A DNA stretch of 64,000 nucleotides from Methanocorpusculum sp. (GTDB taxonomy: Archaea > Halobacteriota > Methanomicrobia > Methanomicrobiales > Methanocorpusculaceae). Positions 1 through 64,000 of the stretch are shown here, in pieces (positions within the stretch are counted from its first letter, which is position 1; each line of letters starts with the position of its first letter). The translations under genes were made by a program, and so were the position numbers. Location of the stretch: NCBI RefSeq assembly GCF_030655665.1, contig NZ_JAUSPQ010000010.1, forward strand, positions 62,001 through 126,000, written 5' to 3'. The notes under the pieces were generated by a model. It was given only the letters and a program-made list of their open reading frames with translations, was not told where the DNA came from and ran no database searches.

Positions 1-52
1 TTCCGCCGGTCACGAGAATCGTTTTATTATTAAGGGACTGCTGGTAACTCAT
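1..52 (-). CDS. NAD-dependent sugar-nucleotide epimerase/dehydratase, N-terminal fragment cut by window edge
   Basis: Only the first 17 residues lie in the window (reverse strand, ATG at 52). They read MSYQQSLNNKTILVTGG, which ends in the beta-strand and glycine-rich start of a Rossmann fold as in extended SDR sugar epimerases or dehydratases (CapD/WbpM/RmlB type). The ATG overlaps the wecB stop by four bases (ATGA), so the gene is translationally coupled to wecB and probably acts in the same sugar-nucleotide pathway. The exact substrate cannot be judged from this fragment. Confidence 0.6.
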   Translation of the reverse strand, partial: MSYQQSLNNKTILVTGG

Positions 53-1155
53 GCTATCTTTGTAATTATATGGAGCACATCGCGTATAATACGTTCTGAA
101 ACACCTGGTTCGCCGAAGGGATTCGGCCATTTTCTTTCTGTATGAAGCATAGCTTCCACAGCATCAAGAATTGATTCAGGTCTGGTTCCGGCAAGAATAT
201 TGGCCCCAATTTGAACCGTTTCCGGGCGTTCAGTATCATCCCGCAGGGTCACACAGGGCGTATGCAAGATGCAGGCCTCCTCCTGCATGGAACCCGAGTC
301 GGTGAGTATAACTGACGCGTGTGTCTCCAACTGAAGAAAATCCATGTAACCAAGCGGCTCTGTTATCAGAATATTTTCCGGGATCAGCTTATGCATCGCA
401 AGCACTTTTTTTGTACGCGGGTGACAGGGAAATATGACCGGATATGCGTACTTTGCAGAGATGAAATCCAGGGTGTTCAGAATCGTTTGCAGTTTGTTCG
501 GACTGTCGGTATTTTCCGGGCGATGGAGGGTAAGCAGGAAGTATTTTTCAGGCTCGAGACTGAGTCGTTGTAAGATGTCAGAGCATACTGCTGCAGTATC
601 CTTGCTGCTGGTGACGACATCGACGATAGGGTCCCCGCTGACGATGATCCGATTATCCGGAATCCCTTCTTTGAGAATATTTTGTCTGGTCCATTCGTTT
701 GGAGTAAACAGGTAATCCGCAATCTGATCGATCATAAGCCGGTTCAGCTCTTCAAGCATGGATCGGTTATAACTCCGTCTTCCGGCTTCGATATGGCAGA
801 CTGGTATGTGAAGCTTTGCGGCTGCAAGGGCCCCGGCAAGGGCTGAGTTGGGGTCGCCGAGAACGAGGACGATGTCCGGCTTTTCTTTGAGCAGGATCTG
901 TTCGATACCTATGAGCATTTTCCCGGTCTGCTCCCCGTGCGGGGCTGAACCGATGTGGAGGTTGTAGCTGGGTTCCGGGAGCTCAAGGTCGTTGAAGATG
1001 AGTGTGTCAAGCTCATAAGAATAATGCTGGCCGGTATGGATAAGCGTGAATGGGATGGTTAGTTTGATGCAGGTCTGGATGAGTGCAGAGAGTTTGATGA
1101 TTTCTGGTCTGGTTCCTAGGATGAATACTATTTTCTTGTATGTTTGATACATCAC
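49..1155 (-). CDS. wecB: UDP-N-acetylglucosamine 2-epimerase (non-hydrolysing)
   Basis: Cytosolic enzyme that interconverts UDP-GlcNAc and UDP-ManNAc for surface glycan synthesis. The 368-residue length is normal for the family. Visible family signatures are FILGTRPEIIKLSAL near residue 11, HTGQHYS near 40, LGDPNSALAGALAA near 98, CHIEAGRRS near 120, LHRPENTD near 211, CHPRTKK near 243, and the C-terminal DSGSMQEEA...TERPE nucleotide-binding segment. It overlaps the next gene downstream (the epimerase fragment) by four bases. It is transcribed away from the glycosyltransferase at 1255 across a 99-bp AT-rich gap. The family assignment is secure; the in vivo sugar product is inferred. Confidence 0.9.
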   Translation of the reverse strand: MMYQTYKKIVFILGTRPEIIKLSALIQTCIKLTIPFTLIHTGQHYSYELDTLIFNDLELPEPSYNLHIGSAPHGEQTGKMLIGIEQILLKEKPDIVLVLGDPNSALAGALAAAKLHIPVCHIEAGRRSYNRSMLEELNRLMIDQIADYLFTPNEWTRQNILKEGIPDNRIIVSGDPIVDVVTSSKDTAAVCSDILQRLSLEPEKYFLLTLHRPENTDSPNKLQTILNTLDFISAKYAYPVIFPCHPRTKKVLAMHKLIPENILITEPLGYMDFLQLETHASVILTDSGSMQEEACILHTPCVTLRDDTERPETVQIGANILAGTRPESILDAVEAMLHTERKWPNPFGEPGVSERIIRDVLHIITKIA

Positions 1156-1254
1156 ATAGCCTCAAAATATGATTCCACTTCGATTAATTCCATCTGTAAT
1201 AGATATTTGTGATTTTCACAATTAATTTATTCTATTGTCGATAATAGATAGTTA
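1156..1254. promoter_or_regulatory. AT-rich divergent promoter region
   Basis: A 99-bp AT-rich gap separates two divergent starts (wecB leftwards, glycosyltransferase rightwards). It contains short inverted repeats (TGTGATTTTCACA near 1208 and an imperfect one near 1231-1246). No box can be assigned with certainty. Confidence 0.35.
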
Positions 1255-2487
1255 ATGAATCTTTTGTTGATATCTCCTGTGTTTCCTCCAGAGATTGGAA
1301 GTTCAGCTCAAATATACTATGATTTGGCAACTGGGTTTTGTAATAAAGGGCATACGGTACATGTTTTAACTTCATACCCCCGGTATTATAACCTCCCTGA
1401 TGATGTCCTGTTATCAAATATCCCGTTAGATGAAACTGATCATGGCATTAATATTCACCGCGTTCAGCATCATGCCCCGGGTGTAGAAAACATGATCCTT
1501 AGGGGGGGTGAACATTTCTATATGCCATTTTTTTATTTTCGGAGATACAAGTCGCTTAGAAAGGAATTGGGCATAAAATTTGATGCGTGTATAATTCATT
1601 CTCCTCCGTTGCCGTTCTGCTATCTTGCTCAATTCATTAAAAAATATGACGGCACACCATCAATTATAAATTATCAGGATTTTCATCCGGGAGAATTAAT
1701 TAAAGCAGGTGTTGTCAAAAACCAACTCTGGATAAAAATACTGGAGCATATTGAACATAAAGCATACACTCAGGCAGATTTTATCACATCTCATTCTCGT
1801 GGGGGTATTGAATATATGGTAGCCCGTGGTGCAAACCCCAATAAAATAGCCAATATATTTAACAGCGTTGACTTAAATGTTCTTGATAATCCAAATATTA
1901 TCAGTGATTACAAACTAAAAGAAAATATTGAGGATAAATATCTCATCTCATTTGCGGGAAGAATCATGTCAGACGGCGGGTATGATCGGATATTAAATGT
2001 TGCGCACAGTTTACAGGATGTAACAGAAATCGTGTTTTATATCGTAGGAAACGGTCCATACAAACAAGAACTAGAACGTCTGATTCATGAAAGAAAGATT
2101 ACAAATATTACGACACGTAACTTCTTACCAAGAGATGAATATATAAATTTAATTAAATCATCGGATTTATCCATTGTTTCATTGGATCAAACTGATTCAT
2201 GTCCTTGTTTCCCTGGAAAAATAATGAATATTATGGCTTTGAAGCGACCTATACTTGCCTTCTTATCATCTGATAGTGATGCTGCCAAAACAATCCTTGA
2301 GGCAAATGCTGGTATAATAATATCTACAGAAACAGTGCCGGAAATCCGGGATAAAATATTAAATCTAAAGGATCATCTGGAGTTATGTATTGAGTATGGA
2401 GAAAAAGGGAGAGAATTCGTGTTAAATAATATGACACTAGATGTTGCAACCTCAAGATACGAAAGTATTATTCAGAATCTGAACTGA
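1255..2487 (+). CDS. Glycosyltransferase family 4 (WbuB-like)
   Basis: A 410-residue GT-B fold glycosyltransferase predicted to move a sugar from a nucleotide donor to a lipid-linked glycan at the inner face of the membrane. The N-terminal acceptor domain starts MNLLLISPVFPPEIG, with the glycine-rich loop typical of WbuB/WcaI-type GT4 enzymes. The C-terminal donor domain begins near residue 230 (FAGRIMSDGGYDRIL), followed by YIVGNGPYKQELE and a C-terminal helix KIMNIMALKRPILAF in place of the usual KxxEYMAxGKPI. The gene is AT-rich compared with the core genes, as is usual for polysaccharide loci. It lies beside wecB and just upstream of a broken insertion sequence. Donor and acceptor are unknown. 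Confidence 0.85.
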   Translation: MNLLLISPVFPPEIGSSAQIYYDLATGFCNKGHTVHVLTSYPRYYNLPDDVLLSNIPLDETDHGINIHRVQHHAPGVENMILRGGEHFYMPFFYFRRYKSLRKELGIKFDACIIHSPPLPFCYLAQFIKKYDGTPSIINYQDFHPGELIKAGVVKNQLWIKILEHIEHKAYTQADFITSHSRGGIEYMVARGANPNKIANIFNSVDLNVLDNPNIISDYKLKENIEDKYLISFAGRIMSDGGYDRILNVAHSLQDVTEIVFYIVGNGPYKQELERLIHERKITNITTRNFLPRDEYINLIKSSDLSIVSLDQTDSCPCFPGKIMNIMALKRPILAFLSSDSDAAKTILEANAGIIISTETVPEIRDKILNLKDHLELCIEYGEKGREFVLNNMTLDVATSRYESIIQNLN

Positions 2488-2587
2488 GAATAACATTCCT
2501 TACGATGAGAGATACTATATGAGAATTTCTAACAACCCTTTTTTTCCCGACAGAAAGTACTTTCTCTCCGTACGTTGAGTAGTATGT

Positions 2588-3588
2588 ATGGGGACTTTCA
2601 GCAGCTTTGGTCTCAACCAGGCATATCACGAACGTTATGAAAAACTTGGCGACCGCCTCTCCGATGTTGGTAAAACACTTGATTGGGATGTTTTTCGTCC
2701 TCTTCTTGAATCCATGTATGCAAATAAATCCGACAAGGGTGGTCATCCCAATGTCGATGTAATACTCATGTTTAAGATTCAGCTTCTGGAAGTCTGGTAT
2801 AATCTGTCTGATCTCGCTGTTGAACGTGAAATTTATGATCGTCTCTCCTTTTGGCATTGTAAGTGAGGGCGTTAGCCCGAAACGGTGAGCAAGATTTTAT
2901 CTTGCGAACTCTCGGGTGTCCTGACAAAATACCCGACAATTCAACGATCTGGTTATTTCGGGAGCGTATGTCCGAATCAGGCGTTGACACAGTGGTTTGG
3001 CAGGAGTTTCAGAGGCAGCTTGACCTGAAAGGTCTCAAAATTGAACAAGGCATGATTCAGGATGCAACGTTTGTGTATGCTGAACCCGGTCATTGTAAGA
3101 AAGACACGCCGCGAGGAGATCAGGCAAAAACACGACGGGATAAAGATGGAAAAATCATGTCCAAGAATGGCAAAATACACTATGGTTATAAACTTCATAC
3201 CATTATGGATACAACGCATGATCTTATTCGACGCATTGAAACCACCACGGCAAATGTTCATGATAGTCAGGTGGATCTGTCAGAAAAAGGGGAAGTGGTC
3301 TATCGGGATCGGGGATATCAGGGAGCAAAATGTAAGGGATATAGTGCCACAATGAAACGGGGAGCGAGAGGACATCCAATTGGAATACGAGATAAACTGA
3401 GAAATATGCGAATAAGTAGGAAGAGATCAAAGGGGGAGAGACCCTATGCAGTGATCAAAAATGTTTTTCATGCAGGGTTGGTGAAGGTAACAACGCTGCA
3501 AAGAGTACGAGTCAAAAATATGCTGGCTGCATTTTGTTATAATATGTATCAGCTAAAGACCATAGATTTGAAGAAGTCAGGAGCGTAA
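2588..3588 (+). pseudogene. IS5-family transposase, split by a small insertion
   Basis: Two frames carry one transposase. Residues from 2588 to 2857 give the N-terminal domain, ending LSFWH. The protein resumes in another frame at about 2911 with LGCPDKIPDNSTIWLFRERM, which continues the IS5 pattern 'LSF..FLGLxxxxxPDxST...R'. The C-terminal part contains the DDE region: IQDATFV, ANVHDSQV, DRGYQG and GERPYAVIKNVF. The junction holds about 50 extra bases with a stop codon and two hairpins. Removing them restores both frame and homology. A second ORF starting at the GTG at 2863 could be translated, but it would lack the N-terminal DNA-binding domain. Confidence 0.85.
2859..2908. repeat. Two-hairpin module inserted in the transposase gene
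   Basis: About 50 bp interrupt the IS5 transposase. The insert contains the hairpin GGGCGTTAGCCC, a linker with GGTGA, and the hairpin GCAAGATTTTATCTTGC followed by GA. This is the same layout as modules elsewhere in the window (18.5, 19.9, 25.0, 34.6, 35.7, 36.0 and 53.0 kb). The exact borders are ambiguous by a few bases because the ends resemble the target. Confidence 0.75.
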
Positions 3589-3927
3589 GCTTTCGAATTT
3601 TTTTAGAAAATAGAGGGGAAAATTAGGGAAATGGTTATGTGAATCTGTTTTTTGGGGGGGGGTGGAAAGGCAAAAGAGATTGGGCGACTTCATCATCTTA
3701 AAAAAAAAGGGTTGGTAGATATTCTCTATATTAAATTTGATGGAACTGTTTTCCTTAATATTTAGGAGAGTTGACATAACTGATATTTTTCATCTGAACG
3801 ATGAAACCGAAAATACAGTTGCATATCTTTTAATGGTTAATTTTTCATTTTCATTTTACTAAACCAACAATAGTAATATCCATTAAATGTAGACATAGGG
3901 CTCATAATATCTGGTGTAATCCCACGA

Positions 3928-4294
3928 TCATACAGACTCTTCCATACACACTACCGCAAACCCCACTGACTCCCTCTCACTATGGGATATGCTGATTTTT
4001 ATCTCATGATCAACATTGTCCAATACATCACAAACACGTGCCCTTGGAACCCCCAGCTGATCCAAAACAACCTCAACATCCCAAAGCCTTATTCTTATGC
4101 CAAATCCCGAAAATGCTTTCACCACAGCCTCTTTTGCTGCAAACCGTGCTGCATAATGTTCGCCATGGGAAGATTGAGAATTGCAGTACTCCTGCTCAGC
4201 CTTGGAAAAAAAACGATCCATAAACTGTTCATCAGCAAGGATGTCCGGACCAAACCGGGAATTTTTATACTATCTCTCCAAATTTCCTCTGCAT
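3928..4294 (-). pseudogene. Holo-ACP synthase-like gene, 5' end frameshifted
   Basis: The intact frame (3928-4221) gives MDRFFSKAEQEYC... and then HYAARFAAKEAVVKAFSG and ISISHSERESVGFAVV. These are the metal- and CoA-binding core and the C-terminal motif of AcpS-type phosphopantetheinyl transferases. A full protein should begin with a GxDIVxIxRF box. In-frame codons upstream give a remnant RFGPDILADEQF, then a stop. An ATG at 4294 in another frame gives MQRKFGEIV. The N-terminal box is therefore present but broken by one or two small indels around 4255-4280, and the metal-ligand Asp is lost. It lies head to head with the intact paralogue at 4323. It may be a dead copy, or be expressed as a truncated form. 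Confidence 0.65.
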
Positions 4295-4322
4295 ATACTT
4301 TTATTCCATACAAAATCGATAT

Positions 4323-4697
4323 ATGAAGTACATGTTCCTATCCGGCGTCGACATAGTCACCATATCCCGCTTCAATGACCCATCCCTACAGAAGCAAACC
4401 TTTCTCAACCTTTGTTTCACCCCCGCCGAACAAACCTACTGCCTCTCTAAAACTGACCCGAGTCCGCACTTCGCCGCACGCTTCGCTGCAAAGGAAGCCG
4501 TCATTAAAGCTCTCTCTGGTCTGGATCTCACCCTTCCCTATAACAAAATAGAAGTCCGCAATCAGCATAATAGTCGTCCCTATCTAAAATTCTATACAGA
4601 CAATGAAGATATTCTCTCCTTGAAATCAGACATAAGCCTTAGCCACTCGGAAACATCTGCCATAGCTGTTGTTATCATATACACCAATGAAAAATAA
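4323..4697 (+). CDS. acpS: Holo-[acyl-carrier-protein] synthase (AcpS-type phosphopantetheinyl transferase)
   Basis: A 124-residue protein of normal AcpS length, expected to transfer 4'-phosphopantetheine from CoA to the serine of an acyl carrier protein. The N-terminal box SGVDIVTISRF holds the Mg-ligand Asp10. FAARFAAKEAVIKAL holds Glu58 and Lys62, and DISLSHSETSAIAVV closes the fold. The carrier protein gene follows 35 bp downstream, so partner and substrate are adjacent. Archaea rarely carry ACP/AcpS pairs, so this probably came from bacteria. The divergent neighbour (3928-4294) is a decayed paralogue. Confidence 0.85.
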   Translation: MKYMFLSGVDIVTISRFNDPSLQKQTFLNLCFTPAEQTYCLSKTDPSPHFAARFAAKEAVIKALSGLDLTLPYNKIEVRNQHNSRPYLKFYTDNEDILSLKSDISLSHSETSAIAVVIIYTNEK

Positions 4698-4732
4698 ACT
4701 ATAAGACAACATAAAGAGAATAACTATCATCT

Positions 4733-4969
4733 ATGTCCAACGTGGAAAAATACAACAATGCTTTCACAGAAGCCTTCGGAATCAATGATTCAAAACTTAT
4801 AGGATTAATATATCAGAGTATTCCTGAATGGGATTCGGTTGGGCACATGAGTTTGATTGCAGCCCTTGAAGATGCCTTTGACATCATGATGGAAACGGAT
4901 GACATCATTGATCTTTCTTCCTATGAAAAAGGAAAAGAAATACTTGCTAAATACGACATTGAATTTTGA
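4733..4969 (+). CDS. Acyl carrier protein
   Basis: A 78-residue acidic protein with the phosphopantetheine attachment motif WDSVGHM; Ser35 is the predicted modified residue. The helix after it (LIAALEDAFDIMMETDDI) and the segment IIDLSSYEKGKEIL match the PP-binding fold of discrete ACPs that accompany specialised pathways. It sits between its likely modifying enzyme (4323) and an AMP-forming ligase (4999). It probably carries the acyl group that the LuxE- and LuxC-like proteins act on. No fatty acid synthase genes are visible, so the cargo is probably not a membrane fatty acid. Confidence 0.88.
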   Translation: MSNVEKYNNAFTEAFGINDSKLIGLIYQSIPEWDSVGHMSLIAALEDAFDIMMETDDIIDLSSYEKGKEILAKYDIEF

Positions 4970-4998
4970 ATAACTCAATGTGCTAATGGTAACCGCCC

Positions 4999-6393
4999 AT
5001 GTCATTTTTCAACTCGCTCGAGAATTACGGACAAAAAACAGCTTTGATAACCGATGATGGTATTGAAGTCGGGTATCAGCAATTAGTGAAGGATGCAGAC
5101 AGAGTTGCCGGTTTCATCACAAAACGCTCTCTGGTATTTTGTGTGTGCAGCAACAACCTCGAGTCAGTTGCCGGATATCTGGGATTTCTGCGTGCTAGAA
5201 TAGTTCCTGTCCTGATCAATCCTGATGTCGACAGAGAGTTGTATTCCGAACTGGAACATACGTATCAGCCCTCCTTCGTGTGGGCACCAAAACAGTTTTC
5301 TGAAAAAGAATGTGTGTACTCATACGGAGCGTATGAACTGACAAAAACCGACTACTATAAAGAACACGACCTCTATCCGGAACTTGCGCTCTTGTTGACG
5401 ACGTCCGGCAGTACCGGAAGCCCAAAATTAGTCCGACAGTCCTACCAAAATATTGAGAGTAACACATATTCAATTATGGAGTATCTGAATATTGCTAGAG
5501 AAGACCGCGCTATAACTACGCTTCCTCTTAGCTATACGTATGGCCTTTCTATTCTTCACACACACCTTACAGCAGGGGCCACCGTAATTCTGACCGATGC
5601 ATCCCTCATGAGCAAGTCGTTCTGGACACTGCTCAAAGATAAGAAGGCGACAACGTTCGGAGGCGTCCCATACACTTACGAGATGCTCAAAAAGCTCAGA
5701 TTTGCACGCATGGATCTGCCGTCCCTCTCTTATGTCACACAGGCGGGAGGCAAGTTGTCCAAAGAACTGTCTCTTGAGTTTGCCACAGTCTGCAAAGAGA
5801 AGGGCATAAAATTCATCGTTATGTACGGCCAGTCTGAAGCTACCGCACGTATGTCCTATCTTCCGTGGGAATATGCCATTTCCAAAGCCGGAAGCATGGG
5901 AATTGCAATCCCACACGGAAAGTTCCGGCTCATTGACGAAACTGAGAATACGATCACTGCTCCCCATATTACCGGGGAGCTTGTTTACGAGGGAGCAAAT
6001 GTCACTCTCGGTTATGCTGATGCCGTGGAAGATCTTGCAAAAGGTGATGAACGGTATGGAGTTCTCCTGACTGGAGATATGGCGGAGATGGATGAGGATG
6101 GATTTTTCTATATTGTCGGCCGCAAAAAAAGATTCTTGAAAATCTACGGCAATCGGGTGAACCTTGATGAGGTCGAGGGTCTGCTGAAATCAAAAGGATA
6201 CGACTGTGCTGTAGGGGGTGTGGATGACCATATGAAGATCTTTGTGACTGATGAAACTAAATGCGAGGAAGTGAGACATTTCGTCAGTGAAAAGACAGGG
6301 CTGAACCCTGCGGCGTTTTCATCAGCTTATATTCCTGCGATTCCGCGGAATGAAGCAGGCAAGGTCCTGTATACCCATCTCGAGGAGGTCTGA
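4999..6393 (+). CDS. AMP-dependent acyl-adenylate-forming ligase
   Basis: A 464-residue ANL-superfamily enzyme predicted to activate a carboxylic acid with ATP, probably for loading on the adjacent ACP. Motifs in order are the P-loop TTSGSTGSPKLVR near residue 132, the A5-like YGQSEATARMSYLP near 276, LLTGDMAEMDEDGFFYIVGR near 354 (A7/A8), the hinge region KKRFLKIYGNRVNLDEVE, and the C-terminal catalytic-lysine motif IPRNEAGKVLY. It is shorter than typical acyl-CoA synthetases and resembles stand-alone ligases of glycan or natural-product loci. Its stop overlaps the start of the LuxE-like gene (TGATG). The substrate acid is unknown. Confidence 0.82.
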   Translation: MSFFNSLENYGQKTALITDDGIEVGYQQLVKDADRVAGFITKRSLVFCVCSNNLESVAGYLGFLRARIVPVLINPDVDRELYSELEHTYQPSFVWAPKQFSEKECVYSYGAYELTKTDYYKEHDLYPELALLLTTSGSTGSPKLVRQSYQNIESNTYSIMEYLNIAREDRAITTLPLSYTYGLSILHTHLTAGATVILTDASLMSKSFWTLLKDKKATTFGGVPYTYEMLKKLRFARMDLPSLSYVTQAGGKLSKELSLEFATVCKEKGIKFIVMYGQSEATARMSYLPWEYAISKAGSMGIAIPHGKFRLIDETENTITAPHITGELVYEGANVTLGYADAVEDLAKGDERYGVLLTGDMAEMDEDGFFYIVGRKKRFLKIYGNRVNLDEVEGLLKSKGYDCAVGGVDDHMKIFVTDETKCEEVRHFVSEKTGLNPAAFSSAYIPAIPRNEAGKVLYTHLEEV

Positions 6394-7472
6394 TGTCAGT
6401 TGTTGAAAAACTGCTCGCAGAGGAGCCGTTCTCTTTGTCCCATGAAGAAAAAAAACAACTGTATGAAAAAGAGCTTGGAAATCTGACAAAGAACAGTTAT
6501 GCAAGTTGCGGTCTCTACAAAAAAATTCTTGACATTCTGGTTTATGATGCATCTGCTGAGCACAAAATAGAAGAGTTCCCGTTTCTGCCGGTTCGTCTGT
6601 TTAAAGAGTATGATCTTTTGAATGTACCGAGGGAGGCAGTGGTAAAAACCATGACCTCATCAGGGACGACAGGACAGAGAGTTTCAAAAATATATCTCGA
6701 CCGGACAACTTCAACAAATCAGACAAAGGTTCTGACAAAAATATGTTCCGAGTTTCTAGGGAATAAGCGCCGCCCAATGCTGATAATCGATTCAAAGTCG
6801 GTATTAAAAGATCGAAATATGTTTTCTGCCCGAGGGGCGGGCATTATTGGCTTTTCAATGCTTGGACGCGGTGCGACATATGCGCTTGATGAGGATCTGC
6901 ATTTGGATTTGGATGCAGTCAATGCATTTTTGGGAAAGTATGCCGGGGAGCCTATCATGCTCTTTGGTTTTACCTCAATTATCTGGGAGCATTTCTTCAA
7001 GGAACTGGAGCGGGTCGACACGAAACTTCCACTCGATGGTGCAGTTGTGATCCATGGCGGGGGATGGAAGAAGCTGATTGATCAGCAGGTGGACAATGAG
7101 ATATTTAAAAAATCTCTTGCCAGCCGCTGCGGAGATATTACGGTCCTGAATTATTACGGCATGGTTGAACAGACCGGATCGATTTTCATGGAGTGTGAGT
7201 GTGGAAGACTGCATGCTTCGAACTACTCGGATGTCATTATCAGGAATCCGGATGATTTTTCCGTTTGCGGGGTTGGAGAGCCGGGTATTGTCCAGTTGGT
7301 CTCACTCCTTCCAGAATCATATCCCGGACACAGCATTTTAACGGAAGATATCGGTGAACTTATCGGAGAGGATGACTGTCCATGCGGCAGGCACGGAAAG
7401 ACATTTGTTATTCATGGCAGAATAAAAAATGCTGAGATCAGGGGGTGCAGTGATACATATGAACGAAAGTAA
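6393..7472 (+). CDS. LuxE-like acyl-protein synthetase
   Basis: A 359-residue member of the LuxE/acyl-protein synthetase family, the partner of LuxC in bacterial fatty-acid reductase complexes. It carries the adenylate-forming signature TMTSSGTTGQRVSKIYLD near residue 88, preceded by FPFLPVRLFKEY and followed by VIHGGGWKKLID and YYGMVEQTGSIFMECECG. The C-terminus has paired cysteines (DDCPCGRHGKTF). It is translationally coupled to the ligase upstream and overlaps the LuxC-like gene downstream. It may take an acyl-AMP or acyl-ACP and hand it to the reductase. The substrate is unknown. Confidence 0.82.
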   Translation: MSVVEKLLAEEPFSLSHEEKKQLYEKELGNLTKNSYASCGLYKKILDILVYDASAEHKIEEFPFLPVRLFKEYDLLNVPREAVVKTMTSSGTTGQRVSKIYLDRTTSTNQTKVLTKICSEFLGNKRRPMLIIDSKSVLKDRNMFSARGAGIIGFSMLGRGATYALDEDLHLDLDAVNAFLGKYAGEPIMLFGFTSIIWEHFFKELERVDTKLPLDGAVVIHGGGWKKLIDQQVDNEIFKKSLASRCGDITVLNYYGMVEQTGSIFMECECGRLHASNYSDVIIRNPDDFSVCGVGEPGIVQLVSLLPESYPGHSILTEDIGELIGEDDCPCGRHGKTFVIHGRIKNAEIRGCSDTYERK

Positions 7473-8646
7473 AATCACCTGGATCGTCGGAAATTCGGTT
7501 CCGAAATACATAGTGTTTGAACCTTATGCTGATGTTGTCTGCAGTTTTCTGAGTGACCTTTCACAGAATCTGCTTAAAAATCAAACAGCGGGTCAGTACC
7601 CTGATATTATTTCGTTTGCATATTTCTGTCGGAAAGCGAACATCCATAAAAAGAAGGAAAATTTTGCAGAGCAGAGGATTCGACTTGGCCGGGGAATAAT
7701 TTTTCACATTGCCCCGTCGAATGTTCCGGTAAATTTTGCATTTTCCTATGTGTTCGGACTGCTTGCAGGTAATGGCAATATTGTCCGTGTTCCATCCAAA
7801 GAATATCCTCATATCGAGATCATCTGCAGTGCAGTTAATCAGGTCCTGGAAGATCCGAAATATGCTGAAATTAAAGCTTCAACTGCTTTTGTCCGTTACG
7901 GCCATGAGGATGAGGTGACAGAATATTTCTCTTCAATCTCTCAGGGAAGGATCATCTGGGGCGGGGATTCAGCGATTGCGTATATCCGTAAGTTTTCTCT
8001 TCCCCCAAGAGGAGTGGATATTGCATTTTCTGATCGTTACTCCTTTGCAGTAATTGATTCCGATGCAGTTTTGAAGGCGGATGAAAAGGAGATGGGGAGA
8101 GTTGCATATGCGTTTTATAATGATACGTATCTGATGGACCAGAATGCCTGTTCTTCTCCGCAGCTTGTTGTCTGGATTGGGGACCATTATCACGAAGCAC
8201 AGCAGCGGTTTTGGCATGCGGTATCTGCAGCAGCAGAAAAGAAGTATACGCTTCAACCGGTGTCTGTGGTTGATAAATTTACGAAGCTTTGTATTGAGGC
8301 GATAGAGAATCCGTATGTGATGAGAGTTACACGCTATGGAAACGTGCTGTATGCTGCTGACTTAAGAGAACTGCCTGATGATGCTGATAAGTTGCGCGGG
8401 ACCTGCGGGTATTTCTATCAATATTTGTGTAAGGATATTGATGCGATTTCCCGCATGGTTAATGAGAAGTATCAGACTCTGGTATATTATGGGCTTTCAC
8501 CGATACAATTATCTGAGTTTGTGGTGAATAATCAGTTGAGAGGGATTGACCGGATTGTTCCCGTTGGTCAGGCGTTGGATATCGATGTTATCTGGGATGG
8601 ATATGATCTGGTTAGAACACTGTCAAGGATCGTGGATGTGAGGTAG
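7459..8646 (+). CDS. LuxC-like acyl-CoA/acyl-protein reductase
   Basis: A 395-residue LuxC-family reductase (aldehyde-dehydrogenase fold) expected to reduce an activated acyl group to an aldehyde with NADPH. Visible are GRGIIFHIAPSNVPVNFAFS with GLLAGNGNIVRVPSKE (nucleotide-binding region), FVRYGHEDEVTEYFS, IIWGGDSAIAYIR, and DQNACSSPQLVVW with the likely catalytic Cys. I start at 7459 because a GGGGGTG ribosome site lies about 12 nt before that ATG. The upstream ATG at 7429 would enlarge the overlap with the LuxE-like gene. The LuxE-LuxC order and coupling support a single complex. Confidence 0.83.
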   Translation: MNESKITWIVGNSVPKYIVFEPYADVVCSFLSDLSQNLLKNQTAGQYPDIISFAYFCRKANIHKKKENFAEQRIRLGRGIIFHIAPSNVPVNFAFSYVFGLLAGNGNIVRVPSKEYPHIEIICSAVNQVLEDPKYAEIKASTAFVRYGHEDEVTEYFSSISQGRIIWGGDSAIAYIRKFSLPPRGVDIAFSDRYSFAVIDSDAVLKADEKEMGRVAYAFYNDTYLMDQNACSSPQLVVWIGDHYHEAQQRFWHAVSAAAEKKYTLQPVSVVDKFTKLCIEAIENPYVMRVTRYGNVLYAADLRELPDDADKLRGTCGYFYQYLCKDIDAISRMVNEKYQTLVYYGLSPIQLSEFVVNNQLRGIDRIVPVGQALDIDVIWDGYDLVRTLSRIVDVR

Positions 8647-8651
8647 AGGCT

Positions 8652-9398
8652 ATGTTATTGAATGGAAAAACGGCGATCATTACGGGTTCAAATCGTGGAA
8701 TAGGTCATACAATTCTTGAGACATTTGCTCGAGAGGGATGCAGTACAATATGGGCTCATGCACGCTGTGAGTCTGTATCTTTTTCAAATGAAGTAAATGT
8801 ATTATCTGAAAAATTTGGGACAGAGATTATCCCCGTTTATTTTGATATGACGGATACGGAATTACTTAGAGAATCTATAAAAAATCTTATCAGATCAAAA
8901 AAAAGGATTGATATTCTGGTAAATAATGCTGGTATTGCACATGGCGGGTTGTTTCAGATGACGCCGGTTCAGCAGATAAAAGATGTATTTGATGTGAATT
9001 TTTTTGCAGGGATGGAAATAACCCAGCTTGTTACACGAATAATGACAAAACAGAAATCAGGATCTATAATTAACATGGCTTCGATATCGGGGATTGATTT
9101 AAAGAAAGGTAATTGTGCATATGGTGTTTCAAAAGCAGCTGTTATTGCCTGGACAAAGACGCTTTCATCAGAATTAGGTTCGTATGGAGTGCGTGTTAAT
9201 GCAGTTGCACCTGGGCTTACGGATACGAGAATGGCGACTTTAATGGAAGAAAATGCGGGAATGGAAATGGTAAACGATTCTGCTTTCAGTAGATTGGGAA
9301 GCCCTCAGGAAATTGCGAATACCGTTTTATTTTTAGCATCAGATTTATCCTCATTTATTAATGGTCAGGTAATCAGAGTAGATGGAGGTCGTAAGTAA
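8652..9398 (+). CDS. Short-chain dehydrogenase/reductase (FabG-like)
   Basis: A 248-residue classical SDR. It has the cofactor loop TGSNRGIG near residue 11, DILVNNAGIAHGG near 91, catalytic Ser in INMASISGID, Tyr and Lys in AYGVSKAAV, and the C-terminal SFINGQVIRVDGG typical of 3-oxoacyl reductase-like enzymes. It starts 5 bp after the LuxC-like stop, in one operon. It would reduce a keto group in the pathway product, plausibly the ketol made by the transketolase. This is inferred from order only; a conventional 3-oxoacyl-ACP reduction is the alternative. Confidence 0.85.
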   Translation: MLLNGKTAIITGSNRGIGHTILETFAREGCSTIWAHARCESVSFSNEVNVLSEKFGTEIIPVYFDMTDTELLRESIKNLIRSKKRIDILVNNAGIAHGGLFQMTPVQQIKDVFDVNFFAGMEITQLVTRIMTKQKSGSIINMASISGIDLKKGNCAYGVSKAAVIAWTKTLSSELGSYGVRVNAVAPGLTDTRMATLMEENAGMEMVNDSAFSRLGSPQEIANTVLFLASDLSSFINGQVIRVDGGRK

Positions 9399-9402
9399 TT
9401 CC

Positions 9403-10233
9403 ATGGATAAGAATGATGTTATAAGCAGATGTACTGCGGCGGCAAAAGAGATGAGAAAAGATGCTCTAACCATGACCTTATGTGCAGGGAATATTGGAGC
9501 TCATGTTGGGGGTGGTCTTTCTATGGTTGAGACTATGGCTGTGTTGTATATGGGGATTATGAAATATGACATTGATATCCCATCAAACGAGCTGCGTGAC
9601 CGTTTTATTCTTAGTAAAGGTCATGGGGTATTAGCCTTGTATACAGCATTAAATCAAGCAGGTTTTATTCCAAAGGAAGATTTGTGGACCTTTAAGATGA
9701 ATGATAGTTATCTCCACGGTCACCCGTCAATGAATCCAGAAATAGGTATTGAGTTCTCAAGTGGGAGTCTCGGTCAGGGTTTATCCCTGGGTGTTGGTGT
9801 ATGTTTAGCCCTCAAAAGAAAAAACAATAACACATCACGGACGTTCGTCTTACTCGGCGATGGGGAATGTGATGAGGGATCAGTATGGGAGGCTGCAGCG
9901 TCTGCATCACACTATAAATTAGATAATCTTGTTGCCATAATCGATAAGAATGGCATCCAATATGATGGACTGACTTCTTCTATCCTCTCAATGGATCCTC
10001 TTGATGAGAAATGGACTGCATTTGGGTGGAATACTTTTGTTGTTGATGGACATGATATCCCACAGTTATATGATGCATTATCTCGTCAGTCGGATAAACC
10101 TCTTGCAATAATTGTTAATACAATAAAGGGAAAAGGTGTGTCATTTATGGAAAACGACCCTAAATGGCATAATTCACGATTAACAAAAGAACAATATGAT
10201 CAAGCTATGAAAGAATTAGGGTGTAATGCATGA
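9403..10233 (+). CDS. Transketolase, N-terminal (thiamine-diphosphate-binding) subunit
   Basis: A 276-residue protein matching the pyrophosphate-binding half of a split transketolase. Visible are ILSKGHGVLALYTAL, the glycine-rich SSGSLGQGLSLGVGVCLAL, the ThDP signature GDGECDEGSVWEAA...NGIQYDG, and NTIKGKGVSFMEN. The ATG at 9382 lies inside the SDR gene; I prefer 9403, since GGAGGT at 9383-9388 could serve as a somewhat distant ribosome site. The stop overlaps the start of the C-terminal subunit (ATGA). Placed after reductases, it may transfer a two-carbon unit onto the aldehyde made by the LuxC-like enzyme. An ordinary pentose role cannot be excluded. Confidence 0.85.
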   Translation: MDKNDVISRCTAAAKEMRKDALTMTLCAGNIGAHVGGGLSMVETMAVLYMGIMKYDIDIPSNELRDRFILSKGHGVLALYTALNQAGFIPKEDLWTFKMNDSYLHGHPSMNPEIGIEFSSGSLGQGLSLGVGVCLALKRKNNNTSRTFVLLGDGECDEGSVWEAAASASHYKLDNLVAIIDKNGIQYDGLTSSILSMDPLDEKWTAFGWNTFVVDGHDIPQLYDALSRQSDKPLAIIVNTIKGKGVSFMENDPKWHNSRLTKEQYDQAMKELGCNA

Positions 10234-11213
10234 CTGAGTATACATCACGCAATATCCGTACCTGGTCAATGCTTGGTTCATGTGGTGCATTTGGAATTGC
10301 TGCCATGGAACTCCCAAATATAGATGATAGATGTGTTGTTCTAACGTCTGATTTATGTACTTATTCCAGTCTTGACAGATTTAAAACAAAATATCCTGAC
10401 CGTTTTTTTAATGTTGGAATTGCTGAGCAGAATATGGTAGGGATTGCCGGTGGTCTTGCAAAAGAGAATTTCATTCCATTTGCTACAACATATGCTACCT
10501 TTGCTGCAACAAGATGTGCTGATCAGGTGCGCGTAAATATGGGTTACATGAAACTTGGGATTAAACTGGTTGGCTTGACAGCTGGTCTCTCGGTTGGAAT
10601 TCTTGGAGCGACTCATATGAGTGTTGAAGATATAGCAGTAATGCGTGCAATTCCAAATATTGTAATATTGTCCCCTGCAGATTGTATGGAATCAATTAAA
10701 GCTGTAATTGCAAGTGCAGAAATAGAATCACCAGTTTATCTCAGATTGTCTGGGACGATGAATAATCCCATTGTATACAAAGAAGATTATAATTTTGAGA
10801 TAGGTAAAGCAATTACACTTCGAGAAGGAGATGATGTTGTCATAATTGCTACGGGAACAATGGTGTACAATTCATGTAGAGCTGCTGAACTTCTGGAAGA
10901 GAAAGGTGTATCATGCAGAGTTATTGATATGCACACAATTAAACCGCTGGATGAAAATGAAGTTCAAAAGGCGTGTAATGCAAAGTTAATTGTCACGGTG
11001 GAGGAGCATAGCATGATCGGTGGACTCGGCGGAGCGGTAGCGGAATGTTTAGCTGGAATGAATAGACATCCTCCATTATTGAGAGTGGGATTGCCGGATA
11101 TATTTATGCATGCGGGAACGTATGAACATTTAGTTGAAAAATGTGGTTTATGTCCCCCATCGATTAGTGACAGTATCTTTCAATATCTGCAATCTGAACA
11201 CTGTAATAGATGA
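10230..11213 (+). CDS. Transketolase, C-terminal (pyrimidine-binding) subunit
   Basis: A 327-residue partner of the preceding gene. It contains the pyrimidine-binding signature FNVGIAEQNMVGIAGGLA with the catalytic Glu, TYATFAATRCADQVRVN, ILGATHMSVEDIAVMRAIPN and the C-terminal domain from GDDVVIIATGTMVYNSC through VTVEEHSMIGGLGG. The start overlaps the N-terminal subunit stop by 4 bp, so the two should be made in equal amounts. Codon use is AT-rich like the rest of the cluster. Confidence 0.85.
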   Translation: MTEYTSRNIRTWSMLGSCGAFGIAAMELPNIDDRCVVLTSDLCTYSSLDRFKTKYPDRFFNVGIAEQNMVGIAGGLAKENFIPFATTYATFAATRCADQVRVNMGYMKLGIKLVGLTAGLSVGILGATHMSVEDIAVMRAIPNIVILSPADCMESIKAVIASAEIESPVYLRLSGTMNNPIVYKEDYNFEIGKAITLREGDDVVIIATGTMVYNSCRAAELLEEKGVSCRVIDMHTIKPLDENEVQKACNAKLIVTVEEHSMIGGLGGAVAECLAGMNRHPPLLRVGLPDIFMHAGTYEHLVEKCGLCPPSISDSIFQYLQSEHCNR

Positions 11214-11230
11214 TTCATTAATGTTCACGT

Positions 11231-12379
11231 ATGAAGATAATAACAATTTACAATAATGATTTACTTGAACCTCTCTTGGATAAAATGGCGAAGTTAACAA
11301 CTGAGGGATTTGGAGATAGTGTTGAATTATGGAGAAAAAGATTTGCTTATTGGTGGAAGGATAACCCCTATCTTACGGATGACATGCCTGCATGTTGGAT
11401 AATTTCTAACGATGAAATGGATGAAATATTTGGGTTTCATGCAAGCATACCTATTTTATTTCAACATGGTGATAAGAAACTTCTTGCTGCGGGAAGTGGG
11501 ACTTTTTATGTGACTCCATCAGCAAGAGGTGCGTTAAGTACTGCTTTAGGGATTCAACCATCACGGCATAAATATGTTGATGTTATGATTTCTACAACAA
11601 CAAATGCCCTATCACATAAAATGATTTGCTCAATGGGGTATCGCCGTGTAGGAAATATGGATACAATTACGAATTACATGATAATTGTATGTTGCAGAGA
11701 TTTTCTCTCAATGATCTCGTATTTGGCAAATCACTTTATGATATCTGAAACGGGAATGCGTAAAAAACTCTTATCCATAATGCAGGCATCATGTAATGCT
11801 ATATCTAGAGTAATTCCAAAAAGGAAGATAAAGAGTGTCCCAGCTCTTACGTCATCAACAACCCATTATCTCCACATATGCCACGATTCATCCGCCTTCA
11901 TGCAGTATCTCCACCTCCACAAAAAAGGTGACACCATCGAACTCTCCAAAGACAAAACCACCCTTGACTGGATCCTCTTCTCACCTGAAGTACAGGCTCT
12001 CCTTCACCGGACAACCGCACAGATATTCACCAAAACCGGAGAATACTGCGGATACTTCATCTACGACATCCAGCACGTTGGAAAAGACACGACCCTTCGC
12101 ATACGCGAACTCCAGCTCCTGAAACCTGAAGATGCCGTCATAAAACTCATCCTCAAACACGCAAAGATCGAAGCGAAAAATGCAGGCTGTGCGGCGGTCT
12201 ATTCCGGTCTGCAGAACCCCGACCCTGCAGTCGACAAACTCCTGCATAAACACATACTCCTGTCTCTTAAAACCGACAACAGATATTATGTTAAATTCCG
12301 GAAAAATGTGATCACTGATGTCGACCCTTACAGTATCTATGTTCCATCTGATCTGGATCCTGATGTGGGATTTATCTGA
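11231..12379 (+). CDS. GNAT-like acyltransferase, composition-mosaic gene
   Basis: A 382-residue protein whose layout (residues 1-150 with LTTEGFGDSVELWRKRF, WIISNDEMDEIFGFHASIPI and FYVTPSARG; a second alpha/beta part near residues 260-350) suggests one or two GNAT/FemAB-type acyltransferase domains. I cannot name a family member. It begins 17 bp after the transketolase and is probably the last operon gene, perhaps acylating an amino sugar. The base composition changes abruptly near 11835: before it, third codon positions are A/T-rich; after it, they are strongly C-rich. The gene may be a fusion or recombination product. Confidence 0.55.
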   Translation: MKIITIYNNDLLEPLLDKMAKLTTEGFGDSVELWRKRFAYWWKDNPYLTDDMPACWIISNDEMDEIFGFHASIPILFQHGDKKLLAAGSGTFYVTPSARGALSTALGIQPSRHKYVDVMISTTTNALSHKMICSMGYRRVGNMDTITNYMIIVCCRDFLSMISYLANHFMISETGMRKKLLSIMQASCNAISRVIPKRKIKSVPALTSSTTHYLHICHDSSAFMQYLHLHKKGDTIELSKDKTTLDWILFSPEVQALLHRTTAQIFTKTGEYCGYFIYDIQHVGKDTTLRIRELQLLKPEDAVIKLILKHAKIEAKNAGCAAVYSGLQNPDPAVDKLLHKHILLSLKTDNRYYVKFRKNVITDVDPYSIYVPSDLDPDVGFI

Positions 12380-12390
12380 ACAGCACCCGA

Positions 12391-13326
12391 TTATTTTTTC
12401 CGGAATATATTCATCACATATTTCACAAAATACAGCGGCATGCGCAGACTGTACTCGGCCGCATTCCCGTCGATCACCGCCATATCCCTGCTGGACGAAA
12501 ACGTATGAAACGCCTTTGCATACGGTGCATACCCGGGCAGGATCGATACGACCGACTCAGAAAACTCCTCGCGTGTTAACGTGTCGATGCGCATAATGGC
12601 GAGCTCTCCGCCATAGGTACGTGAACAGTCCTGTGTCGGGCGGTAGAGGACCCCCTCGTGAACAAACGGCCTTCCTCCGTCACGTGCAATAGACGTGTCA
12701 TAGAGAATAGGATTCATCGGATGCGGCGTCCATGTGCCAAGCGGATCCTCCGCATACCATATCTCGAGTTTTTGCTCAGCATCCCGATGCAGAGAAGAAT
12801 ACGGCGTTACAAACAGCCACCAAAGACCCCCGTGATGGAAGATCACCGGGTCGATCCCTTGGTAATCCGGAAGAACAACTGCTGCCTTCTCCCAGCGGTC
12901 AGGGCTTCCATCCGCACGGTAAACTGCTAACTCGCCGGACTGGAAGTTCTCAGGGATCATATAAAGCCCTCCCTCATACTCAAAAAGATACGGATAGGAA
13001 AAATGAGTTTCTCCCTCAAGAGCCGTATGCACGTACGGCTCGATGTCCTCTGCATGCCTGCAGACGTCAGCGGCAGACACATAGGAAATTATCCCGGTTC
13101 CGCGTTTCGACTCCCAGTTTTCAAAAAAAATCAGGGGTTCGCCGAAATAGCGGGTTATAAAACAGTCGGCATAGAAGTTGTACTTGTCCTGCGGCTTGAA
13201 CCAGAGGATATGTTGAAATCGTTTATGTAAAATATCGCCGGGAGCATAATCGGGGATAAGCCCAATGGCCCAGCGTGGATTTACGAGTGTTTTTCTTGCA
13301 TCATCAAGGGGTTTTGGAAGCATCAT
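12391..13326 (-). CDS. Beta-propeller protein like the N-terminal domain of glucosamine inositolphosphorylceramide transferase (GINT1)
   Basis: A 311-residue protein made of repeated blade-like segments: HFSYPYLFEYEGGLYMIPEN, GIDPVIFHHGGLWWLFVTP, DGGRPFVHEGVLYRPTQDCS and YGGELAIMRI. This resembles the GH43-like five-bladed propeller of the GINT1 N-terminal family (family knowledge, from memory). No signal peptide is seen, so a cytosolic role in glycan assembly or modification is likely. It is convergent with the acyltransferase-like gene (11 bp gap) and co-oriented with the GT2 gene at 13639. The catalytic role is unknown. Confidence 0.6.
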   Translation of the reverse strand: MMLPKPLDDARKTLVNPRWAIGLIPDYAPGDILHKRFQHILWFKPQDKYNFYADCFITRYFGEPLIFFENWESKRGTGIISYVSAADVCRHAEDIEPYVHTALEGETHFSYPYLFEYEGGLYMIPENFQSGELAVYRADGSPDRWEKAAVVLPDYQGIDPVIFHHGGLWWLFVTPYSSLHRDAEQKLEIWYAEDPLGTWTPHPMNPILYDTSIARDGGRPFVHEGVLYRPTQDCSRTYGGELAIMRIDTLTREEFSESVVSILPGYAPYAKAFHTFSSSRDMAVIDGNAAEYSLRMPLYFVKYVMNIFRKK

Positions 13327-13638
13327 CTGCGGGGTCTCCGATATTCTGAACGCAGATCTTCAAGCAGCGCAACAACAATGAAGAGATCATGCAGCTTAAA
13401 TGAAGAAACACAGTATTCAGTTTTGATTATTCTCAATAGATATTGACCGCGAAATTTATAAAAGAGAGCCGTCATTGGATGCTGTACTATGTGATATCAT
13501 AAATCAGCTCGATACATCCTGCTTACAAAAACAGAAATCGAACAGCATTTCCAAAAGCAGGATTGGGTGCTTTACATCACCGGACAATGGAGCAAAGCAT
13601 GATGATTGCCGAATAGGGTCCGGGCACGATATATATTG
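13327..13638. other. 312-bp intergenic region, no gene recognised
   Basis: AT-rich in the middle with a TATA-like stretch (AATTTATAAAAG near 13454-13465, readable on either strand) that could serve the propeller gene to its left. No RNA gene or repeat unit recognised. Confidence 0.4.
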
Positions 13639-14598
13639 TCACTCCCTCCCCACCATCTGTATCATCTGCGCCACCGCATACAAAATCACCGCAACACAGC
13701 AGAGCAGCATCCCCATCATCAGCATCATCATCGAGACGAGTGTGATCGTCGGGGACCAGGCGCCGGTCTGCACTGAAATCAAAAGCGCCTGATAGGCGAG
13801 AAAGACCCCGATGATCAGAATGATCAGCCCGGGGATCCCGAACGCCGTCACCGGCCGCCTGATCGTTACAAATCGTAACACATTCATCAGGACCGTGATC
13901 CCGTGCCTGAACGGATTCTGCGAGCTCGTGCCGTCGATATCATACCGCACTTTGATCGGGATCTCCCCGACCTTCAGACGGTGATCGCTCATCTGCACAA
14001 GGATCTCGGAGCCGGCAGACATGCCTTTTCCCGACGGATGGATCACCATATACGCACTCTTCGCATATGCCCGGTAGCCGCACTGCGAATCGCTCACGCG
14101 GATGTTTCCGGCTGCCATCAGCGTTGCACGGTCGAGAACCTTCATCCCGAGCTTCCGGTAACCGGGAATCATATCCTTACTTGACGTCTCCAGAAACCGT
14201 GAGCCGATGACAACATCATACCCCTCCATGATCTTTTCAACGAACCGGGGAACATCCTTCGGGTCGTGCTGACCGTCGGAGTCGATGATGATCAGAATAT
14301 CAGGCTTGTATTTCTGTGCAGTCAGAAAGATCGTACGCAGAGCCCCGCCGTATCCCTGATTGATCCGGTGACGGATAACGACCGCACCAGCCTCTTCAGC
14401 AGCAGCTATGGTATTGTCCTTCGATCCGTCATCTACGACAACGACCACGTCAGCAAACGGCTTCACAGCAGCAACTGTGGCGCCCACACGATCCTGCTCG
14501 TTATAGGCAGGCATCGCAACCATTACGGAAGGCTTTTCAGAGAGGGGGTCCTGACTGGGTATAGAAAAATGAGAAGTTGTTGTATCGTTGTTGGCCAC
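13639..14598 (-). CDS. Glycosyltransferase family 2, dolichyl-phosphate-sugar synthase type with C-terminal membrane anchor
   Basis: A 319-residue GT-A enzyme expected to move a sugar from a nucleotide onto dolichyl phosphate at the cytoplasmic membrane face. The N-terminal catalytic domain has VMVAMPAYNEQDRVG, VVVVVDDGSKDNT, INQGYGGALRTIFL and the metal-binding DSDGQHDPKDV, then VIGSRFLE and DSQCGYRAYAK. Two membrane spans close the protein: FGIPGLIILIIGVFLAYQAL and LVSMMMLMMGMLLCCVAVIL. This layout matches DPM1/AglJ-like enzymes of archaeal N-glycosylation, though the sugar is unknown. Confidence 0.88.
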   Translation of the reverse strand: MANNDTTTSHFSIPSQDPLSEKPSVMVAMPAYNEQDRVGATVAAVKPFADVVVVVDDGSKDNTIAAAEEAGAVVIRHRINQGYGGALRTIFLTAQKYKPDILIIIDSDGQHDPKDVPRFVEKIMEGYDVVIGSRFLETSSKDMIPGYRKLGMKVLDRATLMAAGNIRVSDSQCGYRAYAKSAYMVIHPSGKGMSAGSEILVQMSDHRLKVGEIPIKVRYDIDGTSSQNPFRHGITVLMNVLRFVTIRRPVTAFGIPGLIILIIGVFLAYQALLISVQTGAWSPTITLVSMMMLMMGMLLCCVAVILYAVAQMIQMVGRE

Positions 14599-15141
14599 AC
14601 TACCACCATTGTGTATCTCTCACTATAGGAATACATAGGTATTTGTGCTTCGATGAGGGTTATATTTCACGGTAGGCGGGCTCTGCTTGGCTCCGCTCTG
14701 ATGCTTCATTTTGATTGGGATGCTGAACCTTCGAAGAAACACGAAGACGAAGAAACTGAATGGAGCGACGAAGACCATCTCCATCCGGAAAAGAAGACAG
14801 CGGCTCCGGCGCTGCGTTGTCAGAGCGCTGTTAGAGGAGGAAGAGGAGGGAAGGGGGTGCAGATGCGTGATGGAGCACCATGCATGGATTGTAGAGAGGA
14901 TACAGGCGGGTGTGGATGGATGAAAAACCGCGTTTGCATGGCTACGCCTTGCTCTCCGCGCCGATTCGCTCTCTGACTTGGGATGAGAACCATCACTTGA
15001 AGTCAGGAGAGTATATGGCTGGGTGTGGATGGATGAGATAAAACCAACCGCGAATCGAATCCACACAAATATCACATACATTCAATCTGAGCACCCCACT
15101 CTTGATGAACTACCTTGCAACACACAGGGACCCCAGCAAAT
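14599..15141. other. Non-coding region with decayed repeat fragments
   Basis: No convincing gene. Two related fragments (near 14907-14935 and 15020-15055) share GGGTGTGGATGGATGA followed by an 'accgcg' word, and resemble the D unit of the composite repeats at 53 and 57 kb. The word GCGCCGATTCGC at about 14958 also occurs in D. This looks like the worn edge of the composite repeat that follows. Confidence 0.45.
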
Positions 15142-15540
15142 AGGATACTCCACCGCGGGACGCTCCGCGCCGGAGTCGCGTCCCCGCACCCCGAATAAAA
15201 AAAGAGTTCGCACTATTCCCCTATTAAAAACAGAAGAACTTCCTTTCCTCCGCCCCTGTCCCCCTTTTCGTGCATTTCGTTGATTTTGGTGGCTTTCACG
15301 TGGGGGACGGGGGAGGGTTCTTCAGGGGTCAACCCGGCTGATTCTTTCTTTTTCGTGTTTTCGGGGATTTTTCGTGAATTTCGTGTGATGGAGATATGCA
15401 TCTACACTTTCTAATACATGAACTCGACGTACACCCAAAAAAAGAGATTCTGCACCCTTGTATATTTCGCGCCGATTCGCGGTTGGTTTTTTCTCATACA
15501 TCCACACCAAGTCATCTCCCTTCCGAATTGGATTCACACC
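15142..15540 (+). repeat. Composite interspersed repeat, copy 1 (units A-B-C-tail)
   Basis: Unit A (15142-15200) has the GC-rich palindromic core CCACCGCGGGACGCTCCGCG and ends CCCCGCACCCC. Unit B (15241-15312) contains CCGCCCCTGTCCCCC, TTTCGTTGATTTTGGTGG and GGGGGACGGGGGAGG. Unit C (15345-15395) contains TTTCGTGTTTTCG and GTGAATTTCGTGTGATGGA. A tail with GCGCCGATTCGCGGTTGG follows (from about 15478). The same units in the same order occur at 46.0 and 57.3 kb and, inverted, at 52.8-53.5 kb. The copy abuts the AT-rich gene at 15556. Confidence 0.8.
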
Positions 15541-15555
15541 AACACCCCGTAACTC

Positions 15556-16131
15556 CTATTCTATAGTAACATTCACCTTATGTAATCTGGATTTCAAATC
15601 ATCAAGATTCCAGATCGTCTCAGCCTCCACATTATAAAGCGGATTATAATCAGGATCATCTTCAAGGTCTAATATACCGCTGACTTCTTCCCACCTCAAA
15701 AACAACGCACGACCATAATTATCAAGATTCTGCTTTTGACGTTTTAAGTCTTCAAGCTCACATTCCAAATTCTCAATTTTTAACTGAATGGCGTCTGCTT
15801 TTACGTATTTTTCATTCAACAGTGAATCATACTTTTCTGCCTTGATTTTACGTGAATCTTCTGTGTCGCCATCTTCAACACCTTTGAATTGTTCAAGCCA
15901 TTTCAGTGAATCTGCATCATCCAGTAGCTCCTCGATTTCACATTTAATATCATACAATTCTTTGGAAGAGTGGCGATGTCTATCCACTTCTTTAAGTGAA
16001 GCAGTACCCCCATTCCCTCTAAATATATCATCCATATTTGATTCCAAAAGTCTTTTCTTCTTTTCGTATAGTAAAATCAATGCAGAAATATAACAGAGAA
16101 CTTTATCGGAAGGTGACTGTGTATCGGTCAT
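15556..16131 (-). CDS. Hypothetical coiled-coil protein
   Basis: An unrecognised acidic and lysine-rich protein of 191 residues from the ATG at 16131 (MTDTQSPSD); an earlier ATG at 16164 would add 11 residues. Residues about 60-140 are rich in charged heptads (YDIKCEIEELLDDADSL, KADAIQLKIENLECELEDL) and should form a coiled coil. No catalytic motif, signal peptide or membrane span is seen. It is AT-rich compared with core genes and sits directly beside composite repeat copy 1, as expected of accessory cargo. Confidence 0.6.
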   Translation of the reverse strand: MTDTQSPSDKVLCYISALILLYEKKKRLLESNMDDIFRGNGGTASLKEVDRHRHSSKELYDIKCEIEELLDDADSLKWLEQFKGVEDGDTEDSRKIKAEKYDSLLNEKYVKADAIQLKIENLECELEDLKRQKQNLDNYGRALFLRWEEVSGILDLEDDPDYNPLYNVEAETIWNLDDLKSRLHKVNVTIE

Positions 16132-16382
16132 AACAGGTAGTTGTTTGTGTAAGATAAAATACATCTTGGTTGAATATCAGAATCTTAAATGAGAGAATTG
16201 TCACAGCCCTCATTATGTGTATTATCATGTATATTTTCAGGGATAAAAGCAGTTCAAATTCCCTCGACGGATCATACCCATGACCTTGGAAATAGCTATT
16301 TGAGGCTGTAAAACCAACATACTATACAACGAAAGCAGCACCTGAATGCCTGCATGCTGCCGGGTCTTTTTCTGTGATCACC

Positions 16383-17372
16383 ATGACCGACACCTTTGAA
16401 AAATGCAGATATTATAAAAAACGAATAGACGCATTACGTCCATTCCCTCCGGAAACACTCGCCTCATTAAAAAAATACTTCCGTGTAGGTCTCACCTACA
16501 CCAGCAATGCAATAGAAGGAAACAGTCTTACCGAATCGGAAACAAAGGTCCTCATAGAAGACGGACTCACCGTCAGCGGCAAGCCTCTGCGTGATATCTA
16601 TGAAACACTCGGCCATGCCAAAGCATACGGATACATCTACGACATCCTTTCAGCCAAAACAATAACCGAAGACCATATCAAAACACTCCACCGGTTGTTC
16701 TATGACCAGATAGACACAGGCAATGCAGGCATCTACAGGAAAGAGCGTGTTGTTGTCACCGGCAGTCATTATCCCTTGCCAAAACCGGAGCAGATCCCGG
16801 AAAAAATGAAAGAATACATCCATTGGTTCAATGCACATGAAAAAACCACGGATCCGGTCCGATTTGCAGCATTGTCCCACCAGAGATTCGTCTTCATCCA
16901 TCCGTTCATCGACGGCAACGGACGGGTCGCAAGACTCATCATGAACCTCGCATTATTACGTGCAGGATATCAGATCTGCATTATTCCACCGATACTGCGG
17001 CATGAATACGTCGAATCCCTCGAACTCGCTCATAAAGATACAAAACCCTTCATCGAATTCATCGCCGGCAGGATCATCGAAACGGAAAAGGATATCCTGA
17101 GATTATTTGGAGAGTCAACAACACTGGATGAAGGTGCAAAGCAGATAAATGAAGGTGCAAATCCGAAGGTCAGCCTGGAAAATGAAGGAGTAAATTCAGT
17201 ATGCAGACTCATAACCGGGCAGCCGGGCCTCAATACCAGGGATTTGGCTGAACTGACAGGTAAGAGCAGATCCAGTGTTGAACGGTATATCCGTATTCTC
17301 AAAGCAAACGGCAGAATCGAGTTCCGGGGTGCTGCAAAAAACGGCGGGTATTATCCGCTGATCGATAAATGA
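16383..17372 (+). CDS. Fic-domain protein with N-terminal inhibitory motif and C-terminal winged helix
   Basis: Predicted nucleotidyl (AMP) transferase that modifies hydroxyl side chains of a target protein. The complete Fic motif HPFIDGNGRVARLI lies near residue 173 from the ATG at 16383; a GTG at 16374 would add three residues. Upstream, SNAIEGNSLT near residue 41 matches the (S/T)xxxE(G/N) inhibitory helix that blocks ATP, so activity should be self-restrained. HYPLPKPEQIPEKM is the Fic flap region. The C-terminal 70 residues (LITGQPGLNTRDLAELTGKS...) look like a winged helix, so it may bind DNA and regulate its own gene. A degenerate repeat (DEGAKQINEGANPK) links the two parts. The target is unknown. 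Confidence 0.88.
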   Translation: MTDTFEKCRYYKKRIDALRPFPPETLASLKKYFRVGLTYTSNAIEGNSLTESETKVLIEDGLTVSGKPLRDIYETLGHAKAYGYIYDILSAKTITEDHIKTLHRLFYDQIDTGNAGIYRKERVVVTGSHYPLPKPEQIPEKMKEYIHWFNAHEKTTDPVRFAALSHQRFVFIHPFIDGNGRVARLIMNLALLRAGYQICIIPPILRHEYVESLELAHKDTKPFIEFIAGRIIETEKDILRLFGESTTLDEGAKQINEGANPKVSLENEGVNSVCRLITGQPGLNTRDLAELTGKSRSSVERYIRILKANGRIEFRGAAKNGGYYPLIDK

Positions 17373-17466
17373 GCGACCGCCTGGCCTGCGACCGTAAGGA
17401 ATAAGAAGCCTGTTTTGTAGGGAACGGGTTGATGGGCGAATGCTCGGGTGAAACGTTCGGAAAAAA

Positions 17467-17724
17467 TCAGGGCTGCGTTCCCTCAATGATTTTCCGGATC
17501 TTTATCTGGATCTCCGGCGACTCAAGAGCCTCCATGAACCGGGAGGTGAGAGTATCAACACTCATCTCTCTCCGGGTCATATCTGCAACTACGAGTGAGG
17601 TCATATAATCGCTGATCGATGTGAACGGGGTGTCATCTCCCTGACATAACTCCTTGATTTTGCGGTAATACTCCGGACTGATCCGAAACCCTATCTGCTC
17701 CTTTTTGCTTTCGATCGTGACCAT
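17467..17724 (-). CDS. Small putative regulator (ribbon-helix-helix-like)
   Basis: An 85-residue protein. The segment KKEQIGFRISPEYYRKIKEL followed by TSISDYMTSLVVADMTRR resembles a strand-helix-helix DNA-binding fold with a long C-terminal tail. This is only a fold guess; no family is named. It lies convergent with the Fic gene and divergent from the pRiA4b-like gene at 17926. It might control one of these, but nothing in the sequence proves it. Confidence 0.5.
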   Translation of the reverse strand: MVTIESKKEQIGFRISPEYYRKIKELCQGDDTPFTSISDYMTSLVVADMTRREMSVDTLTSRFMEALESPEIQIKIRKIIEGTQP

Positions 17725-17892
17725 GATTTCTCACACTATATATCAAGTTCATATCATTAAGATATCCTGTTGAGATCGATTGAAACGGAAAACCGATCAT
17801 CGCAGATGAAATCAACCGTGATCCTCAGTCAAGGGCTCCATTTTGGGTGTAATCAGGTTTGGCGTTTCTCTGTATGCGGCAAGAGAATTGGC

Positions 17893-17926
17893 AAAATATA
17901 TATCTCCGGCTTTCCTCTCTTGTGTA
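17893..17926 (+). promoter_or_regulatory. TATA box for a probable leaderless transcript
   Basis: AAATATATA at about 17894-17902 lies some 25-30 bp before the ATG at 17926, the spacing expected if transcription begins at the start codon. This supports 17926 rather than the upstream codon at 17770 as the true start. Confidence 0.5.
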
Positions 17927-18417
17927 TGATTCAAAGGCGAAGACCCAAGGTTCCGGATGTCCGGCGGTCCTATATTATCAGTGTCTCGATCCAGCCGGGC
18001 TGCTACAGGCATATTCGCATCTCGGCAAATATGACACTGGAGGCTTTGCATGAGATAATTATATCAGAGACAGAATTCTTGGATGTTCAGCATCTGCATG
18101 CGTTTTTTATGGACAATAAAGTGTGGGGGAGTCGTGACAGCTTTTATGGATATGATGCGAACGGCGGAAATCAGCCCGGGGACATGATCGACAGGGATGT
18201 CCGACTGAGTCAGCTTGCTTTATTTAAGGGGAAGCAGTTTGTCTATGTGTTTGATTTTGGTGAGCAATGGACGTTTAATTGCCGGGTCCTGCAGGTTCTG
18301 GATGAGGATACAGAAAAGCCGGTTGTGATACGGAGTAAGGGAGAGCCGCCCGAACAGTACCCGGATGATGAAGAGGATGATGAAGAGAGTGAGATCGAAT
18401 TGACTCTTAAGTCCTAA
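17926..18417 (+). CDS. Plasmid pRiA4b ORF-3-like family protein
   Basis: A 163-residue acidic protein of the PF07929-type family. It shows the usual core YIISVSIQPGCYRHIRIS, TLEALHEIIISETEF, HLHAFFMDNK and FVYVFDFGEQWTFNCRV. It ends in a very acidic tail (PDDEEDDEESEIE). The family is widespread on plasmids and in accessory DNA and has no proven function. The longer frame from 17770 has no family homology before the TATA box, so I start at 17926. It is followed by a hairpin-rich repeat region. Confidence 0.8.
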   Translation: MIQRRRPKVPDVRRSYIISVSIQPGCYRHIRISANMTLEALHEIIISETEFLDVQHLHAFFMDNKVWGSRDSFYGYDANGGNQPGDMIDRDVRLSQLALFKGKQFVYVFDFGEQWTFNCRVLQVLDEDTEKPVVIRSKGEPPEQYPDDEEDDEESEIELTLKS

Positions 18418-18457
18418 ATGAGCCGGGAAAAACCCTAACGTGAGCCTTGGATACAGG

Positions 18458-18610
18458 ATATTTCCAGCGCGTCGGGCTCCTTACTCCTAAATCAGACGTA
18501 GTGTGCTGACACGCCCGCTCGCAAATCAGAGATTTGCTCGCCGACTCGGGCTTACAGCCCTCGCTTAATCGCAAATCTATCGAGTTGGTCGCAAGTCTAT
18601 CGACTTGGGC
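18458..18610. repeat. Two-hairpin modules and possible degenerate unit A
   Basis: Hairpins are visible at 18521-18537 (GCAAATCAGAGATTTGC), 18548-18560 (GGGCTTACAGCCC) and 18591-18607 (GCAAGTC...GACTTG). They are joined by words like CTCGCCGACTCGG. The start (GGATATTTCCAGCGCG near 18466) resembles a worn unit A. The region lies between the pRiA4b-like gene and the epimerase, and could also act as a terminator for the former. Confidence 0.6.
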
Positions 18611-18680
18611 TCAAGGTAAAGCCAAATAGGAATCCTGATATCATCTTCACACCATAAAACACCGTAAGGAGACAGAGAAT

Positions 18681-19604
18681 ATGCAGTACCTCATCACCGG
18701 CGGTGCCGGATTCATCGCATCCCACATAGCAGAAGACCTGATTGCCAGAAACCATGACGTCGTCCTCATCGATGATATGTCTGCAGGAAGCGCTAAAAAT
18801 ATCCAACCTGACGCTGAATTCATCAAAGGTTCGGTCACGGACCGTGCCCTTCTCGACAAGATCTGTAAGACCCATACCTTCGAAGGCATCTTCCATCTAG
18901 CAGCGGTCGCAAGCGTCCAGAAGTCCATCGAGGATCCGACACTCGTCCATGAAGTCAACGCGACAGGCACCATGAATATCCTCAACGCAGCAAAAGAACA
19001 CACCATCCGAAAAGTCGTCCTCTCTACGTCAGCCGCGGCATACGGCGACAACCCGGTGTTCCCGAAAAGAGAAGACATGCTGCCTGAGCCGCTCTCGCCG
19101 TACGCTGTCTCAAAGATCGCAGGAGAGATGTACTGCAGAAACTTTGCCGACCTCTTCGGCGTCGAGACCGTGGCCCTCAGATACTTCAACGTGTTTGGCC
19201 CGCGTCAGGACCCGAATGCCGAGTATGCCGCCGTCATCCCGAAGTTCACCGAAAAGATCGTCCACGGAGAGAAGCCGATCATCTTCGGCGATGGGAACCA
19301 GACACGTGACTTCGTCTTTGTCAAAGACGTCGTCCAGGCAAATATGCTCGCGATGAACTCCCATACGAGCGGCCTTTTCAACATCGGGACCGGGATCCAG
19401 ACCTCATTGAACGATCTTGCAGGAATGATCATGCGTGCAGCGGGGGTCACCTGCGAAATAATCTATCAGGATCCACGACCTGGCGACATCAGATACTCGG
19501 TCGCCGACATCTCAAAGGCAAAACAGGAGCTGGGATATGCACCGAAGTACTCGATCGAGGACGGGATCAAAGAGACGGTCGCATACTTCAAAGACCTCCT
19601 TTGA
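18681..19604 (+). CDS. NAD-dependent UDP-sugar 4-epimerase (GalE/WbpP type)
   Basis: A 307-residue extended SDR acting on nucleotide sugars in the cytosol. It has YLITGGAGFIASHIAEDL at the N-terminus (GxxGxxG), IDDMSAGSAKNI, FHLAAVASVQKS, catalytic Ser in STSAAAYGD, Tyr and Lys in YAVSKIAGE, and LRYFNVFGPRQDP. Archaeal homologues make UDP-galactose or UDP-GalNAc for glycans. It stands alone, separated from the polysaccharide genes by accessory DNA, but fits the same function. The preferred substrate cannot be read from the sequence. Confidence 0.88.
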   Translation: MQYLITGGAGFIASHIAEDLIARNHDVVLIDDMSAGSAKNIQPDAEFIKGSVTDRALLDKICKTHTFEGIFHLAAVASVQKSIEDPTLVHEVNATGTMNILNAAKEHTIRKVVLSTSAAAYGDNPVFPKREDMLPEPLSPYAVSKIAGEMYCRNFADLFGVETVALRYFNVFGPRQDPNAEYAAVIPKFTEKIVHGEKPIIFGDGNQTRDFVFVKDVVQANMLAMNSHTSGLFNIGTGIQTSLNDLAGMIMRAAGVTCEIIYQDPRPGDIRYSVADISKAKQELGYAPKYSIEDGIKETVAYFKDLL

Positions 19605-19691
19605 AAAGGAACTTAAAAAAAAGAATGAGAGACAAAATCAAACAATAGCGCTGATTTCAGATTCATAACTTCCTTTCCGTAATCTCATATC

Positions 19692-19977
19692 ATCGGGGTG
19701 CGGGAGGGCGACTCCGGCGCGGAGCCCGACGCGGTGGAATATCTTTATTTTGAGGCACACACATTTCCATGGGTTCATCTGCTGCGGAATATTTAACATA
19801 CTCGTATTAAAGGGGATTCGATTTTTAATCGCTAAAATGCATAATCTTATCCTAAGATATTTTAATAGGATATCCCACCGCGGGCCGCTCCGCGCCGGTC
19901 GCCAGCCTCTGGCTTGCTCAAGGCTTACGTCGCTTTCGCTCCCCTCGCCAGTCGCGGCCCCGCACCCCAAAAATACG
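19692..19977. repeat. Two unit-A repeats in opposite orientation, one carrying a two-hairpin insert
   Basis: The first copy (19694-19744) reads on the minus strand: GGGGTGCGGG...GACGCGGTGG. The second (19867-19977) is on the plus strand and starts GGATATCCCACCGCGGG. An AT-rich spacer of about 120 bp lies between them. In the second copy the core is split: CGCGCCGG, then about 51 bp with CAGCCTCTGGCTTG and GCGA/TCGC words, then AGTCGCGGCCCCGC. Copies at 15.1 and 34.9 kb run straight through this point. The pair lies between the epimerase and the 3' end of uvrB. Confidence 0.8.
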
Positions 19978-20007
19978 TGAGAATTATTACTTCTCTTTAA
20001 TTTCCCT

Positions 20008-21942
20008 TCACGACCCGCTCCTCAACGCCTTCAACCGGTCCCGGAGCTGGATCGCCCGCTCGAAATCCAGCGACGCCGCCGCTGCATTCATCTCCGACTC
20101 CAGCTCGATGATCAGATTCGGGATCTCCAACTTCGGCAGGTGCCGGATATCCTTGATATCGATCTCCTTCTCCCGCACCGGTTTTATGATCGTCACCGGC
20201 GTTATCCCGTGTTCTTCATTGAATGCGATCTGCATCTCACGACGGCGTGCCGTCTCGGCAAGGGCCGCCCGCATCGAATCCGTCATCTTATCCGCATACA
20301 GCACGACATGCGAGTCGGAATTCCGGGCAGCCCGCCCGATGATCTGGATAAGACTCCGGGCATCCCGCAGGAACCCCTCTTTATCCGCATCCAGGATCCC
20401 GATAAACCCGACCTCCGGGATATCCAGTCCCTCCCTCAGCAGATTGATCCCCACGAGAACATCAAAAATACCGAGCCTCAGCTGACGGATAAGCTCGGTC
20501 CGCTCCAGGGTCTGGATCTCCGAGTGCAGATACCGGGTCTTGATACCCTGACCTGCAAGATACTCGGTAAACTCTTCGGCGAGTTTCTTCGTGAGCGTCG
20601 TCACAAGAGCACGATCCCCGCGTTTGATCACCGCCTCTATCTCCCTAAGCAGATCATCAGTCTGACCCTTGATCGGCCGGACCTCCACCACAGGATCAAC
20701 GAGACCCGTCGGGCGGATGATCTGCTCCACGATCTGAGACGAATGCTCCCGTTCATAATCTCCCGGCGTTGCCGAAACGAAGATCACCTGCTTCAAATAC
20801 TTCTCAAACTCAGCGAACATCAGCGGCCGGTTATCGAATGCGCTCGGCAGACGGAACCCGTATTCCACAAGAGACTGCTTCCTGGAATGGTCGCCGTTGT
20901 ACATCCCCCGAACCTGCGGGAGAGACTGATGACTCTCATCGATAACCATCAGAAAATCATCAGGGAAATAATCCAGCAGACAGTACGGCTTTTCTCCCGC
21001 AAGCCGGCGATCGAAGTGCCGGGAGTAGTTTTCGATCCCTTTACAGGAACCCGTTTCTTCGATCATCTCCAGATCATACTGGGTCCTCTGACGCAGCCTG
21101 TGCGCCGCAAGATCGTCCAGACGGTTCTCGGCAAGCACCTCTTCCAGCTCGGCCCTGATAGAATCAATAGCCGCCTGCTTCTCCGACTCAGGCGTGACGA
21201 AATGGCGGGCGGGATAGATGAAGAAGTACTCCATCCGCTCCTTCTCCTTTCCCGTGGTTTTATCGATCTCACTGATCCGGTCGATTGTGTCGCCGAACAG
21301 TTCGATCCGAATGATATCGTTGAAGTAACCCGGGATGAGATCCACGGTGTCGCCTTTGACGCGGAACCTGCCGGGCATCAACTCCATGTCGTTTCTCTCA
21401 AACAGGATCGAGATCAGCCGTTCAAGAAGTTCGCGGCGGCCGATATTCTGTCCCTGACGGATCTCAAACCCGAGATTCTGGAAATTTTCCGGGTTGCCGA
21501 GACCGTAAATACAGGAGACCGACGCAATCACGATGGTATCGCGGTGGGACAGGAGCGACGCGGTCGCCGCAAGGCGCATCATCTCGATCTTCGGATTGAT
21601 GGAGGCGTCCTTCTCTATGTACTGATCCTTTTTCGCGATATAACTCTCAGGCTGATAAAAATCATAGTACGAGACGAAATACTCGATATGATTGTTCGGA
21701 AAAAAATCCTTGAACTCGTTGTAAAGCTGGGCGGCAAGGGTCTTGTTGTGGGCAAGAACGAGGGTCGGACGCTGGACATTTTGTATGACGTTCGCGATCG
21801 TGAAGGTCTTTCCAGAACCGGTGACACCCAGAAGTGTCTGGAATCGTTCACCATCCTGAAGACCTTCGGTCAGCTCTTCGATCGCTTTCGGCTGGGAGCC
21901 TTTGGGGGAATAGGACGACTGTAGGGAAAACTGGTCAGGCAT
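20008..21942 (-). CDS. uvrB: UvrABC system protein B (excision nuclease helicase subunit)
   Basis: A 644-residue damage-verification helicase that receives damaged DNA from UvrA and recruits UvrC. Visible are the Walker A LLGVTGSGKTFTIANVIQ near residue 37, the beta-hairpin region YYDFYQPESYI near 92, DEAH-like VIDESHQSLPQVRGMYNGD near 335, SATPGDYE, GINLLREGLDIPEVGF, QIIGRAARN and the C-terminal UVR domain LESEMNAAAASLDFERAIQL. Length and motifs are complete. The gene is 2 bp from the membrane protein upstream. uvrC and uvrA lie 18 and 24 kb away, so the system is dispersed. Confidence 0.97.
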   Translation of the reverse strand: MPDQFSLQSSYSPKGSQPKAIEELTEGLQDGERFQTLLGVTGSGKTFTIANVIQNVQRPTLVLAHNKTLAAQLYNEFKDFFPNNHIEYFVSYYDFYQPESYIAKKDQYIEKDASINPKIEMMRLAATASLLSHRDTIVIASVSCIYGLGNPENFQNLGFEIRQGQNIGRRELLERLISILFERNDMELMPGRFRVKGDTVDLIPGYFNDIIRIELFGDTIDRISEIDKTTGKEKERMEYFFIYPARHFVTPESEKQAAIDSIRAELEEVLAENRLDDLAAHRLRQRTQYDLEMIEETGSCKGIENYSRHFDRRLAGEKPYCLLDYFPDDFLMVIDESHQSLPQVRGMYNGDHSRKQSLVEYGFRLPSAFDNRPLMFAEFEKYLKQVIFVSATPGDYEREHSSQIVEQIIRPTGLVDPVVEVRPIKGQTDDLLREIEAVIKRGDRALVTTLTKKLAEEFTEYLAGQGIKTRYLHSEIQTLERTELIRQLRLGIFDVLVGINLLREGLDIPEVGFIGILDADKEGFLRDARSLIQIIGRAARNSDSHVVLYADKMTDSMRAALAETARRREMQIAFNEEHGITPVTIIKPVREKEIDIKDIRHLPKLEIPNLIIELESEMNAAAASLDFERAIQLRDRLKALRSGS

Positions 21943-21944
21943 GA

Positions 21945-22853
21945 TCAGAAATCATCGAAGTCGACCTCGTCAGCCTCCGGAACAATGAATGCCGTGTCGT
22001 AGACCTGGGAGAGATATCTGACGAAAAATACGATGATCGGGATCATGACGAACAGATAGACGCCAATGAGGATCACGATCGCGACACCGTTGAAGGCAAA
22101 GATCTGGGCAAGCGTGATCAGGATGAACGTGACCAGCAGGAAGAGGATGCTCATGATAACGAGGGAGAGGATGTAATCATACCAGCCGATTTTTTTAATG
22201 ATCGCGGACATTTCGCGGATATGGGTCGCCTGACCAAGCGAGCCGGATCTTGTCAGATGAACGAGACCCACGAACGCATACAGCGAAACCAGGATTATGG
22301 TGATGAACTGGATGGCCACATACGACAGGGTGATAAGAACGGTGAACAGACTTTCCAGCGCCAGCACATCGATCGTGGTATACAGCCCTGCTTCGGGGAA
22401 GAGATAATAAAAGATCATCGCATAGATGAGCGAGATGACGATTATCGGGATCGCGTAATAGAGAACGACGAAATTGATCCGCCATCCGCTGAAAAACAGC
22501 CCCCAGAGATTCTTATGATCAGGCATCTCCCCGGCTTCGCTTTTGGCGATACGATAACAGTATCCCTGGATCAGCGGGACGAAGAAGACACAGGCAAGAC
22601 TGATGATGACAGCAAGATACTGCAGAAGTCCGGACAAACTCGATGCAGTGAATCCGTAGTTGTTGTTGACAAACACGCTGACGAGCAGCGGCAGAACGGC
22701 GAGCTGGAAGAGGAGTGAAACGATGACCAGGCAGACCAGGATCGGAATAACGAAGTAGAGAAACAGAACGATCCAACGCGGTAAAAATTTCAGACCGAAA
22801 AACGCCTCTTTGGTATAGGTATAAGCTCCTGATATGATATCTGCATGTTCCAT
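21945..22853 (-). CDS. DUF4013-type membrane protein
   Basis: A 302-residue integral membrane protein with about six spans: WIVLFLYFVIPILVCLVIVS, a span near residue 65 (LLQYLAVIISLACVFFVPLI), VVLYYAIPIIVISLIYAMIF, VLITLSYVAIQFITIILVSL, LVIMSILFLLVTFILITLAQ and VAIVILIGVYLFVMIPIIVF. The layout fits the archaeal DUF4013 family of unknown function. The tail is acidic. It precedes uvrB by 2 bp and may share its transcript, although no functional link is known. Confidence 0.75.
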   Translation of the reverse strand: MEHADIISGAYTYTKEAFFGLKFLPRWIVLFLYFVIPILVCLVIVSLLFQLAVLPLLVSVFVNNNYGFTASSLSGLLQYLAVIISLACVFFVPLIQGYCYRIAKSEAGEMPDHKNLWGLFFSGWRINFVVLYYAIPIIVISLIYAMIFYYLFPEAGLYTTIDVLALESLFTVLITLSYVAIQFITIILVSLYAFVGLVHLTRSGSLGQATHIREMSAIIKKIGWYDYILSLVIMSILFLLVTFILITLAQIFAFNGVAIVILIGVYLFVMIPIIVFFVRYLSQVYDTAFIVPEADEVDFDDF

Positions 22854-22919
22854 GGGTGCTGTCCTTATGTAATTACTATTGTCCGACTCTATTATTAATT
22901 GTTGGCTATGGCCCTGTGA

Positions 22920-23861
22920 TTATACGGCATGCCATAGGAATTTCTCGGAACGCAGACCTTTTTTCTTCTGACCGGTGGGCGTTTCGGCAAGATCGTCGAC
23001 GACGCTCCGGAGAAGGGAGCTACCGGAATCGGCTTCATGGATGAGCCACGCTTCGACGGTGAGCGGAATGACGTCCCCGTAGGATCCGTGATGGGACTGG
23101 ATGATGTGTCTGAGCTGAAGAAGCTGGTCGTCGGAGATGAGATTTTTGTACTCGTCGATGTACATGATCCCCATCGTGATATGCTCTATGAGGTTGTAGG
23201 TGTCGTTTGGCACATAGCCGTATCCGACTTTGTCGAAGCAGAAGATCTTGCCGATGTCATGGAGAACAGCGCCGGCGATGACCATGTCCCGGTTTATGTC
23301 TGTTCTGGGTATGATATCAACGAGCGAGAGGGCGATCTTGACGGTTTCGAGAGAGTGTTCACAGAGACCGCCGGTGTATTCGTGGTGGCGGCGTATAGCT
23401 GCCGGACATCCGTAGAATCGTCCGTCGAGGCAGCAGGCAACGAAGAGTTTGAGGTCGCCGTTTTTGATGGTGCCGATGATCTTCTGGATCTCGAGAGCAT
23501 TGGCGTTGAGGTCGGCGGGAGTGTAGATGAACGCGGTTTCCTGACCGGGTTTCAGGGTGACGGGACCTGCAAAGATATCTTTCGCGGTCTCAAGCGAGTC
23601 GGAGAAGACATGGATCTCGCCGTTCTGGTTGATCCTGCCTTTGCCGGATATTTTATAGACGCGGCCGACCTGTATGATCCTGGCGATCTCTTCAGCTTTT
23701 TCTCCATGAAACTTTGCTTCGATGACACCGGTCCGGTCGGCAAGGGTGAGGTGGGCGAACTGTTCGCCGCGTTTGCTTCTGAGGTCGGCACGTTTTATCA
23801 GGAAGAGTGAATCCACCAGGGTGGATTCGCTGATATTTTCTACGAATTGGGTTTTTTCCAT
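22920..23861 (-). CDS. OB-fold/HD-domain 3'-5' exoribonuclease (YhaM-like)
   Basis: A 313-residue protein with an N-terminal OB fold (residues about 10-110, FAHLTLADRTGVIEAKFHG and YKISGKGRINQNGEIHV) that should bind single-stranded nucleic acid. A C-terminal HD phosphohydrolase domain follows (HHEYTGGLCEHSLETVKIA, AGAVLHDIGKIFCFD, ISDDQLLQLRHIIQSHHG). The order matches YhaM/Cbf1-type exonucleases, which trim RNA or DNA from the 3' end using Mn. It is transcribed leftwards from a 420-bp intergenic region. Substrate preference in archaea is not established. Confidence 0.82.
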   Translation of the reverse strand: MEKTQFVENISESTLVDSLFLIKRADLRSKRGEQFAHLTLADRTGVIEAKFHGEKAEEIARIIQVGRVYKISGKGRINQNGEIHVFSDSLETAKDIFAGPVTLKPGQETAFIYTPADLNANALEIQKIIGTIKNGDLKLFVACCLDGRFYGCPAAIRRHHEYTGGLCEHSLETVKIALSLVDIIPRTDINRDMVIAGAVLHDIGKIFCFDKVGYGYVPNDTYNLIEHITMGIMYIDEYKNLISDDQLLQLRHIIQSHHGSYGDVIPLTVEAWLIHEADSGSSLLRSVVDDLAETPTGQKKKGLRSEKFLWHAV

Positions 23862-24079
23862 GGTATCCTCGCAATTTCACCGTCAGGGAAAGTATAGTTG
23901 ATTATATTGGTGTGTCGTTTTGACTAATCATGATTCTGTTTGGTGGTGTGCAGATAAGGGAGAGTATGCTGATCGGCGAAATATCAGTGATGATCACGAG
24001 GAGGTTTTGTCCCGGATCATGATACCAATGTGAACGGCAGTCGGAAGAAGGTATAGCTGATATGTGTCGTAAGTGATAC

Positions 24080-24130
24080 ATTTATATTAGATAAGTAGCA
24101 ATATTCAATCAAAGTACCTTAATATAGATT
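24080..24130 (+). promoter_or_regulatory. Probable TATA region in a 420-bp divergent gap
   Basis: TTTATATTAG at 24081-24090 and AATATAGATT just before 24131 are TATA-like. They could drive the small ORF at 24131 or the membrane protein at 24283. The part from 23862 to 24080 shows nothing recognisable. Confidence 0.35.
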
Positions 24131-24250
24131 ATGAGTCTGTCCAATTCTCAGAGACAGAACGATGATCTAACGTATGGTCTGGTTCGTGACCGTACAAGAG
24201 GAGGATGCGGGTCCCCTTTTGTACCTGATCAGCATATGATGAAAATGTAA
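24131..24250 (+). CDS. Possible 39-residue small protein
   Basis: An ATG at 24131 just after AT-rich promoter-like DNA opens a 39-codon frame ending at TAA 24250: MSLSNSQRQNDDLTYG then LVRDRTRGGCGSPFVPD. No family is recognised. The DNA also holds an inverted repeat (GTACAAGAGG ... CCTTTTGTAC near 24197-24223), so it may instead be a structured RNA leader for the gene at 24283. Low confidence as a gene. Confidence 0.25.
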   Translation: MSLSNSQRQNDDLTYGLVRDRTRGGCGSPFVPDQHMMKM

Positions 24251-24282
24251 GCTGACCAGATGATTTTTTGGATTGAAGTACA

Positions 24283-24714
24283 ATGGCGCATACCTACAAG
24301 AGAGATAATCCGAAGGGAAAACGTACGTTGGCGATCGTATCTTTTTTCATTATTCTCCTTATTGTGCTCGGTTTTGCGGCCATTATAGGATTTTTCGGAT
24401 CAGATTATGTAGTCCAGAAGTCGCTTGAGGACCCGGATGTGGTGCTCCATATGACGGTGTCGGGAGGGGACGTGATCGTGACGATCTACGAGGGAAGAAG
24501 GGTCAATGAACTGCAGATGCTCGTTCTGGAGATCGAAAGTGTTTCGCTCCCTAGTTCGATGTCGATGATGCCGGCACCGGAATATGGAACAGGTATCGTG
24601 ACTTTTTCGAATATCTGCAACGGAATAACGGGTGTCAGAAAAGTTGGGGTCCGCGGAATTTTTACGGACGGTAGTTCAAGCCTGCTCAAACTCAATACGA
24701 TAAAGTTTACCTGA
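24283..24714 (+). CDS. Single-span membrane protein, unknown function
   Basis: A 143-residue protein with a basic N-terminus (MAHTYKRDNPKGKR), one strong hydrophobic span (TLAIVSFFIILLIVLGFAAI, residues about 15-40) and an extracellular beta-rich domain of about 100 residues (VVLHMTVSGGDVIVTIYEG). The layout resembles archaeal pilin-like or DUF-type surface proteins, but there is no clear type IV pilin cleavage site, so I do not call it a pilin. It is the only confident gene in this intergenic-rich stretch. Confidence 0.6.
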   Translation: MAHTYKRDNPKGKRTLAIVSFFIILLIVLGFAAIIGFFGSDYVVQKSLEDPDVVLHMTVSGGDVIVTIYEGRRVNELQMLVLEIESVSLPSSMSMMPAPEYGTGIVTFSNICNGITGVRKVGVRGIFTDGSSSLLKLNTIKFT

Positions 24715-24869
24715 AATGGGGATACTGATTCGACATACGCCTCTCAGTAACGATCAGATGAGCAACTCCCATATATAGTTAAGTGGGAAAAAGGTGTACA
24801 CATAACACATTATACTGACATAAAAGGTGTATTCCTCAGGTACAGACTCATCACCCGCGGCTCGAAAGT

Positions 24870-25015
24870 TTGATAACTTGCTCAGCCTTGGTGACATTGC
24901 ATGTCATCAGGAACTCACAAGTCTGATGATTTTTCAACTACGATGGGACTTCGCGTCACCATGCACTCGCAAATCAAAGATTTGCTCAGCCTTGGTGACA
25001 TTGCATGTCACCAAG
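24870..25015. repeat. Hairpin module pair beside the BrxD-like gene
   Basis: The words TTGCTCAGCCTTGGTGACAT then TGCATGTCA occur twice (near 24880-24906 and 24983-25010). The second copy follows the hairpin GCAAATCAAAGATTTGC (24969-24985) and forms an 11-bp stem CTTGGTGACAT/ATGTCACCAAG (24991-25015). That stem includes the stop codon of the gene at 25008, so the module supplies the 3' end and probably a transcription end. Confidence 0.7.
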
Positions 25016-26300
25016 ACACTTCCATTACCGCTTTTTCCTCCTCTTTGAGAACGGTTCCACCGTTCTCCGGGACAAACACGTACTTCTCCATCGGCTGATA
25101 ATTCGGATACAGGGCGCATTTGTCCAGAACATCCACGAACTCGCGTAGGTAGAGTCTTGGAACAACATCCACCCGGCCGCCGAACCGGTTGGTCACCTTT
25201 TCGATCATCGTTCTGATGAATTTGGGTGAAACGCGGGTCTTATCCACCTCCTGATATGCCTCTGCATAGATATTCATGACCTTGCCTGCGGCCTCGCCAA
25301 GCTTCTCCACATCGAACTTGGGAAGAACGATCTGGGTCTGCATGGGATTCGAAAATCCGTCATCAGCGATGATCCCGATCCGGTCGTAGAGAGGAGGGAG
25401 GGAACGGATGCCTTTTGAACTATCGAAGAACGCCGGCGTTCCGGCAAAAAGGAAGAAACAGTTCGGCAGCTCATTCTTATCGATCATATCGACGATCTGC
25501 CGGAGATTGATATACCCCTTCTCTCTCTGGGGACGGGCAAAAGCCTGGGCAGTTTCTGCCTCGTCAAAACTCACCAGAAGACCGGCATACCCTGCCTGGG
25601 TCATCACATACACCAGACCTTTCAGGAACTGCAGAGCATCGCCCTCGGTGATCCCGCCTTTGACCCCTGCCTGTGCCTTGAAGCTTCTGCCGACCGTTGA
25701 CTCTCCCGACACCCAGCCGATCGCCGCCTGAGCCGTGGCAAAATCGCCTTTATTATTTGCCTGATAATACGTTCGCAGAGCCGAGGCAAGACCGGAACTC
25801 ATCCCGCTCACCCGTTCAAGGACCGACTCGATCTCCTTTTCCGTCAGATCGACCAGACGCGGATCATCCTCTTTGATCCCGGTACTGATCAGACGGTCCT
25901 CGATCCCGTAGATCCAGGTGTCGATGATGCTTTTCAGCGCATGCTCCTCGGTCCCTGTAGTGAATCCAGAACAGATCCTGGCGTAGATCGCCTGAAGTTT
26001 ATGAAGCGGCGTGTCCGGCGAGATGACGACATGCGAGGTGACGAACCGCTGCTTCTGTCCGATCTCGACCGCCCGGGAGATCAGAAAGGTCTTACCGGAT
26101 CCATACTCACCGCGAACGAATTTGCAGTCCGCATGCCCGCATGCCACATACTCCAGTTGGGATCTGATGACCTTTTCCTCGGTCGAAAGACCGACCGCGA
26201 GTCGGGAAAGTCCGGCCTGTGGCACCGTTCCCCGGCGAAGTGCATTGATGATCCCAACGCTCTCCAGTTTCCGGTCACTATGTCCGTTATGTTCCGACAT
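25008..26300 (-). CDS. BrxD-like ATP-binding protein (DUF2791 family)
   Basis: A 430-residue P-loop ATPase from the ATG at 26300 (MSEHNGHSDRK); an upstream codon at 26330 would add ten residues. It has the Walker A FVRGEYGSGKTFLISRA near residue 82, LLVSFDEAETAQAF as the Walker B region and FFLFAGTPAFFDSSKGI near residue 295. This pattern matches the DUF2791/BrxD family, ORC/AAA-like ATPases seen in BREX systems and also alone in archaea. No other BREX gene is near. It overlaps the TPR gene upstream by 14 bp. Its last codons lie in a hairpin repeat. Confidence 0.75.
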   Translation of the reverse strand: MSEHNGHSDRKLESVGIINALRRGTVPQAGLSRLAVGLSTEEKVIRSQLEYVACGHADCKFVRGEYGSGKTFLISRAVEIGQKQRFVTSHVVISPDTPLHKLQAIYARICSGFTTGTEEHALKSIIDTWIYGIEDRLISTGIKEDDPRLVDLTEKEIESVLERVSGMSSGLASALRTYYQANNKGDFATAQAAIGWVSGESTVGRSFKAQAGVKGGITEGDALQFLKGLVYVMTQAGYAGLLVSFDEAETAQAFARPQREKGYINLRQIVDMIDKNELPNCFFLFAGTPAFFDSSKGIRSLPPLYDRIGIIADDGFSNPMQTQIVLPKFDVEKLGEAAGKVMNIYAEAYQEVDKTRVSPKFIRTMIEKVTNRFGGRVDVVPRLYLREFVDVLDKCALYPNYQPMEKYVFVPENGGTVLKEEEKAVMEVSW

Positions 26301-28110
26301 AACCGTACACCTCGCCGCGTTCACCGACACCGCGTTTCTCGATCAGCGAGATCCCGTGTTCGGCAAGTTTGGTAAGCATCGAGTTTACGATACCCGCAAC
26401 ACGCCGGGTCTCGAGAACGGCGCGAAGATCCATTTCTGTTGCTTCGCGGTGTTCTTTTAGGAAGATGAAAACCGCAGACTCACGCGAATCAAGGAACGAG
26501 AGATCATAGGCGTCAGTTTTTTGCTCCTCTTCTTCCACCTGGGTCTCGACGATGACCGGTCGTTCGGCAAGTGCCCGACCTTTCAGACGCGAGAGGACAT
26601 CCATGAAATCCTCCACGCGGATCCTTGCCGGATAACAGGGAAGAACGTCGATGCCTGCGAGACAGCACCATTTGCAGGTCTCATAGTCCTGCCGTTCCAG
26701 TGCATCGATGCCTGAATACAGGTAGCCTGCAGAGAGCATCTCGCGTCCGTTCGAAGAGAGTTTGTCGGTGACACTGCTGAGTTTCTTGATGATCATATCC
26801 TTTGCTTTGACATTTTTATAGATCCCTTCCTCACCATTGAACACGGAATCTGCGATGATCTCGATATCCGGGATTTTGGACGTATTCGCCATCATATACC
26901 GGATCGTTGTCTCGCACTCGCGTTCGTCTCCGCTTCGCCTGAGAAAACCGGAATAGGCGATACCACCGCGGATGAAGTCCGCCCGGTAAGCCCGGTAATA
27001 CCAGTCCCGTGCCTGAGACAGGGAACCTGCTTCTTCGTATGCTTTGCCGATCCACGCGAGACAAACCGGCGTTGGATACGGTGAGAGAATGATGCTGATG
27101 ATCCCCGCGACCTCTTCTTTTGTGCGTACGGTCGAGAGAAAAGCGGTGAATTTGGATATGACCAGTTCCTGAAGAAGCGGGTCGGCGTCATCAGCTTTGC
27201 AGAGCTGGGTGATCAGCTCACGGTAAACACTGTTCGCCGCTTCACCGTTTCCAAGGCGTGCTTCCAGTTCGGCAAAGAGCAGGCGGTACACCGGATCTTT
27301 TGTCGTTTTGAGCAGTTCGCCCAGCTCATACCTCGCAGAGGTATAGTTGCCGAGAAGTTTTTCGAGAAGGATGTAGGAGAACCTGATCTGCGAAACGGTT
27401 TCATCATCGACATGTGCCTCCTCAAGACTGTCCAGTGCTGAACGGTATGCCCGCTCGGCGCCGGCCGGATCAAGTGCGGCGAGTGCCTCCAGACTCTGCC
27501 TGAGATAGACAGTGTCTTTGAGCGTGTTCCATGCACGAAGGGAGAGACGCATCGCCTTCTGATACTCCTTTTCCGCATACAGTGCGTCGATGTACTCATG
27601 ACTGAAGGTATCGTCCCCGAAGTTCTGGATATGGAGAGCGATCGCCTCACTGGGTTCGCCGACGCGGGTAAGGGTCTGCATCAGTTTTCTGATGTCATCC
27701 GGATTGTTTTCCAGTCTTACGAGAGCACGCAGTGAGGGTATGGCACCTCTCATATCCTCCTTTTCGAGAAGGAGAGCAGCGTACTTCCGGAGAGCGGCTT
27801 TGTTCTCCGGATCAAGGATCAGAGCGGTCGCATACTCTTCTGCGGCAGTATTTCGGTCAGAATGTTCCAGAACAAGACCGAGATAACTGTGCAGATACGA
27901 GGATGCCGGCATGAGCCGGATGAGATCTTTCAGGAGGGAGCCTGCCGTGTCATACAGACCGGTCTCCGTGTAACTCCGTGCGGCTAAAAGAAGAAGTGCA
28001 GGATCACTTGTGCCGGATGCAAAGGAGATGACCTCTGCGTACTTTCCGGCGTTGAAAAGCTCCATTCCAACGGAGAGGTTCTTGGCGGTTGCAGCAGGGT
28101 CGTCGGTCAT
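26287..28110 (-). CDS. Tetratricopeptide-repeat protein with C-terminal winged-helix segment
   Basis: A 607-residue protein of TPR-like helical repeats (MELFNAGKYAEVISFASG, ARSYTETGLYDTAGSLLKDL, AEEYATALILDPENKAALRK, AKEAGSL-type pairs to about residue 480). It ends in a short winged-helix-like region (AVFIFLKEHREATEMDLRAVL then IVNSMLTKLAEHGISLIEKR). No membrane span or signal is seen. It overlaps the BrxD-like ATPase gene, so the two probably form a complex in which the TPR part acts as scaffold and the tail binds DNA. The cellular role is unknown. Confidence 0.72.
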   Translation of the reverse strand: MTDDPAATAKNLSVGMELFNAGKYAEVISFASGTSDPALLLLAARSYTETGLYDTAGSLLKDLIRLMPASSYLHSYLGLVLEHSDRNTAAEEYATALILDPENKAALRKYAALLLEKEDMRGAIPSLRALVRLENNPDDIRKLMQTLTRVGEPSEAIALHIQNFGDDTFSHEYIDALYAEKEYQKAMRLSLRAWNTLKDTVYLRQSLEALAALDPAGAERAYRSALDSLEEAHVDDETVSQIRFSYILLEKLLGNYTSARYELGELLKTTKDPVYRLLFAELEARLGNGEAANSVYRELITQLCKADDADPLLQELVISKFTAFLSTVRTKEEVAGIISIILSPYPTPVCLAWIGKAYEEAGSLSQARDWYYRAYRADFIRGGIAYSGFLRRSGDERECETTIRYMMANTSKIPDIEIIADSVFNGEEGIYKNVKAKDMIIKKLSSVTDKLSSNGREMLSAGYLYSGIDALERQDYETCKWCCLAGIDVLPCYPARIRVEDFMDVLSRLKGRALAERPVIVETQVEEEEQKTDAYDLSFLDSRESAVFIFLKEHREATEMDLRAVLETRRVAGIVNSMLTKLAEHGISLIEKRGVGERGEVYGYVGT

Positions 28111-28116
28111 GTTTTT

Positions 28117-28629
28117 TCAGAGTATTACTGACAGAATGGCACGTCCGAACTCTTCAGCATCGAAGGGGGTTTGTGCAGTAACTACGTTACCATCAACGAC
28201 GACTTTGTCCTGCATGATCTCTGCTTTATCGAGTGTGAGGATCCGAAGCGTTGCAGGCGTCTGAAGACAGGTCGCTTTTTTCCCGGCAAGGAGGCCAGCT
28301 TCAGCCAGGATAACGGGAGCGAGACATATGGCAGCGGCGACTTTGCCGGTTCTGCCGATCTGGTTGGTTATATCGATGAGTTTTTCATTTCGCCAGAGTT
28401 CGTCCTGGCAGCCGATCCCGCCGTCGATGACGATACCATCAAAATCTGCAGGATGTACTTCACTTATTGAGAAGTCCGACTCAACGATCTCTCCGTGCAT
28501 GCCGTAACATTTCCCGTGGACGGTTGATGCGGTCAAACATTCAACGCCCTGGTCTTCGAGTATTTTTTTAGGAACAGTATATCCCTTATCTATGAAACGG
28601 TCTGATGCAATGACGAAGAGAATCTTCAT
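28117..28629 (-). CDS. DJ-1/PfpI family protein
   Basis: A 170-residue protein with the DJ-1/PfpI fold: MKILFVIASDRFIDKGY, DFDGIVIDGGIGCQDE, and the nucleophile elbow AAAICLAPVILAEAGLLAGK containing the conserved Cys. Relatives act as chaperones, deglycases or proteases, so the activity cannot be assigned. The gene starts 86 bp after the RFC-like gene and ends 6 bp before the TPR gene, all in one direction. A shared transcript is possible. Confidence 0.82.
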   Translation of the reverse strand: MKILFVIASDRFIDKGYTVPKKILEDQGVECLTASTVHGKCYGMHGEIVESDFSISEVHPADFDGIVIDGGIGCQDELWRNEKLIDITNQIGRTGKVAAAICLAPVILAEAGLLAGKKATCLQTPATLRILTLDKAEIMQDKVVVDGNVVTAQTPFDAEEFGRAILSVIL

Positions 28630-28715
28630 ACTATATGGTTATGTTTTGAGATGATTTAAGTTGTTCATCCTGTCAATGCTTTTCACTGCAGTCATTTTTC
28701 CGAAGAAAGGCCGAA

Positions 28716-29714
28716 TCAGACGGAAGAGCGGCCGATCAGTTCCGTCAGTTCGGCAACGAACGCGTTCATCTGGAGATATTCGTTCTGCCCCTCGACGAGC
28801 GTTATATCGGCCTTGGAGAAAAGCAGTGCCAGATCCGGGGTAATATTCCCAATAAGACATTGACGAAGCGAACGGAGCACGTCGCCTGCACCCATGCCGT
28901 AATCTATCTGAAGATTTTCAACGATGCGTTGGGCTGCTGCAAAATCACCCCGGCCGGCCGCAAGGATGACCGCTGCCGACAACTCGCCGGTCTCAGTCGT
29001 CATAAGCTCTGAAAGATCGCTGACGTCGTGAAGGGCCATGAGTTCCAGCCAGACGAGAGCCTTTCTGAGATCGCCCTTTGACCCGAGGATCAGCATATCC
29101 AGATTCTCGTCGGAGATCGCATCATTGCATCCTTCCTGTTCGAGCACATGCTTCAGATAGTCCCGCATCGTTGCTTCATCGATCGGCAAAAAGTAGAGCG
29201 GGACGCACCTTGATCTAATCGGGTCGATGATCGATGCCAGAGAGTTGGTGACGAAGATGAACCGGCAGGTCTGACTGTACTGTTCCATGATCCGGCGAAG
29301 AGCGGCCTGGGCGTCCTTCGTGAGATCGCCTGCTCCGTCAAAGATGATCAGACGAAACGGAGCGGAGAGAGGTTTAAGCGAGGCATGCCACCTGACGACA
29401 TACTTGAAATTCGCGAGAACGGATTTGTTCTTCTGATACAGGTGAGCGAACCGGTCGTTCTCTGCAAAATAGGTGTGACCCTGAGAAAACATCACGCTCA
29501 CCGGCAGCACGGTCGTGTTTTCTGCAGCCGCTTCGGTATAAAAAAGTCGGGAGAAGACCTCAAGAGTTGAGGACTTCCCGCAGCCGCTTCGTCCGATCAC
29601 CATCAGATGCGGGAGGTTTCCCTGTGCGGCATACGCCGATAACTGCTTTACCGGACTATTCTGTCCTATCACTTCTTCGAATGATGTCGGGCGGTATTTT
29701 TCAATCCAGAGCAT
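28716..29714 (-). CDS. Replication factor C small-subunit paralogue with altered Walker B
   Basis: A 332-residue AAA+ clamp-loader homologue (start MLWIEKYRPTSFEEVIGQ at 29714; MPM at 29720 is an alternative). The Walker A is GRSGCGKSS. The Walker B, normally DEAD in RFC, reads IIFDGAGDLTKDAQAALRR, so the catalytic Glu is absent. The Arg-finger motif IIDPIRSRC is kept. This suggests a subunit that binds ATP or supplies an Arg finger without hydrolysing ATP itself, similar to regulatory RFC subunits. It overlaps the PPS gene by 14 bp and is the last gene of the translation/CoA operon. Confidence 0.85.
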   Translation of the reverse strand: MLWIEKYRPTSFEEVIGQNSPVKQLSAYAAQGNLPHLMVIGRSGCGKSSTLEVFSRLFYTEAAAENTTVLPVSVMFSQGHTYFAENDRFAHLYQKNKSVLANFKYVVRWHASLKPLSAPFRLIIFDGAGDLTKDAQAALRRIMEQYSQTCRFIFVTNSLASIIDPIRSRCVPLYFLPIDEATMRDYLKHVLEQEGCNDAISDENLDMLILGSKGDLRKALVWLELMALHDVSDLSELMTTETGELSAAVILAAGRGDFAAAQRIVENLQIDYGMGAGDVLRSLRQCLIGNITPDLALLFSKADITLVEGQNEYLQMNAFVAELTELIGRSSV

Positions 29715-30438
29715 GGGCAAGGAATTCCTGAATATCCTTTATCGCCTGCCTGAGGAAATATCTTCCGTCGATCTCGGGCATGGAGATGGTCTCGCCCGAG
29801 GCCTTAAGCCGCTCGCATTCCAGAGCGATGTTAGGCAAGGCACGGGTGACCTCGTCGATGATCGGCAGGGTGGCGGTCTTGGATGTCCGGTCGATCGGGT
29901 TCAGATCCACCGTGATCACCAGTTTGCCCATCGCAATGAGGGCTTCGCACCGGTCACCGTCTTCGAGAGGGACGAGAACAACGTCAGCCGATCCGATACC
30001 GTCTGGTCGGCAGAGACCGCGGGCATGGGGGAGCGGGACGCACCGCTCGACAGGTCCTTTGGAAACGATACACCCGGCCTCTTCGAGAACACCGGTGACG
30101 AGTGTCATCCGCTCCTCGGTCCGGTGGAACAGGTTCACCTCGACCTCGGCACCGCTCGCCTTCTGCAGCAGAGCGATCTCGTGCGCCGCAAGAGCTGCGG
30201 TGTTTCCATTGATGGAAAGGACCGGATGCTTTGCCGCAAGCAGAACACGGGCGGCGAGTTTCTCGGCTTCCAGCGCTGATGCGGATGTTTTTTCGCCGAA
30301 CAGATAATCGAACGCTTCACCGCGTCCGTGGGAGGTCAGACCCTCCATAGAGACGACGCCGCTTTTTGCGTGAGCGGCAAGCTGTTCTCTCGTGATAAGC
30401 GATTTGTATCTTGGGTGTGATGTGGGAATATCAGACAT
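29701..30438 (-). CDS. 4-phosphopantoate--beta-alanine ligase (phosphopantothenate synthetase, archaeal)
   Basis: A 245-residue DUF137-family enzyme that joins phosphopantoate and beta-alanine in the archaeal CoA pathway. Recognised by SHPRYKSLITREQLAAHAKSG, SHGRGEAFDYLFGEKT, LSINGNTAALAAHEIALL, VNLFHRTEERM and ITVDLNPIDRTSKTA. I start at 30438 because GGAGG lies just before that ATG, inside the end of the pantoate kinase gene (8-bp overlap, ATGTCTGA). Coupling to pantoate kinase puts two consecutive steps in one message. Confidence 0.92.
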   Translation of the reverse strand: MSDIPTSHPRYKSLITREQLAAHAKSGVVSMEGLTSHGRGEAFDYLFGEKTSASALEAEKLAARVLLAAKHPVLSINGNTAALAAHEIALLQKASGAEVEVNLFHRTEERMTLVTGVLEEAGCIVSKGPVERCVPLPHARGLCRPDGIGSADVVLVPLEDGDRCEALIAMGKLVITVDLNPIDRTSKTATLPIIDEVTRALPNIALECERLKASGETISMPEIDGRYFLRQAIKDIQEFLAHALD

Positions 30439-31267
30439 GGTTTTCCTCCAGAATGACCGGACCTGATCTGCTGACATGCAGTAGAATCGGTTCTCCGAAC
30501 TGTTTCAAAACATTTTCAGCCGCGGGACCGACGGCAAAGACGCCGTTTCCAAGCATCGTCATGGATGCAGGAATCCCTGCCGCTTTACAGGCGGCAAGCA
30601 CCGGGATAAGGTCGGGCGGCATAAGCCCGCTCTTTTCCGTGAAGGAGGCGGAATTCTCCATGAACTCTGCAAGGGACGTCGGCTCGCGTTCCGGGAACGC
30701 GGCGGCAACCTGCTGCATCTTCTCATGAGAGGTGATGACGTCGTGCGTGGAGATGCCGCCAAAAGAGATCGTCCAGAACTCTTCTTCCGGATAGAAACGG
30801 GTCGTTACGCCCGAAATGCCGGGATGCGTTCTGACGACAAGACCGCCGCCGGTCGCCGCGGCCACATCGCCGAGGCCCGTTCCGTGAGCGACTTCGACCT
30901 CGTGGGCCGCAGCTGCGATATCTTCCGGTGTGAGGCCGAGGCCAAATACACAGTTTGCCGCAGAATACGCCGCAAGAAGTCCCGCGGCGCTCATGCCGAA
31001 ACCTGCTCCGATCGGCATATCGACCGTGACCCGCACGTCTGCCGTCACATCGAGAGATGACAGCACCTCGCGGATCAGCCAGTCGTCAGTATGGTCGTCG
31101 CCGATCTGGATCCGGGTTTTGCATGCTTCATGCATCTCGACCGTGACGCCTTTGTCGATCACGATCCCGGCGCCGAGACTGCCTGTCGTCTGGACGGAGA
31201 TACCGTCGATCCGCTTAAAGTAGCCTGAGATATGACCTGGAGCAAATGTTATACAAGAACGTCCCAT
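30431..31267 (-). CDS. Pantoate kinase (GHMP family, archaeal)
   Basis: A 278-residue GHMP kinase that phosphorylates pantoate, the step before PPS. It starts at the ATG 31267 (MGRSCITFAPGHISGYFKR), inside the 3' end of coaBC; an upstream codon at 31300 lacks homology. The ATP-binding motif PIGAGFGMSAAGLLAAYS lies near residue 90, followed by EVAHGTGLGDVAAATGGGLV. The FAPGHISG motif at the N-terminus separates pantoate kinase from other GHMP kinases. It lies between coaBC and PPS, which confirms the pathway. Confidence 0.9.
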   Translation of the reverse strand: MGRSCITFAPGHISGYFKRIDGISVQTTGSLGAGIVIDKGVTVEMHEACKTRIQIGDDHTDDWLIREVLSSLDVTADVRVTVDMPIGAGFGMSAAGLLAAYSAANCVFGLGLTPEDIAAAAHEVEVAHGTGLGDVAAATGGGLVVRTHPGISGVTTRFYPEEEFWTISFGGISTHDVITSHEKMQQVAAAFPEREPTSLAEFMENSASFTEKSGLMPPDLIPVLAACKAAGIPASMTMLGNGVFAVGPAAENVLKQFGEPILLHVSRSGPVILEENHV

Positions 31268-32382
31268 ACTTTCCCTGCGATCTCGTCTTTTGTTCCGCAC
31301 ACCGTTTCTTTATGGTCTTTTTGTAAAAAGACGTATTCGCCAAAGGCAGATCCCATCGTCTCAGGTTTGTTTGCAAGAACAAGAACAATATTATCGTATT
31401 CGAGAAGGTGGAGTCCCTCCTCTTCTGCATCCCTGCCAAGCTTGAAGCCGACGGTTTTTATTCCCTTGCCTGAGATCTTCGTGATCAGTTTTTCAAGAGG
31501 TTCAAGCGTTACGGACGCCTCTGAGCCGCTTGGAATCTTGCCGTTCACTCTCTTCGGGGCAAAGTCGGAGATCGCAGCAGCCGAAAGATAATAATCCGCT
31601 CCCTCTGCTTCGCGAAGGACCGCGTCATGCATATCGGCCGCGGTGATGACCGGCACGTTCTTCACACAAGGAACGATGCCGTGCATCGGGTTCATCACGA
31701 TAGTGACCTCGGCGCCGAGACGGAACGCCTCAAGCGCAAGCTCTTTTGCCATCGTCCCGCTGGATCTCGTCGTCAGAACACGAACGTCGTCCAGCTCCTC
31801 ACGGCACGACCCGCCGGAGATGAGAACGCGTTTACCGGCAAGCTTCTTGGGAGAAACGGCCCGCTCGACATGCAGACATATCTCTTCGATGCCCGCGATC
31901 TTCGCCTTCTCCTCTTCCATTCTGGGGGGGACGACATCGATCCCGAACTCTTTCAGCGTCTCCAGATTTTTCCTGACGCCCGGGTGGCGGTACATCGATT
32001 CATGCATCGCCGGAACCACGACGACCGGCAGACCGCGGCCGATCGCGGTGGTAGCAAAAGTCGTGATGATGGTGTCGTCGATACCGCAGGCGATCTTCGA
32101 GACGGTGTTCGCTGTGGCAGGGGCGATCAGAAGAAGATCCGCTTCGCCTCCTTCGCCGCAGTACTTCACATGCTCGACCATGCCGGTGATCCTGGTCAGG
32201 GCAGGATTCTGACACGCATAGGTCAGCGCATCGGGATGGATTATCCCGCAGCCTGCGGGACTGATGATGCCGGTCACCTTCGCCCCGCGGCGTCTAAGCT
32301 CGTGAGCGAGTTTGATCGTCTCAACAGCGGCAATACTGCCGCAAACGCCGAGAACAATGTGGATATTGTTGAGTCTTTTCAT
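31249..32382 (-). CDS. coaBC: Bifunctional phosphopantothenoylcysteine synthetase/decarboxylase
   Basis: A 377-residue two-domain enzyme for the middle of CoA synthesis. The N-terminal flavoprotein decarboxylase has IVLGVCGSIAAVETIKL and the His in PAMHESMYRHPGVRKNL. The C-terminal synthetase has VLISGGSCREELDDVRVLTT and RSSGTMAKELALEAFRLGAE, then FKLGRDAEEEG. The start at 32382 (MKRLNNIHIV) overlaps the Taw2 stop by 4 bp. It completes, with the two following genes, a three-gene CoA block. Confidence 0.93.
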   Translation of the reverse strand: MKRLNNIHIVLGVCGSIAAVETIKLAHELRRRGAKVTGIISPAGCGIIHPDALTYACQNPALTRITGMVEHVKYCGEGGEADLLLIAPATANTVSKIACGIDDTIITTFATTAIGRGLPVVVVPAMHESMYRHPGVRKNLETLKEFGIDVVPPRMEEEKAKIAGIEEICLHVERAVSPKKLAGKRVLISGGSCREELDDVRVLTTRSSGTMAKELALEAFRLGAEVTIVMNPMHGIVPCVKNVPVITAADMHDAVLREAEGADYYLSAAAISDFAPKRVNGKIPSGSEASVTLEPLEKLITKISGKGIKTVGFKLGRDAEEEGLHLLEYDNIVLVLANKPETMGSAFGEYVFLQKDHKETVCGTKDEIAGKVWDVLV

Positions 32383-33248
32383 ACCAGTTTCACATCCCAG
32401 ACCGAGTGCCAAAGGCGCCCCGCATATTTCTTTACTTTATGTTCGCTGATAACATACGTAAAACCTGCCCCTTCAACAGTCTCGGATATCTCATTTTTCC
32501 GGTCACCAATACCGTGAACATGCAGAACGGTACCTGGCTCAGCGTGGTTCAACGCATTCTCCAGGAACGCTGGAGCTTCAAAATGACCCATGAGGATCCT
32601 ATCATAGATCCCGGTGAGTTTTTCGCGGCAGTCTCCCAACTCAGGGATGACCCTGCCGGCGAGGCCATTCGCCTCGATATTTTTCTGCAGATAGGCAAAG
32701 GAGACCGGATTGATCTCCACTGCATGTACATCACCTCCGGCCAATGCCGCCGAGAGGGTAAAATAGCCGATGCCGGCAAACATGTCGGCGATCCGTTCGC
32801 CGGGTCTCACGAGAGAACGGAGACGGAGTTTTTCGCCCCGGTTTCCTTGCGAAAACATCACCTGCGAGGGGTCAAGCGTGTAGGTGATGCCGGCTTCCCG
32901 AAAGGTCACGTCATGAGGCTGACCAAAGAGAACGTCGGCTTTCGGCGTGCGCATGACCCCTTCGTGGGCTGCGGCATGAAGCACACAGGAGGGATTTTCC
33001 CATGCGATAAGAGCGGCGAGCTGGTCAGCTGTCGGGGCGTCTCCGTGCAGAAGAAGGGTGTCACCCATCCGCTGATACCCCGGGCCGTCATACGGACGGC
33101 GGTCAGGGATCTCGTCTTCGAAAGGATACCCTTCCTTCACCGGAACGAAGGCATACTCTCCTTCGCAGTAGACGCGGCGGGTCGTATCGACCCAGGGTTC
33201 ACTCGCTCTGTTCGGGAGCGATCGCTTGGAAATCTTCCTGATCTTCAT
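32379..33248 (-). CDS. Class I tRNA modification enzyme of the Trm5/Tyw2 family, probably Taw2 (wyosine aminocarboxypropyl transferase)
   Basis: A 289-residue SAM-dependent protein. The Rossmann motif is ERIADMFAGIGYFTLSAALA, preceded by SQGNRGEKLRL. The motif IV region reads DRILMGHFEAPAFLENAL rather than the NLPxxA of Trm5 methyltransferases. This fits Taw2/TYW2, which moves the aminocarboxypropyl group of SAM onto the wyosine base at tRNA-Phe position 37. The start at 33248 (MKIRKISKRS) lies about 50 bp inside the nmd3 gene. A Trm5-like methyltransferase remains possible. Confidence 0.78.
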   Translation of the reverse strand: MKIRKISKRSLPNRASEPWVDTTRRVYCEGEYAFVPVKEGYPFEDEIPDRRPYDGPGYQRMGDTLLLHGDAPTADQLAALIAWENPSCVLHAAAHEGVMRTPKADVLFGQPHDVTFREAGITYTLDPSQVMFSQGNRGEKLRLRSLVRPGERIADMFAGIGYFTLSAALAGGDVHAVEINPVSFAYLQKNIEANGLAGRVIPELGDCREKLTGIYDRILMGHFEAPAFLENALNHAEPGTVLHVHGIGDRKNEISETVEGAGFTYVISEHKVKKYAGRLWHSVWDVKLV

Positions 33249-34290
33249 CTCTTCCCACCAGAACCAGCGTCTCACCGTCCCGGAAGAACAGGATCGTGTC
33301 GCCTTCCCTCGTATCGAGCCAGGAACGCTCGGCGACCTCTTCGGTCACTTCAGTCTTGAGATTGAGAATACCTAAGAGTCCGGCATCCTTGTAGATGACG
33401 ACGCCTGTTTCGGGTTCATGAATATTTCCAAGAAGCGGGTCGCTCTCATCCTCTCTGAACGCACGTGACTGACCGGTCATCAGATCGAGTACGAACAGCA
33501 TGTCCTTTGACTGGCGCATGATCTCGAAGTACTCTTTGCCGTGTTTGATGATGTCGCCGCGGGAAAATCGCGGCAGCCGAAGCGAGTAGGTGACACGGTA
33601 AATATTGATGCCGCCCTTCTGTCCGACGAGTTTCGGGTGGGTGGTGAACGAGCCGCCGAGCGCCCCGCAGATGTCATGGGCGATCGACGCTCCGATGGAC
33701 TGGGAACCGAAGATGATATCGATCCCGTCTTTTGTCTCGTCGATATCCGAAACGAACGAGAGCCGGTCACCTGCCGTCTGGAGCTGATCTTCTATCTGAT
33801 AGGCGATCTCTCCTGCACGGAACAGCTCGAACTGGGTGGGTTTTCTCCCAGAAGCCCGGACCTGGATCACGCCTTCATAGTAGCTCCCGGCTATCCTGCA
33901 GCAGCGGTCACACTGTTCACGGGCCCAGACGAGCTTGACTTTTTTGCTCTCTTCGAGGGCAATGCCGTACAGATTTCCCATAACATGGACCGTTGCAAGT
34001 GACCGGTTGCTGCTGGTATCTATGATACTGATCTCTTTTTGGATTTCTTCAACGTCTTTGTGGAAAACGATGACACTGTTGACGAGATTCTGACCGAGTT
34101 CCTCTTTATCGACCGCGACATCGGACCATATGCCGGCGGTTTTTATTGAACCGCAGGTAGGGCAGACGATACACTCCGCTCGATCTGCAATAGTGACCCA
34201 TACCGCATCTTTGACGCGGCATTTTCCGCAAAGCTCGCCGTTTTCCGACGGGACGCCGCATTTGGGACAGAATCCTTGTGTAAGGCTCAT
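33199..34290 (-). CDS. NMD3-related ribosome biogenesis protein
   Basis: A 363-residue archaeal homologue of NMD3, the eukaryotic 60S export adaptor. The N-terminus carries zinc-finger cysteines (FCPKCGVPSENGELCGKC, ECIVCPTCGSIK) and a mid Cys pair (REQCDRCCRIAGSYYEGVIQ) that are the family hallmark. Basic alpha/beta domains follow, with an acidic tail. The ATG at 34290 overlaps the DUF424 stop (TAATG). In archaea it probably aids large-subunit maturation, since no nuclear export exists. It overlaps the Taw2 gene. Confidence 0.9.
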   Translation of the reverse strand: MSLTQGFCPKCGVPSENGELCGKCRVKDAVWVTIADRAECIVCPTCGSIKTAGIWSDVAVDKEELGQNLVNSVIVFHKDVEEIQKEISIIDTSSNRSLATVHVMGNLYGIALEESKKVKLVWAREQCDRCCRIAGSYYEGVIQVRASGRKPTQFELFRAGEIAYQIEDQLQTAGDRLSFVSDIDETKDGIDIIFGSQSIGASIAHDICGALGGSFTTHPKLVGQKGGINIYRVTYSLRLPRFSRGDIIKHGKEYFEIMRQSKDMLFVLDLMTGQSRAFREDESDPLLGNIHEPETGVVIYKDAGLLGILNLKTEVTEEVAERSWLDTREGDTILFFRDGETLVLVGRDEDQEDFQAIAPEQSE

Positions 34291-34583
34291 TATACTCCGT
34301 ATATCTGGGCGTGGGGGACGCCGGCGATCATCAGACACGACTCTAAATCGAGGAGACCTGCTTTGATCGCTATATCGCAGACGCGTTTGCCCATCAGATT
34401 CGCGCTGCAGACAGCACCGAGAGCTGCCAGAAATTCCTCTTCGGTTGCTATCGTATCGCCGTAGAAGGAAGAATCTATTTCAACGTCGCATAAAGGACTG
34501 GTTAATGTTTTTCCCAGGAGTTCGGCATCGCACGCAGCGAGGATGCTTCCCTGACCAGGGATATTGTGTATCTTGAGGTACAT
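34290..34583 (-). CDS. DUF424 family protein
   Basis: A 97-residue conserved archaeal protein (MYLKIHNIPGQGSILAACDA, LLGKTLTSPLCDVEIDSSFYG, ANLMGKRVCDIAIKAGLLD). DUF424 genes are commonly next to translation genes and the function is unproven. The start at 34583 drops 19 unconserved codons. It is the first gene of the minus-strand operon running to 28716, and its stop overlaps the nmd3 start. Confidence 0.88.
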   Translation of the reverse strand: MYLKIHNIPGQGSILAACDAELLGKTLTSPLCDVEIDSSFYGDTIATEEEFLAALGAVCSANLMGKRVCDIAIKAGLLDLESCLMIAGVPHAQIYGV

Positions 34584-34621
34584 TGCTGTAATACATTTGG
34601 TGCTAATGGGTAAATAAGCAG

Positions 34622-34911
34622 TTGGCGGGCGGGCTGCCACGTAGTGGCGGCCTTAGCTGAGCAAATCTTTGATTTGCGAGCGGCGGGGACCTTTAGGTCC
34701 CTCAGCTGAGGCGGGCTGACCCGCAGGGGCGGCCTCAGCCGAGCAAGTCGATAGACTTGCGACCAGGGCTGAGCGAAGCGAAGACTTGCGAGCGGCGGGG
34801 AATCCGAAGGTTGTGGATACAGGAGAAGAGAAAAACCTCTCCTAAATCCAAAAAATAGGATATTCCACCGCGAGCCGCTCCGCGCTGGAGTCGCGGCTCC
34901 GCACCCCCATA
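34622..34911. repeat. Array of two-hairpin modules followed by unit A
   Basis: Hairpins at 34634-34648 (GCCACGTAGTGGC), 34661-34677 (GCAAATCTTTGATTTGC), about 34687-34703 (GGGACCTTTAGGTCCC) and 34743-34760 (GCAAGTC...GACTTGC) are joined by CAGCTGAG and GGCGGGCTG words. A unit A follows (34857-34911, TATTCCACCGCGAGCCGCTC to CGCACCCCC). Together with the array at 35.7 kb it borders the HepT/MntA pair. Confidence 0.75.
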
Positions 34912-34962
34912 ATCAGAAAAAGGAATGAGATGTGATAGAAGTATATTTGCCAACTGTCAAAT

Positions 34963-35310
34963 TTAGGATTCAAGTGCTGTGCGTAGGGCAGATATCTGCA
35001 TATAAAGAGGCGGAATATCGTTTACTGCAAGATCCCAGACGTAGTTTAGATTGACATTTGCATACGCATGAATCAGACGGTCTCTCATACCGGCCATTTT
35101 TCTCCAGGGAATCTCGGGATATTGCGTGCGAATTTCTTCAGGGATATGTTTTGCTGCTTCACCGATGATTTCAATGAAACGAATGATACCGCCGCTGTAG
35201 AGCGGATCGGTTGAGAACTCCTGATAACTCATGCGATTGACAGCAGTCATGATGTTTTCAGATTGTTCACAGATGTCATCTAAATACGTGAGAATATCTG
35301 GTGTTTTCAT
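34963..35310 (-). CDS. HepT-like ribonuclease toxin (DUF86)
   Basis: A 115-residue helical protein with the HEPN RNase motif R-x4-H-x-Y as RDRLIHAY near residue 73, and [16 protein letters not shown] before it. In HepT/MntA systems this RNase is held inactive by AMPylation from the partner nucleotidyltransferase. Its start overlaps the MntA-like stop by 4 bp, so the two are made together, antitoxin first. It is bordered on both sides by hairpin arrays. Confidence 0.88.
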
Positions 35311-35636
35311 ACAGCAGCTTGTCCTGCACCGCAGAGGATGATGTCTTTTTGTATGTTGGAGCGAATACGTGGTTTAAGATATTCAAAGGAGACGAGGTCG
35401 ACTTTGCGTTCCAAAATCGATTCAAGGTACTCAGCGAGAGCAAGATAATTGTCGAATGTGTCGAATTCCGGTTTGAATGCATACAGGAGGTCAATGTCAC
35501 TGTAGGGTGTGTCGTCCCCGCGTGCGACTGAACCGAAGAGAGCGAGGAGCTCAATGCCGTACACTGTCTGGAGGGTTAAAAGGGAAGAGGAAAGTCGTGT
35601 AAGGACACAGTTTTTGATACTTACATATTCAGACAT
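35307..35636 (-). CDS. MntA-like minimal nucleotidyltransferase antitoxin
   Basis: A 109-residue nucleotidyltransferase with the signature [20 protein letters not shown] near residue 34 (GSxARGxxxxxSDIDL). In known pairs it adds AMP groups to HepT and silences it. A good Asp pair is visible. The 3' end overlaps the toxin gene, the usual order of this toxin-antitoxin family. Confidence 0.88.
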
Positions 35637-35659
35637 TGACTAATATCTGAGTATTTGTC

Positions 35660-36093
35660 CTTCGCATGTAATGAGGTTTTGCCTTTGATGGCGGGGTGGC
35701 GACGAAGTCGACGCCCTCAGCTGAGCAAATCTCTGATTTGCGAACGGGCGCAGGCGGGGACCTTTAGGTCCCTTAGCCGAGGCGGGTTGGACGCGAGCGA
35801 AGCGAAGCGGACGACCTCAGCCGAGCAAGTTTTCGAAGGAAACTTGCGACCAAGGCTTTGCCTTGCGAGTTGCTGGGTGAGTCGATGATTTCAGCGGAGG
35901 CGGTGATCGCAGTCGGCAATTCCCGGTTTCTGGGAGCTTTGAGACGGGCGGTTCACCCAATATTCTCTCACCCGCACACCTGCAAGCTGATCAATGTGAT
36001 CGTCAAAGGTCGAAGACTTCGCGTCCAACACACTCGCAAATCAAAGATTTGCTCGGCTAAGGCCACCCCTACGGGGCAGCCCGCCCACAAATT
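35660..36093. repeat. Second array of two-hairpin modules
   Basis: Stems are visible at 35724-35740 (GCAAATCTCTGATTTGC), near 35755-35771 (GGGACCTTTAGGTCCC), at 35825-35847 (GCAAGTTT...AAACTTGC) and at 36036-36052 (GCAAATCAAAGATTTGC). They are joined by CTCAGCTGAG, GGCGGGTTGG and GGCTAAGGCC words. The part 35880-36000 shows no clear unit. There is no gene between the MntA-like start and 36135. Confidence 0.75.
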
Positions 36094-36134
36094 CCATTAT
36101 CTTGAAGCGACAACGTATACACAACGAGTTGAAA

Positions 36135-36494
36135 ATGTCGGATTATCGAGTGACGTTGGAGGCAGGATGGACGGTAAAAGATGTAGAGTCCGTTCAGGAT
36201 GCCATTGGAATAGCCGTGAGTGAAGCAGGAAAACGCCTTCACCCGTCAGCAAAGTTTGTTGACGTGGATGTGATGAACATGCCCTGTCCATACTGTGGGA
36301 AAGATATCAATACTGCTCTCGTGATCGCGAGGACCGGACTGGTCGGCCTTCTTCTTTCTATGAAGGTATTCAAAGCCGAAAACCCGGAGCACGCAGAACA
36401 CATTGCCAAATCGGTGATAGGCAGAGCACTGCGTGACGTGTCCCTGTCGACCTATGCGGTCGAACTGATCGAGGGTGAAACCGTTGCAGAGTGA
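36135..36494 (+). CDS. UPF0212/DUF555 family protein
   Basis: A 119-residue conserved archaeal protein: MSDYRVTLEAGWTVKDVESV, DAIGIAVSEAGKRLHPSAK, NMPCPYCGKDINTALVIA and KVFKAENPEHAEHIAKSVIG. One Cys pair (CPYC) may bind metal. The start is 36135, since the earlier codon at 36102 gives unconserved residues. It overlaps the following kinase gene by 20 bp. The function is unknown. Confidence 0.88.
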   Translation: MSDYRVTLEAGWTVKDVESVQDAIGIAVSEAGKRLHPSAKFVDVDVMNMPCPYCGKDINTALVIARTGLVGLLLSMKVFKAENPEHAEHIAKSVIGRALRDVSLSTYAVELIEGETVAE

Positions 36495-37374
36495 AACGAT
36501 CTCCGTTTCCGGTCATCTCTGTGTAGATTACATCCTCACCGTCGATGAGTACCCGCCGGTCGGCGAGTCCAGACGGGTGTCGGAACGCAGGATATACTTC
36601 GGCGGAGGTGCGGCAAACATCGCCGCCGGTATCGCCACGCTCGGCGGTCAGGCTGAACTCATCTGCGCAGTTGGGTGCGATTTCACGGGCAGTGAATACG
36701 AAAAATATCTGGAAGAACTTGGCGTGAAAACGACGGTGTTCAGAAGTGAGAAGAACTGTTCGACCGCGTTTATGGTGAACAATGCCGCAGGGGACCAGGT
36801 GACCTACTTCGAGTGGGGTGCCGGAGAGGCTTTTGCCCGAGCAGTTCCGCCGAAACGCGAATTTGTCCACATGGCGACAGGCGACGCCGTCTTCAATATC
36901 AGCCTCGCAAAACAGGCGAGGTTTGCCTCGCTCGACCCGGGCCAGGACGTGAAATACTATACTGCAGACGATCTCACGACCCTGCTTGGAGAGATCGACA
37001 TGCTCATCTGCAACAACTATGAGATGGATATCATAGAACATACCCTCTCCTGCAGCGAAAAAGACATTCTCGATTCGGTGCCTTTTACCATCATCACCCA
37101 TGGAAAAGCAGGCAGCAGCCTCTACTTCGACGGAAAAACCGAGCAGATCCCGGCGGTTTCTGTCGAAGCAAAAGACCCGACCGGTGCAGGCGATGCATAT
37201 CGGGCCGGCTTTTTCACCGCTTGGAAAAAAGGATACGACCCGGTCACCTGCGCAAAGATCGGCGCGGTAACCTCGTCATTCGTTGTAGAAATGATCGGAA
37301 CGCAGACCAACCTTCCCGACTGGGATCGGATGGAACAGCGCTACAGACCGGTATTCGGCAGACTGGAGCGTTAA
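36475..37374 (+). CDS. PfkB-family sugar or nucleoside kinase
   Basis: A 299-residue ribokinase-fold kinase. It has YFGGGAANIAAGIATLGGQ near residue 42 (first PfkB signature), FTGSEYEKYLEELGVKTTVF, and the second signature DPTGAGDAYRAGFF near residue 238 with the catalytic Asp. It starts at a GTG (36475) inside the DUF555 gene. The Dph6-like gene begins at its stop (TAATG). Substrate (ribose, adenosine or a related sugar) cannot be fixed. Confidence 0.85.
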   Translation: MKPLQSETISVSGHLCVDYILTVDEYPPVGESRRVSERRIYFGGGAANIAAGIATLGGQAELICAVGCDFTGSEYEKYLEELGVKTTVFRSEKNCSTAFMVNNAAGDQVTYFEWGAGEAFARAVPPKREFVHMATGDAVFNISLAKQARFASLDPGQDVKYYTADDLTTLLGEIDMLICNNYEMDIIEHTLSCSEKDILDSVPFTIITHGKAGSSLYFDGKTEQIPAVSVEAKDPTGAGDAYRAGFFTAWKKGYDPVTCAKIGAVTSSFVVEMIGTQTNLPDWDRMEQRYRPVFGRLER

Positions 37375-38030
37375 TGAGCTGGGCAGCACTGACTTCAGGG
37401 GGCAAGGACTCGATCCTTGCGGTACAAAAAGCGATCGACGCCGGCATGCAGGTCTCACATTTCGTAACGGTCGTACCGGAAAATACGGAGTCATACATGT
37501 TCCACTCGGCAAATCTGGCGGCCGTACCTGTCATGGCAAACCGCTGCGGGGCCGCGTATGTGGAGATACGATCGGCAGGTGTCAAAGAACAGGAGGTCGC
37601 CGATATGGAAAAAGGCCTTGCAGAATTAGGGGTCGAAGGGATCATCGTCGGGGCAATCGAATCCGAGTATCAGCGGTCCAGAGTCGCCGCAGTCTGCGAC
37701 CGGCTCGGCCTGAAACTTTTCGCTCCGCTCTGGAAGGTGGATCCTCTTACTCTTATGCATGAAGTGGCTTCCCGGCTGGATGCCGTGATCGTCGTCTGTG
37801 CCGCAGACGGGCTCGGCGAAAATGTTCTCGGGAAAAAGATCGATGAAAAACTGATCGGGATGCTTCTTTCCGTTCAGAAGATCAGACGTATCCACCTCGC
37901 CGGAGAGGGCGGGGAGTATGAATCGCTTGTACTGAACGCCCCATGCTTTTCAGCTCCGGTACACTGTTCAGAGATGAAGTCCAGCTATGAAGGACTCCGT
38001 GGGGAAGTCGTCATCGACAGGTTCTGGTAA
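37374..38030 (+). CDS. Diphthine--ammonia ligase-like PP-loop ATPase (DUF71/Dph6)
   Basis: A 218-residue N-type ATP pyrophosphatase predicted to make the last amide of diphthamide on elongation factor 2. The PP-loop ALTSGGKDSILAVQKAID is at the N-terminus. EGIIVGAIESEYQRSRVAAV, LFAPLWKVDPLTLMHEV and LAGEGGEYESLVLNAP are the Dph6 family blocks. The ATG at 37374 shares its A with the kinase stop. A DUF2070 gene starts 1 bp after its end. Confidence 0.88.
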   Translation: MSWAALTSGGKDSILAVQKAIDAGMQVSHFVTVVPENTESYMFHSANLAAVPVMANRCGAAYVEIRSAGVKEQEVADMEKGLAELGVEGIIVGAIESEYQRSRVAAVCDRLGLKLFAPLWKVDPLTLMHEVASRLDAVIVVCAADGLGENVLGKKIDEKLIGMLLSVQKIRRIHLAGEGGEYESLVLNAPCFSAPVHCSEMKSSYEGLRGEVVIDRFW

Positions 38031-38031
38031 T

Positions 38032-39762
38032 ATGAAACCTGAAGTAAAAACCGAATCATTAACGAAATATCTGTTTAACGCACCAAAATGGGGATTATCA
38101 TTAGCCATAATGATCCTGATCGGCCTCGCTATCGACGGGGTCGTGTTCCTGTTTACCGGTGAGATACGCGGGGTCGGATTTGCCTTCTCGATTCCCGGCG
38201 TAGCTGCGCTGATCCTTACGAAGCCGCTCGTGAGCGCGACCGCACGGCAGGAGTTCACCTGGAACAGATCGGGTATGCTGGCACTTGCCTCTGAAATATT
38301 CATGCTTCTCTGGATGGTCACCGGCCTCTTTCTTGGGGCAGGATTTGCCTATGTCTTCGGCGTTGGATTCATTCTGGCGATCAGGCTGGTCGTTCTCGCC
38401 GCGGTCGCAGACTACCGGTTTGGGAGAATGTACGGACCTGCCGCGATCCAGACATTCGCGGGGGCAATTGTGGGGGTCTGGTTCTTCGGTCCCGGATTCG
38501 TCATTCCGGTCGTCGTGTCGATCATAGTATTCTCGGTAGGGGTCATCGGATTTTTACTCCTGTTCGATCTGCCGATGAAACGGACGAGCGGGGTCGGGGC
38601 GATGCATTTCGTCAATGCCTTCCTTGCCCACCTGACAAACGGATCGAACGATCTCGAGGAGTATTTCCATCACATCAGCGAGTATGTTTCCGTTCCAGAA
38701 ACGACGTTCTTCTTCAGACGTGCAGACAAACCTGATGTCTGGTTCGTCATCCCAAACCTGCACCCAGGTCCGATGGCTGAGATAGGGGGCAGTAACTTCC
38801 CCAAGATCCTGCACGACGATTTTGCAGAAGAAGCGATGCTTCTCGTATCCCACGGATGCGCCAGTCATGATCTGAATCTCATCTCCAATAGAGAAACGAA
38901 GAGTATCACGAAAGCGATCCGGGAAAGTCTGGATTCGGTCATATATACCGACTATGCAAGCCGCCCTATCAGGACGCGCTTCGGCACGGTCTCGATTCTC
39001 TCCCAGAGATTCGGCGACTCCCTTTTGATGATCACCACCCGATCCCCCGAGATGACGGAGGACATGGACTACTCGATCGGCAGGATCGTGATGGGAGAGA
39101 GTAAAGGGAGATACAAAAATATCGGATTTGTTGACGCCCACAACTGTATGACGGCGGTCACGAACATCATCTACCCCTCGACCAAAACCGGCAACGAGTT
39201 CATCTCCGGAGCGGATGATGCGATGAACAGGATGCTTGATGCCGAAATGCTGCCTTTCTCTGTCGGCGCGGCACAGGTCATCCCGCCTTTCAGCAGAGGC
39301 GAAGGGTTCGCCGACATGGGGATCATCGCGATGGTCACCGAGGTCGCCGGCATAAAAACGGCGTATGTGCTGTTTGACGGCAACAATGTTCACCTTGGTG
39401 TCAGAGAGATCCTCCGAAACGCTGTTCTGGGACTTGGGCTGGATGAGGTCGAGATCATGACAACCGATTCGCATGTGGTGAACTCGATCTCAGGCAGAAA
39501 TCCGATCGGCGATGCAGTCTCGCCAGGCGAGATCATCCCGTATGTTTCGGAAGCGGTCTTAAAAGCGGTCGAGGATCTTGCTCCGGCATCAGGCGGAGCG
39601 GCTACCAACATATGTGAGGAGGTCGAGGTGTTCGGCCCTTCACGAATCGTTCAGCTGACCTCGACCGTGAACGCCATCGTCACGAACCTGCTTCCTCTCG
39701 CAACACTTCTGATGGCTACGGCATTTCTGCTGATCCTGGTCGTCTGTATGATCGTATTGTAA
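38032..39762 (+). CDS. DUF2070 family membrane protein
   Basis: A 576-residue protein conserved in archaea. The first 200 residues hold about six membrane spans (LSLAIMILIGLAIDGVVFLF, EIFMLLWMVTGLFLGAGFAY, FVIPVVVSIIVFSVGVIGFL and others). A soluble domain of about 330 residues follows with metal-binding-like motifs NLHPGPMAEIGGSNF, VSHGCASHDLNL, GFVDAHNCMT and TTDSHVVN. A last span is at the C-terminus (PLATLLMATAFLLILVVCMI). The His/Asp motifs suggest a hydrolase on the membrane, but no activity is known. Confidence 0.88.
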   Translation: MKPEVKTESLTKYLFNAPKWGLSLAIMILIGLAIDGVVFLFTGEIRGVGFAFSIPGVAALILTKPLVSATARQEFTWNRSGMLALASEIFMLLWMVTGLFLGAGFAYVFGVGFILAIRLVVLAAVADYRFGRMYGPAAIQTFAGAIVGVWFFGPGFVIPVVVSIIVFSVGVIGFLLLFDLPMKRTSGVGAMHFVNAFLAHLTNGSNDLEEYFHHISEYVSVPETTFFFRRADKPDVWFVIPNLHPGPMAEIGGSNFPKILHDDFAEEAMLLVSHGCASHDLNLISNRETKSITKAIRESLDSVIYTDYASRPIRTRFGTVSILSQRFGDSLLMITTRSPEMTEDMDYSIGRIVMGESKGRYKNIGFVDAHNCMTAVTNIIYPSTKTGNEFISGADDAMNRMLDAEMLPFSVGAAQVIPPFSRGEGFADMGIIAMVTEVAGIKTAYVLFDGNNVHLGVREILRNAVLGLGLDEVEIMTTDSHVVNSISGRNPIGDAVSPGEIIPYVSEAVLKAVEDLAPASGGAATNICEEVEVFGPSRIVQLTSTVNAIVTNLLPLATLLMATAFLLILVVCMIVL

Positions 39763-39777
39763 ATTATCTAAAAAATA

Positions 39778-40005
39778 TTATTTTTCAACCTGTTCGACAT
39801 CGATCGCACAGGTACTTCTTCTTATTCGCGGCATCGTCGCGAGTTTGTTTTCATATTTATCACAGGTGAATCCTGCTTTCGGCATAGGATCGGGAAGAAC
39901 GACACCGAGTTTACAGGTGATACGGTAATTATAAAAATCCCGATCCGTATCATAGGTGTATTCATGTGAATCCATATGCGGACATGTTAAACAAGGGACA
40001 ACCAT
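39778..40005 (-). CDS. Small cysteine-containing protein, unknown
   Basis: A 75-residue protein from the ATG at 40005: VVPCLTCPHMDSHEYTYD, RITCKLGVVLPDPM, GFTCDKYENK and STCAIDVEQ. Five Cys suggest metal binding. An internal ATG at 39975 (MDSHEYTYD) would give 65 residues. It is divergent from uvrC with almost no space between the starts, so one of the two probably begins further inside. No family recognised. Confidence 0.5.
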   Translation of the reverse strand: MVVPCLTCPHMDSHEYTYDTDRDFYNYRITCKLGVVLPDPMPKAGFTCDKYENKLATMPRIRRSTCAIDVEQVEK

Positions 40006-40047
40006 ATGATTAAAGATACATTCACCCCATACATTAACCTGCCGAAA

Positions 40048-41607
40048 ATGCCACCCTTTGACCTTGCCGACATTCCCCATTTGCCAGGCTGTTACCTGTA
40101 TAAAGACGGGGACGGGACGATAATCTACGTCGGCAAAGCAAAAGATCTGCGAAAACGGGTCTCTTCCTACTTTCAGAAAAAGGACCATGACCCGAAAACA
40201 AAAAAGCTCGTGGCAGCGATCCGATCAGTCGAATACATCATCACAGCGACCGATGAAGAGGCATATCTTCTGGAAAATACCCTCATAAAACATCACCTCC
40301 CGAAATACAACATCGATCTCAAGGACGCAAAATCCTACGCATACATCGAACTCACGAAAGAGCCGTATCCACGAATCAGCATCGCGAGAAATACCCGCGG
40401 CAGCGGGCAGTTTTTCGGGCCGTTCGTCTCGGCAAAGGAACGGGACCATGTGCTCTCGGTCGTGAAAAAAACCTTCAGACTCAGGTCCTGTAAAAATATG
40501 CCGAAGAACCGGCCTTGTCTCAGATATCATATAGGCAACTGCACCGGGCCATGCGGGGGGCATGTCTCAGTCGAAGAATACGCAAAACAGTGTTCATATA
40601 CTGCAGATGTCCTGAAAGGCAGCACAAAGGAGATCAAAAATAAACTCGAAGAGGAGATGACCGGGTATGCGAGAGAGATGGAATTCGAAGCGGCCCTTCT
40701 CTGCCGGGATATGATCACCGCGGTCGAGAACCTTTCCTCACGACAGTATGTTACCCGGAAAACCGATCATGATGAGGATGTCATCGCCTACCGCGTGGCC
40801 GAAGGAACGGTATATCTGATGGTCTTCCATGTGTACAAGGGAACGCTCGGCGGCAGGGACGAGTTCATCTTTGAGGGGACGGACGGATTTTTCGAGGAGT
40901 TCGTTGCGAGATATTACACCGAAAATCCTGCGCCGAAAGAGATCATCGTCGAAGAGGAACTTGACGAAGCACTCGCCGCGTATCTGGGAAATCTGGCAGG
41001 GTATATGGTGAAGATCACCGTGCCAAAGCAGGGAGCGAAGAAAAAACTCCTCGAACTTGCGGGAAAAAATATCGAGACGGTCCATTTCGGCGACGAACTG
41101 AAGGTCATGGAGCTGCAGGCGGCCCTTCATCTCAAGACACCGCCAACCGTCATCGAATGTTTCGATATCTCCCATCTTTCAGGAACGGATACGGTAGCGT
41201 CCATGGTCCGGTTCGTATCCGGCAGACCTGATAAGAAAAACTACCGGCGGTTCAAAATCAAAACGGTCGACGGGATCGATGACTTCGCCTCGATGGCTGA
41301 AGTTGTCCGTCGGAGATACAGCCGCCTGATCGAAGAGGAAAAACCTCTGCCTGATCTGATCGTGATCGACGGAGGGAAAGGTCAGCTCTCGTCCGCGAAA
41401 CGGATCCTCGATGAACTGGAGGCGAACGTCCCGCTCATTTCCCTTGCAAAGGCGGAAGAAGAAGTATTCGTATCAGGGGTGCCGTTCCCGCTGCCGTTTG
41501 GAAAAAAGACGAAGGCAAACATGTACCTTCAGGAGATACGGGACGAGGCACACAGGTTTGCGGTCACGTATAACAGGCTGCTTCGGAAAAAGCGGCTGGT
41601 AAAATAA
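40048..41607 (+). CDS. uvrC: UvrABC system protein C
   Basis: A 519-residue excision nuclease from the ATG at 40048 (MPPFDLADIPHLPGCYLY); an ATG at 40006 would add 14 residues and touch the divergent gene. It has the GIY-YIG domain (PGCYLYKDGDGTIIYVGKAK), the Cys cluster NRPCLRYHIGNCTGPCGG, the UvrBC motif near residue 190-220 (EIKNKLEEEMTGYAREMEFE), and the C-terminal RNaseH-like nuclease (IECFDISHLSGTDTVASMV, VIDGGKGQLSSAK, KKTKANMYLQEIRDEAHRFA). Slightly shorter than bacterial UvrC, as it lacks the helix-hairpin-helix tail. Confidence 0.95.
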   Translation: MPPFDLADIPHLPGCYLYKDGDGTIIYVGKAKDLRKRVSSYFQKKDHDPKTKKLVAAIRSVEYIITATDEEAYLLENTLIKHHLPKYNIDLKDAKSYAYIELTKEPYPRISIARNTRGSGQFFGPFVSAKERDHVLSVVKKTFRLRSCKNMPKNRPCLRYHIGNCTGPCGGHVSVEEYAKQCSYTADVLKGSTKEIKNKLEEEMTGYAREMEFEAALLCRDMITAVENLSSRQYVTRKTDHDEDVIAYRVAEGTVYLMVFHVYKGTLGGRDEFIFEGTDGFFEEFVARYYTENPAPKEIIVEEELDEALAAYLGNLAGYMVKITVPKQGAKKKLLELAGKNIETVHFGDELKVMELQAALHLKTPPTVIECFDISHLSGTDTVASMVRFVSGRPDKKNYRRFKIKTVDGIDDFASMAEVVRRRYSRLIEEEKPLPDLIVIDGGKGQLSSAKRILDELEANVPLISLAKAEEEVFVSGVPFPLPFGKKTKANMYLQEIRDEAHRFAVTYNRLLRKKRLVK

Positions 41608-41610
41608 TAT

Positions 41611-42288
41611 TCACGCCTTTTTTATCCAGGTCAGCAGGACACCGTCGTCGATCCGCTCGACGTTTTTCAGCGAGAGACGGGTGAACTCATCAGGGTCGGT
41701 GAACCCTTTCCCGTCAGCAAAGGTCGGAGCATCCTTGCCGCCGATTATCATTGCACCGATATATATGCGTATTTCGTCAAACAGCCCCCGGCTCATGATC
41801 GACCAGAGAAGGGTCGCTCCGCCTTCTACCATCAGCTGTTTGACCCCGAGTTTTGCGAGTTCTTCCAGCACAGTTTCCAGATCGACTGAATCCGCACCCG
41901 CAGAAATCACCGTGGCCTTTTCTTTCAGCGCGTCGCATCTCTCCTTTGGGGCTTTTTCCGAGACGAAAATAACCACGCGGCCAAGTCCTTTTTTGAACAT
42001 GTCCACGTCTGCAGGCATCCGTGCCATACTGTCGATCACGACCCGCATGGGATGAGGATCTTTGCCGTTCGCTTTGCGCATACCGGCATACTCCTCGTTT
42101 TTGAGTCGGAGAGAGGGGTCGTCGGAGAGGACGGTCCCTATGCCTATCATTACCGCGTCGGATTCGGCACGGAGTATATCCACACGCAGGAAATCCTCTT
42201 GACCGGATATCTTGGTCTGCTTCCTTTCACTGGTGGCAAGTTTTCCGTCAGCACTCATTGCTGCATTAATAATTACATACGGACGCAT
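41611..42288 (-). CDS. 2,5-diamino-6-ribosylaminopyrimidinone 5'-phosphate reductase (archaeal riboflavin pathway)
   Basis: A 225-residue RibD C-terminal/DHFR-like reductase. It has PYVIINAAMSADGKLAT at the N-terminus, ESDAVMIGIGTVLSDDPSL, PMRVVIDSMARMPADVDMF and KLGVKQLMVEGGATLLWSIM. The enzyme reduces the ribosyl side chain early in riboflavin and F420 precursor synthesis in archaea, using NADPH. It is convergent with uvrC (3 bp gap) and stands alone. Confidence 0.9.
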   Translation of the reverse strand: MRPYVIINAAMSADGKLATSERKQTKISGQEDFLRVDILRAESDAVMIGIGTVLSDDPSLRLKNEEYAGMRKANGKDPHPMRVVIDSMARMPADVDMFKKGLGRVVIFVSEKAPKERCDALKEKATVISAGADSVDLETVLEELAKLGVKQLMVEGGATLLWSIMSRGLFDEIRIYIGAMIIGGKDAPTFADGKGFTDPDEFTRLSLKNVERIDDGVLLTWIKKA

Positions 42289-42353
42289 ACAAATACCTTG
42301 GATATACGTAAACGTGGGTAGATCACAGAAAATACGAATGAATTAAAGAAATC

Positions 42354-42536
42354 TCAGACCTTCTTATAAACGTTTACACCAACACGAACCTCGGGGTGTT
42401 TTCGATCGATCGGTTTGTTTCCCATGCTGGAACCAATGATGATCGTTTTGCCTGAGGATGAAGGTCCAACTTCCTGGGAAAGATCGACTGTAATTGTAAG
42501 AATATCTCCATCAACTGAGGTTTTCACATTTTTCAT
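42354..42536 (-). CDS. Small conserved protein of unknown function
   Basis: A 60-residue protein: MKNVKTSVDGDILTITVDLS, QEVGPSSSGKTIIIGSSMGN and VRVGVNVYKKV. The pattern VDLSxxxGPSxSGKTxxIxS is shared with many archaeal and bacterial small proteins as far as I recall, so it is real, but the role is unknown. It is divergent from the aSelBL-like gene at 42685. Confidence 0.75.
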   Translation of the reverse strand: MKNVKTSVDGDILTITVDLSQEVGPSSSGKTIIIGSSMGNKPIDRKHPEVRVGVNVYKKV

Positions 42537-42644
42537 ATCTGTTAATGTGCATGATTACGTGATAAATGTTGCGGGGTTTTTCCAGAAAATTTTGCCAATT
42601 TACAGTGAGTGTACTGAGTGGGAAGAGGCAGCGGGAGGTAAAAC

Positions 42645-42684
42645 CCATAAATATAATCATCCAAAAACACTAATGAGTATAACC
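42645..42684 (+). promoter_or_regulatory. TATA box and short leader of the SelB-like gene
   Basis: CATAAATATAATC at about 42646-42658 lies some 30 bp before the ATG at 42685. There is no ribosome site between, so the transcript is probably leaderless or nearly so. It supports a start at 42673 or 42685 rather than the distant codon at 42415. Confidence 0.5.
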
Positions 42685-43650
42685 ATGCCAAACTTAACCG
42701 TCGCCGTACTTGCCCCGAACGGATATGCCCGTGATCTCGGGAAAAAGGGAACCAGTACCGATATCACCTTCTACAATCTGAAAAAAGGTCACGATACCGT
42801 AACACTTTTGGAGCCGACCAGATATCCGGACAGACTCGCTCCGCTGTTCTATGTTGTTTCTATGTCTCATGAGGCGATCGTGGTGATCTCGGAGATCACA
42901 CCGATGGTGGCCGAGTGGATCCTGATGCTTGATTGTGCTAATGTGAAGAGCGGCACGATCATTTTGAAGAATTATATCCAGCCGAATCAGATCGCTCCAC
43001 TTATCAAAGGAACGGTGCTTGAGAACTATACGATCATGGATGAGGATTTCATCGGACTTTCTGCCGAACTTCTTGAACGTGCAGCAAAGCAGCCTGATAT
43101 CGAGCCGAAGGAGGGGGCGACGGGATCGGTCCCGATCGACCACCACTTCAATGTGCGGGGTATTGGAACGGTGATCCTCGGATGCGTCGCGGATGGATGG
43201 ATCAAAAAGCATGATAAGATGCGGGTCGAACCGCTGGGTAAGATCGCTCAGATCCGGTCGGTCCAAAAGCATGATGATGATTTTGCCTGGGCGTATGCGG
43301 GCGACCGTGTCGGCTGTGCCTTGAAAGATATCGATGCCGAGGAGCTGGACAGAGGGTTCGTTCTTACGACCGACCCGAAAGTGACCCACACGACGACGGT
43401 CACCGGCGACGCACGCCTGGTGAAGTACTGGCCGGGAGAGATCAAGGAGCAGATGGTCGTATCCATAGGACACTGGATGCAGTTTTTATCTGCACGGATC
43501 ACGAAAGTGGAGAACGGATCGGATTGGCATGCCCCGAAGCTGACGCTCGAACTCGATACGCCGCTCGTGTATAAGCCGGGTGATTCGGCGGTCATTCATT
43601 ACCTCGACGGGGGAAAGCTCCGTGTCGTCGGGACGATCAGACTTCCCTGA
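42685..43650 (+). CDS. SelB-like EF1A paralogue with degenerate G domain (aSelBL type)
   Basis: A 321-residue translation-factor homologue (four more residues if started at 42673). The N-terminus should hold the P-loop GHVDHGKST but reads VAVLAPNGYARDLGKKGTST, so GTP binding is probably lost. The following segment (VVISEITPMVAEWILMLDCA) keeps the fold without the DxxG/NKxD motifs. The domain 2 region (VPIDHHFNVRGIGTVILGCV, WIKKHDKMRVEPLGK, YAGDRVGCALKDIDAEELDR) and domain 3 (TLELDTPLVYKPG) are clear. It matches the archaeal aSelBL family known to lack canonical GTPase motifs. The substrate is unknown. Confidence 0.82.
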   Translation: MPNLTVAVLAPNGYARDLGKKGTSTDITFYNLKKGHDTVTLLEPTRYPDRLAPLFYVVSMSHEAIVVISEITPMVAEWILMLDCANVKSGTIILKNYIQPNQIAPLIKGTVLENYTIMDEDFIGLSAELLERAAKQPDIEPKEGATGSVPIDHHFNVRGIGTVILGCVADGWIKKHDKMRVEPLGKIAQIRSVQKHDDDFAWAYAGDRVGCALKDIDAEELDRGFVLTTDPKVTHTTTVTGDARLVKYWPGEIKEQMVVSIGHWMQFLSARITKVENGSDWHAPKLTLELDTPLVYKPGDSAVIHYLDGGKLRVVGTIRLP

Positions 43651-43655
43651 TCATT

Positions 43656-43680
43656 CTTTTTTTCTTTTGATTTTTTTACG
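43656..43680 (+). terminator. T-rich archaeal terminator
   Basis: Two T-tracts just after the SelB-like stop (ATTCTTTTTTTCTTTTG and ATTTTTTTA) fit oligo-T termination in archaea. Confidence 0.55.
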
Positions 43681-44653
43681 GGCTGTGCTGAATAGGGTGC
43701 GTCAATTGGAATCATGATAGTCAGTTTCAATGCTTATTTTACTGGATGATTCTCTTTTAGCCCGTTATCATCCTGACTTTATTTATCCGAACATTAATCA
43801 TACTTAAATTGAGAAGTATTTTGTATGAGCAAGATTGGGACACCCAATTATGGCAGGAGTATTGACGGGCACGCCCCATTCCAGCCGTTATTGGATTCTC
43901 ATTATTAATGTATACTCATTTCATATTGTCTGTATTAGTGGGTACTGACAGAACAAATGCCCAATCTCCCCCGTTCATCAGCCCCTGTCCCCCTATCCAT
44001 CCGCCTAATATCCCTCCGGCTCTTTTTTTATCCATCTATGTATCTATATACATATTTACACAAATCAAAAAAAACGATACCCCGGAGAAAACTACGTCCG
44101 GACGTAAAGAGATTTGTGTTTATGTATATATATACACAAAAGCGCTCTCTCTCTCTTCTGTACTAAAAAAAGTATATAGTATATATAAAAATAAAGTGAT
44201 TGATGAGCACTTTTTCTTCCCGTAGTTACTTACGGACGGACGTAGTCTCTGGGGGGTCATCGTTTTTTCTGGACGTCCAGGTTGTGGGTTTATATATGAT
44301 GAGGGTGTTGGGAGGGAAATACGGCAGGAATGGGCGTATTTTTTGTTTGGGGTGTGGTTTTCGTGTGGAGGTGGGGGGTTTGGGGGTTGATAGGTGGGGG
44401 CCATACTAGGAGAGGATGGAGAGAATGAAGTTACATTATTTTTCTAGAATTAGGACATCTCGTCACCAAGATGTTGGGTTTGTTCATTTTTTGAAACTCA
44501 TCTCGCTCAGCGAGAACGCCTTTTTTGCGCACTTTTGAGGCAATATCGCACCGTTCAGTAATGGGTTTATATGGTTATGTCACCCATATTTTAATAATTG
44601 ATCGAGAATTATATGATAATTATTACAAATAACAACTTTTGGGTGTGGCATAA
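43681..44653. other. 970-bp region without a recognised gene
   Basis: AT-rich, with homopolymer and dinucleotide tracts (TATATATAC, CTCTCTCTCTC near 44146-44156) and a G-rich block at 44345-44400. A fragment near 43970-44000 (CAGCCCCTGTCCCCCTATCC) resembles the start of unit B. The longest frames are low-complexity and have no family homology. It includes the inverted-repeat element at 44091-44246. Confidence 0.5.
44091..44246. repeat. Small inverted-repeat (MITE-like) segment
   Basis: The left end ACTACGTCCGGACGTAAAG and the right end CTTACGGACGGACGTAGT are inverted versions of each other with a few mismatches (right end reversed: ACTACGTCCGTCCGTAAG). The 120 bp between are AT-rich and non-coding. 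This is the layout of a small non-autonomous element, but no second copy is visible here. Confidence 0.4.
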
Positions 44654-45586
44654 ATGAAGAATAAAAGGCAATGCCCATTAAAAGGAGTAATTCTGATTAC
44701 TATCCTAGTTTGTGCCGTTACAATTTTTCTTACACTTTTGATCAACAAGATTATGATTGCCGAGAGTTTTTGGGAGGCACTGCGGGATATCAATACATAT
44801 TACGCTTCACTTCTTTCTTTTATTGTCGCAGTTATTCTTGCGATTATTACTGGTTTTTACGCTGTGTCTGCTTATTCCCAGAAAAAAGCCTCGGAAAAAT
44901 CAGTGGAGGTGATGACAAATCAGATTCAGTTAGATAAACAACCCTGTGTTTACCCAACTCTCCATTATGGCTCCTCTGGATCAGCTAAACGTAATAAAGA
45001 CAGAGATTGGGCGCTTGAATTTCATGTACCTCTCAAAAATATTGGGGATTATACCGCATTGTCTGTACAAACATTAGGTTATTTAGAATTGCAGTATCTC
45101 CCAAATGCCCCAATATCATTACGGATGAGCGGCCCCTCGTGTATGACATCTTATGTTGCACTTGGAGAAGAGAGGGATAAGAAATCCGCAAAACTTACAT
45201 TTGATTATTCGGCATTATCACAACTCTTAGAAGATATGAAAGAATGTGCAGAACATTATCCAGAATATAAGTATGGGACGGGTGAATCCGAGAGATATGG
45301 GCCAAAACTTGTTATAAAGGTACTTTATAAGAATATTTTAGGTGAAAATTTTGTTGGAATTGTTTCGAAAAGACTCAAAAGCCCTGTAAAACTAGCGAAT
45401 GTCGATGGAGAGATAAAAGGAATTAATTTTGATTTGACATCATTACAAGAAACTGATGATTTAAACCTTTTCTTTAATTACACCTCGGACAATACCTCAG
45501 AAACAGAATATCATCTTGCAACTAATGATGAAATATATGAGTTTATGTTTGAAATAACAGATGAAATGAAAAACAGTATTAAATGA
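44654..45586 (+). CDS. Membrane protein of unknown function (accessory)
   Basis: A 310-residue protein with two N-terminal spans (GVILITILVCAVTIFLTLLI and SLLSFIVAVILAIITGFYAV) and a cytosolic domain of about 230 residues that looks beta-rich (WALEFHVPLKNIGDYTALSV, PKLVIKVLYKNILGENFVGI). It is a typical 'DUF' membrane sensor layout, yet I know no family name. AT-rich codon use separates it from core genes. It is followed 34 bp later by the small zinc-ribbon protein, probably in one operon, and then by composite repeat copy 2. Confidence 0.65.
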   Translation: MKNKRQCPLKGVILITILVCAVTIFLTLLINKIMIAESFWEALRDINTYYASLLSFIVAVILAIITGFYAVSAYSQKKASEKSVEVMTNQIQLDKQPCVYPTLHYGSSGSAKRNKDRDWALEFHVPLKNIGDYTALSVQTLGYLELQYLPNAPISLRMSGPSCMTSYVALGEERDKKSAKLTFDYSALSQLLEDMKECAEHYPEYKYGTGESERYGPKLVIKVLYKNILGENFVGIVSKRLKSPVKLANVDGEIKGINFDLTSLQETDDLNLFFNYTSDNTSETEYHLATNDEIYEFMFEITDEMKNSIK

Positions 45587-45620
45587 AAAATGAATTTCAA
45601 ATTAAGTATGAGGTAAAACT

Positions 45621-45983
45621 ATGAAATTATATGAAACTATTCAAGATGCCTACAAATTAGCACAAACATATAATGATCCTGAATTATTAGGGAAATTAAT
45701 GGATGTGCGAGGACAGATCCTTGACATTCAAGAAGAACTTATGGACTTGCGTCAAGAAGTTGAAAATCTCAGGAAAATTCAAGCAATAGAATCGGATATT
45801 GAGCGTCATGATGAACCCTATATTACACTAAAAAGTGATGGGAACAAAATACTGCGTTGTGCAACATGCTGGGATCGTAAGCATGAACTCATACAATTAC
45901 AAAAAACGCCACCTCAGTTTAATCACGTCATGGGAACACACGAATGTCCGATCTGCAAAACAAAAGTGAACTACACCAAATAA
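45621..45983 (+). CDS. Small coiled-coil and zinc-ribbon protein
   Basis: A 120-residue protein with an N-terminal helical region (ILDIQEELMDLRQEVENLRK, residues about 37-56) likely to form a coiled coil. Two Cys pairs (LRCATCWDRKHELIQL and HECPICKTKVNYTK) make a zinc ribbon. Similar small proteins occur in accessory DNA in bacteria, with no known function. It is AT-rich and lies in the pair just upstream of composite repeat copy 2. Confidence 0.65.
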   Translation: MKLYETIQDAYKLAQTYNDPELLGKLMDVRGQILDIQEELMDLRQEVENLRKIQAIESDIERHDEPYITLKSDGNKILRCATCWDRKHELIQLQKTPPQFNHVMGTHECPICKTKVNYTK

Positions 45984-46014
45984 CCCGGAACATTCATACT
46001 AATTACCTCTATAC

Positions 46015-46345
46015 AGGATATCTCCACCGCGGGACGATAGAAAAAAGAAGAATTTCCGTTCTTCCGCCCCTGTCCCCCTTTTCGTGAATTTTGTTGAGTT
46101 TTGTGATTTTTGGTGTTGGGGGACGGGGGAGGGCACTACATCTTTCCCACCATTTTTCATTCTTTTTATTTTTGTGTTTTCGTGGACGTTTTCGTGAATT
46201 TCGTGTGATGGATTCGCTCAATCAATAAAAATCCCTTACACCAACACGAAGCACACCAAAAAAACTCCCGCCACCATTGTATACTTCGCATACCTGAGGG
46301 CGAGCCGGTCGGCTGGCTGTGGTCGTCGCCAACCGGCCCCAAAAA
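46015..46345 (+). repeat. Composite interspersed repeat, copy 2
   Basis: A truncated unit A (46015-46037, GGATATCTCCACCGCGGGAC) is followed by unit B (46062-46132) and unit C (46160-46212), in the order seen at 15.1 kb. A tail (ACACCAAAAAAACTCCCGCC and onward) reaches the uvrA 3' end. Unit D is missing. The copy lies between the accessory pair and uvrA. Confidence 0.8.
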
Positions 46346-46366
46346 ACGAAAAAAAACAGCTAATTC

Positions 46367-49162
<2,796 letters not shown>

Positions 49163-49191
49163 GCGGGGTACATGTTTGCGGCATGGGGTTA

Positions 49192-49929
49192 TTATGTTTT
49201 AGAACCGGGGAGTTTATCGTCGGTCACGGATTTCATGACCACCGGGTGGGCGAGCCCAAGGGACGCGACCTCCATGAGTTCTTCATAGTCCATGGTCGTC
49301 TCCACGCACCCGTCCGATTTTGTCACGAAGCCGATCGTCGTCATGGAGATCTTTCGTCCCATCTGGAGACCTTCTTTGACTTCCATCATACATCCGACGC
49401 CGATCATTGCCTTCGGCTGATATTTTTTTACCATCCTTTTGATGAAGGTCGAGCCCGGGATGATGAAGGTCTTGTATCCGGCTTTGTTGAGTGCAGGGAC
49501 CGCACGTCCAAGTCCGCAGCGTCCGCAGGAAACACATTTGAGCCCGTCGGGGGTCAGACGCGCCGGGCATTCGCGGGCACGAAGACACTGGGGAAAGAAG
49601 ATGGCCCGTTGTTCCACCGGGGTCTTCGCAAAATTCGAGAAGTTCATCTCGTTGTCGATCCGGATCAGAAACTCCATCAGCTCTTTGCCGTCGACACCGA
49701 GGAGGAGGCAGACGATTTTGACCGTGCCTTCCATGATCGTGAAGAACGGCCGGAGAAGCCGCGGGAAGTACATCTGTTTTTGATGGATCGAGATGACGAT
49801 CAAGATCGCCATCAGAATGGAAAAGATCAGCCAGAAGGCTATGAAGATCAGAAGAAGCTGACCAAGTATCAGTGCAAGATTGTTCCAGATCGGACTGTCG
49901 AAATATGCAAGTGAGAGGGTCGCAGCCAT
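49192..49929 (-). CDS. DUF116 family protein
   Basis: A 245-residue protein with an N-terminal span (LALILGQLLLIFIAFWLIFS and LMAILIVISI) and a Cys-rich C-terminal domain: FFPQCLRARECPARLTPDGL, CVSCGRCGLGRAVPALN and GVGCMMEVKEGLQMGRK. Family members are conserved in methanogens, often near Fe-S or lipoate genes. The CxxCGxC cluster suggests an Fe-S or zinc site. The function is unknown. It lies just downstream of mtnA, same strand, with no gap. Confidence 0.85.
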   Translation of the reverse strand: MAATLSLAYFDSPIWNNLALILGQLLLIFIAFWLIFSILMAILIVISIHQKQMYFPRLLRPFFTIMEGTVKIVCLLLGVDGKELMEFLIRIDNEMNFSNFAKTPVEQRAIFFPQCLRARECPARLTPDGLKCVSCGRCGLGRAVPALNKAGYKTFIIPGSTFIKRMVKKYQPKAMIGVGCMMEVKEGLQMGRKISMTTIGFVTKSDGCVETTMDYEELMEVASLGLAHPVVMKSVTDDKLPGSKT

Positions 49930-50946
49930 TTATTTCATGTCCTGGAAATCATACGGGGGATATAGGACACCTTTTTCGGTTATGATCGCGGTGACGAGAG
50001 CGAGAGGCGTCGCATCGAATGCGTAGTTGATGACCGGAACGTTTTCCGGGACGGTCGTTCTTCCAAAGAAGCCGGAGACCTCGTTTCGGTCACGCTGTTC
50101 GATGGTGATGTCGGTCTCGGACGCCTCGGCGTCAAAGGTTGAGACAGGAGCCGCGACATAGAACGGGATGCCGTGATGTTTTGCACAGACGGCGTGCATG
50201 TAGGTCCCGATCTTGTTGAAGACGGCGTCTTTCGTGATCCGGTCGGCTCCGACGATAACGGCGTCGATTTTTCCCTGACGCATAAGGAATGCGGCTTCGG
50301 AGTCGACGATCGTTGTCACGGGGATGTCGTCCCTCGCAAGTTCCCAGGCGGTGAGCCGGGAGCCCTGAAGAAGAGGGCGGGTCTCGCAGGAGATGACCGA
50401 GATCTTCTTGCCCATTTTTTTGGCAGAGCGGATGACCCCGAGAGCCGTGCCCCATGAAGAGCAGGCGAGAGCTCCGGCATTACAGTGGGTAAGAACGGTC
50501 CCGATCTGCGGGAGAAGCGAGGCGCCGTTGTGACCCAGAAGCATGCAGGCTTTCGTATCGTTTTCAGCGATGTTTTTCGCAGCGAAAAGCGCCATTATCC
50601 GTGCCATTTCCGGCGGGAGGTTCTCCATACTGCGGAGAACTTTGTCCACGCCCCATGCAAGATTCACGGCGGTCGGGCGTGTGCTCTTTAAGAGAGCAGC
50701 GTCGGACGCGATCGTCTCGTCGAACTCGACGTCCGAGACACAGCGTGTCGCCGAGAGAGCGACCCCAAATGCGCCGGCAACGCCGAGAGCGGGAGCTCCT
50801 CTGACCTCGAGCCGGCGGATCGCGTCCGCGAGCCGGGATACTTCGGTGATCTCGATCACCTTATACTCGGTCGGGAGAAGCGTCTGGTCGATCAGCATCA
50901 CGGAACTGTTTTCATCGTTCCACCAGATGGTTTTGTCCTCGGTCAC
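49930..50946 (-). CDS. mtnA: S-methyl-5-thioribose-1-phosphate isomerase family protein
   Basis: A 338-residue eIF2B-like sugar-phosphate isomerase. It has EVRGAPALGVAGAFGVAL near residue 48, the catalytic Cys in LTHCNAGALACSSWGTAL near 153, ISCETRPLLQGSRLTAWEL, and the catalytic Asp in VIVGADRITKDAVFNKIGTY near 233. It recycles methylthioribose-1-phosphate in methionine salvage. Ribose-1,5-bisphosphate isomerases are close relatives and cannot be fully excluded, but the HCNAGALA motif fits MtnA. It overlaps the HdrA-like gene by 4 bp. Confidence 0.88.
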   Translation of the reverse strand: MTEDKTIWWNDENSSVMLIDQTLLPTEYKVIEITEVSRLADAIRRLEVRGAPALGVAGAFGVALSATRCVSDVEFDETIASDAALLKSTRPTAVNLAWGVDKVLRSMENLPPEMARIMALFAAKNIAENDTKACMLLGHNGASLLPQIGTVLTHCNAGALACSSWGTALGVIRSAKKMGKKISVISCETRPLLQGSRLTAWELARDDIPVTTIVDSEAAFLMRQGKIDAVIVGADRITKDAVFNKIGTYMHAVCAKHHGIPFYVAAPVSTFDAEASETDITIEQRDRNEVSGFFGRTTVPENVPVINYAFDATPLALVTAIITEKGVLYPPYDFQDMK

Positions 50947-52229
50947 TGTTCGCTCCTGATGACATCGATGGAGGCTTTCATCGCAGCGGCGCCGGCGGAC
51001 ATTACGCAGTCGGGAATATCCTTCGGCGCAAGGGCGGCGCCGGCGATGTAGATCCCGGGACGGATCGTTCCCGCCGGGTCGAGCTTCATATCGGCTGAAC
51101 TCAGGAACTGGTGTTCGTCGAGGCCGAGACCGAGCGACTTCGCAAGACGCACGGTGTCCGGTTCGGGCAGCATGCCGACCGAGAGGATGACGAGATCGGC
51201 TTCCAGATTGATGAACTCCCTTGTCTCGGTGTTCTCGACCGGGAGAACGAGCCGGCCTTTTCCGGTGTCCTGCACATCCCCCGGCAGACCGCGAATGATC
51301 TTGACGCCGGCGTTGATCGCACGTTCATAATACTCCTCGTAGCCTTTTCCGTAGGCACGGATGTCCGAGTAGAGAATTGAGACCTCGCAGTCGGGATAAT
51401 GCTCTTTGATGAGCATGGAGTTTTTGAGGGCATACATGCAGCAAACGCAGGAACATATGTTCCTTTTGATCGTCATGTCACGCGAACCTACGCACTGGAC
51501 AAAGACGATGCTTTTCGGGGTCTCGCCGTTCGAGAGCCGGCGAATGTTTCCTTCGGTCGGTCCGCCTGCATTGATCATCCGTTCGAACTCGAGGGAGGTG
51601 ATGACGTCGGGGTAGCGAAGATAGCCGAATCTGGACTTTTTCTGCGGGTCAAAAAGCGAGTAACCGGTCGCGATCACGACGGCGGATGCATTGATCTCGA
51701 GGGTTTCAACTTTTGCCTCGGTGACTTTGAGGACGGCGTCTTTGCCGCAGACTCCGTAGCAGAGGCCGCATTCAATACAGTGAAGATTGTCTTTGACGAC
51801 AAGGTTCGGGATCGACTGGGCATGGGGTTTGTAGATCGCTTTTCGAACCCCGATGCCGGCATCGAATTTATTGTAGACTTCGATCGGGCAGATGGTGATA
51901 CAATCTCCGCAGCCGGTGCACTCTTTTTCATTGATGTATCGGGGATATTTGGTGACGGTCACGGTGAAATTCCCAACCTCTCCTTCGATCTTCTCGACCT
52001 CGGCGAGGGTGAGGATGGTAATGTTCGGGTGCCGGGAGATCTCGGCCATCTTCGGCGAAAGGATACACATCGAACAGTCGTTTGTCGGGAAGGTTTTGTC
52101 GAGCATGGCCATGTGGCCGCCGATCGAGGGCTCACGCTCGATCAGATAAACATGGATGTTGTGATTGGCGATGTCCATGGCACTTTGGATGCCGGCGACC
52201 CCTCCGCCAATGACAACAACATTACTCAT
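50943..52229 (-). CDS. Short HdrA-like FAD and iron-sulfur protein
   Basis: A 428-residue flavoprotein related to subunit A of CoB-CoM heterodisulfide reductase. It starts at once with the FAD Rossmann motif SNVVVIGGGVAGIQSAMDIA (start 52229), so the extra N-terminal domain of full HdrA (about 650 residues) is missing, as is the C-terminal ferredoxin. Present are the HdrA Cys motif FPTNDCSMCILSPKMAE, two [4Fe-4S] motifs CTGCGDCITICP and CIECGLCYGVC, FVQCVGSRD, ICSCVCCMYALKNSML and DIRAYGKGYEEYYERA. The start overlaps the carbonic anhydrase-like gene by 8 bp. It may bifurcate electrons or serve another redox partner. Confidence 0.85.
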   Translation of the reverse strand: MSNVVVIGGGVAGIQSAMDIANHNIHVYLIEREPSIGGHMAMLDKTFPTNDCSMCILSPKMAEISRHPNITILTLAEVEKIEGEVGNFTVTVTKYPRYINEKECTGCGDCITICPIEVYNKFDAGIGVRKAIYKPHAQSIPNLVVKDNLHCIECGLCYGVCGKDAVLKVTEAKVETLEINASAVVIATGYSLFDPQKKSRFGYLRYPDVITSLEFERMINAGGPTEGNIRRLSNGETPKSIVFVQCVGSRDMTIKRNICSCVCCMYALKNSMLIKEHYPDCEVSILYSDIRAYGKGYEEYYERAINAGVKIIRGLPGDVQDTGKGRLVLPVENTETREFINLEADLVILSVGMLPEPDTVRLAKSLGLGLDEHQFLSSADMKLDPAGTIRPGIYIAGAALAPKDIPDCVMSAGAAAMKASIDVIRSEQ

Positions 52230-52713
52230 GGAGATACCTCTGCCCAAGAGAGACGTAGGTCGCCGCATTTTTCAGATTGCCGGCAGCCTCTTCGGGGGTG
52301 AGTTCGCGAACGACCTTTCCGGGAACGCCGATGACAAGCGAGTTCGGGGGGATCTCCTTTCGCTCGGAGACGAGAGCTCCGGCGGCGATGAGGGATCCTT
52401 TGCCGATCTTTGCACCGTTCAAAACGATCGCTCCCATGCCGATGAGTGCGTTGTCTTCGATCACTGCCCCGTGAATGATCGCCCCGTGGCCGATCGAGAC
52501 GTTTTTCCCGATCGAGACGGGATAGCCGACACTTTCATGGATGACGGCATTATCCTGGACATTTGAGCCGTTGCCGATTGATATTTTTTCCATATCTGCA
52601 CGAAGGACCGCCCCGAAAAGGATGGTGACGTTATCGCCGAGCGTTACGTCGCCTTTGAGGGTCGCATTGGGTGCGACATAGGTGTTTTTTCCGATAGAAC
52701 CGCCGAAGTCCAT
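52222..52713 (-). CDS. Gamma-carbonic anhydrase family protein (left-handed beta-helix)
   Basis: A 163-residue hexapeptide-repeat protein: GGSIGKNTYVAPNATLKGDV, LGDNVTILFGAVLRADMEKI and ALIGMGAIVLNGAKIG. The three zinc-ligand His are seen in AVIHESVGY, IGHGAIIHGAVIED. It lacks the long acidic loop of the Cam enzyme, as do most archaeal YrdA/CaiE-like proteins, so carbonic anhydrase activity is uncertain. It is the first gene of the minus-strand run through HdrA-like and mtnA. Composite repeat copy 3 lies directly upstream. Confidence 0.88.
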   Translation of the reverse strand: MDFGGSIGKNTYVAPNATLKGDVTLGDNVTILFGAVLRADMEKISIGNGSNVQDNAVIHESVGYPVSIGKNVSIGHGAIIHGAVIEDNALIGMGAIVLNGAKIGKGSLIAAGALVSERKEIPPNSLVIGVPGKVVRELTPEEAAGNLKNAATYVSLGQRYLHE

Positions 52714-52789
52714 AGTGGTTATATAATTGCATGCCGGAAGTTATGAGTATTGTGGATAGGGATGAATATTTTCGGGTTTGTCCAAAAGT

Positions 52790-53452
52790 GGCTTTCGCTC
52801 TATTCATGCCTCCTTCTTTTTCCGATGCTGGTTTTCTTTTTGGTGTACGCTTCGGTTTCGTGTACGGGATTTTTTTGATGGGCGCATCCATCACACGAAA
52901 TTCACGAAAACAAGACGAAAACACGAAAAATCTAAAAGAGGAGAGATGGGGCATGCATATCGTCCCCTCCCGTTTGTTCACAAATCAAAGATTTGCTCAG
53001 CTGAGGTCGGCCGCTTTCAGCGTCCAACCCGCCCCCCACACGAAATTCGCGAAAACGCAAATCAAAGATTTGCTCAGCTGAGGTCGGCCGCTTTCAGCGT
53101 CCAACCCGCAAATCAACGAAATGCACGAAAAGGGAGACAGGGGCGGAAGGACGGGAGATATTTGGTGGCTCTCAAAAGAAAGGAGTTGGCTGGTTGTGGA
53201 TACAAGAGAAAAAACAAACCGCGAATCGGCGCGAATCCCGCCCTTCGGGCTCCCAGAATCGGATTTGCTTTTCCTCACTTGAACACGGCGGGTCTTATCG
53301 CCCCGCCGGTTCATCCCTCATCGGGAGTGTTCGGGCAAATCCTGTCGCCGCCCCAGCGGCTCCCTTGAGGAAAAATGGATGTTTATGGTTATATTTTGGG
53401 GTGCGGGGACGCGACTTCGGCGCGGAGCGTCCCGCGGTGGAGATATCTTATC
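52790..53452 (-). repeat. Composite interspersed repeat, copy 3, with two 52-bp two-hairpin inserts
   Basis: Reading the minus strand from 53452: unit A (53452-53395), D (about 53366-53215, including the word GCGAATCGGCGCGAATCCCG and CCGGTTCATCCCTC), unit B (53152 downwards), unit C (52935-52885) and the tail ending near 52800. Two identical 52-bp modules sit inside B at 52981-53032 and 53058-53109, each with CAAATCAAAGATTTG, CTCAGCTGAG and GCGG/CCGC arms. Copy 4 (57.3 kb) reads through both points without them. ORFs here are by-products of the repeat. Confidence 0.85.
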
Positions 53453-53532
53453 TTATGAGATTAAGTTCTTATCTCCTTTACATGGGGAGGGTCGAAAACT
53501 GAACCTTCTGTTCAGATTTCTCTGTGGAATAA

Positions 53533-55380
53533 TTAAAAAAACGAATCAAGCGACGATTGATTATCAGGGAGAATATTCATAAGATATTCTTTCCAGATAG
53601 CTAAATCGCATTTTGGAACTGCAATTTTCAAAAAATATTTAGGGCGAGTTATGGCGACGTAGATATTTCTAAGTTCTTCCTCTCTTACACATTTTTCTCT
53701 CTTATCTGTATCTTCGTTTTTCATATTCTTCAACATTGTTGAGTATTTTTTCTTACGAACTGTTCTTTCTTTTAAAATCAATAACACAGCATCAAATGAT
53801 TTTCCTTTTGCTTTATGAATAGTACTCAGTTCAACCCCATCATATTTGTACTGTGCTTGTGGCAAGGGAAACACTTTTGAAATTGGATTGGTAGTTACAA
53901 TTGAATATTGATGTATCTCATCTGATTTAATATTCGAGTATTTTATCCTCATTCCATATTTTTTAGTGATGGGTTCTGCCTTGTCAATCCATTCATTAAA
54001 ATTCATGTTTGTTTCCGGCAAATTTTGAAGAATTTCAGTTATGATAGTTAATGTGGAGGTATAGTTATTTTTTTCAAAATAATTTCTGATATCTTGATGA
54101 GAACATACTGAAATATTTTCAATATCTTTTATATATGCCATTAATGCATAACGATATGCTTCGAAAATGTTGTCATTATCATAAAGATATTTTCCATAAA
54201 CGAGATCTTTTAATTTAGTATCCAGATCTCTCTGAAAATATTTACCTTCCTTCCCTGTATTATAACTGTTACTTTCACCTTCACCACTAATTTGATTAAT
54301 CAAATTTTTACTGCGGCAAAGTATGACTGATGAATCAAGCGAGATAAAATCAGTTGCTTTGCATTCTTCTATGAATTTCTGAGATATTTTTTTGTAATCA
54401 TTATTATCGTACCCAATAATTTCCGGTTCAATTTCGCTCATCTTTTCGAGACGTTTTGCAGTAGATGTAGATATTTTCTCAAGTGTGGAGAGGGGGTGCG
54501 TAAATTCACAGATTTTCTGGGTACTTCGCCTATTATTAGACAAAATACAGGAGTTCTCTGACCATTCTTCGAACTTCTTTAAAAACAGACTAGGTTTTGC
54601 ATCATTCCACTCAAAGATTGACTGGTCAGGATCTCCAATCAGCATGAGATTTTGGAGGTTTCCAGTATTAATAAGTAAATCCAGAATTTCCATTTGTATC
54701 TCTGATGTGTCCTGAGCTTCATCAATAATTAATTCAGGAAAACGTAATACAAGTGCTTTCGTTATTTCTGGATAACTGGTCAGGATTTTCCAGGCAATAT
54801 AATTTGCATCGGCCTGAGTAACATATCCCTCTTTCCAAAAAAATTCTTTGACTTTCCTAAGATTTTGAATGTGCCCAGAATTTTGTTTTTCAAAAAATTT
54901 TTCATCAAATTCAAACCAATTTTTTTCAACTGGATATATTTTATCATCCATATTTAATGAAAAAGCAGCAAAATCTAGTTTGTAGTTTTCCCATCCTGCT
55001 CCTAGTGTCCAACTCCATGATGAATATGGAGCACCTACGAATTTGGGAGATTTTGAGCATCCCATAATCAAATGACCGAATGGGATCACGATAAAATTGT
55101 TTATAAATGAATCTATTGTCCCAAGATAATGTGGGGATTTAACACCATGACCAAAATATTCTGATATATTATTTTCAATTTCTTTCCATGCTACGTTTGT
55201 AAAGGAAATTACTGCAATTCCAGAATATTTTTCCGTCCAATTCTGAAGTTTACGAATGAAACGTGCTGATACACAGTAAGTTTTTCCGCTTCCAGGACCT
55301 GCTCTTATTGCGCACAGTCCCTCCTTTTCATAAACAACTGCTTTTTGCTCTTCAGATAACGTTTCAAAGATTGTCAACAA
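53533..55380 (-). CDS. gajB: UvrD-family helicase, GajB-like subunit of a Gabija defence system
   Basis: A 615-residue SF1 helicase. It has the Walker A AIRAGPGSGKTYCVSARFI at residues 24-42, FTNVAWKEIE, Walker B LIIDEAQDTSEIQMEILDLL near 218, LIGDPDQSIFEW, STIHKAKGKSFDAVLLIL near 525 and YVAITRPKYFLKIAV near 582. In Gabija systems the OLD nuclease (GajA) degrades phage DNA and the UvrD-like GajB cooperates with it. The gene overlaps GajA by 17 bp, in the usual order gajA-gajB. It is longer than described GajB proteins (about 500 residues, from memory). Confidence 0.85.
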   Translation of the reverse strand: MLTIFETLSEEQKAVVYEKEGLCAIRAGPGSGKTYCVSARFIRKLQNWTEKYSGIAVISFTNVAWKEIENNISEYFGHGVKSPHYLGTIDSFINNFIVIPFGHLIMGCSKSPKFVGAPYSSWSWTLGAGWENYKLDFAAFSLNMDDKIYPVEKNWFEFDEKFFEKQNSGHIQNLRKVKEFFWKEGYVTQADANYIAWKILTSYPEITKALVLRFPELIIDEAQDTSEIQMEILDLLINTGNLQNLMLIGDPDQSIFEWNDAKPSLFLKKFEEWSENSCILSNNRRSTQKICEFTHPLSTLEKISTSTAKRLEKMSEIEPEIIGYDNNDYKKISQKFIEECKATDFISLDSSVILCRSKNLINQISGEGESNSYNTGKEGKYFQRDLDTKLKDLVYGKYLYDNDNIFEAYRYALMAYIKDIENISVCSHQDIRNYFEKNNYTSTLTIITEILQNLPETNMNFNEWIDKAEPITKKYGMRIKYSNIKSDEIHQYSIVTTNPISKVFPLPQAQYKYDGVELSTIHKAKGKSFDAVLLILKERTVRKKKYSTMLKNMKNEDTDKREKCVREEELRNIYVAITRPKYFLKIAVPKCDLAIWKEYLMNILPDNQSSLDSFF

Positions 55381-57115
55381 TTGTCACCCATTTGATTGCG
55401 TTTTGAATATAGGCTGGAATTATGAAGGCATCACGGGCAGTTTTGTTTTCCTGTAAATGAATTGCGAGCGCCATGGCGAAATCGGATTTATGATTTTTAC
55501 CTCCGTGTTTAGCAATAAATTCTTTAAAACAATATGCTTTATCCTCCTTTGATATTTTATCAGAAATGTACTCATCTTCAAATTTCTTAGAGTATCCTTT
55601 GCTAATTTGGTCTAACACAGTAATCAGTATTTTATGATTGGATTCATTGTAGAGTTCATATTCAAATGTAATCTCTCCAATCATCACTTTCAGATTATGA
55701 CCTGCCCACCCTTTCGCTGCTGGGTTTGGTTTTCCATCATCGTCAGTGATGATTGCAGCATGAATATTCATTGATTTTTCTGGATCGCCTGAGTTAAATA
55801 ATGGAGCATAATGTCCAAACGAAATCCCATTTACATTTACAATTTCGATTCCGTTTTTGTGGAGATCATATTTACCCTTATCGTTCTCCTTTTCTCCTAG
55901 CATATCCGCAAAGACTCCGATTAACAATTCTTCACTGATTCCTTCTACAAGAATAACCCCTTGTGCAAAGAATAGTTGATTTCTCGTTACATCGAAAAAC
56001 TTTTTCAGATATTTCTTACTATTCGGCTCTAATTCTGCATTTCCAACAACAAAGGCAGTATTCCCATAATTATTTCGGTTTAATACAATTAATGAGTCCA
56101 AATCTGTCGTTGAGGTGATAGTCGGTGAATGCGATGTCACAAATGTTTGCAGATTCTTTTCCGAGTGTGTGGTTACATAATCAAAAAATGTTCTCTGAAG
56201 TTGGGGGTGAAGATGGCTTTCGGGTTCTTCTATAAGGAGACCGTAATAATTTTTATTTCCTGGCTCTCTTAATTTTAATTTTGCCAAAATTGTTGCAACA
56301 TATATGATATTATTGTATCCGAGACCATTTCGTTTTAAACTAAATCTGTCCTCTTCATATGGAGGGAGAGTCATGTAAATACTATCAACTAATTTTTCAA
56401 AATCAAAATCAGTGAGTTTTAGGTCAACATCCTGGTTGTTGGCCAACCCTCTGGTCATATTCATCTGTTCAATCAAATCGTTAATATTGTTTTTACCAAT
56501 TTCAATCTCGTTTGTTAATGTCTGTGTGTTAGAAAGTGCACTTTCAATCTCTTTCACAATATCTTTACGTTTTTGAGGATCGGTGATTTGTTTTCTAAAA
56601 AGTTCTCCCAAGAGACCGTTCCTTACAGGACGTAAATCCTGTTCTGCATTTCGTAATGCTCCAACATGTATGCAGTTGATGAGGTCCCTGGCGTTTTCGG
56701 AAATATAATTCTCTTCCGATTCCCCTCCCCAGATTTTCTTTCTCACTTTCTCTTCGTCATCTCTGGTTTCCAAGGTATATCTATGATGAATTTGAACAGA
56801 CCGCTTCCTGTCAGCAGGATCAACTGCAAGATACTCATAATATACACCCTCCTCCTCTGGGTCTGGGCAGAATGTAAGGTCAAAAGCTATTTTATTGATT
56901 TTTTTCCCATCACCATTATGGTGAAAATCATCTGGTGTAATATAGAGTTTTTTCTGGGATTGTTGTCCGTACTCGAGACATATTCTCAAAGCATCTATCA
57001 CAGCAGTTTTACCTACGTTGTTCTCTCCAATTATGACATTAAGATTTTTATTAAAGCTTATTTTTAAGTTGGATATTGCTCTGAATCCGGATATCTGCAT
57101 GCTTTCGAGATACAT
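55364..57115 (-). CDS. gajA: OLD-family AAA/Toprim endonuclease, GajA-like subunit of a Gabija defence system
   Basis: A 583-residue overcoming-lysogenisation-defect nuclease, close to the usual GajA length. The N-terminal ATPase has VIIGENNVGKTAVIDALR near residue 28, GLLIEEPESHLHPQLQRTFF and VTSHSPTITSTTDLD (D-loop and Walker B). A C-terminal Toprim domain follows (GVILVEGISEELLIGVF with the Glu, then HAAIITDDDGKPNPAAKG with the Asp pair). It is AT-rich compared with the flanking genes. Start at 57115 (MYLESMQISGFRAIS). It is bordered by composite repeats in opposite orientation on both sides of the pair. Confidence 0.9.
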   Translation of the reverse strand: MYLESMQISGFRAISNLKISFNKNLNVIIGENNVGKTAVIDALRICLEYGQQSQKKLYITPDDFHHNGDGKKINKIAFDLTFCPDPEEEGVYYEYLAVDPADRKRSVQIHHRYTLETRDDEEKVRKKIWGGESEENYISENARDLINCIHVGALRNAEQDLRPVRNGLLGELFRKQITDPQKRKDIVKEIESALSNTQTLTNEIEIGKNNINDLIEQMNMTRGLANNQDVDLKLTDFDFEKLVDSIYMTLPPYEEDRFSLKRNGLGYNNIIYVATILAKLKLREPGNKNYYGLLIEEPESHLHPQLQRTFFDYVTTHSEKNLQTFVTSHSPTITSTTDLDSLIVLNRNNYGNTAFVVGNAELEPNSKKYLKKFFDVTRNQLFFAQGVILVEGISEELLIGVFADMLGEKENDKGKYDLHKNGIEIVNVNGISFGHYAPLFNSGDPEKSMNIHAAIITDDDGKPNPAAKGWAGHNLKVMIGEITFEYELYNESNHKILITVLDQISKGYSKKFEDEYISDKISKEDKAYCFKEFIAKHGGKNHKSDFAMALAIHLQENKTARDAFIIPAYIQNAIKWVTIVDNL

Positions 57116-57311
57116 AATTTGTTCTTATCCTGAGTTTTGATTAAAGCTCTAGTGTAATAATACCTTGCTTAGTTTGGTCAGTATCCACAGAAGAAATATT
57201 AAAAATATTCTCTAATTTAATTTTTTTCGGTAACTGATCACAGAATATTTTATCAGAAATCAATTTTCACAATCTGTAAAAATTATATCGCCATCTCACG
57301 GAATCAAAAAT
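57116..57311. promoter_or_regulatory. AT-rich upstream region of the Gabija operon
   Basis: About 195 bp with TATA-like stretches (TTAAAAATATTCTC near 57198, ATAATACCTTGC near 57153), consistent with a promoter reading into gajA on the minus strand. No other feature. Confidence 0.4.
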
Positions 57312-57800
57312 AAGATTCCCCACCGCGGGCCGCCCCACGCCGAAGTAGCGGCCCCGCACCCCCAAAAATAACCAACAATCTCCATATATCCTTACGGGAG
57401 CCGCCGGGGCGGCGACAGGATTTGCCCGAACGTTCCCGATGAGGGATGAGCAAGCCAGCGAAGCTGGATTGCGAAAGTGAGGATAAGCAAATCCGATTCT
57501 GGGAGCCCGAAGGGCGGGATTCGCGCCGATTCGCGGTTGGTTATTTCTTGCGTCCACACTTGCCCATCTACTTTCTTCTCATAAATTCCCAATCTCTCTC
57601 ATTCATCCGCCCCTGTCCCCCTTTTCGTGAATTTCGTTGATTTTCGTGGATTTGGTGTGGGGGACGGGGGAGGGGACGATATGCATGCTCCCTCTCTCAT
57701 CTTTTTGATTTTCGTGTTTTCGTCTGGCTTTCGTGAATTTCGTGTGATGAATGCGCCCACCCAAATGATCCCGTACATGAAATCGAAGCGTACAAAAAAA
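57312..57800 (+). repeat. Composite interspersed repeat, copy 4
   Basis: Units in order: A (57312-57370, CCACCGCGGGCCGCCCCACG), D (57395-57545, including GGGAGCCGCCGGGGCGG and GCGCCGATTCGCGGTTGG), B (57604-57680), C (57703-57752) and the tail to about 57800. No hairpin modules are inserted, so this copy gives the empty sites for copy 3. It lies between the Gabija promoter and the 3' end of the lipocalin gene, whose last codons abut the tail. Confidence 0.85.
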
Positions 57801-57813
57801 GAAGAGGAACTTC

Positions 57814-59466
57814 TCAAAGCCCTCTGGACTTTGCGAGCTCCTCCTGGAGTCGGGCGGCATTCTCCGGTTTCATGAGAAAAGCCATCGCCGAGGCCTTCAG
57901 TTCGTCCGGGATCACAGGCTTTGCAAAGATCTCTATCATCTCCGGCGTGTCGGGGATGCCGGCAAGCCGCAGATTCTGCCGGCAGGCGTCTGCATAACTC
58001 ACATTCTCCAGAAATCCTGACCCGATCCGTTTGCCGTCGGGCGACTCGATTCGGACCGCCCCCTCCGAATACTCCGCTCCTGCCGCAAAAAATCCCTGCT
58101 GACCTGTTGAAACGATCGGGATCATCACAAACCGTTTGTATGCATCCGGGACCTCCGAAGTTTCCACGGTGACCTCCACACGATTCGGATACCAGGCACG
58201 GGTCGTCAGATACTGACCGTCGGTCACCGAACTCTGCACCCAGTCAGTGACCCGGATCACTCCTTTGACCGGGAAATACTCGCTGTTTTCCTTGATATAC
58301 GATCCAACGGCGGCCGCGGTCATAATACCCGGAGGGGTAGGACCGGTCTGCATGAAAAATTCCTTCTGCTCGTTCGTATGGATCGCCGAAAGAGCAAACT
58401 CGGTGTCGTTATCGAACTGGATCTCCATCCAGTCCCATCCGAGGGCGGGCTTGTCCCCGAGAAGTCCCACTGCCCGCAGGACATCGATCCGCGGACTGCC
58501 GCCGGGCATAAAGCCGGTTCCCCACTGATGATCATACCAGAACTTGCCGCCGCCAAGTCGGAGTTCTTCTCCATCGATCGAGATCCGGCTCTTGACCGGA
58601 TCGACCCGAAGATTCGGGACCGAATAATATAGTGTGCCCACGCCTCCGCAGCTTGGAAGCATCCCTTCGTCCCCGTTCAGTACATAGCCTTTGGTCTGAA
58701 CGATGGTGATATCGATCGAGATCTCGGCCGGGGTATCCTTGTGATTGTCGATCCCCCATGCCTGCAGTCTAAGCGGGAAGAGAGAGTCGTTTGATTGAGA
58801 CGCGAGGGTGTTTTTTCCAACAGAATACCTGTACGGGTTTGTTGAGAAATCGATAAGCCCGGTCGTTCCTGCAACGATGATGGGCCGCATCCGGTAATGC
58901 CTCCCGCCGGCCGAACTCACGGCAAGATGGATCTCGACGATCTGATTTTCGAGATCACTCAGTCCTGCCTGCTTTGCCATCTCAGGAGGGAGAAGAGAGT
59001 AACGCCAGAACATCAGCTGGACACCGTACTCGCGGTCTTTTGTATCGAAGACGTTCCCGACAAAGAAGTGCCAGCCTACCTGATACTCGAACTGCGGGCG
59101 GTCGTCGGTCGGAAAGGTGAATTTTTTATCGATCGGAAGTTCCTGATACCCGCGAGCACTGTCCATACCAAAGAGATTGGTCATCGCATACGCCTGATGA
59201 GGCGTCAGATCGCCGGCGTATGTGGAAAGGGCGGCATAGCGTTTTGTGTAATCAGGATTGAAACTTTCCGGAGCGGCACGGAGATCCGCGATTCTCGCCT
59301 GGATCCGTTCGCCGAATGCAGAGCTGAGATTCGTCCGGCCTTCGATCTGTTTCAGAATATCCGGGGGTATGGTCTTAGGTGTGTATTCATGCATCCACAA
59401 AGCACGGGCGATGTTTTCCTTCGTCTCCGGGTCAAGCATCACGGATTGGGTATCTTTTGTGGCCAT
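57814..59466 (-). CDS. CrtC/AttH-like lipocalin-fold protein
   Basis: A 550-residue protein without a signal peptide. The central part has the tandem lipocalin pattern of AttH/CrtC (carotenoid hydratase-like) proteins: FEYQVGWHFFVGNVFDTKDR, YGVQLMFWRYSLLP, FWYDHQWGTGFMPGG, GWDWMEIQFDNDTEFALSAI and VEVTVETSEVPDAYKRFVMI. A helical N-terminus (EHTPKTIPPDILKQIEG-like) and a helical C-terminus (MIEIFAKPVIPDELKASAMA) flank it. Such proteins bind or hydrate hydrophobic chains. A role in archaeal lipids or isoprenoids is possible but unproven. Confidence 0.75.
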   Translation of the reverse strand: MATKDTQSVMLDPETKENIARALWMHEYTPKTIPPDILKQIEGRTNLSSAFGERIQARIADLRAAPESFNPDYTKRYAALSTYAGDLTPHQAYAMTNLFGMDSARGYQELPIDKKFTFPTDDRPQFEYQVGWHFFVGNVFDTKDREYGVQLMFWRYSLLPPEMAKQAGLSDLENQIVEIHLAVSSAGGRHYRMRPIIVAGTTGLIDFSTNPYRYSVGKNTLASQSNDSLFPLRLQAWGIDNHKDTPAEISIDITIVQTKGYVLNGDEGMLPSCGGVGTLYYSVPNLRVDPVKSRISIDGEELRLGGGKFWYDHQWGTGFMPGGSPRIDVLRAVGLLGDKPALGWDWMEIQFDNDTEFALSAIHTNEQKEFFMQTGPTPPGIMTAAAVGSYIKENSEYFPVKGVIRVTDWVQSSVTDGQYLTTRAWYPNRVEVTVETSEVPDAYKRFVMIPIVSTGQQGFFAAGAEYSEGAVRIESPDGKRIGSGFLENVSYADACRQNLRLAGIPDTPEMIEIFAKPVIPDELKASAMAFLMKPENAARLQEELAKSRGL

Positions 59467-59519
59467 ATGTGGGAAAACGGCGGATGAACATAAATAGATT
59501 ATCCCGACATAACATCCGG

Positions 59520-59560
59520 AAAAGTTAAATATTCATCAGCCCTTCTAGCCCTTACGTATC
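59520..59560 (+). promoter_or_regulatory. TATA box of the Mrr_N gene
   Basis: AAGTTAAATATTC at about 59522-59534 lies 27-35 bp before the ATG at 59561. The spacing suggests a nearly leaderless transcript. Confidence 0.45.
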
Positions 59561-60349
59561 ATGTCTCTGCCAAAACAGTATTCTCTGATGTATGCACCGA
59601 TCCTGAACTTTCTCTCCGACGGTGCCCCGCACAAAAGAAAAGAGATCAAAGACAGTCTTATCGCTGTGTTCAGTCTGACCCTGGAAGAACAGATCATGCA
59701 GACCGGTGGAAGAGGGAAGGGTATCTTTGACAATAAAGTGAACGATGCGCTGTTCTATCTCATCAAAACCGGGATGGTCGAACACAATGACACCACCATC
59801 TTCAAAATAACCGATATAGGAATGAATCTCTCGAATATGAAACTCAGGGTCATCGACGATGAGATACTGACCAAACACGGGAACGGATTTAAGATCCTGA
59901 GCAAACAGCCGGAAACGGGCAAACGGCCCGAGCCCGTTGCCCGGAAAGTGGTCCATGAAAAGGTTTTCCTGCCGTCACGGCCAAATGCCACCCCGCCGAA
60001 ATCCTCCTCTGTTTCCACGGGAACCAGCGGGATCGCCATCAGAAGTGCCGATATCACGGTCGTAAAAAAAGACCTTGACTTCAGGAAGATCATCAACACC
60101 TCAAGACAGGGACCCTGGCGTCAGCGGGTGGAAAGAGTCACCGAGACATACGCATCCAGGATGTCTCCCGAGGAATCGGACGCGATAAAGCGGATAACCA
60201 AAAATAAGGATAAGAATCTCCCGCTCGGATCCGAAGACGTGAAACTGATCTATGTTCTCTTCGAAAAACTGCATGAAGAGGAGGCAAAAAAACTCCTTTC
60301 CGTCCTGTTCATCGATGAAAAAGGACAGGATGTATCACCGGACGTATGA
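59561..60349 (+). CDS. Mrr N-terminal-domain (winged-helix) protein
   Basis: A 262-residue protein. Residues 1-95 match the winged-helix Mrr_N domain: YSLMYAPILNFLSDGAPHKR, EIKDSLIAVFSLTLEEQIM, KGIFDNKVNDALFYLIKTGM and KITDIGMNLSN. In restriction enzymes this domain precedes a PD-(D/E)xK nuclease, but here it is followed by a Pro/Ser-rich linker and a helical tail (RQRVERVTETYASRM, LIYVLFEKLHEEEAKKLL). No nuclease motif is seen. It may be a DNA-binding regulator. Confidence 0.7.
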   Translation: MSLPKQYSLMYAPILNFLSDGAPHKRKEIKDSLIAVFSLTLEEQIMQTGGRGKGIFDNKVNDALFYLIKTGMVEHNDTTIFKITDIGMNLSNMKLRVIDDEILTKHGNGFKILSKQPETGKRPEPVARKVVHEKVFLPSRPNATPPKSSSVSTGTSGIAIRSADITVVKKDLDFRKIINTSRQGPWRQRVERVTETYASRMSPEESDAIKRITKNKDKNLPLGSEDVKLIYVLFEKLHEEEAKKLLSVLFIDEKGQDVSPDV

Positions 60350-60374
60350 TCCGGCAAATACTATCATTCCATAA

Positions 60375-62915
60375 TCATACGAGAGAACCGGAACCGGTTC
60401 CAGAAACCCCGCCCTTTTTTATCCGCAGTATTTTTCGAAGCTCTATCCAGTAGGTCGCCGCAAATGAGAGAAGAACGATGCCGAAGATCGGCAGCAGACC
60501 GACCTGAGCCAACTTCAGATATTCTATGAAGAATGGAACATTCAGTACCATGATAAGGAAAACGATAACGCCGATTATCCATATGTTCATCGCTTTACTG
60601 GAGAAGTAACCCACCCGGATCAAAGGAACGCGGCTCGTTCTCATATTCATTGCGAGAAGGATATGGCAGAACAGCCATGCAACAAAAGCATATGTCTGCG
60701 CAGTTGCGAGATCCCCGGTCGTAAACCAGCTGAAGAAGTACACAAACAGCACGACCGCGGTAAGCGTGACACTGCCGGTGAAAATACCGGAGATCATCTT
60801 TTTGTTCATGAACTTCTCGCTTGGATCACGCGGTTTTTGTTTTAGGAGATCCGATTCTGCAGGTTCGACGACAAAAGACGTGGAAGCTGAAAGATCCATG
60901 AAAAGTTCCATGATGATGATCTGGATCGGGGCAAACGGAAGCGGCACGTCCAGAAGGATGGGTATGAGCAGCATGAAAACCAGGCCGATTTTGCTCGCGA
61001 GCGTGTACATGATGCACTTGAACATATTTTCATACAGCCGCCTCCCTTCTTTGATCGCATCTACGAGCGAGGTAAAATCATCATTCGCGAGAATCATATC
61101 GGACGCTTCTTTCGCGACATCGGTTCCCGATATCCCGAACGATATCCCGATATCGGCTTCTTTGAGGGCCGGAGCGTCATTGATCCCGTCCCCGGTCACG
61201 GCCACGACTTCCCCGTTTTCATGCAGGGCATTCACGATCCGGAGTTTTTCTTCCGGCGTGATCCTCGCAAAAACATTACAACTGCGGACCGCTTCTCTCA
61301 GTGCCTCGGGTGTCATGCTGCGGATATCCTCACCATTCAGAACATTGTCTACGGTGATCCCTGCATCCTCCGCCACCCGGGCCGCCGTTCCTGCGTGATC
61401 GCCCGTGATCATCATCACCCGGACACCGGCATTGGAAAATTCCCGGATCGCCGGTTTTACCGCTTCACGGATCGGATCGTCAAAACTGATCAGTCCGGCG
61501 ACGGTGTATTTTTCCTCGGAAGGTGATTTAGAGCCTACGGCGATCGTGCGAAATCCTGCCTTGATCGATTCACTCAGCTGTTTTTCCAGATCCGGATCCG
61601 GTTTCGACAAGGCAAAAACACTTTCGGGAGCGCCTTTTATGACGTCGATACCGGCACCCTGATGATCATACTTCATCAGGAAGATTTTATTTGCACCGTC
61701 GAACCCGGAATCCTGCAGAAGCGTGTATTCTTTCAGCAATTCGCTTCGTTCGATCCGGAACACACTGGCTTTTTCGACCACGGCCTTGTCCATCGGGTCT
61801 CCCAGAAAATTCCCATCCTCGTCAACGGAAACATCGGCCATGAGGGCCCCGATGGTGAACAGCTGCTTTTCAGTATCAGTGGTCCATGTTTCGATACTCA
61901 TCTTATTTTCCGTCAGCGTTCCGGTTTTATCCGTCGCGATAACGGTAACACTGCCGAGGGTCTCGGCGGCTTTCGTCCGGCGGATGAGAACATTCTTTCC
62001 GGCGAGCTGGATCGCACCGAACCCAAGCAGCATCGTCATGATGATGGGGAGCTCCTCCGGAATCGTAGCTAAAGCGAGAGACAGACCGGTTAGGACCATT
62101 TCCGAGACCGAGAGACCGCGAAGAAAACCGAGGATGGGGATCGCGATGCTGAAGATCACCGCGAGCCCGATCAGGTTTTTGGTCAGGTGAAGCGTTGATC
62201 TCTGCATGGGAGTCTGCGGATCGTTCGCTTCCTGAGTGAGGCCGGCGATGCGCCCGAGTTCGGTATCCATCCCGGTATGTACGGCAAACCCGGTCCCTTT
62301 GCCTTTCAGGATCACACTCCCCATATGGATCATATTGGTCCGTTCATGAAGACCTGAGGATTCAGGTATCGGATCCGAACCTTTCCCGACCCCCATCGAT
62401 TCGCCGGTGAGCTGCGATTCGTCAACTTCAAGACCCTGGGACGTCACGACACGGACATCGGCACTGACCCTGACCCCGCTCTTTAATAATAACAGATCGC
62501 CGGGCACAACAGAGGAGGCAGGGACCTCGTCAGGTTTTCCATCCCTGATGACCCAGGTCGTCAGAGCTCCCAGTTTTTTGAGGGCCTCCATACTTTTCTT
62601 GGCTTTGAACTCGGTATAGACCTCTACGATCGTGACAAATAAGATGAGACAAAGAATAGTGATCGTGTCCCCGATCTGCCCCCAAATACTGTAGACCACC
62701 CCTATCAGGATTGTGACGATAATGAGCGGGTCTTTGAGTTCATCTAATAATATACCGAAAAATGAGATCTTTTTGAACTCGGTTATGGTGTTTGACCCGG
62801 ATTCTCCGAGTCTTTTTGCTGCTTCGGCAGAATCCAGTCCGGCAGAACTATCACAATCAAGGGCAAGCCGGATCTCGTCGATATCCAATGACCAGGGATG
62901 TTCTACCTTTTCCAT
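60375..62915 (-). CDS. Cation-transporting P-type ATPase (PMR1/SERCA-like, probably calcium)
   Basis: An 846-residue P2-type ATPase with 10 predicted spans. Order: N-terminal cation ATPase domain, DGKPDEVPASSVVPGDLLLL, actuator loop ESQLTGESMGVGKG, transport span with LATIPEELPIIMTMLLGFGA near residue 287, phosphorylation site VTVIATDKTGTLTENKM near 333, KGAPESVFAL, VMMITGDHAGTAARVAEDAG, hinge VTGDGINDAPALKEADIGIS near 578, and six C-terminal spans. PEELP in place of the calcium-pump PEGLP leaves the ion slightly uncertain. Confidence 0.9.
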   Translation of the reverse strand: MEKVEHPWSLDIDEIRLALDCDSSAGLDSAEAAKRLGESGSNTITEFKKISFFGILLDELKDPLIIVTILIGVVYSIWGQIGDTITILCLILFVTIVEVYTEFKAKKSMEALKKLGALTTWVIRDGKPDEVPASSVVPGDLLLLKSGVRVSADVRVVTSQGLEVDESQLTGESMGVGKGSDPIPESSGLHERTNMIHMGSVILKGKGTGFAVHTGMDTELGRIAGLTQEANDPQTPMQRSTLHLTKNLIGLAVIFSIAIPILGFLRGLSVSEMVLTGLSLALATIPEELPIIMTMLLGFGAIQLAGKNVLIRRTKAAETLGSVTVIATDKTGTLTENKMSIETWTTDTEKQLFTIGALMADVSVDEDGNFLGDPMDKAVVEKASVFRIERSELLKEYTLLQDSGFDGANKIFLMKYDHQGAGIDVIKGAPESVFALSKPDPDLEKQLSESIKAGFRTIAVGSKSPSEEKYTVAGLISFDDPIREAVKPAIREFSNAGVRVMMITGDHAGTAARVAEDAGITVDNVLNGEDIRSMTPEALREAVRSCNVFARITPEEKLRIVNALHENGEVVAVTGDGINDAPALKEADIGISFGISGTDVAKEASDMILANDDFTSLVDAIKEGRRLYENMFKCIMYTLASKIGLVFMLLIPILLDVPLPFAPIQIIIMELFMDLSASTSFVVEPAESDLLKQKPRDPSEKFMNKKMISGIFTGSVTLTAVVLFVYFFSWFTTGDLATAQTYAFVAWLFCHILLAMNMRTSRVPLIRVGYFSSKAMNIWIIGVIVFLIMVLNVPFFIEYLKLAQVGLLPIFGIVLLSFAATYWIELRKILRIKKGGVSGTGSGSLV

Positions 62916-63068
62916 TTAATCAGTATCTGTTATTCCGTCGTATCGGATTGATATAGCTTACTGCAAAAATCCTATTTCAAAACTGATAATTGCTCCGCAG
63001 GCATCCGGCGGGTCACACATATATGATAGGATTACTAAATTATACCTAAACCAGCGGAGACCGTTTGT

Positions 63069-63728
63069 ATGAATATTATTGATCTGACTCATGAAATGGA
63101 ACAGGGAATGCCCTGCTTCAATGCAGACTGGCACATACCGTTTTCCTCGGAAACGCTTGGAACGATTGAGTCCGTAGGAAGAAACACGAAAAAACTGACT
63201 CTTGGAAGTCATACCGGCACCCATATGGATGCACCCAGACATTTCATTCCGGACGGGATAACGATCACTGAAATACCGCTTGCCACGCTTTGCGGGGATG
63301 TTACCCTCCTCGATTTTCGCCGTCTTCCGGACAATACTGCGGTCACACCGGAAATGCTTCAGGGAATACCTCTGCATGAGAAAGTTATCTGTGTTTTCGG
63401 ATGGGACAAGCACTGGAACACCGGAGATTATTACGCAAATTACCCGTATTTCACCGAGGAGGCTGCGCAGTATCTGGTCGATTCAGGCGTGAAACTTCTC
63501 GGACTGGACACGCCGTCGCCCGACAACAGCAAAACGCCCCTTCATGCGGAAAACGACTCAGTGATCCATAAATTGTTCCTGAAAAACGGTGTGATCCTTG
63601 TCGAGTATCTGGCAGCCTCGGGGATAACCGATTACTCTGCAGAATATCAGATCATGGCCCTCCCGATGAAGATCAAAGACAGTGACGGGGCACCGGCACG
63701 GGTAATTCTCATCGAAAAGGAAAAATAA
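63069..63728 (+). CDS. Cyclase family protein (kynurenine formamidase-like hydrolase)
   Basis: A 219-residue metal-dependent hydrolase. The family motif LGSHTGTHMDAPRHFIPDG near residue 46 supplies His and Asp metal ligands. NIIDLTHEMEQGMPCF begins the fold, and YFTEEAAQYLVDSGVKLLGL and HAENDSVIHKLFLKNGVIL complete it. Related enzymes open amide or lactone rings. A GGAGA ribosome site lies 9 nt before the ATG. The substrate is unknown. Confidence 0.88.
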   Translation: MNIIDLTHEMEQGMPCFNADWHIPFSSETLGTIESVGRNTKKLTLGSHTGTHMDAPRHFIPDGITITEIPLATLCGDVTLLDFRRLPDNTAVTPEMLQGIPLHEKVICVFGWDKHWNTGDYYANYPYFTEEAAQYLVDSGVKLLGLDTPSPDNSKTPLHAENDSVIHKLFLKNGVILVEYLAASGITDYSAEYQIMALPMKIKDSDGAPARVILIEKEK

Positions 63729-63766
63729 CTATTTTTAAAATGAGTGAGGTGTGATTTTAGTCGAAC

Positions 63767-64000
63767 TCAGCTTGCACAGTTTGAACATAATGGATGGTCG
63801 GAGTGCCGGAGATCTGTATTCTTCTGCATCGCTGCTGCCATGCTGCATAATTTATCATAGTCCATATTTGCCTGATCAAACTTCGAGTATTCGATGATCA
63901 GGTGGAACGGATCCACATCGAACTCGTTCGCACAGGTATGGATCTGATCCAGATAACTTGTGTGGAAACCGGCATACCCGCAGACATAATCAAACGGATC
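63767..64000 (-). CDS. C-terminal part of a protein cut by the window end
   Basis: The minus-strand frame gives 77 residues ending CAS: DPFDYVCGYAGFHTSYLDQI, CANEFDVDPFHLIIEYSKF, NMDYDKLCSMAAAMQKN and HPLCSNCAS. The C-terminal Cys and His (HPLCSNC) suggest a metal site. No family recognised. The open frame continues beyond 64000. Confidence 0.6.
   Translation of the reverse strand, partial: DPFDYVCGYAGFHTSYLDQIHTCANEFDVDPFHLIIEYSKFDQANMDYDKLCSMAAAMQKNTDLRHSDHPLCSNCAS

Follow-up and report, generated by a model that had tools for sequence, protein, structure and literature searches.

Bacterial flagellin glycosylation islands (Aeromonas group II; Enterobacteriaceae) encode an acyl carrier protein (ACP), a FabG-like reductase, an AMP ligase, LuxE and LuxC (PMC7874193, PMC4875605), and a flagellar-region insert of Dickeya zeae EC1 reported in 2015 (W909_12275-12315) carries LuxC, LuxE, a ligase, TktA, TktB, two FabG, an ACP and an O-acetyltransferase, a set that was only listed, as fatty acid biosynthesis, with no function given (PMC4522980). 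The tetronate genes of the V. cholerae O1 rfb region include the carrier RfbK and the ligase RfbL, which load a hydroxy acid for N-acylation of perosamine (PMC12208996, PMC3441752). In azinomycin and vazabitide biosynthesis, an acid is activated and reduced to an aldehyde, and the resulting semialdehyde receives a C2 unit from the two-chain transketolase (TK) AziC5/C6 (PMC9570651).

The window studied here, a 64,000-nucleotide stretch of a Methanocorpusculum sp. contig, contains a run of nine open frames filling positions 4323-12379 and encoding AcpS, ACP, AMP ligase, LuxE, LuxC, an SDR, two TK halves and an acyltransferase (Table 1). All nine lie on the + strand, each has a single terminal stop, and neighbours overlap or sit 35 bp or less apart; the gene calls of a sequence-only reading of this DNA were thus confirmed by the frames and mostly by Pfam. 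Five functions of the flagellin cassettes (ACP, ligase, LuxE, LuxC and reductase) are contiguous in the run, a transposase adjoins it, and its setting is that of a surface-glycan region, with GT4, UDP-GlcNAc 2-epimerase, GT2 and a legionaminic operon close by. We assign a probability of about 0.5 to the reading that this run is a horizontally acquired two-module cassette making an unusual acyl group of a surface glycan by the chemistry proposed below.

Table 1. Features of the run and its immediate neighbours (positions in the window).
Feature	Position	Strand	Evidence
decayed second AcpS copy, N-terminus frameshifted	3928..4221	-	PF01648 E 2e-11, residue 1 = profile position 23
AcpS, holo-ACP synthase	4323..4697	+	PF01648 68.5 bits
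acyl carrier protein, Ser35	4733..4969	+	invariant WDSxxH; AlphaFold/Foldseek ACP fold
AMP-forming acyl ligase	4999..6393	+	PF00501 155.8 bits
LuxE-type acyl-protein synthetase	6393..7472	+	PF04443 171.3 bits, E 4e-50; invariant C352
LuxC-type thioester reductase	7429..8646	+	PF05893 98.9 bits, E 4e-28; invariant C241
SDR reductase, SDR-TK module	8652..9398	+	adh_short families
transketolase N-terminal half, ThDP binding	9382..10233	+	PF00456 145.6 bits; exclusive LuxE-linked clade
transketolase C-terminal half	10230..11213	+	PF02779, PF02780; residues across fused pair
382-aa tandem-GNAT-like acyltransferase (probable)	11231..12379	+	family context; low-confidence GNAT-like model
GINT1_N-type protein, possible acyltransferase partner	12391..13326	-	PF24793 154.6 bits

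The ACP gave no match in the Pfam search of the window proteins; its WDSxxH motif, including Ser35, is invariant among relatives, and the best structural matches of its predicted structure (pLDDT 85) in Foldseek were nearly all acyl carrier proteins. A partner for the ACP is provided by AcpS in the same run. Only two PF01648 matches occur in this genome, the intact AcpS and a decayed copy, absent from the sequence-only reading, for which reading in three frames gave no intact N-terminus. That reading had also held that archaea normally lack ACP chemistry; such chemistry is not rare within this archaeal order, where AcpS is present in 41 of 199 genomes. No ketosynthase or dehydratase of a type II fatty acid synthase was detected by Pfam in the window run, and KAS III was seen only in some bacterial relatives.

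The catalytic cysteines of both Lux proteins are conserved: LuxE C352 aligns with Cys at 364 of LuxE in 7xc6, the acyl-accepting C-terminal Cys, and LuxC C241, within an ACSSP motif, aligns with the nucleophile Cys of LuxC in the same structure. Both proteins score far under the NCBIfam cut-offs for the bioluminescence equivalogs, and neither LuxD nor luciferase LuxAB was found among the genes at 49-14598. As for the ligase substrate, an alpha-amino acid was considered and thought unlikely on motif reading only, since the expected Asp motif reads LPLSYTYGLS.

The AcpS-LuxC core was 94% identical to that of a same-genus genome, G407 (94-97% for the core proteins), and the match stopped exactly at the luxC stop, past which TK-less G407 has a different SDR and the window has the SDR-TK module. 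The run consists of two modules, the AcpS-LuxC core and a separate, exchangeable SDR-TK module, and the break at exactly this point looks as if the LuxC product were the branch point. The earlier idea of one pathway cluster changes in two respects: the SDR-TK part is separately exchangeable, and the five-gene core is already a known bacterial cassette. We considered whether the run might be silent or in decay in this strain and yield nothing functional, as the transposase next door and the decayed acpS copy could suggest; with nine intact frames bearing catalytic motifs and core proteins this close to those of the sister genome, this is very improbable. The TK/SDR module could also act upstream, making from central metabolites a hydroxylated acid that the ligase loads, with LuxE-LuxC acting later or on another acid. 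The order SDR-TKN-TKC-ACP-ligase-LuxE-LuxC, found in many bacteria, would suit such a scheme, but the module boundary of the archaeal pair falls directly after luxC and the ligase and LuxE sequences barely vary with TK presence, so that we regard it as distinctly unlikely.

In G407, the core lies within the legionaminic-acid operon, at the place of the NeuD acetyltransferase of the window genome; there, the core and another NeuD-family acyltransferase replace the NeuD of an operon otherwise 93% identical, and the N-terminal half of NeuB differs along with the swap. Although this replacement belongs to the TK-less relative and not to the window, it makes an unusual N-acyl substituent of an amino sugar the most likely product, in preference to a sugar, as judged from gene context. 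This points away from the sugar-like unit of the sequence-only reading. The last gene of the run would fit an acyl transfer. Its 382-aa protein had no family match of its own; relatives match GNAT weakly, and its model, of low confidence (pLDDT 62), resembles tandem-GNAT N-acyltransferases. In other archaea this family accompanies the ligase and AcpS or ACP without LuxE/LuxC, and in loci L182 and L183 it adjoins homologues of the neighbouring GINT1_N-type protein. A GNAT or hexapeptide acyltransferase also lies within 6 kb of 27 of the 33 TK-containing LuxE loci, the window's own excluded.

These observations bear on a different order of events, close to that of the sequence-only reading: the ligase would charge ACP with a monocarboxylic acid, LuxE-LuxC would free it as an aldehyde, TK and SDR would build from this aldehyde a deoxy-ketose or polyol serving as a sugar-like unit, and the last gene would do no more than acetylate that unit. 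The ligase, LuxE and LuxC do travel together, and the ligase pocket motifs, nearly identical between the TK-containing window and its TK-less sister genome, fit action before the branch. However, the core takes the place of an N-acetyltransferase in G407, the ligase and acyltransferase exist with AcpS or ACP where LuxE/LuxC are missing, and the conserved set includes neither a kinase nor a nucleotidyltransferase that would serve a new sugar; we consider this order unlikely.

Across the fused TK pair, the ThDP and proton-relay residues H26, H66, H100, H261, E411 and H473 (E. coli numbering) are kept, and the sites of pentose-phosphate recognition are changed (H461T, D469L and R520G). H461, D469 and R520, which recognize phosphate or hydroxyl groups, were lost in 35 of 35 LuxE-linked TKs (the R520 alignment being uncertain by one column), and H461 and D469 were retained in the TKs of loci L052, L053, L055 and L157. 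When E. coli TK was engineered for non-phosphorylated aldehydes, three positions were changed, among them D469 and R520, and the window TK carries at the third the same substitution, S385Y (PMC5073344). Many viral split TKs without LuxE have likewise lost H461 and D469; the loss thus argues against pentose phosphates and not specifically for a LuxC aldehyde, and to take the pocket loss as proof of the LuxC acceptor would be too strong. The LuxE-linked TKs form one exclusive clade (99/99), which stays exclusive when 82 split TKs not linked to LuxE are added, and they do not belong to the pentose-phosphate enzymes; a housekeeping TK was ruled out by the tree and by the absence of TK from the other same-genus genomes listed. 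A split TK is known to take bulky aldehydes (PMC7661550). The best reading, as the sequence-only reading had proposed, is that the TK acts on the LuxC-made aldehyde.

A LuxE-seeded scan of named genomes combined with archaeal genome searches gave about 88 distinct LuxE loci, 33 of which also carry TK (6 archaeal, 27 bacterial). The order of ACP, LuxE, LuxC and split TK is conserved in both domains; across loci the genes of the set are permuted with their linkage kept, and many gut bacteria hold the same set. Within the order (199 genomes), LuxE and TK_N co-occurred (Fisher p = 1e-4) and shared one run in 6/6 genomes having both. The pairing arose repeatedly and independently, with at least three archaeal entries. 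The window SDR is closest to the TK-adjacent SDRs of loci L074 and L077, SDR and TK share their nearest source, and the module resembles gut-bacterial ones. The suspected transfer of the cassette from bacteria is clear and, most relatives being bacterial, the notion of an archaeal speciality is ruled out.

Elsewhere, branched sugars are products of two-chain TK-like enzymes, and split TKs of other clades occur in archaeal glycan clusters and viral contigs without LuxE; many TKs, none linked to LuxE, were obtained in a scan of IMG/VR, in which no LuxE on phage was found. Alternatively, the TK might work apart from the Lux proteins to make a nucleotide sugar, branched or C2-extended, and share only a glycan island with them. 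That a single LuxE-linked clade, missing from the unlinked samples, was paired so many times makes this improbable.

For the favoured two-module cassette, we infer the chemical steps along with the acid, the C2 donor, the acceptor sugar and the timing of the ligase relative to LuxE-LuxC; azinomycin biosynthesis is a close precedent for the succession of acid, aldehyde, C2 extension and reduction. In the first module (AcpS-ACP-ligase-LuxE-LuxC), a small carboxylic acid, probably bearing a second carboxyl, would be activated as a thioester, and LuxE-LuxC would convert one carboxyl to an aldehyde. In the second, the two-chain TK would put a C2 ketol on the aldehyde and the SDR would then reduce the ketone. 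The remaining carboxyl would be carried as acyl-ACP, and the 382-aa acyltransferase would transfer the acyl group to an amino sugar; TK-less versions would reduce the aldehyde to an alcohol only. A ligase acting at the end, on the completed acid, could be expected to have a different pocket where TK is present; no such difference was seen, which counts against this scheme. We propose more tentatively, at slightly less than even odds, an undescribed biosynthetic logic, widespread among gut bacteria, that reached archaea in several transfers: LuxC would reduce small acids bound to ACP or LuxE, and a dedicated two-chain TK would lengthen them by a C2 ketol, so that surface amino sugars come to bear polyhydroxylated acyl groups. 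If true, this would define a class of glycan substituents that is new, and transketolase would have a novel role, acting on a carrier-activated aldehyde made by LuxC. Gene sets that annotations currently assign to fatty acid biosynthesis, in many surface-glycan and flagellar loci of bacteria, would then gain a function. Archaea would import ACP chemistry along with its required AcpS, and the joint presence of LuxE and a split TK within a run would be a genomic marker of a predictable modification, directly testable by mass spectrometry.

Compared with known systems, the run shares the LuxE and LuxC families and their catalytic cysteines with the LuxCDE fatty acid reductase, but has no LuxD, luciferase or long-chain context. 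With the V. cholerae rfb genes it has in common a carrier protein and a ligase, which there serve amino-sugar N-acylation with a hydroxy acid. To our knowledge, those tetronate genes include no TK; their RfbN presumably resembles LuxE/LuxC. The TK-less core has already been described in bacteria, at flagellin and O-antigen loci. In the flagellin islands, all five functions likewise occur at a glycan locus, with pse or glycosyltransferase genes as neighbours, but TK halves and a dedicated AcpS are not mentioned there and the published reading is a fatty acid or liposugar (PMC7874193, PMC4875605). Beyond Dickeya zeae EC1, no TK-containing set was found in a literature search of limited wording covering few subscription journals; the Dickeya insert is, like the window, a full TK-containing set, but bacterial and with no AcpS listed (PMC4522980). 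Azinomycin and vazabitide biosynthesis uses an acyl phosphate and an N-acetyl or amino-group carrier, followed by an aminotransferase, whereas the window has ACP, LuxE and LuxC; an amino-group carrier with RimK-type ligase and an acyl-phosphate reductase are absent from the window run, and the related plasmid TK (L162) falls outside the LuxE-linked clade. The azinomycin logic nevertheless matches the one proposed here, from activated acid through aldehyde to C2 extension by a two-chain TK (PMC9570651).

The cassette comprises nine intact genes with overlaps or gaps of 35 bp or less, whose domain assignments in the sequence-only reading were borne out by domain searches. The ACP had no Pfam match; its serine motif WDSxxH was invariant across eight homologues, and its predicted structure was a confident model whose best structural matches were nearly all acyl carrier proteins. 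The host is a methanogen with a 1.81-Mb genome, in which the core (AcpS-ACP-ligase-LuxE-LuxC) had a GC content of 44% and the following SDR and split-transketolase genes (SDR-TK) one of 39%, against 52% in a remote region of the window, suggesting that core and SDR-TK are both of foreign origin, each from a separate source. DNA identity to G407, a same-genus relative carrying the core without transketolase (TK), was 94% over 4356-8645 and stopped at the luxC stop; SDR-TKN-TKC (the latter two being the TK halves) is thus a module that has been exchanged behind luxC.

Coordinates of features (positions in the window unless a locus is given)
Feature	Position	Strand	Remarks
Transposase	2588-3588		split over two overlapping frames; the only full-length copy that the genome has
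Second AcpS copy	3928-4221	-	N-terminus removed by a frameshift; divergent from the intact AcpS; adjoins the transposase
Cassette	4323-12379	+	AcpS, ACP, AMP ligase, LuxE, LuxC, SDR, TK N-half, TK C-half, 382-aa protein
GINT1_N-family protein	12391-13326	-	family recurs next to the 382-aa acyltransferase family in genomes G419 and G414 (42-46% identity)
NeuB	L068:5937-6935		legionaminic operon

The gene order described in the sequence-only reading proved to be shared, being found in six archaeal genomes, and TK lay beside LuxE in 27 bacterial loci. Among 199 genomes of the archaeal order (LuxE threshold E <= 1e-15), LuxE was detected in 14 and the TK N-half in 15, six having both (the window genome, G233, G344, G470, G408 and G432; Fisher p = 1e-4). 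In 6/6 they formed a single run, AcpS-ACP-ligase-LuxE-LuxC-SDR(-SDR)-TKN-TKC, the short ACP being missed by similarity in some and the SDR uncalled in G408. Seven more genomes carried the core and one SDR without TK (G056, G248, G159, G407, G410, G451 and, twice, G465), and the remaining split TKs of the order were located in different clusters of sugar genes that lack LuxE. AcpS was present in 13/13 genomes carrying the core (p = 2e-10). It also occurred without LuxE in 28 additional genomes, in some of which a ligase and a 382-aa-type acyltransferase form a run with AcpS or ACP (L178-L181, L183-L185). ACP-dependent acylation may be common among methanogens of the order.

A scan of named genomes with the LuxE alignment yielded 79 loci, and profile annotation placed both TK halves next to LuxE in many (one half only on a short contig). 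When named-genome and archaeal loci were pooled and duplicates removed, 33 of about 88 contained TK, a lower bound because contigs were truncated; 27 of the 33 were bacterial (Gastranaerophilales, Clostridia, Alphaproteobacteria, Selenomonadaceae, Kurthia zopfii, Epulopiscium and others). The SDR-TK block lay either ahead of ACP or behind luxC, and one named example is plasmid-borne (Rhizobium anhuiense pRA_T24_2). AcpS occurred in 9/10 archaeal and 0/69 bacterial named loci: archaea bring it in together with ACP, whereas bacteria already own theirs, which implies that the cassette uses holo-ACP. In bacterial clusters L085, L086, L088, L101, L105, L107 and L108 the cassette is accompanied by KAS III-like genes and by SDRs of a separate clade, which suggests longer acyl chains there.

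The 33 LuxE-linked TKs formed one clade (support 99/99), which stayed exclusive after addition of 67 viral and 15 other TKs and held archaea at three places. The LuxE tree, built by a quick method and with some long branches, placed archaea at two positions, the window, G407 and G233 being nested in a bacterial group, and required 17 changes in TK presence, a figure inflated by truncated loci. The window SDR and TK were both closest to Gastranaerophilales and alphaproteobacterial modules; the TKs of its sister G233 came from a different part of the linked clade. On viral contigs, 80 loci (L186-L265) carried a split TK N-half, with the C-half in most, and none was linked to LuxE.

In LuxE the C-terminal Cys is retained and pairs in the alignment with the one at 364 of a LuxE structure; LuxC has likewise kept its catalytic Cys. 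In 35/35 LuxE-linked TK copies E411, H261 and H473 were retained and H461, D469 and R520 lost (the R520 alignment is uncertain by one column); the window TK carries S385Y, H461T, D469L and R520G. Since H461 or D469 is also lost in many viral TKs, these losses exclude ordinary pentose phosphate use better than they prove a link to LuxC.

Ligase and LuxE are two adenylating enzymes, suggesting two activation steps. The ligase could act ahead of the branch, as favoured by its pocket motifs, which, at positions assigned by reading the sequence, were identical or conservatively changed between the TK-containing window and TK-free G407. Action at the end, on the finished acid, is favoured by the LuxE-free sets of AcpS or ACP, ligase and acyltransferase and by V. 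cholerae RfbL, said to activate a finished hydroxy acid (PMC12208996). We lean towards the ligase acting at the end, the least certain point of the analysis.

Regarding the acceptor, a legionaminic operon (LegB, LegC, nucleotidyltransferase, NeuB, NeuC, two oxidoreductases and cytidylyltransferase; 93% DNA identity) is common to G407 and the window genome, and the NeuD acetyltransferase that the window genome has there is replaced in G407 by AcpS-ACP-ligase-LuxE-LuxC-SDR and a different NeuD-family acyltransferase. On the simplest reading, the cassette provides an acyl group instead of acetyl. NeuB was 56-64% identical between the two in its N-terminal half and 93-100% elsewhere, a divergence alongside the NeuD swap that possibly reflects co-adaptation to a changed N-acyl group. 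Independently, the 382-aa family of the window neighbours a ligase at places where LuxE is absent. This is so in G154, G169, G183, G404 and G405, each of which has AcpS only a few kb away, and in G414, where ACP is a neighbour too. Rough matching by regex and profile placed an acyltransferase of the GNAT or hexapeptide-repeat type within 6 kb in 27/33 TK-containing loci.

The five-function core is already known from flagellin islands (PMC7874193, PMC4875605), and Dickeya zeae EC1 has a complete TK-containing set, which is inserted among flagellar genes and listed under fatty acids (PMC4522980). No functional account of the TK-containing set was found in the literature searched; its interest lies in being wide, coherent and testable, not in its archaeal host. 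The changes S385Y/D469T/R520Q are carried by an E. coli TK that was evolved to act on aromatic and non-phosphorylated aldehydes (PMC5073344). A cluster on Streptomyces sp. CL7 plasmid pSALBX2 (L162), with a two-chain TK, an aminotransferase, a RimK-type ligase and a small unannotated protein, resembles the vazabitide and azinomycin clusters. In azinomycin biosynthesis, the two-chain TK AziC5/C6 extends N-acetyl-glutamate semialdehyde, a direct precedent for the proposed aldehyde extension (PMC9570651).

What the first reader, a model, noticed from the sequence alone, without database searches (positions are those of the whole stretch)
52790..57800. Gabija defence pair bracketed by inverted composite repeats
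gajB and gajA (53.5-57.1 kb) are AT-rich and lie between composite repeat copies 3 (minus) and 4 (plus). The flanking genes (gamma-carbonic anhydrase homologue and lipocalin) are GC-richer. The inverted repeats could allow recombination, so the cassette may be movable or the site a hotspot for swapping defence genes.
Basis: partly seen in the sequence, partly recalled or inferred. Interest (0 to 1): 0.75.

Follow-up and report, generated by a model that had tools for sequence, protein, structure and literature searches.

The report
Swappable defence cassette between inverted repeats
A two-gene antiviral system in a methane-producing archaeon sits between mirror-image repeats that recur around the genome and bracket other antiviral systems, including, at this same spot in related species, a quite different gene, so the repeats seem to act as sockets that let defence genes be exchanged.

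Summary
gajA and gajB (53,533-57,115, GC 0.33-0.36) are a Gabija pair between long inverted composite arms (52,838-53,458 and 57,304-57,800). The arms belong to a repeat family (core 'b', ~149 nt) found, by exact pattern, only in Methanocorpusculum and one probably contaminated MAG. In three genomes all 34 closely spaced pairs of b have the same outward orientation. Spacing is trimodal: 57-96 bp (22 pairs), ~500 bp (3), 2-11.6 kb (9). In five genomes the 11 long-gap pairs hold mostly AT-rich cargo: Gabija, DSR1, type I R-M, C5-methylase/Vsr, a mREase_IV-like cluster, a type I-C CRISPR-Cas locus, and three unassigned families. At the window's own site, M. labreanum Z and UBA424 have the same flanking genes and arms but a ~1,245-aa protein instead of Gabija; homology stops at the arms. 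Small members are MITE-like (17-bp terminal inverted repeats, 4-bp target duplications in 9 of 28). Reading: a transposon-derived, transposase-less cassette family whose cargo is exchanged, probably by recombination through the arms. Limits: the Gabija element lacks recognisable transposon ends, no transposase was found, only 2 of 7 N6-methylase loci lie at an arm, and mobility was not tested.

The parts
52222..52713 (-). left flanking gene, hexapeptide / gamma-carbonic-anhydrase-like, 96% identical in G005 and G010
52838..52971 (-). left outer arm, module d (outermost inverted repeat)
52981..53109 (.). two identical 52-nt direct copies of a mini-hairpin unit inserted in the left arm
   Evidence: D6
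53210..53363 (-). left core arm, module b (hairpin type ACCGG)
53368..53458 (-). left inner module a; homology to UBA424 ends at 53458
53533..55380 (-). gajB, UvrD-like helicase, 615 aa, TTG start
55364..57115 (-). gajA, OLD-like ATPase with TOPRIM nuclease domain, 583 aa
57304..57396 (+). right inner module a; homology to G005/G010 resumes at 57386
57397..57545 (+). right core arm, module b (hairpin type CAGC)
57546..57616 (+). right module c
57617..57800 (+). right outer arm, module d and outermost inverted repeat
57814..59466 (-). right flanking gene, CrtC/lipocalin family, 80-83% identical in G005 and G010

Best explanation
The Gabija pair is cargo of a transposon-derived cassette. A family of elements in Methanocorpusculum consists of two diverging copies of a structured ~149-nt arm (b), with extra nested modules, around a centre. 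In the small form the centre is 57-96 bp and the whole is a ~500-800-bp MITE-like element with 17-bp terminal inverted repeats and 4-bp target duplications (sequence evidence). In the large form the centre holds a defence operon. Because the arms are alike at many sites and mirror-symmetric, a double crossover through them could replace the cargo at one site by that of another element, resident or incoming, in either orientation; whole elements with cargo may also have been inserted by a transposase acting in trans (both inferred). At the window's site the arms stayed and the cargo differs, Gabija or a 1,245-aa protein (shown by comparison; direction of the exchange unknown). Gabija is then expected to act by its known route, a nucleotide-controlled DNA-cutting GajA with a GajB helicase (recalled knowledge of the family, not tested).
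For: Same site, other cargo, homology ending at 53458 and resuming at 57386. Core arms at that site are not syntenic: G000 left b is 96% like G005 right b and 79% like G005 left b, G000 right b is 96% like G005 left b, while the inner module a is syntenic (90% to UBA424), i.e. mosaic arms. 34 of 34 b pairs diverge. 11 long-gap pairs in five genomes, 6 with recognised defence genes. Inner GC 0.379 against 0.528 outside for 10 of these 11, the eleventh left out as a duplicate entry. TIR hits 21/22, 29/30 and 9/11 on the two strands of three genomes against 0-4 for the reversed pattern. 4-bp duplications in 9 of 28 TIR-bounded elements, permutation mean 1.4, 0 of 10,000 as high. Same PDDEXK_3 cargo with arms at three different sites in three species. 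Type I-C CRISPR-Cas between TIRs in UBA424, orthologous gap without b in G023 and G000.
Against: No transposase or recombinase was found in any element; nearly all TIR pairs are under 1 kb apart, and the one longer pair, whose right end is weak, showed no transposase-like ORF by inspection. The Gabija element itself has no TIR of that type and no obvious target duplication. Defence genes also lie outside arms: of 7 N6_Mtase loci in five genomes one is between a b pair, one beside a solo b, five not. Five of 11 cargos have no recognised defence family. Some copies are solo (8 of 76 in three genomes, two of them at contig starts). UBA424 is a MAG with a run of N inside the left arm of the CRISPR element. 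Short elements at shared sites look vertically inherited (L042/L053/L080, L065/L069), so most are not moving now.
Confidence: 0.62

Rival explanations
1. Pure transposition: each loaded element (arms plus cargo) jumps as a unit by a trans-acting transposase, and the arms are just long terminal repeats; recombination through arms plays no part.
For: TIRs and 4-bp duplications of small elements; CRISPR-Cas element with TIRs at both ends and orthologous gaps without b in two other species; same PDDEXK_3 element at three sites.
Against: At the window's site the outer modules and flanks are homologous in three species while only the interior differs; core arms are cross-matched, not syntenic; most loaded elements lack intact TIRs.
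Confidence: 0.22
2. Neutral landing pads: the intergenic gaps collect both MITEs and horizontally acquired AT-rich genes independently, and the bracketing is coincidence.
For: Many small elements lie between convergent genes; defence genes also occur without arms.
Against: 34 of 34 pairs have the same outward orientation; cargo is confined between the arms and outer neighbours are mostly ordinary genes; homology breaks at the arms.
Confidence: 0.08
3. The arms are mainly functional RNA or terminator-like structures that insulate neighbours from foreign operons, and are kept for that reason; exchange is a by-product.
For: Compensatory changes in b (27 of 65 arms flip one C-G pair to G-C; covariation score 0.104 against 0.047 shuffled); T-rich 3' end pointing outward.
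Against: Folding z is about the same on both strands (-2.2 and -2.5 on average for 76 arms); most arms flank a tiny centre with no gene; no Rfam match in the window.
Confidence: 0.08

Closest known systems
Mobile insertion cassettes (MICs; name recalled) and MITEs of prokaryotes (review PMC10969869, passages read)
   Same: Terminal inverted repeats, target duplications, no transposase; MICs carry passenger genes (recalled)
   Different: Here the passengers are defence systems, the arms are long, nested and structured, and the same site changes cargo; the review's text holds none of the words cargo, defense or CRISPR
Tn7-like transposons with defence cargo (PMC8649781, passages read) and defence hotspots (recalled)
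   Same: Varied defence systems at fixed places, same core with unrelated cargo
   Different: No Tns genes seen, no integrase or tRNA target; brackets are dispersed repeats at many sites of one genome
Restriction-modification units that move with flanking repeats or IS (PMC3031569, passages read)
   Same: A defence operon moves or is replaced through flanking repeats
   Different: One genus-specific arm family serves many unrelated systems
BIME/REP elements mobilised by RAYT (PMC2817692, passages read)
   Same: Inverted pairs of structured repeats with compensatory changes
   Different: b is longer, sits within a TIR-bounded element with target duplications, and brackets operons; a RAYT was not searched for
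Gabija (GajA/GajB)
   Same: Both proteins match family models over most of their length, genes adjacent and overlapping
   Different: Only the repeat setting is unusual

Membership tests
Gabija | GajA: OLD-like ATPase plus TOPRIM domain | tested here: met
   PADLOC GajA 4e-136; Pfam AAA_15 and OLD-like_TOPRIM over cut-off
Gabija | GajB: UvrD-like helicase encoded next to GajA | tested here: met
   PADLOC GajB 3e-153; Pfam UvrD-helicase; genes overlap 17 bp
Gabija | anti-phage activity | not testable with these tools
   needs a bench assay
MITE / mobile insertion cassette | terminal inverted repeats (small elements of the family) | tested here: met
   17-bp TIR pairs, 28 elements
MITE / mobile insertion cassette | target-site duplication (small elements) | tested here: met
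   9 of 28 exact 4-bp, permutation mean 1.4
MITE / mobile insertion cassette | same TIR at the ends of the Gabija element of the window | tested here: not met
   no TIR match near 52.8 or 57.8 kb at up to 4 mismatches
MITE / mobile insertion cassette | related autonomous transposase | tested here: inconclusive
   none seen among TIR pairs of three genomes; no transposase family search was made
Tn7-like transposon | TnsABC genes | tested here: inconclusive
   no Tns-like hit among the cargo proteins scanned; not searched genome-wide
integron | direct-repeat attC sites and IntI | tested here: inconclusive
   arms are inverted, not direct, unlike attC arrays; IntI not searched

The most novel reading that the evidence does not exclude
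Methanocorpusculum keeps a set of standard, mirror-symmetric, structured sockets, about 11-17 per genome, through which complete immune systems (Gabija, sirtuin, R-M, even a whole CRISPR-Cas locus) are exchanged between sites and species by recombination of the arms, i.e. a transposon family domesticated as a modular exchange system for immunity without its own recombinase.
Probability: 0.35. Interest if true: 0.85.

Novelty: new variant of a known kind. Interest (0 to 1): 0.68.

Why it matters
How chromosomal defence genes without an integrase or transposase come and go is poorly understood, least of all in methanogens. A single repeat family that brackets many unrelated systems gives a concrete, testable route and a marker for finding unknown systems: five of the 11 bracketed cargos (three protein families) have no assigned function and are candidates for new defence genes.

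Tried and rejected
Rfam on the window: no match. b core in viral contigs: none; small element in plasmid and phage collections: none. Structure prediction of two unknown cargo proteins gave poor models (mean pLDDT 31 and 39), so no fold search was made. A simple inversion of the whole cassette between G000 and G005 was considered because the b arms cross-match, but the inner module a is syntenic, so mosaic exchange of arms was preferred. A longer TIR pair in G005 (L162, right end 3 mismatches) was checked for a transposase: none recognised by inspection. Integron attC-like sites were considered because of the variable inner hairpin, and set aside because the arms are inverted. The comparison of arms within and between elements used trimmed arms and is not relied on. 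Rows dropped: b matches covering only one end (about 50 nt or less), and one ~85-nt match in G005 (L052), were left out of the counts; the L047/L055 element was skipped as a duplicate entry, so GC is for 10 of 11, 65 of the 125 arm records were aligned, long, duplicate and N-containing arms being left out.

Full report
WHAT IS THERE. The window lies in a 1.81-Mb genome, G000:C10:62001-126000, here placed in Methanocorpusculum because its congeners include M. labreanum Z (G005: single contig of 1,804,962 bp, the size printed in PMC3035222, passages read), M. parvum XII (G006) and Methanocorpusculum sp. UBA424 (G010), the last two named by matching contig lengths. gajA (55364-57115) and gajB (53533-55380) are both on the minus strand, overlap by 17 bp and match PADLOC GajA and GajB at 4e-136 and 3e-153; Pfam shows AAA_15, OLD-like TOPRIM and UvrD domains. 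The pair is flanked by inverted composite arms. From inside outwards each arm has modules a (about 90 nt), b (149-154 nt), c and d.

THE REPEAT FAMILY. With module b as query, G000, G005 and G023 give 41, 41 and 22 matches, which merge to 30, 28 and 18 copies once end-only fragments are left out. Every one of the 34 pairs is in the same order, minus then plus, b pointing outward; among neighbours less than 13 kb apart the counts are 34 '-+', 3 '+-', 1 '++' and 0 '--'. Gaps fall in three classes: 57-96 bp (22), 496-543 bp (3), 1,976-11,564 bp (9). An alignment of 65 arms shows compensatory change: one pair of the first hairpin is C-G in 37 and G-C in 27 of 65; covariation score 0.104 against 0.047 in shuffles, 0 of 500 as high. 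An inner hairpin exists in several unrelated versions. Of 25 genomes of the genus (own included) searched with the whole right arm, 15 have some match; full b copies were confirmed in five genomes and a few in G011, none in G014. A 25-nt core of b, searched in one genome for each of 84,980 species, occurs only in Methanocorpusculum records and in three contigs of one 'Bacilli' MAG, which I read as contamination. PMC10035134 (passages read) says the environmental clade has six species including M. labreanum and M. parvum; the six b-bearing genomes may be that clade, which I infer.

SMALL MEMBERS ARE MITE-LIKE. Outside b, small elements end in ATAGGA(C/G)TTACGCGGTG in mirror orientation. The pattern with up to 3 mismatches gives 21/22, 29/30 and 9/11 hits on the two strands of G000, G005 and G023, against 0-4 for the reversed pattern. 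Of 28 TIR-bounded elements in the fetched loci, 9 have identical 4-bp flanks; shuffling the right flanks gives 1.4 on average and never 9 in 10,000. Two sets of small elements lie at shared sites in different species (L042=L053=L080; L065=L069), so they are old.

LARGE MEMBERS CARRY DEFENCE GENES. Eleven pairs with a gap over 1.9 kb were found in five genomes (G006 had none with both arms): in G000 Gabija (window), DSR1 split in two ORFs (L035), a 637-aa protein (L036), and a five-gene set with HerA-like, HATPase, radical-SAM and mREase_IV/DUF3427 proteins (L045); in G005 a 574-aa relative of the 637-aa protein (L055), a type I R-M operon (L056), Vsr + HATPase protein + C5-methylase (L059), and a 1,133-aa protein (L033); in G023 a 431-aa protein (L048); in G010 a 1,245-aa protein (L032) and a type I-C CRISPR-Cas locus with an array of at least 21 repeats (L079). 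Six of the 11 are recognised defence systems. Inner GC averages 0.379 and outer 0.528 over 10 of them; the CRISPR-Cas element is the least AT-rich (0.467). The ~500-bp gaps of G010, G006 and G023 hold a PDDEXK_3 protein. Several solo copies have AT-rich defence-like genes on the inner side: type I R-M (L098), PDC-S06 (L106), PDC-S31 and mREase_IV (L072), DrmD-like (L092, next to the arm in L083), PDC-S61 (L051), PDC-S65 (L049); others (L050, L071) have ordinary genes there. Control: of 117 outer neighbours, PADLOC families at E <= 1e-10 were matched by at most two members each, 42 families in all, including type I methylases and the SspA/DndA models; the tool does not give the number of matching members. 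Against: of 7 N6_Mtase loci in five genomes only one is between a pair and one beside a solo arm.

SAME SITE, DIFFERENT CONTENT. (1) Window site: in G005 and G010 the flanking genes and arms are the same, but the interior codes for proteins of 1,133 aa (plus a 116-aa fragment) and 1,245 aa, 81% identical to each other; homology to the window stops at 53458 (G010) and resumes at 57386. (2) DSR1 site: 4 kb in G000, 320-580 bp in G010, G023 and G005. (3) CRISPR site: filled in G010; the two flanking genes are 40 bp apart in G023 and 146 bp in G000, without b. A related type I-C locus (cas1 96%, cas7 95%) lies elsewhere in G000, with a truncated b on one side. In G005 and G006 the two genes are not neighbours, so they say nothing. 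(4) Type I R-M site: R-M in G005, 362 + 202 aa in G000, 413 aa in G010; G023 is rearranged and G006 ends at a contig end. (5) PDDEXK_3 in G010 against a 544-bp remnant in G005, flanks 66-71% similar. One-sided comparisons (only one flank shared) were also seen for L045 and L083 and are not counted.

HOW IT PROBABLY WORKS. Shown: conserved arms, changed interior, breakpoints at or just inside the arms. Also shown: at the window's site the left b of G000 matches the right b of G005 (96%) better than its left b (79%), and the converse for the right b, while the inner module a stays syntenic. This mosaic fits crossing-over or gene conversion between arms. Inferred: donor DNA with the same arms arrives from another site or cell and replaces the cargo by a double crossover; mirror symmetry lets it do so in either orientation. 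Also inferred: a trans-acting transposase once spread the elements; none was identified.

KNOWN OR NEW. Single pieces are known: Gabija, MITEs, transposons with defence cargo (PMC8649781, passages read), R-M units moved by flanking repeats (PMC3031569, passages read), REP/BIME inverted pairs (PMC2817692, passages read). I found no print of this family in the searches, among them Methanocorpusculum plus Gabija (0 papers) and MITE and defence terms. The held library lacks most subscription journals. I therefore call it a new variant of a known kind.

CAVEATS. UBA424 is a MAG and the left arm of its CRISPR element contains a run of N, so that insertion rests on the right junction and on scaffolding. 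Comparisons with M. labreanum Z, a complete genome, do not have that weakness. The Gabija element has no TIR of the small-element type.

Noticed in passing
window 43908-46216: AT-rich ORFs (105, 310, 120 aa; GC 0.35-0.37) between a module-c fragment and a module d copy; perhaps another cargo. The 310-aa protein has no PDB sequence match.
   Followed up: partly
window 15138-15559: Another composite copy (a, d, end of b) with a terminal repeat (1 mismatch) at 15559, beside an AT-rich 202-aa ORF.
   Followed up: no
window 34622-36091: Clusters of small nested hairpins (GAGCAA...TTGCGAG type) that also occur inserted inside b arms, as if hairpins were inserted into hairpin loops.
   Followed up: no
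L035:2496-5857: The DSR1-like gene is split in two overlapping ORFs (264 and 865 aa); perhaps a frameshift.
   Followed up: no
L036:2265-4178 and L055:4442-6166: 637/574-aa unknown cargo protein with a C-terminal D...ECK stretch that looks like a PD-(D/E)XK nuclease by eye.
   Followed up: partly
L129, L134, L136: b cores in three contigs of a 'Bacilli' MAG (STD2_52), probably Methanocorpusculum contamination.
   Followed up: no
L153:1950-2792: In M. labreanum module d alone also forms a minus/plus pair, around a PDDEXK_3-like ORF.
   Followed up: no
G000 contigs C1, C2, C3, C8, C10, C11: Contigs begin within elements of this family (TIR within about 330 bp of the start), so the repeats break the assembly.
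   Followed up: no
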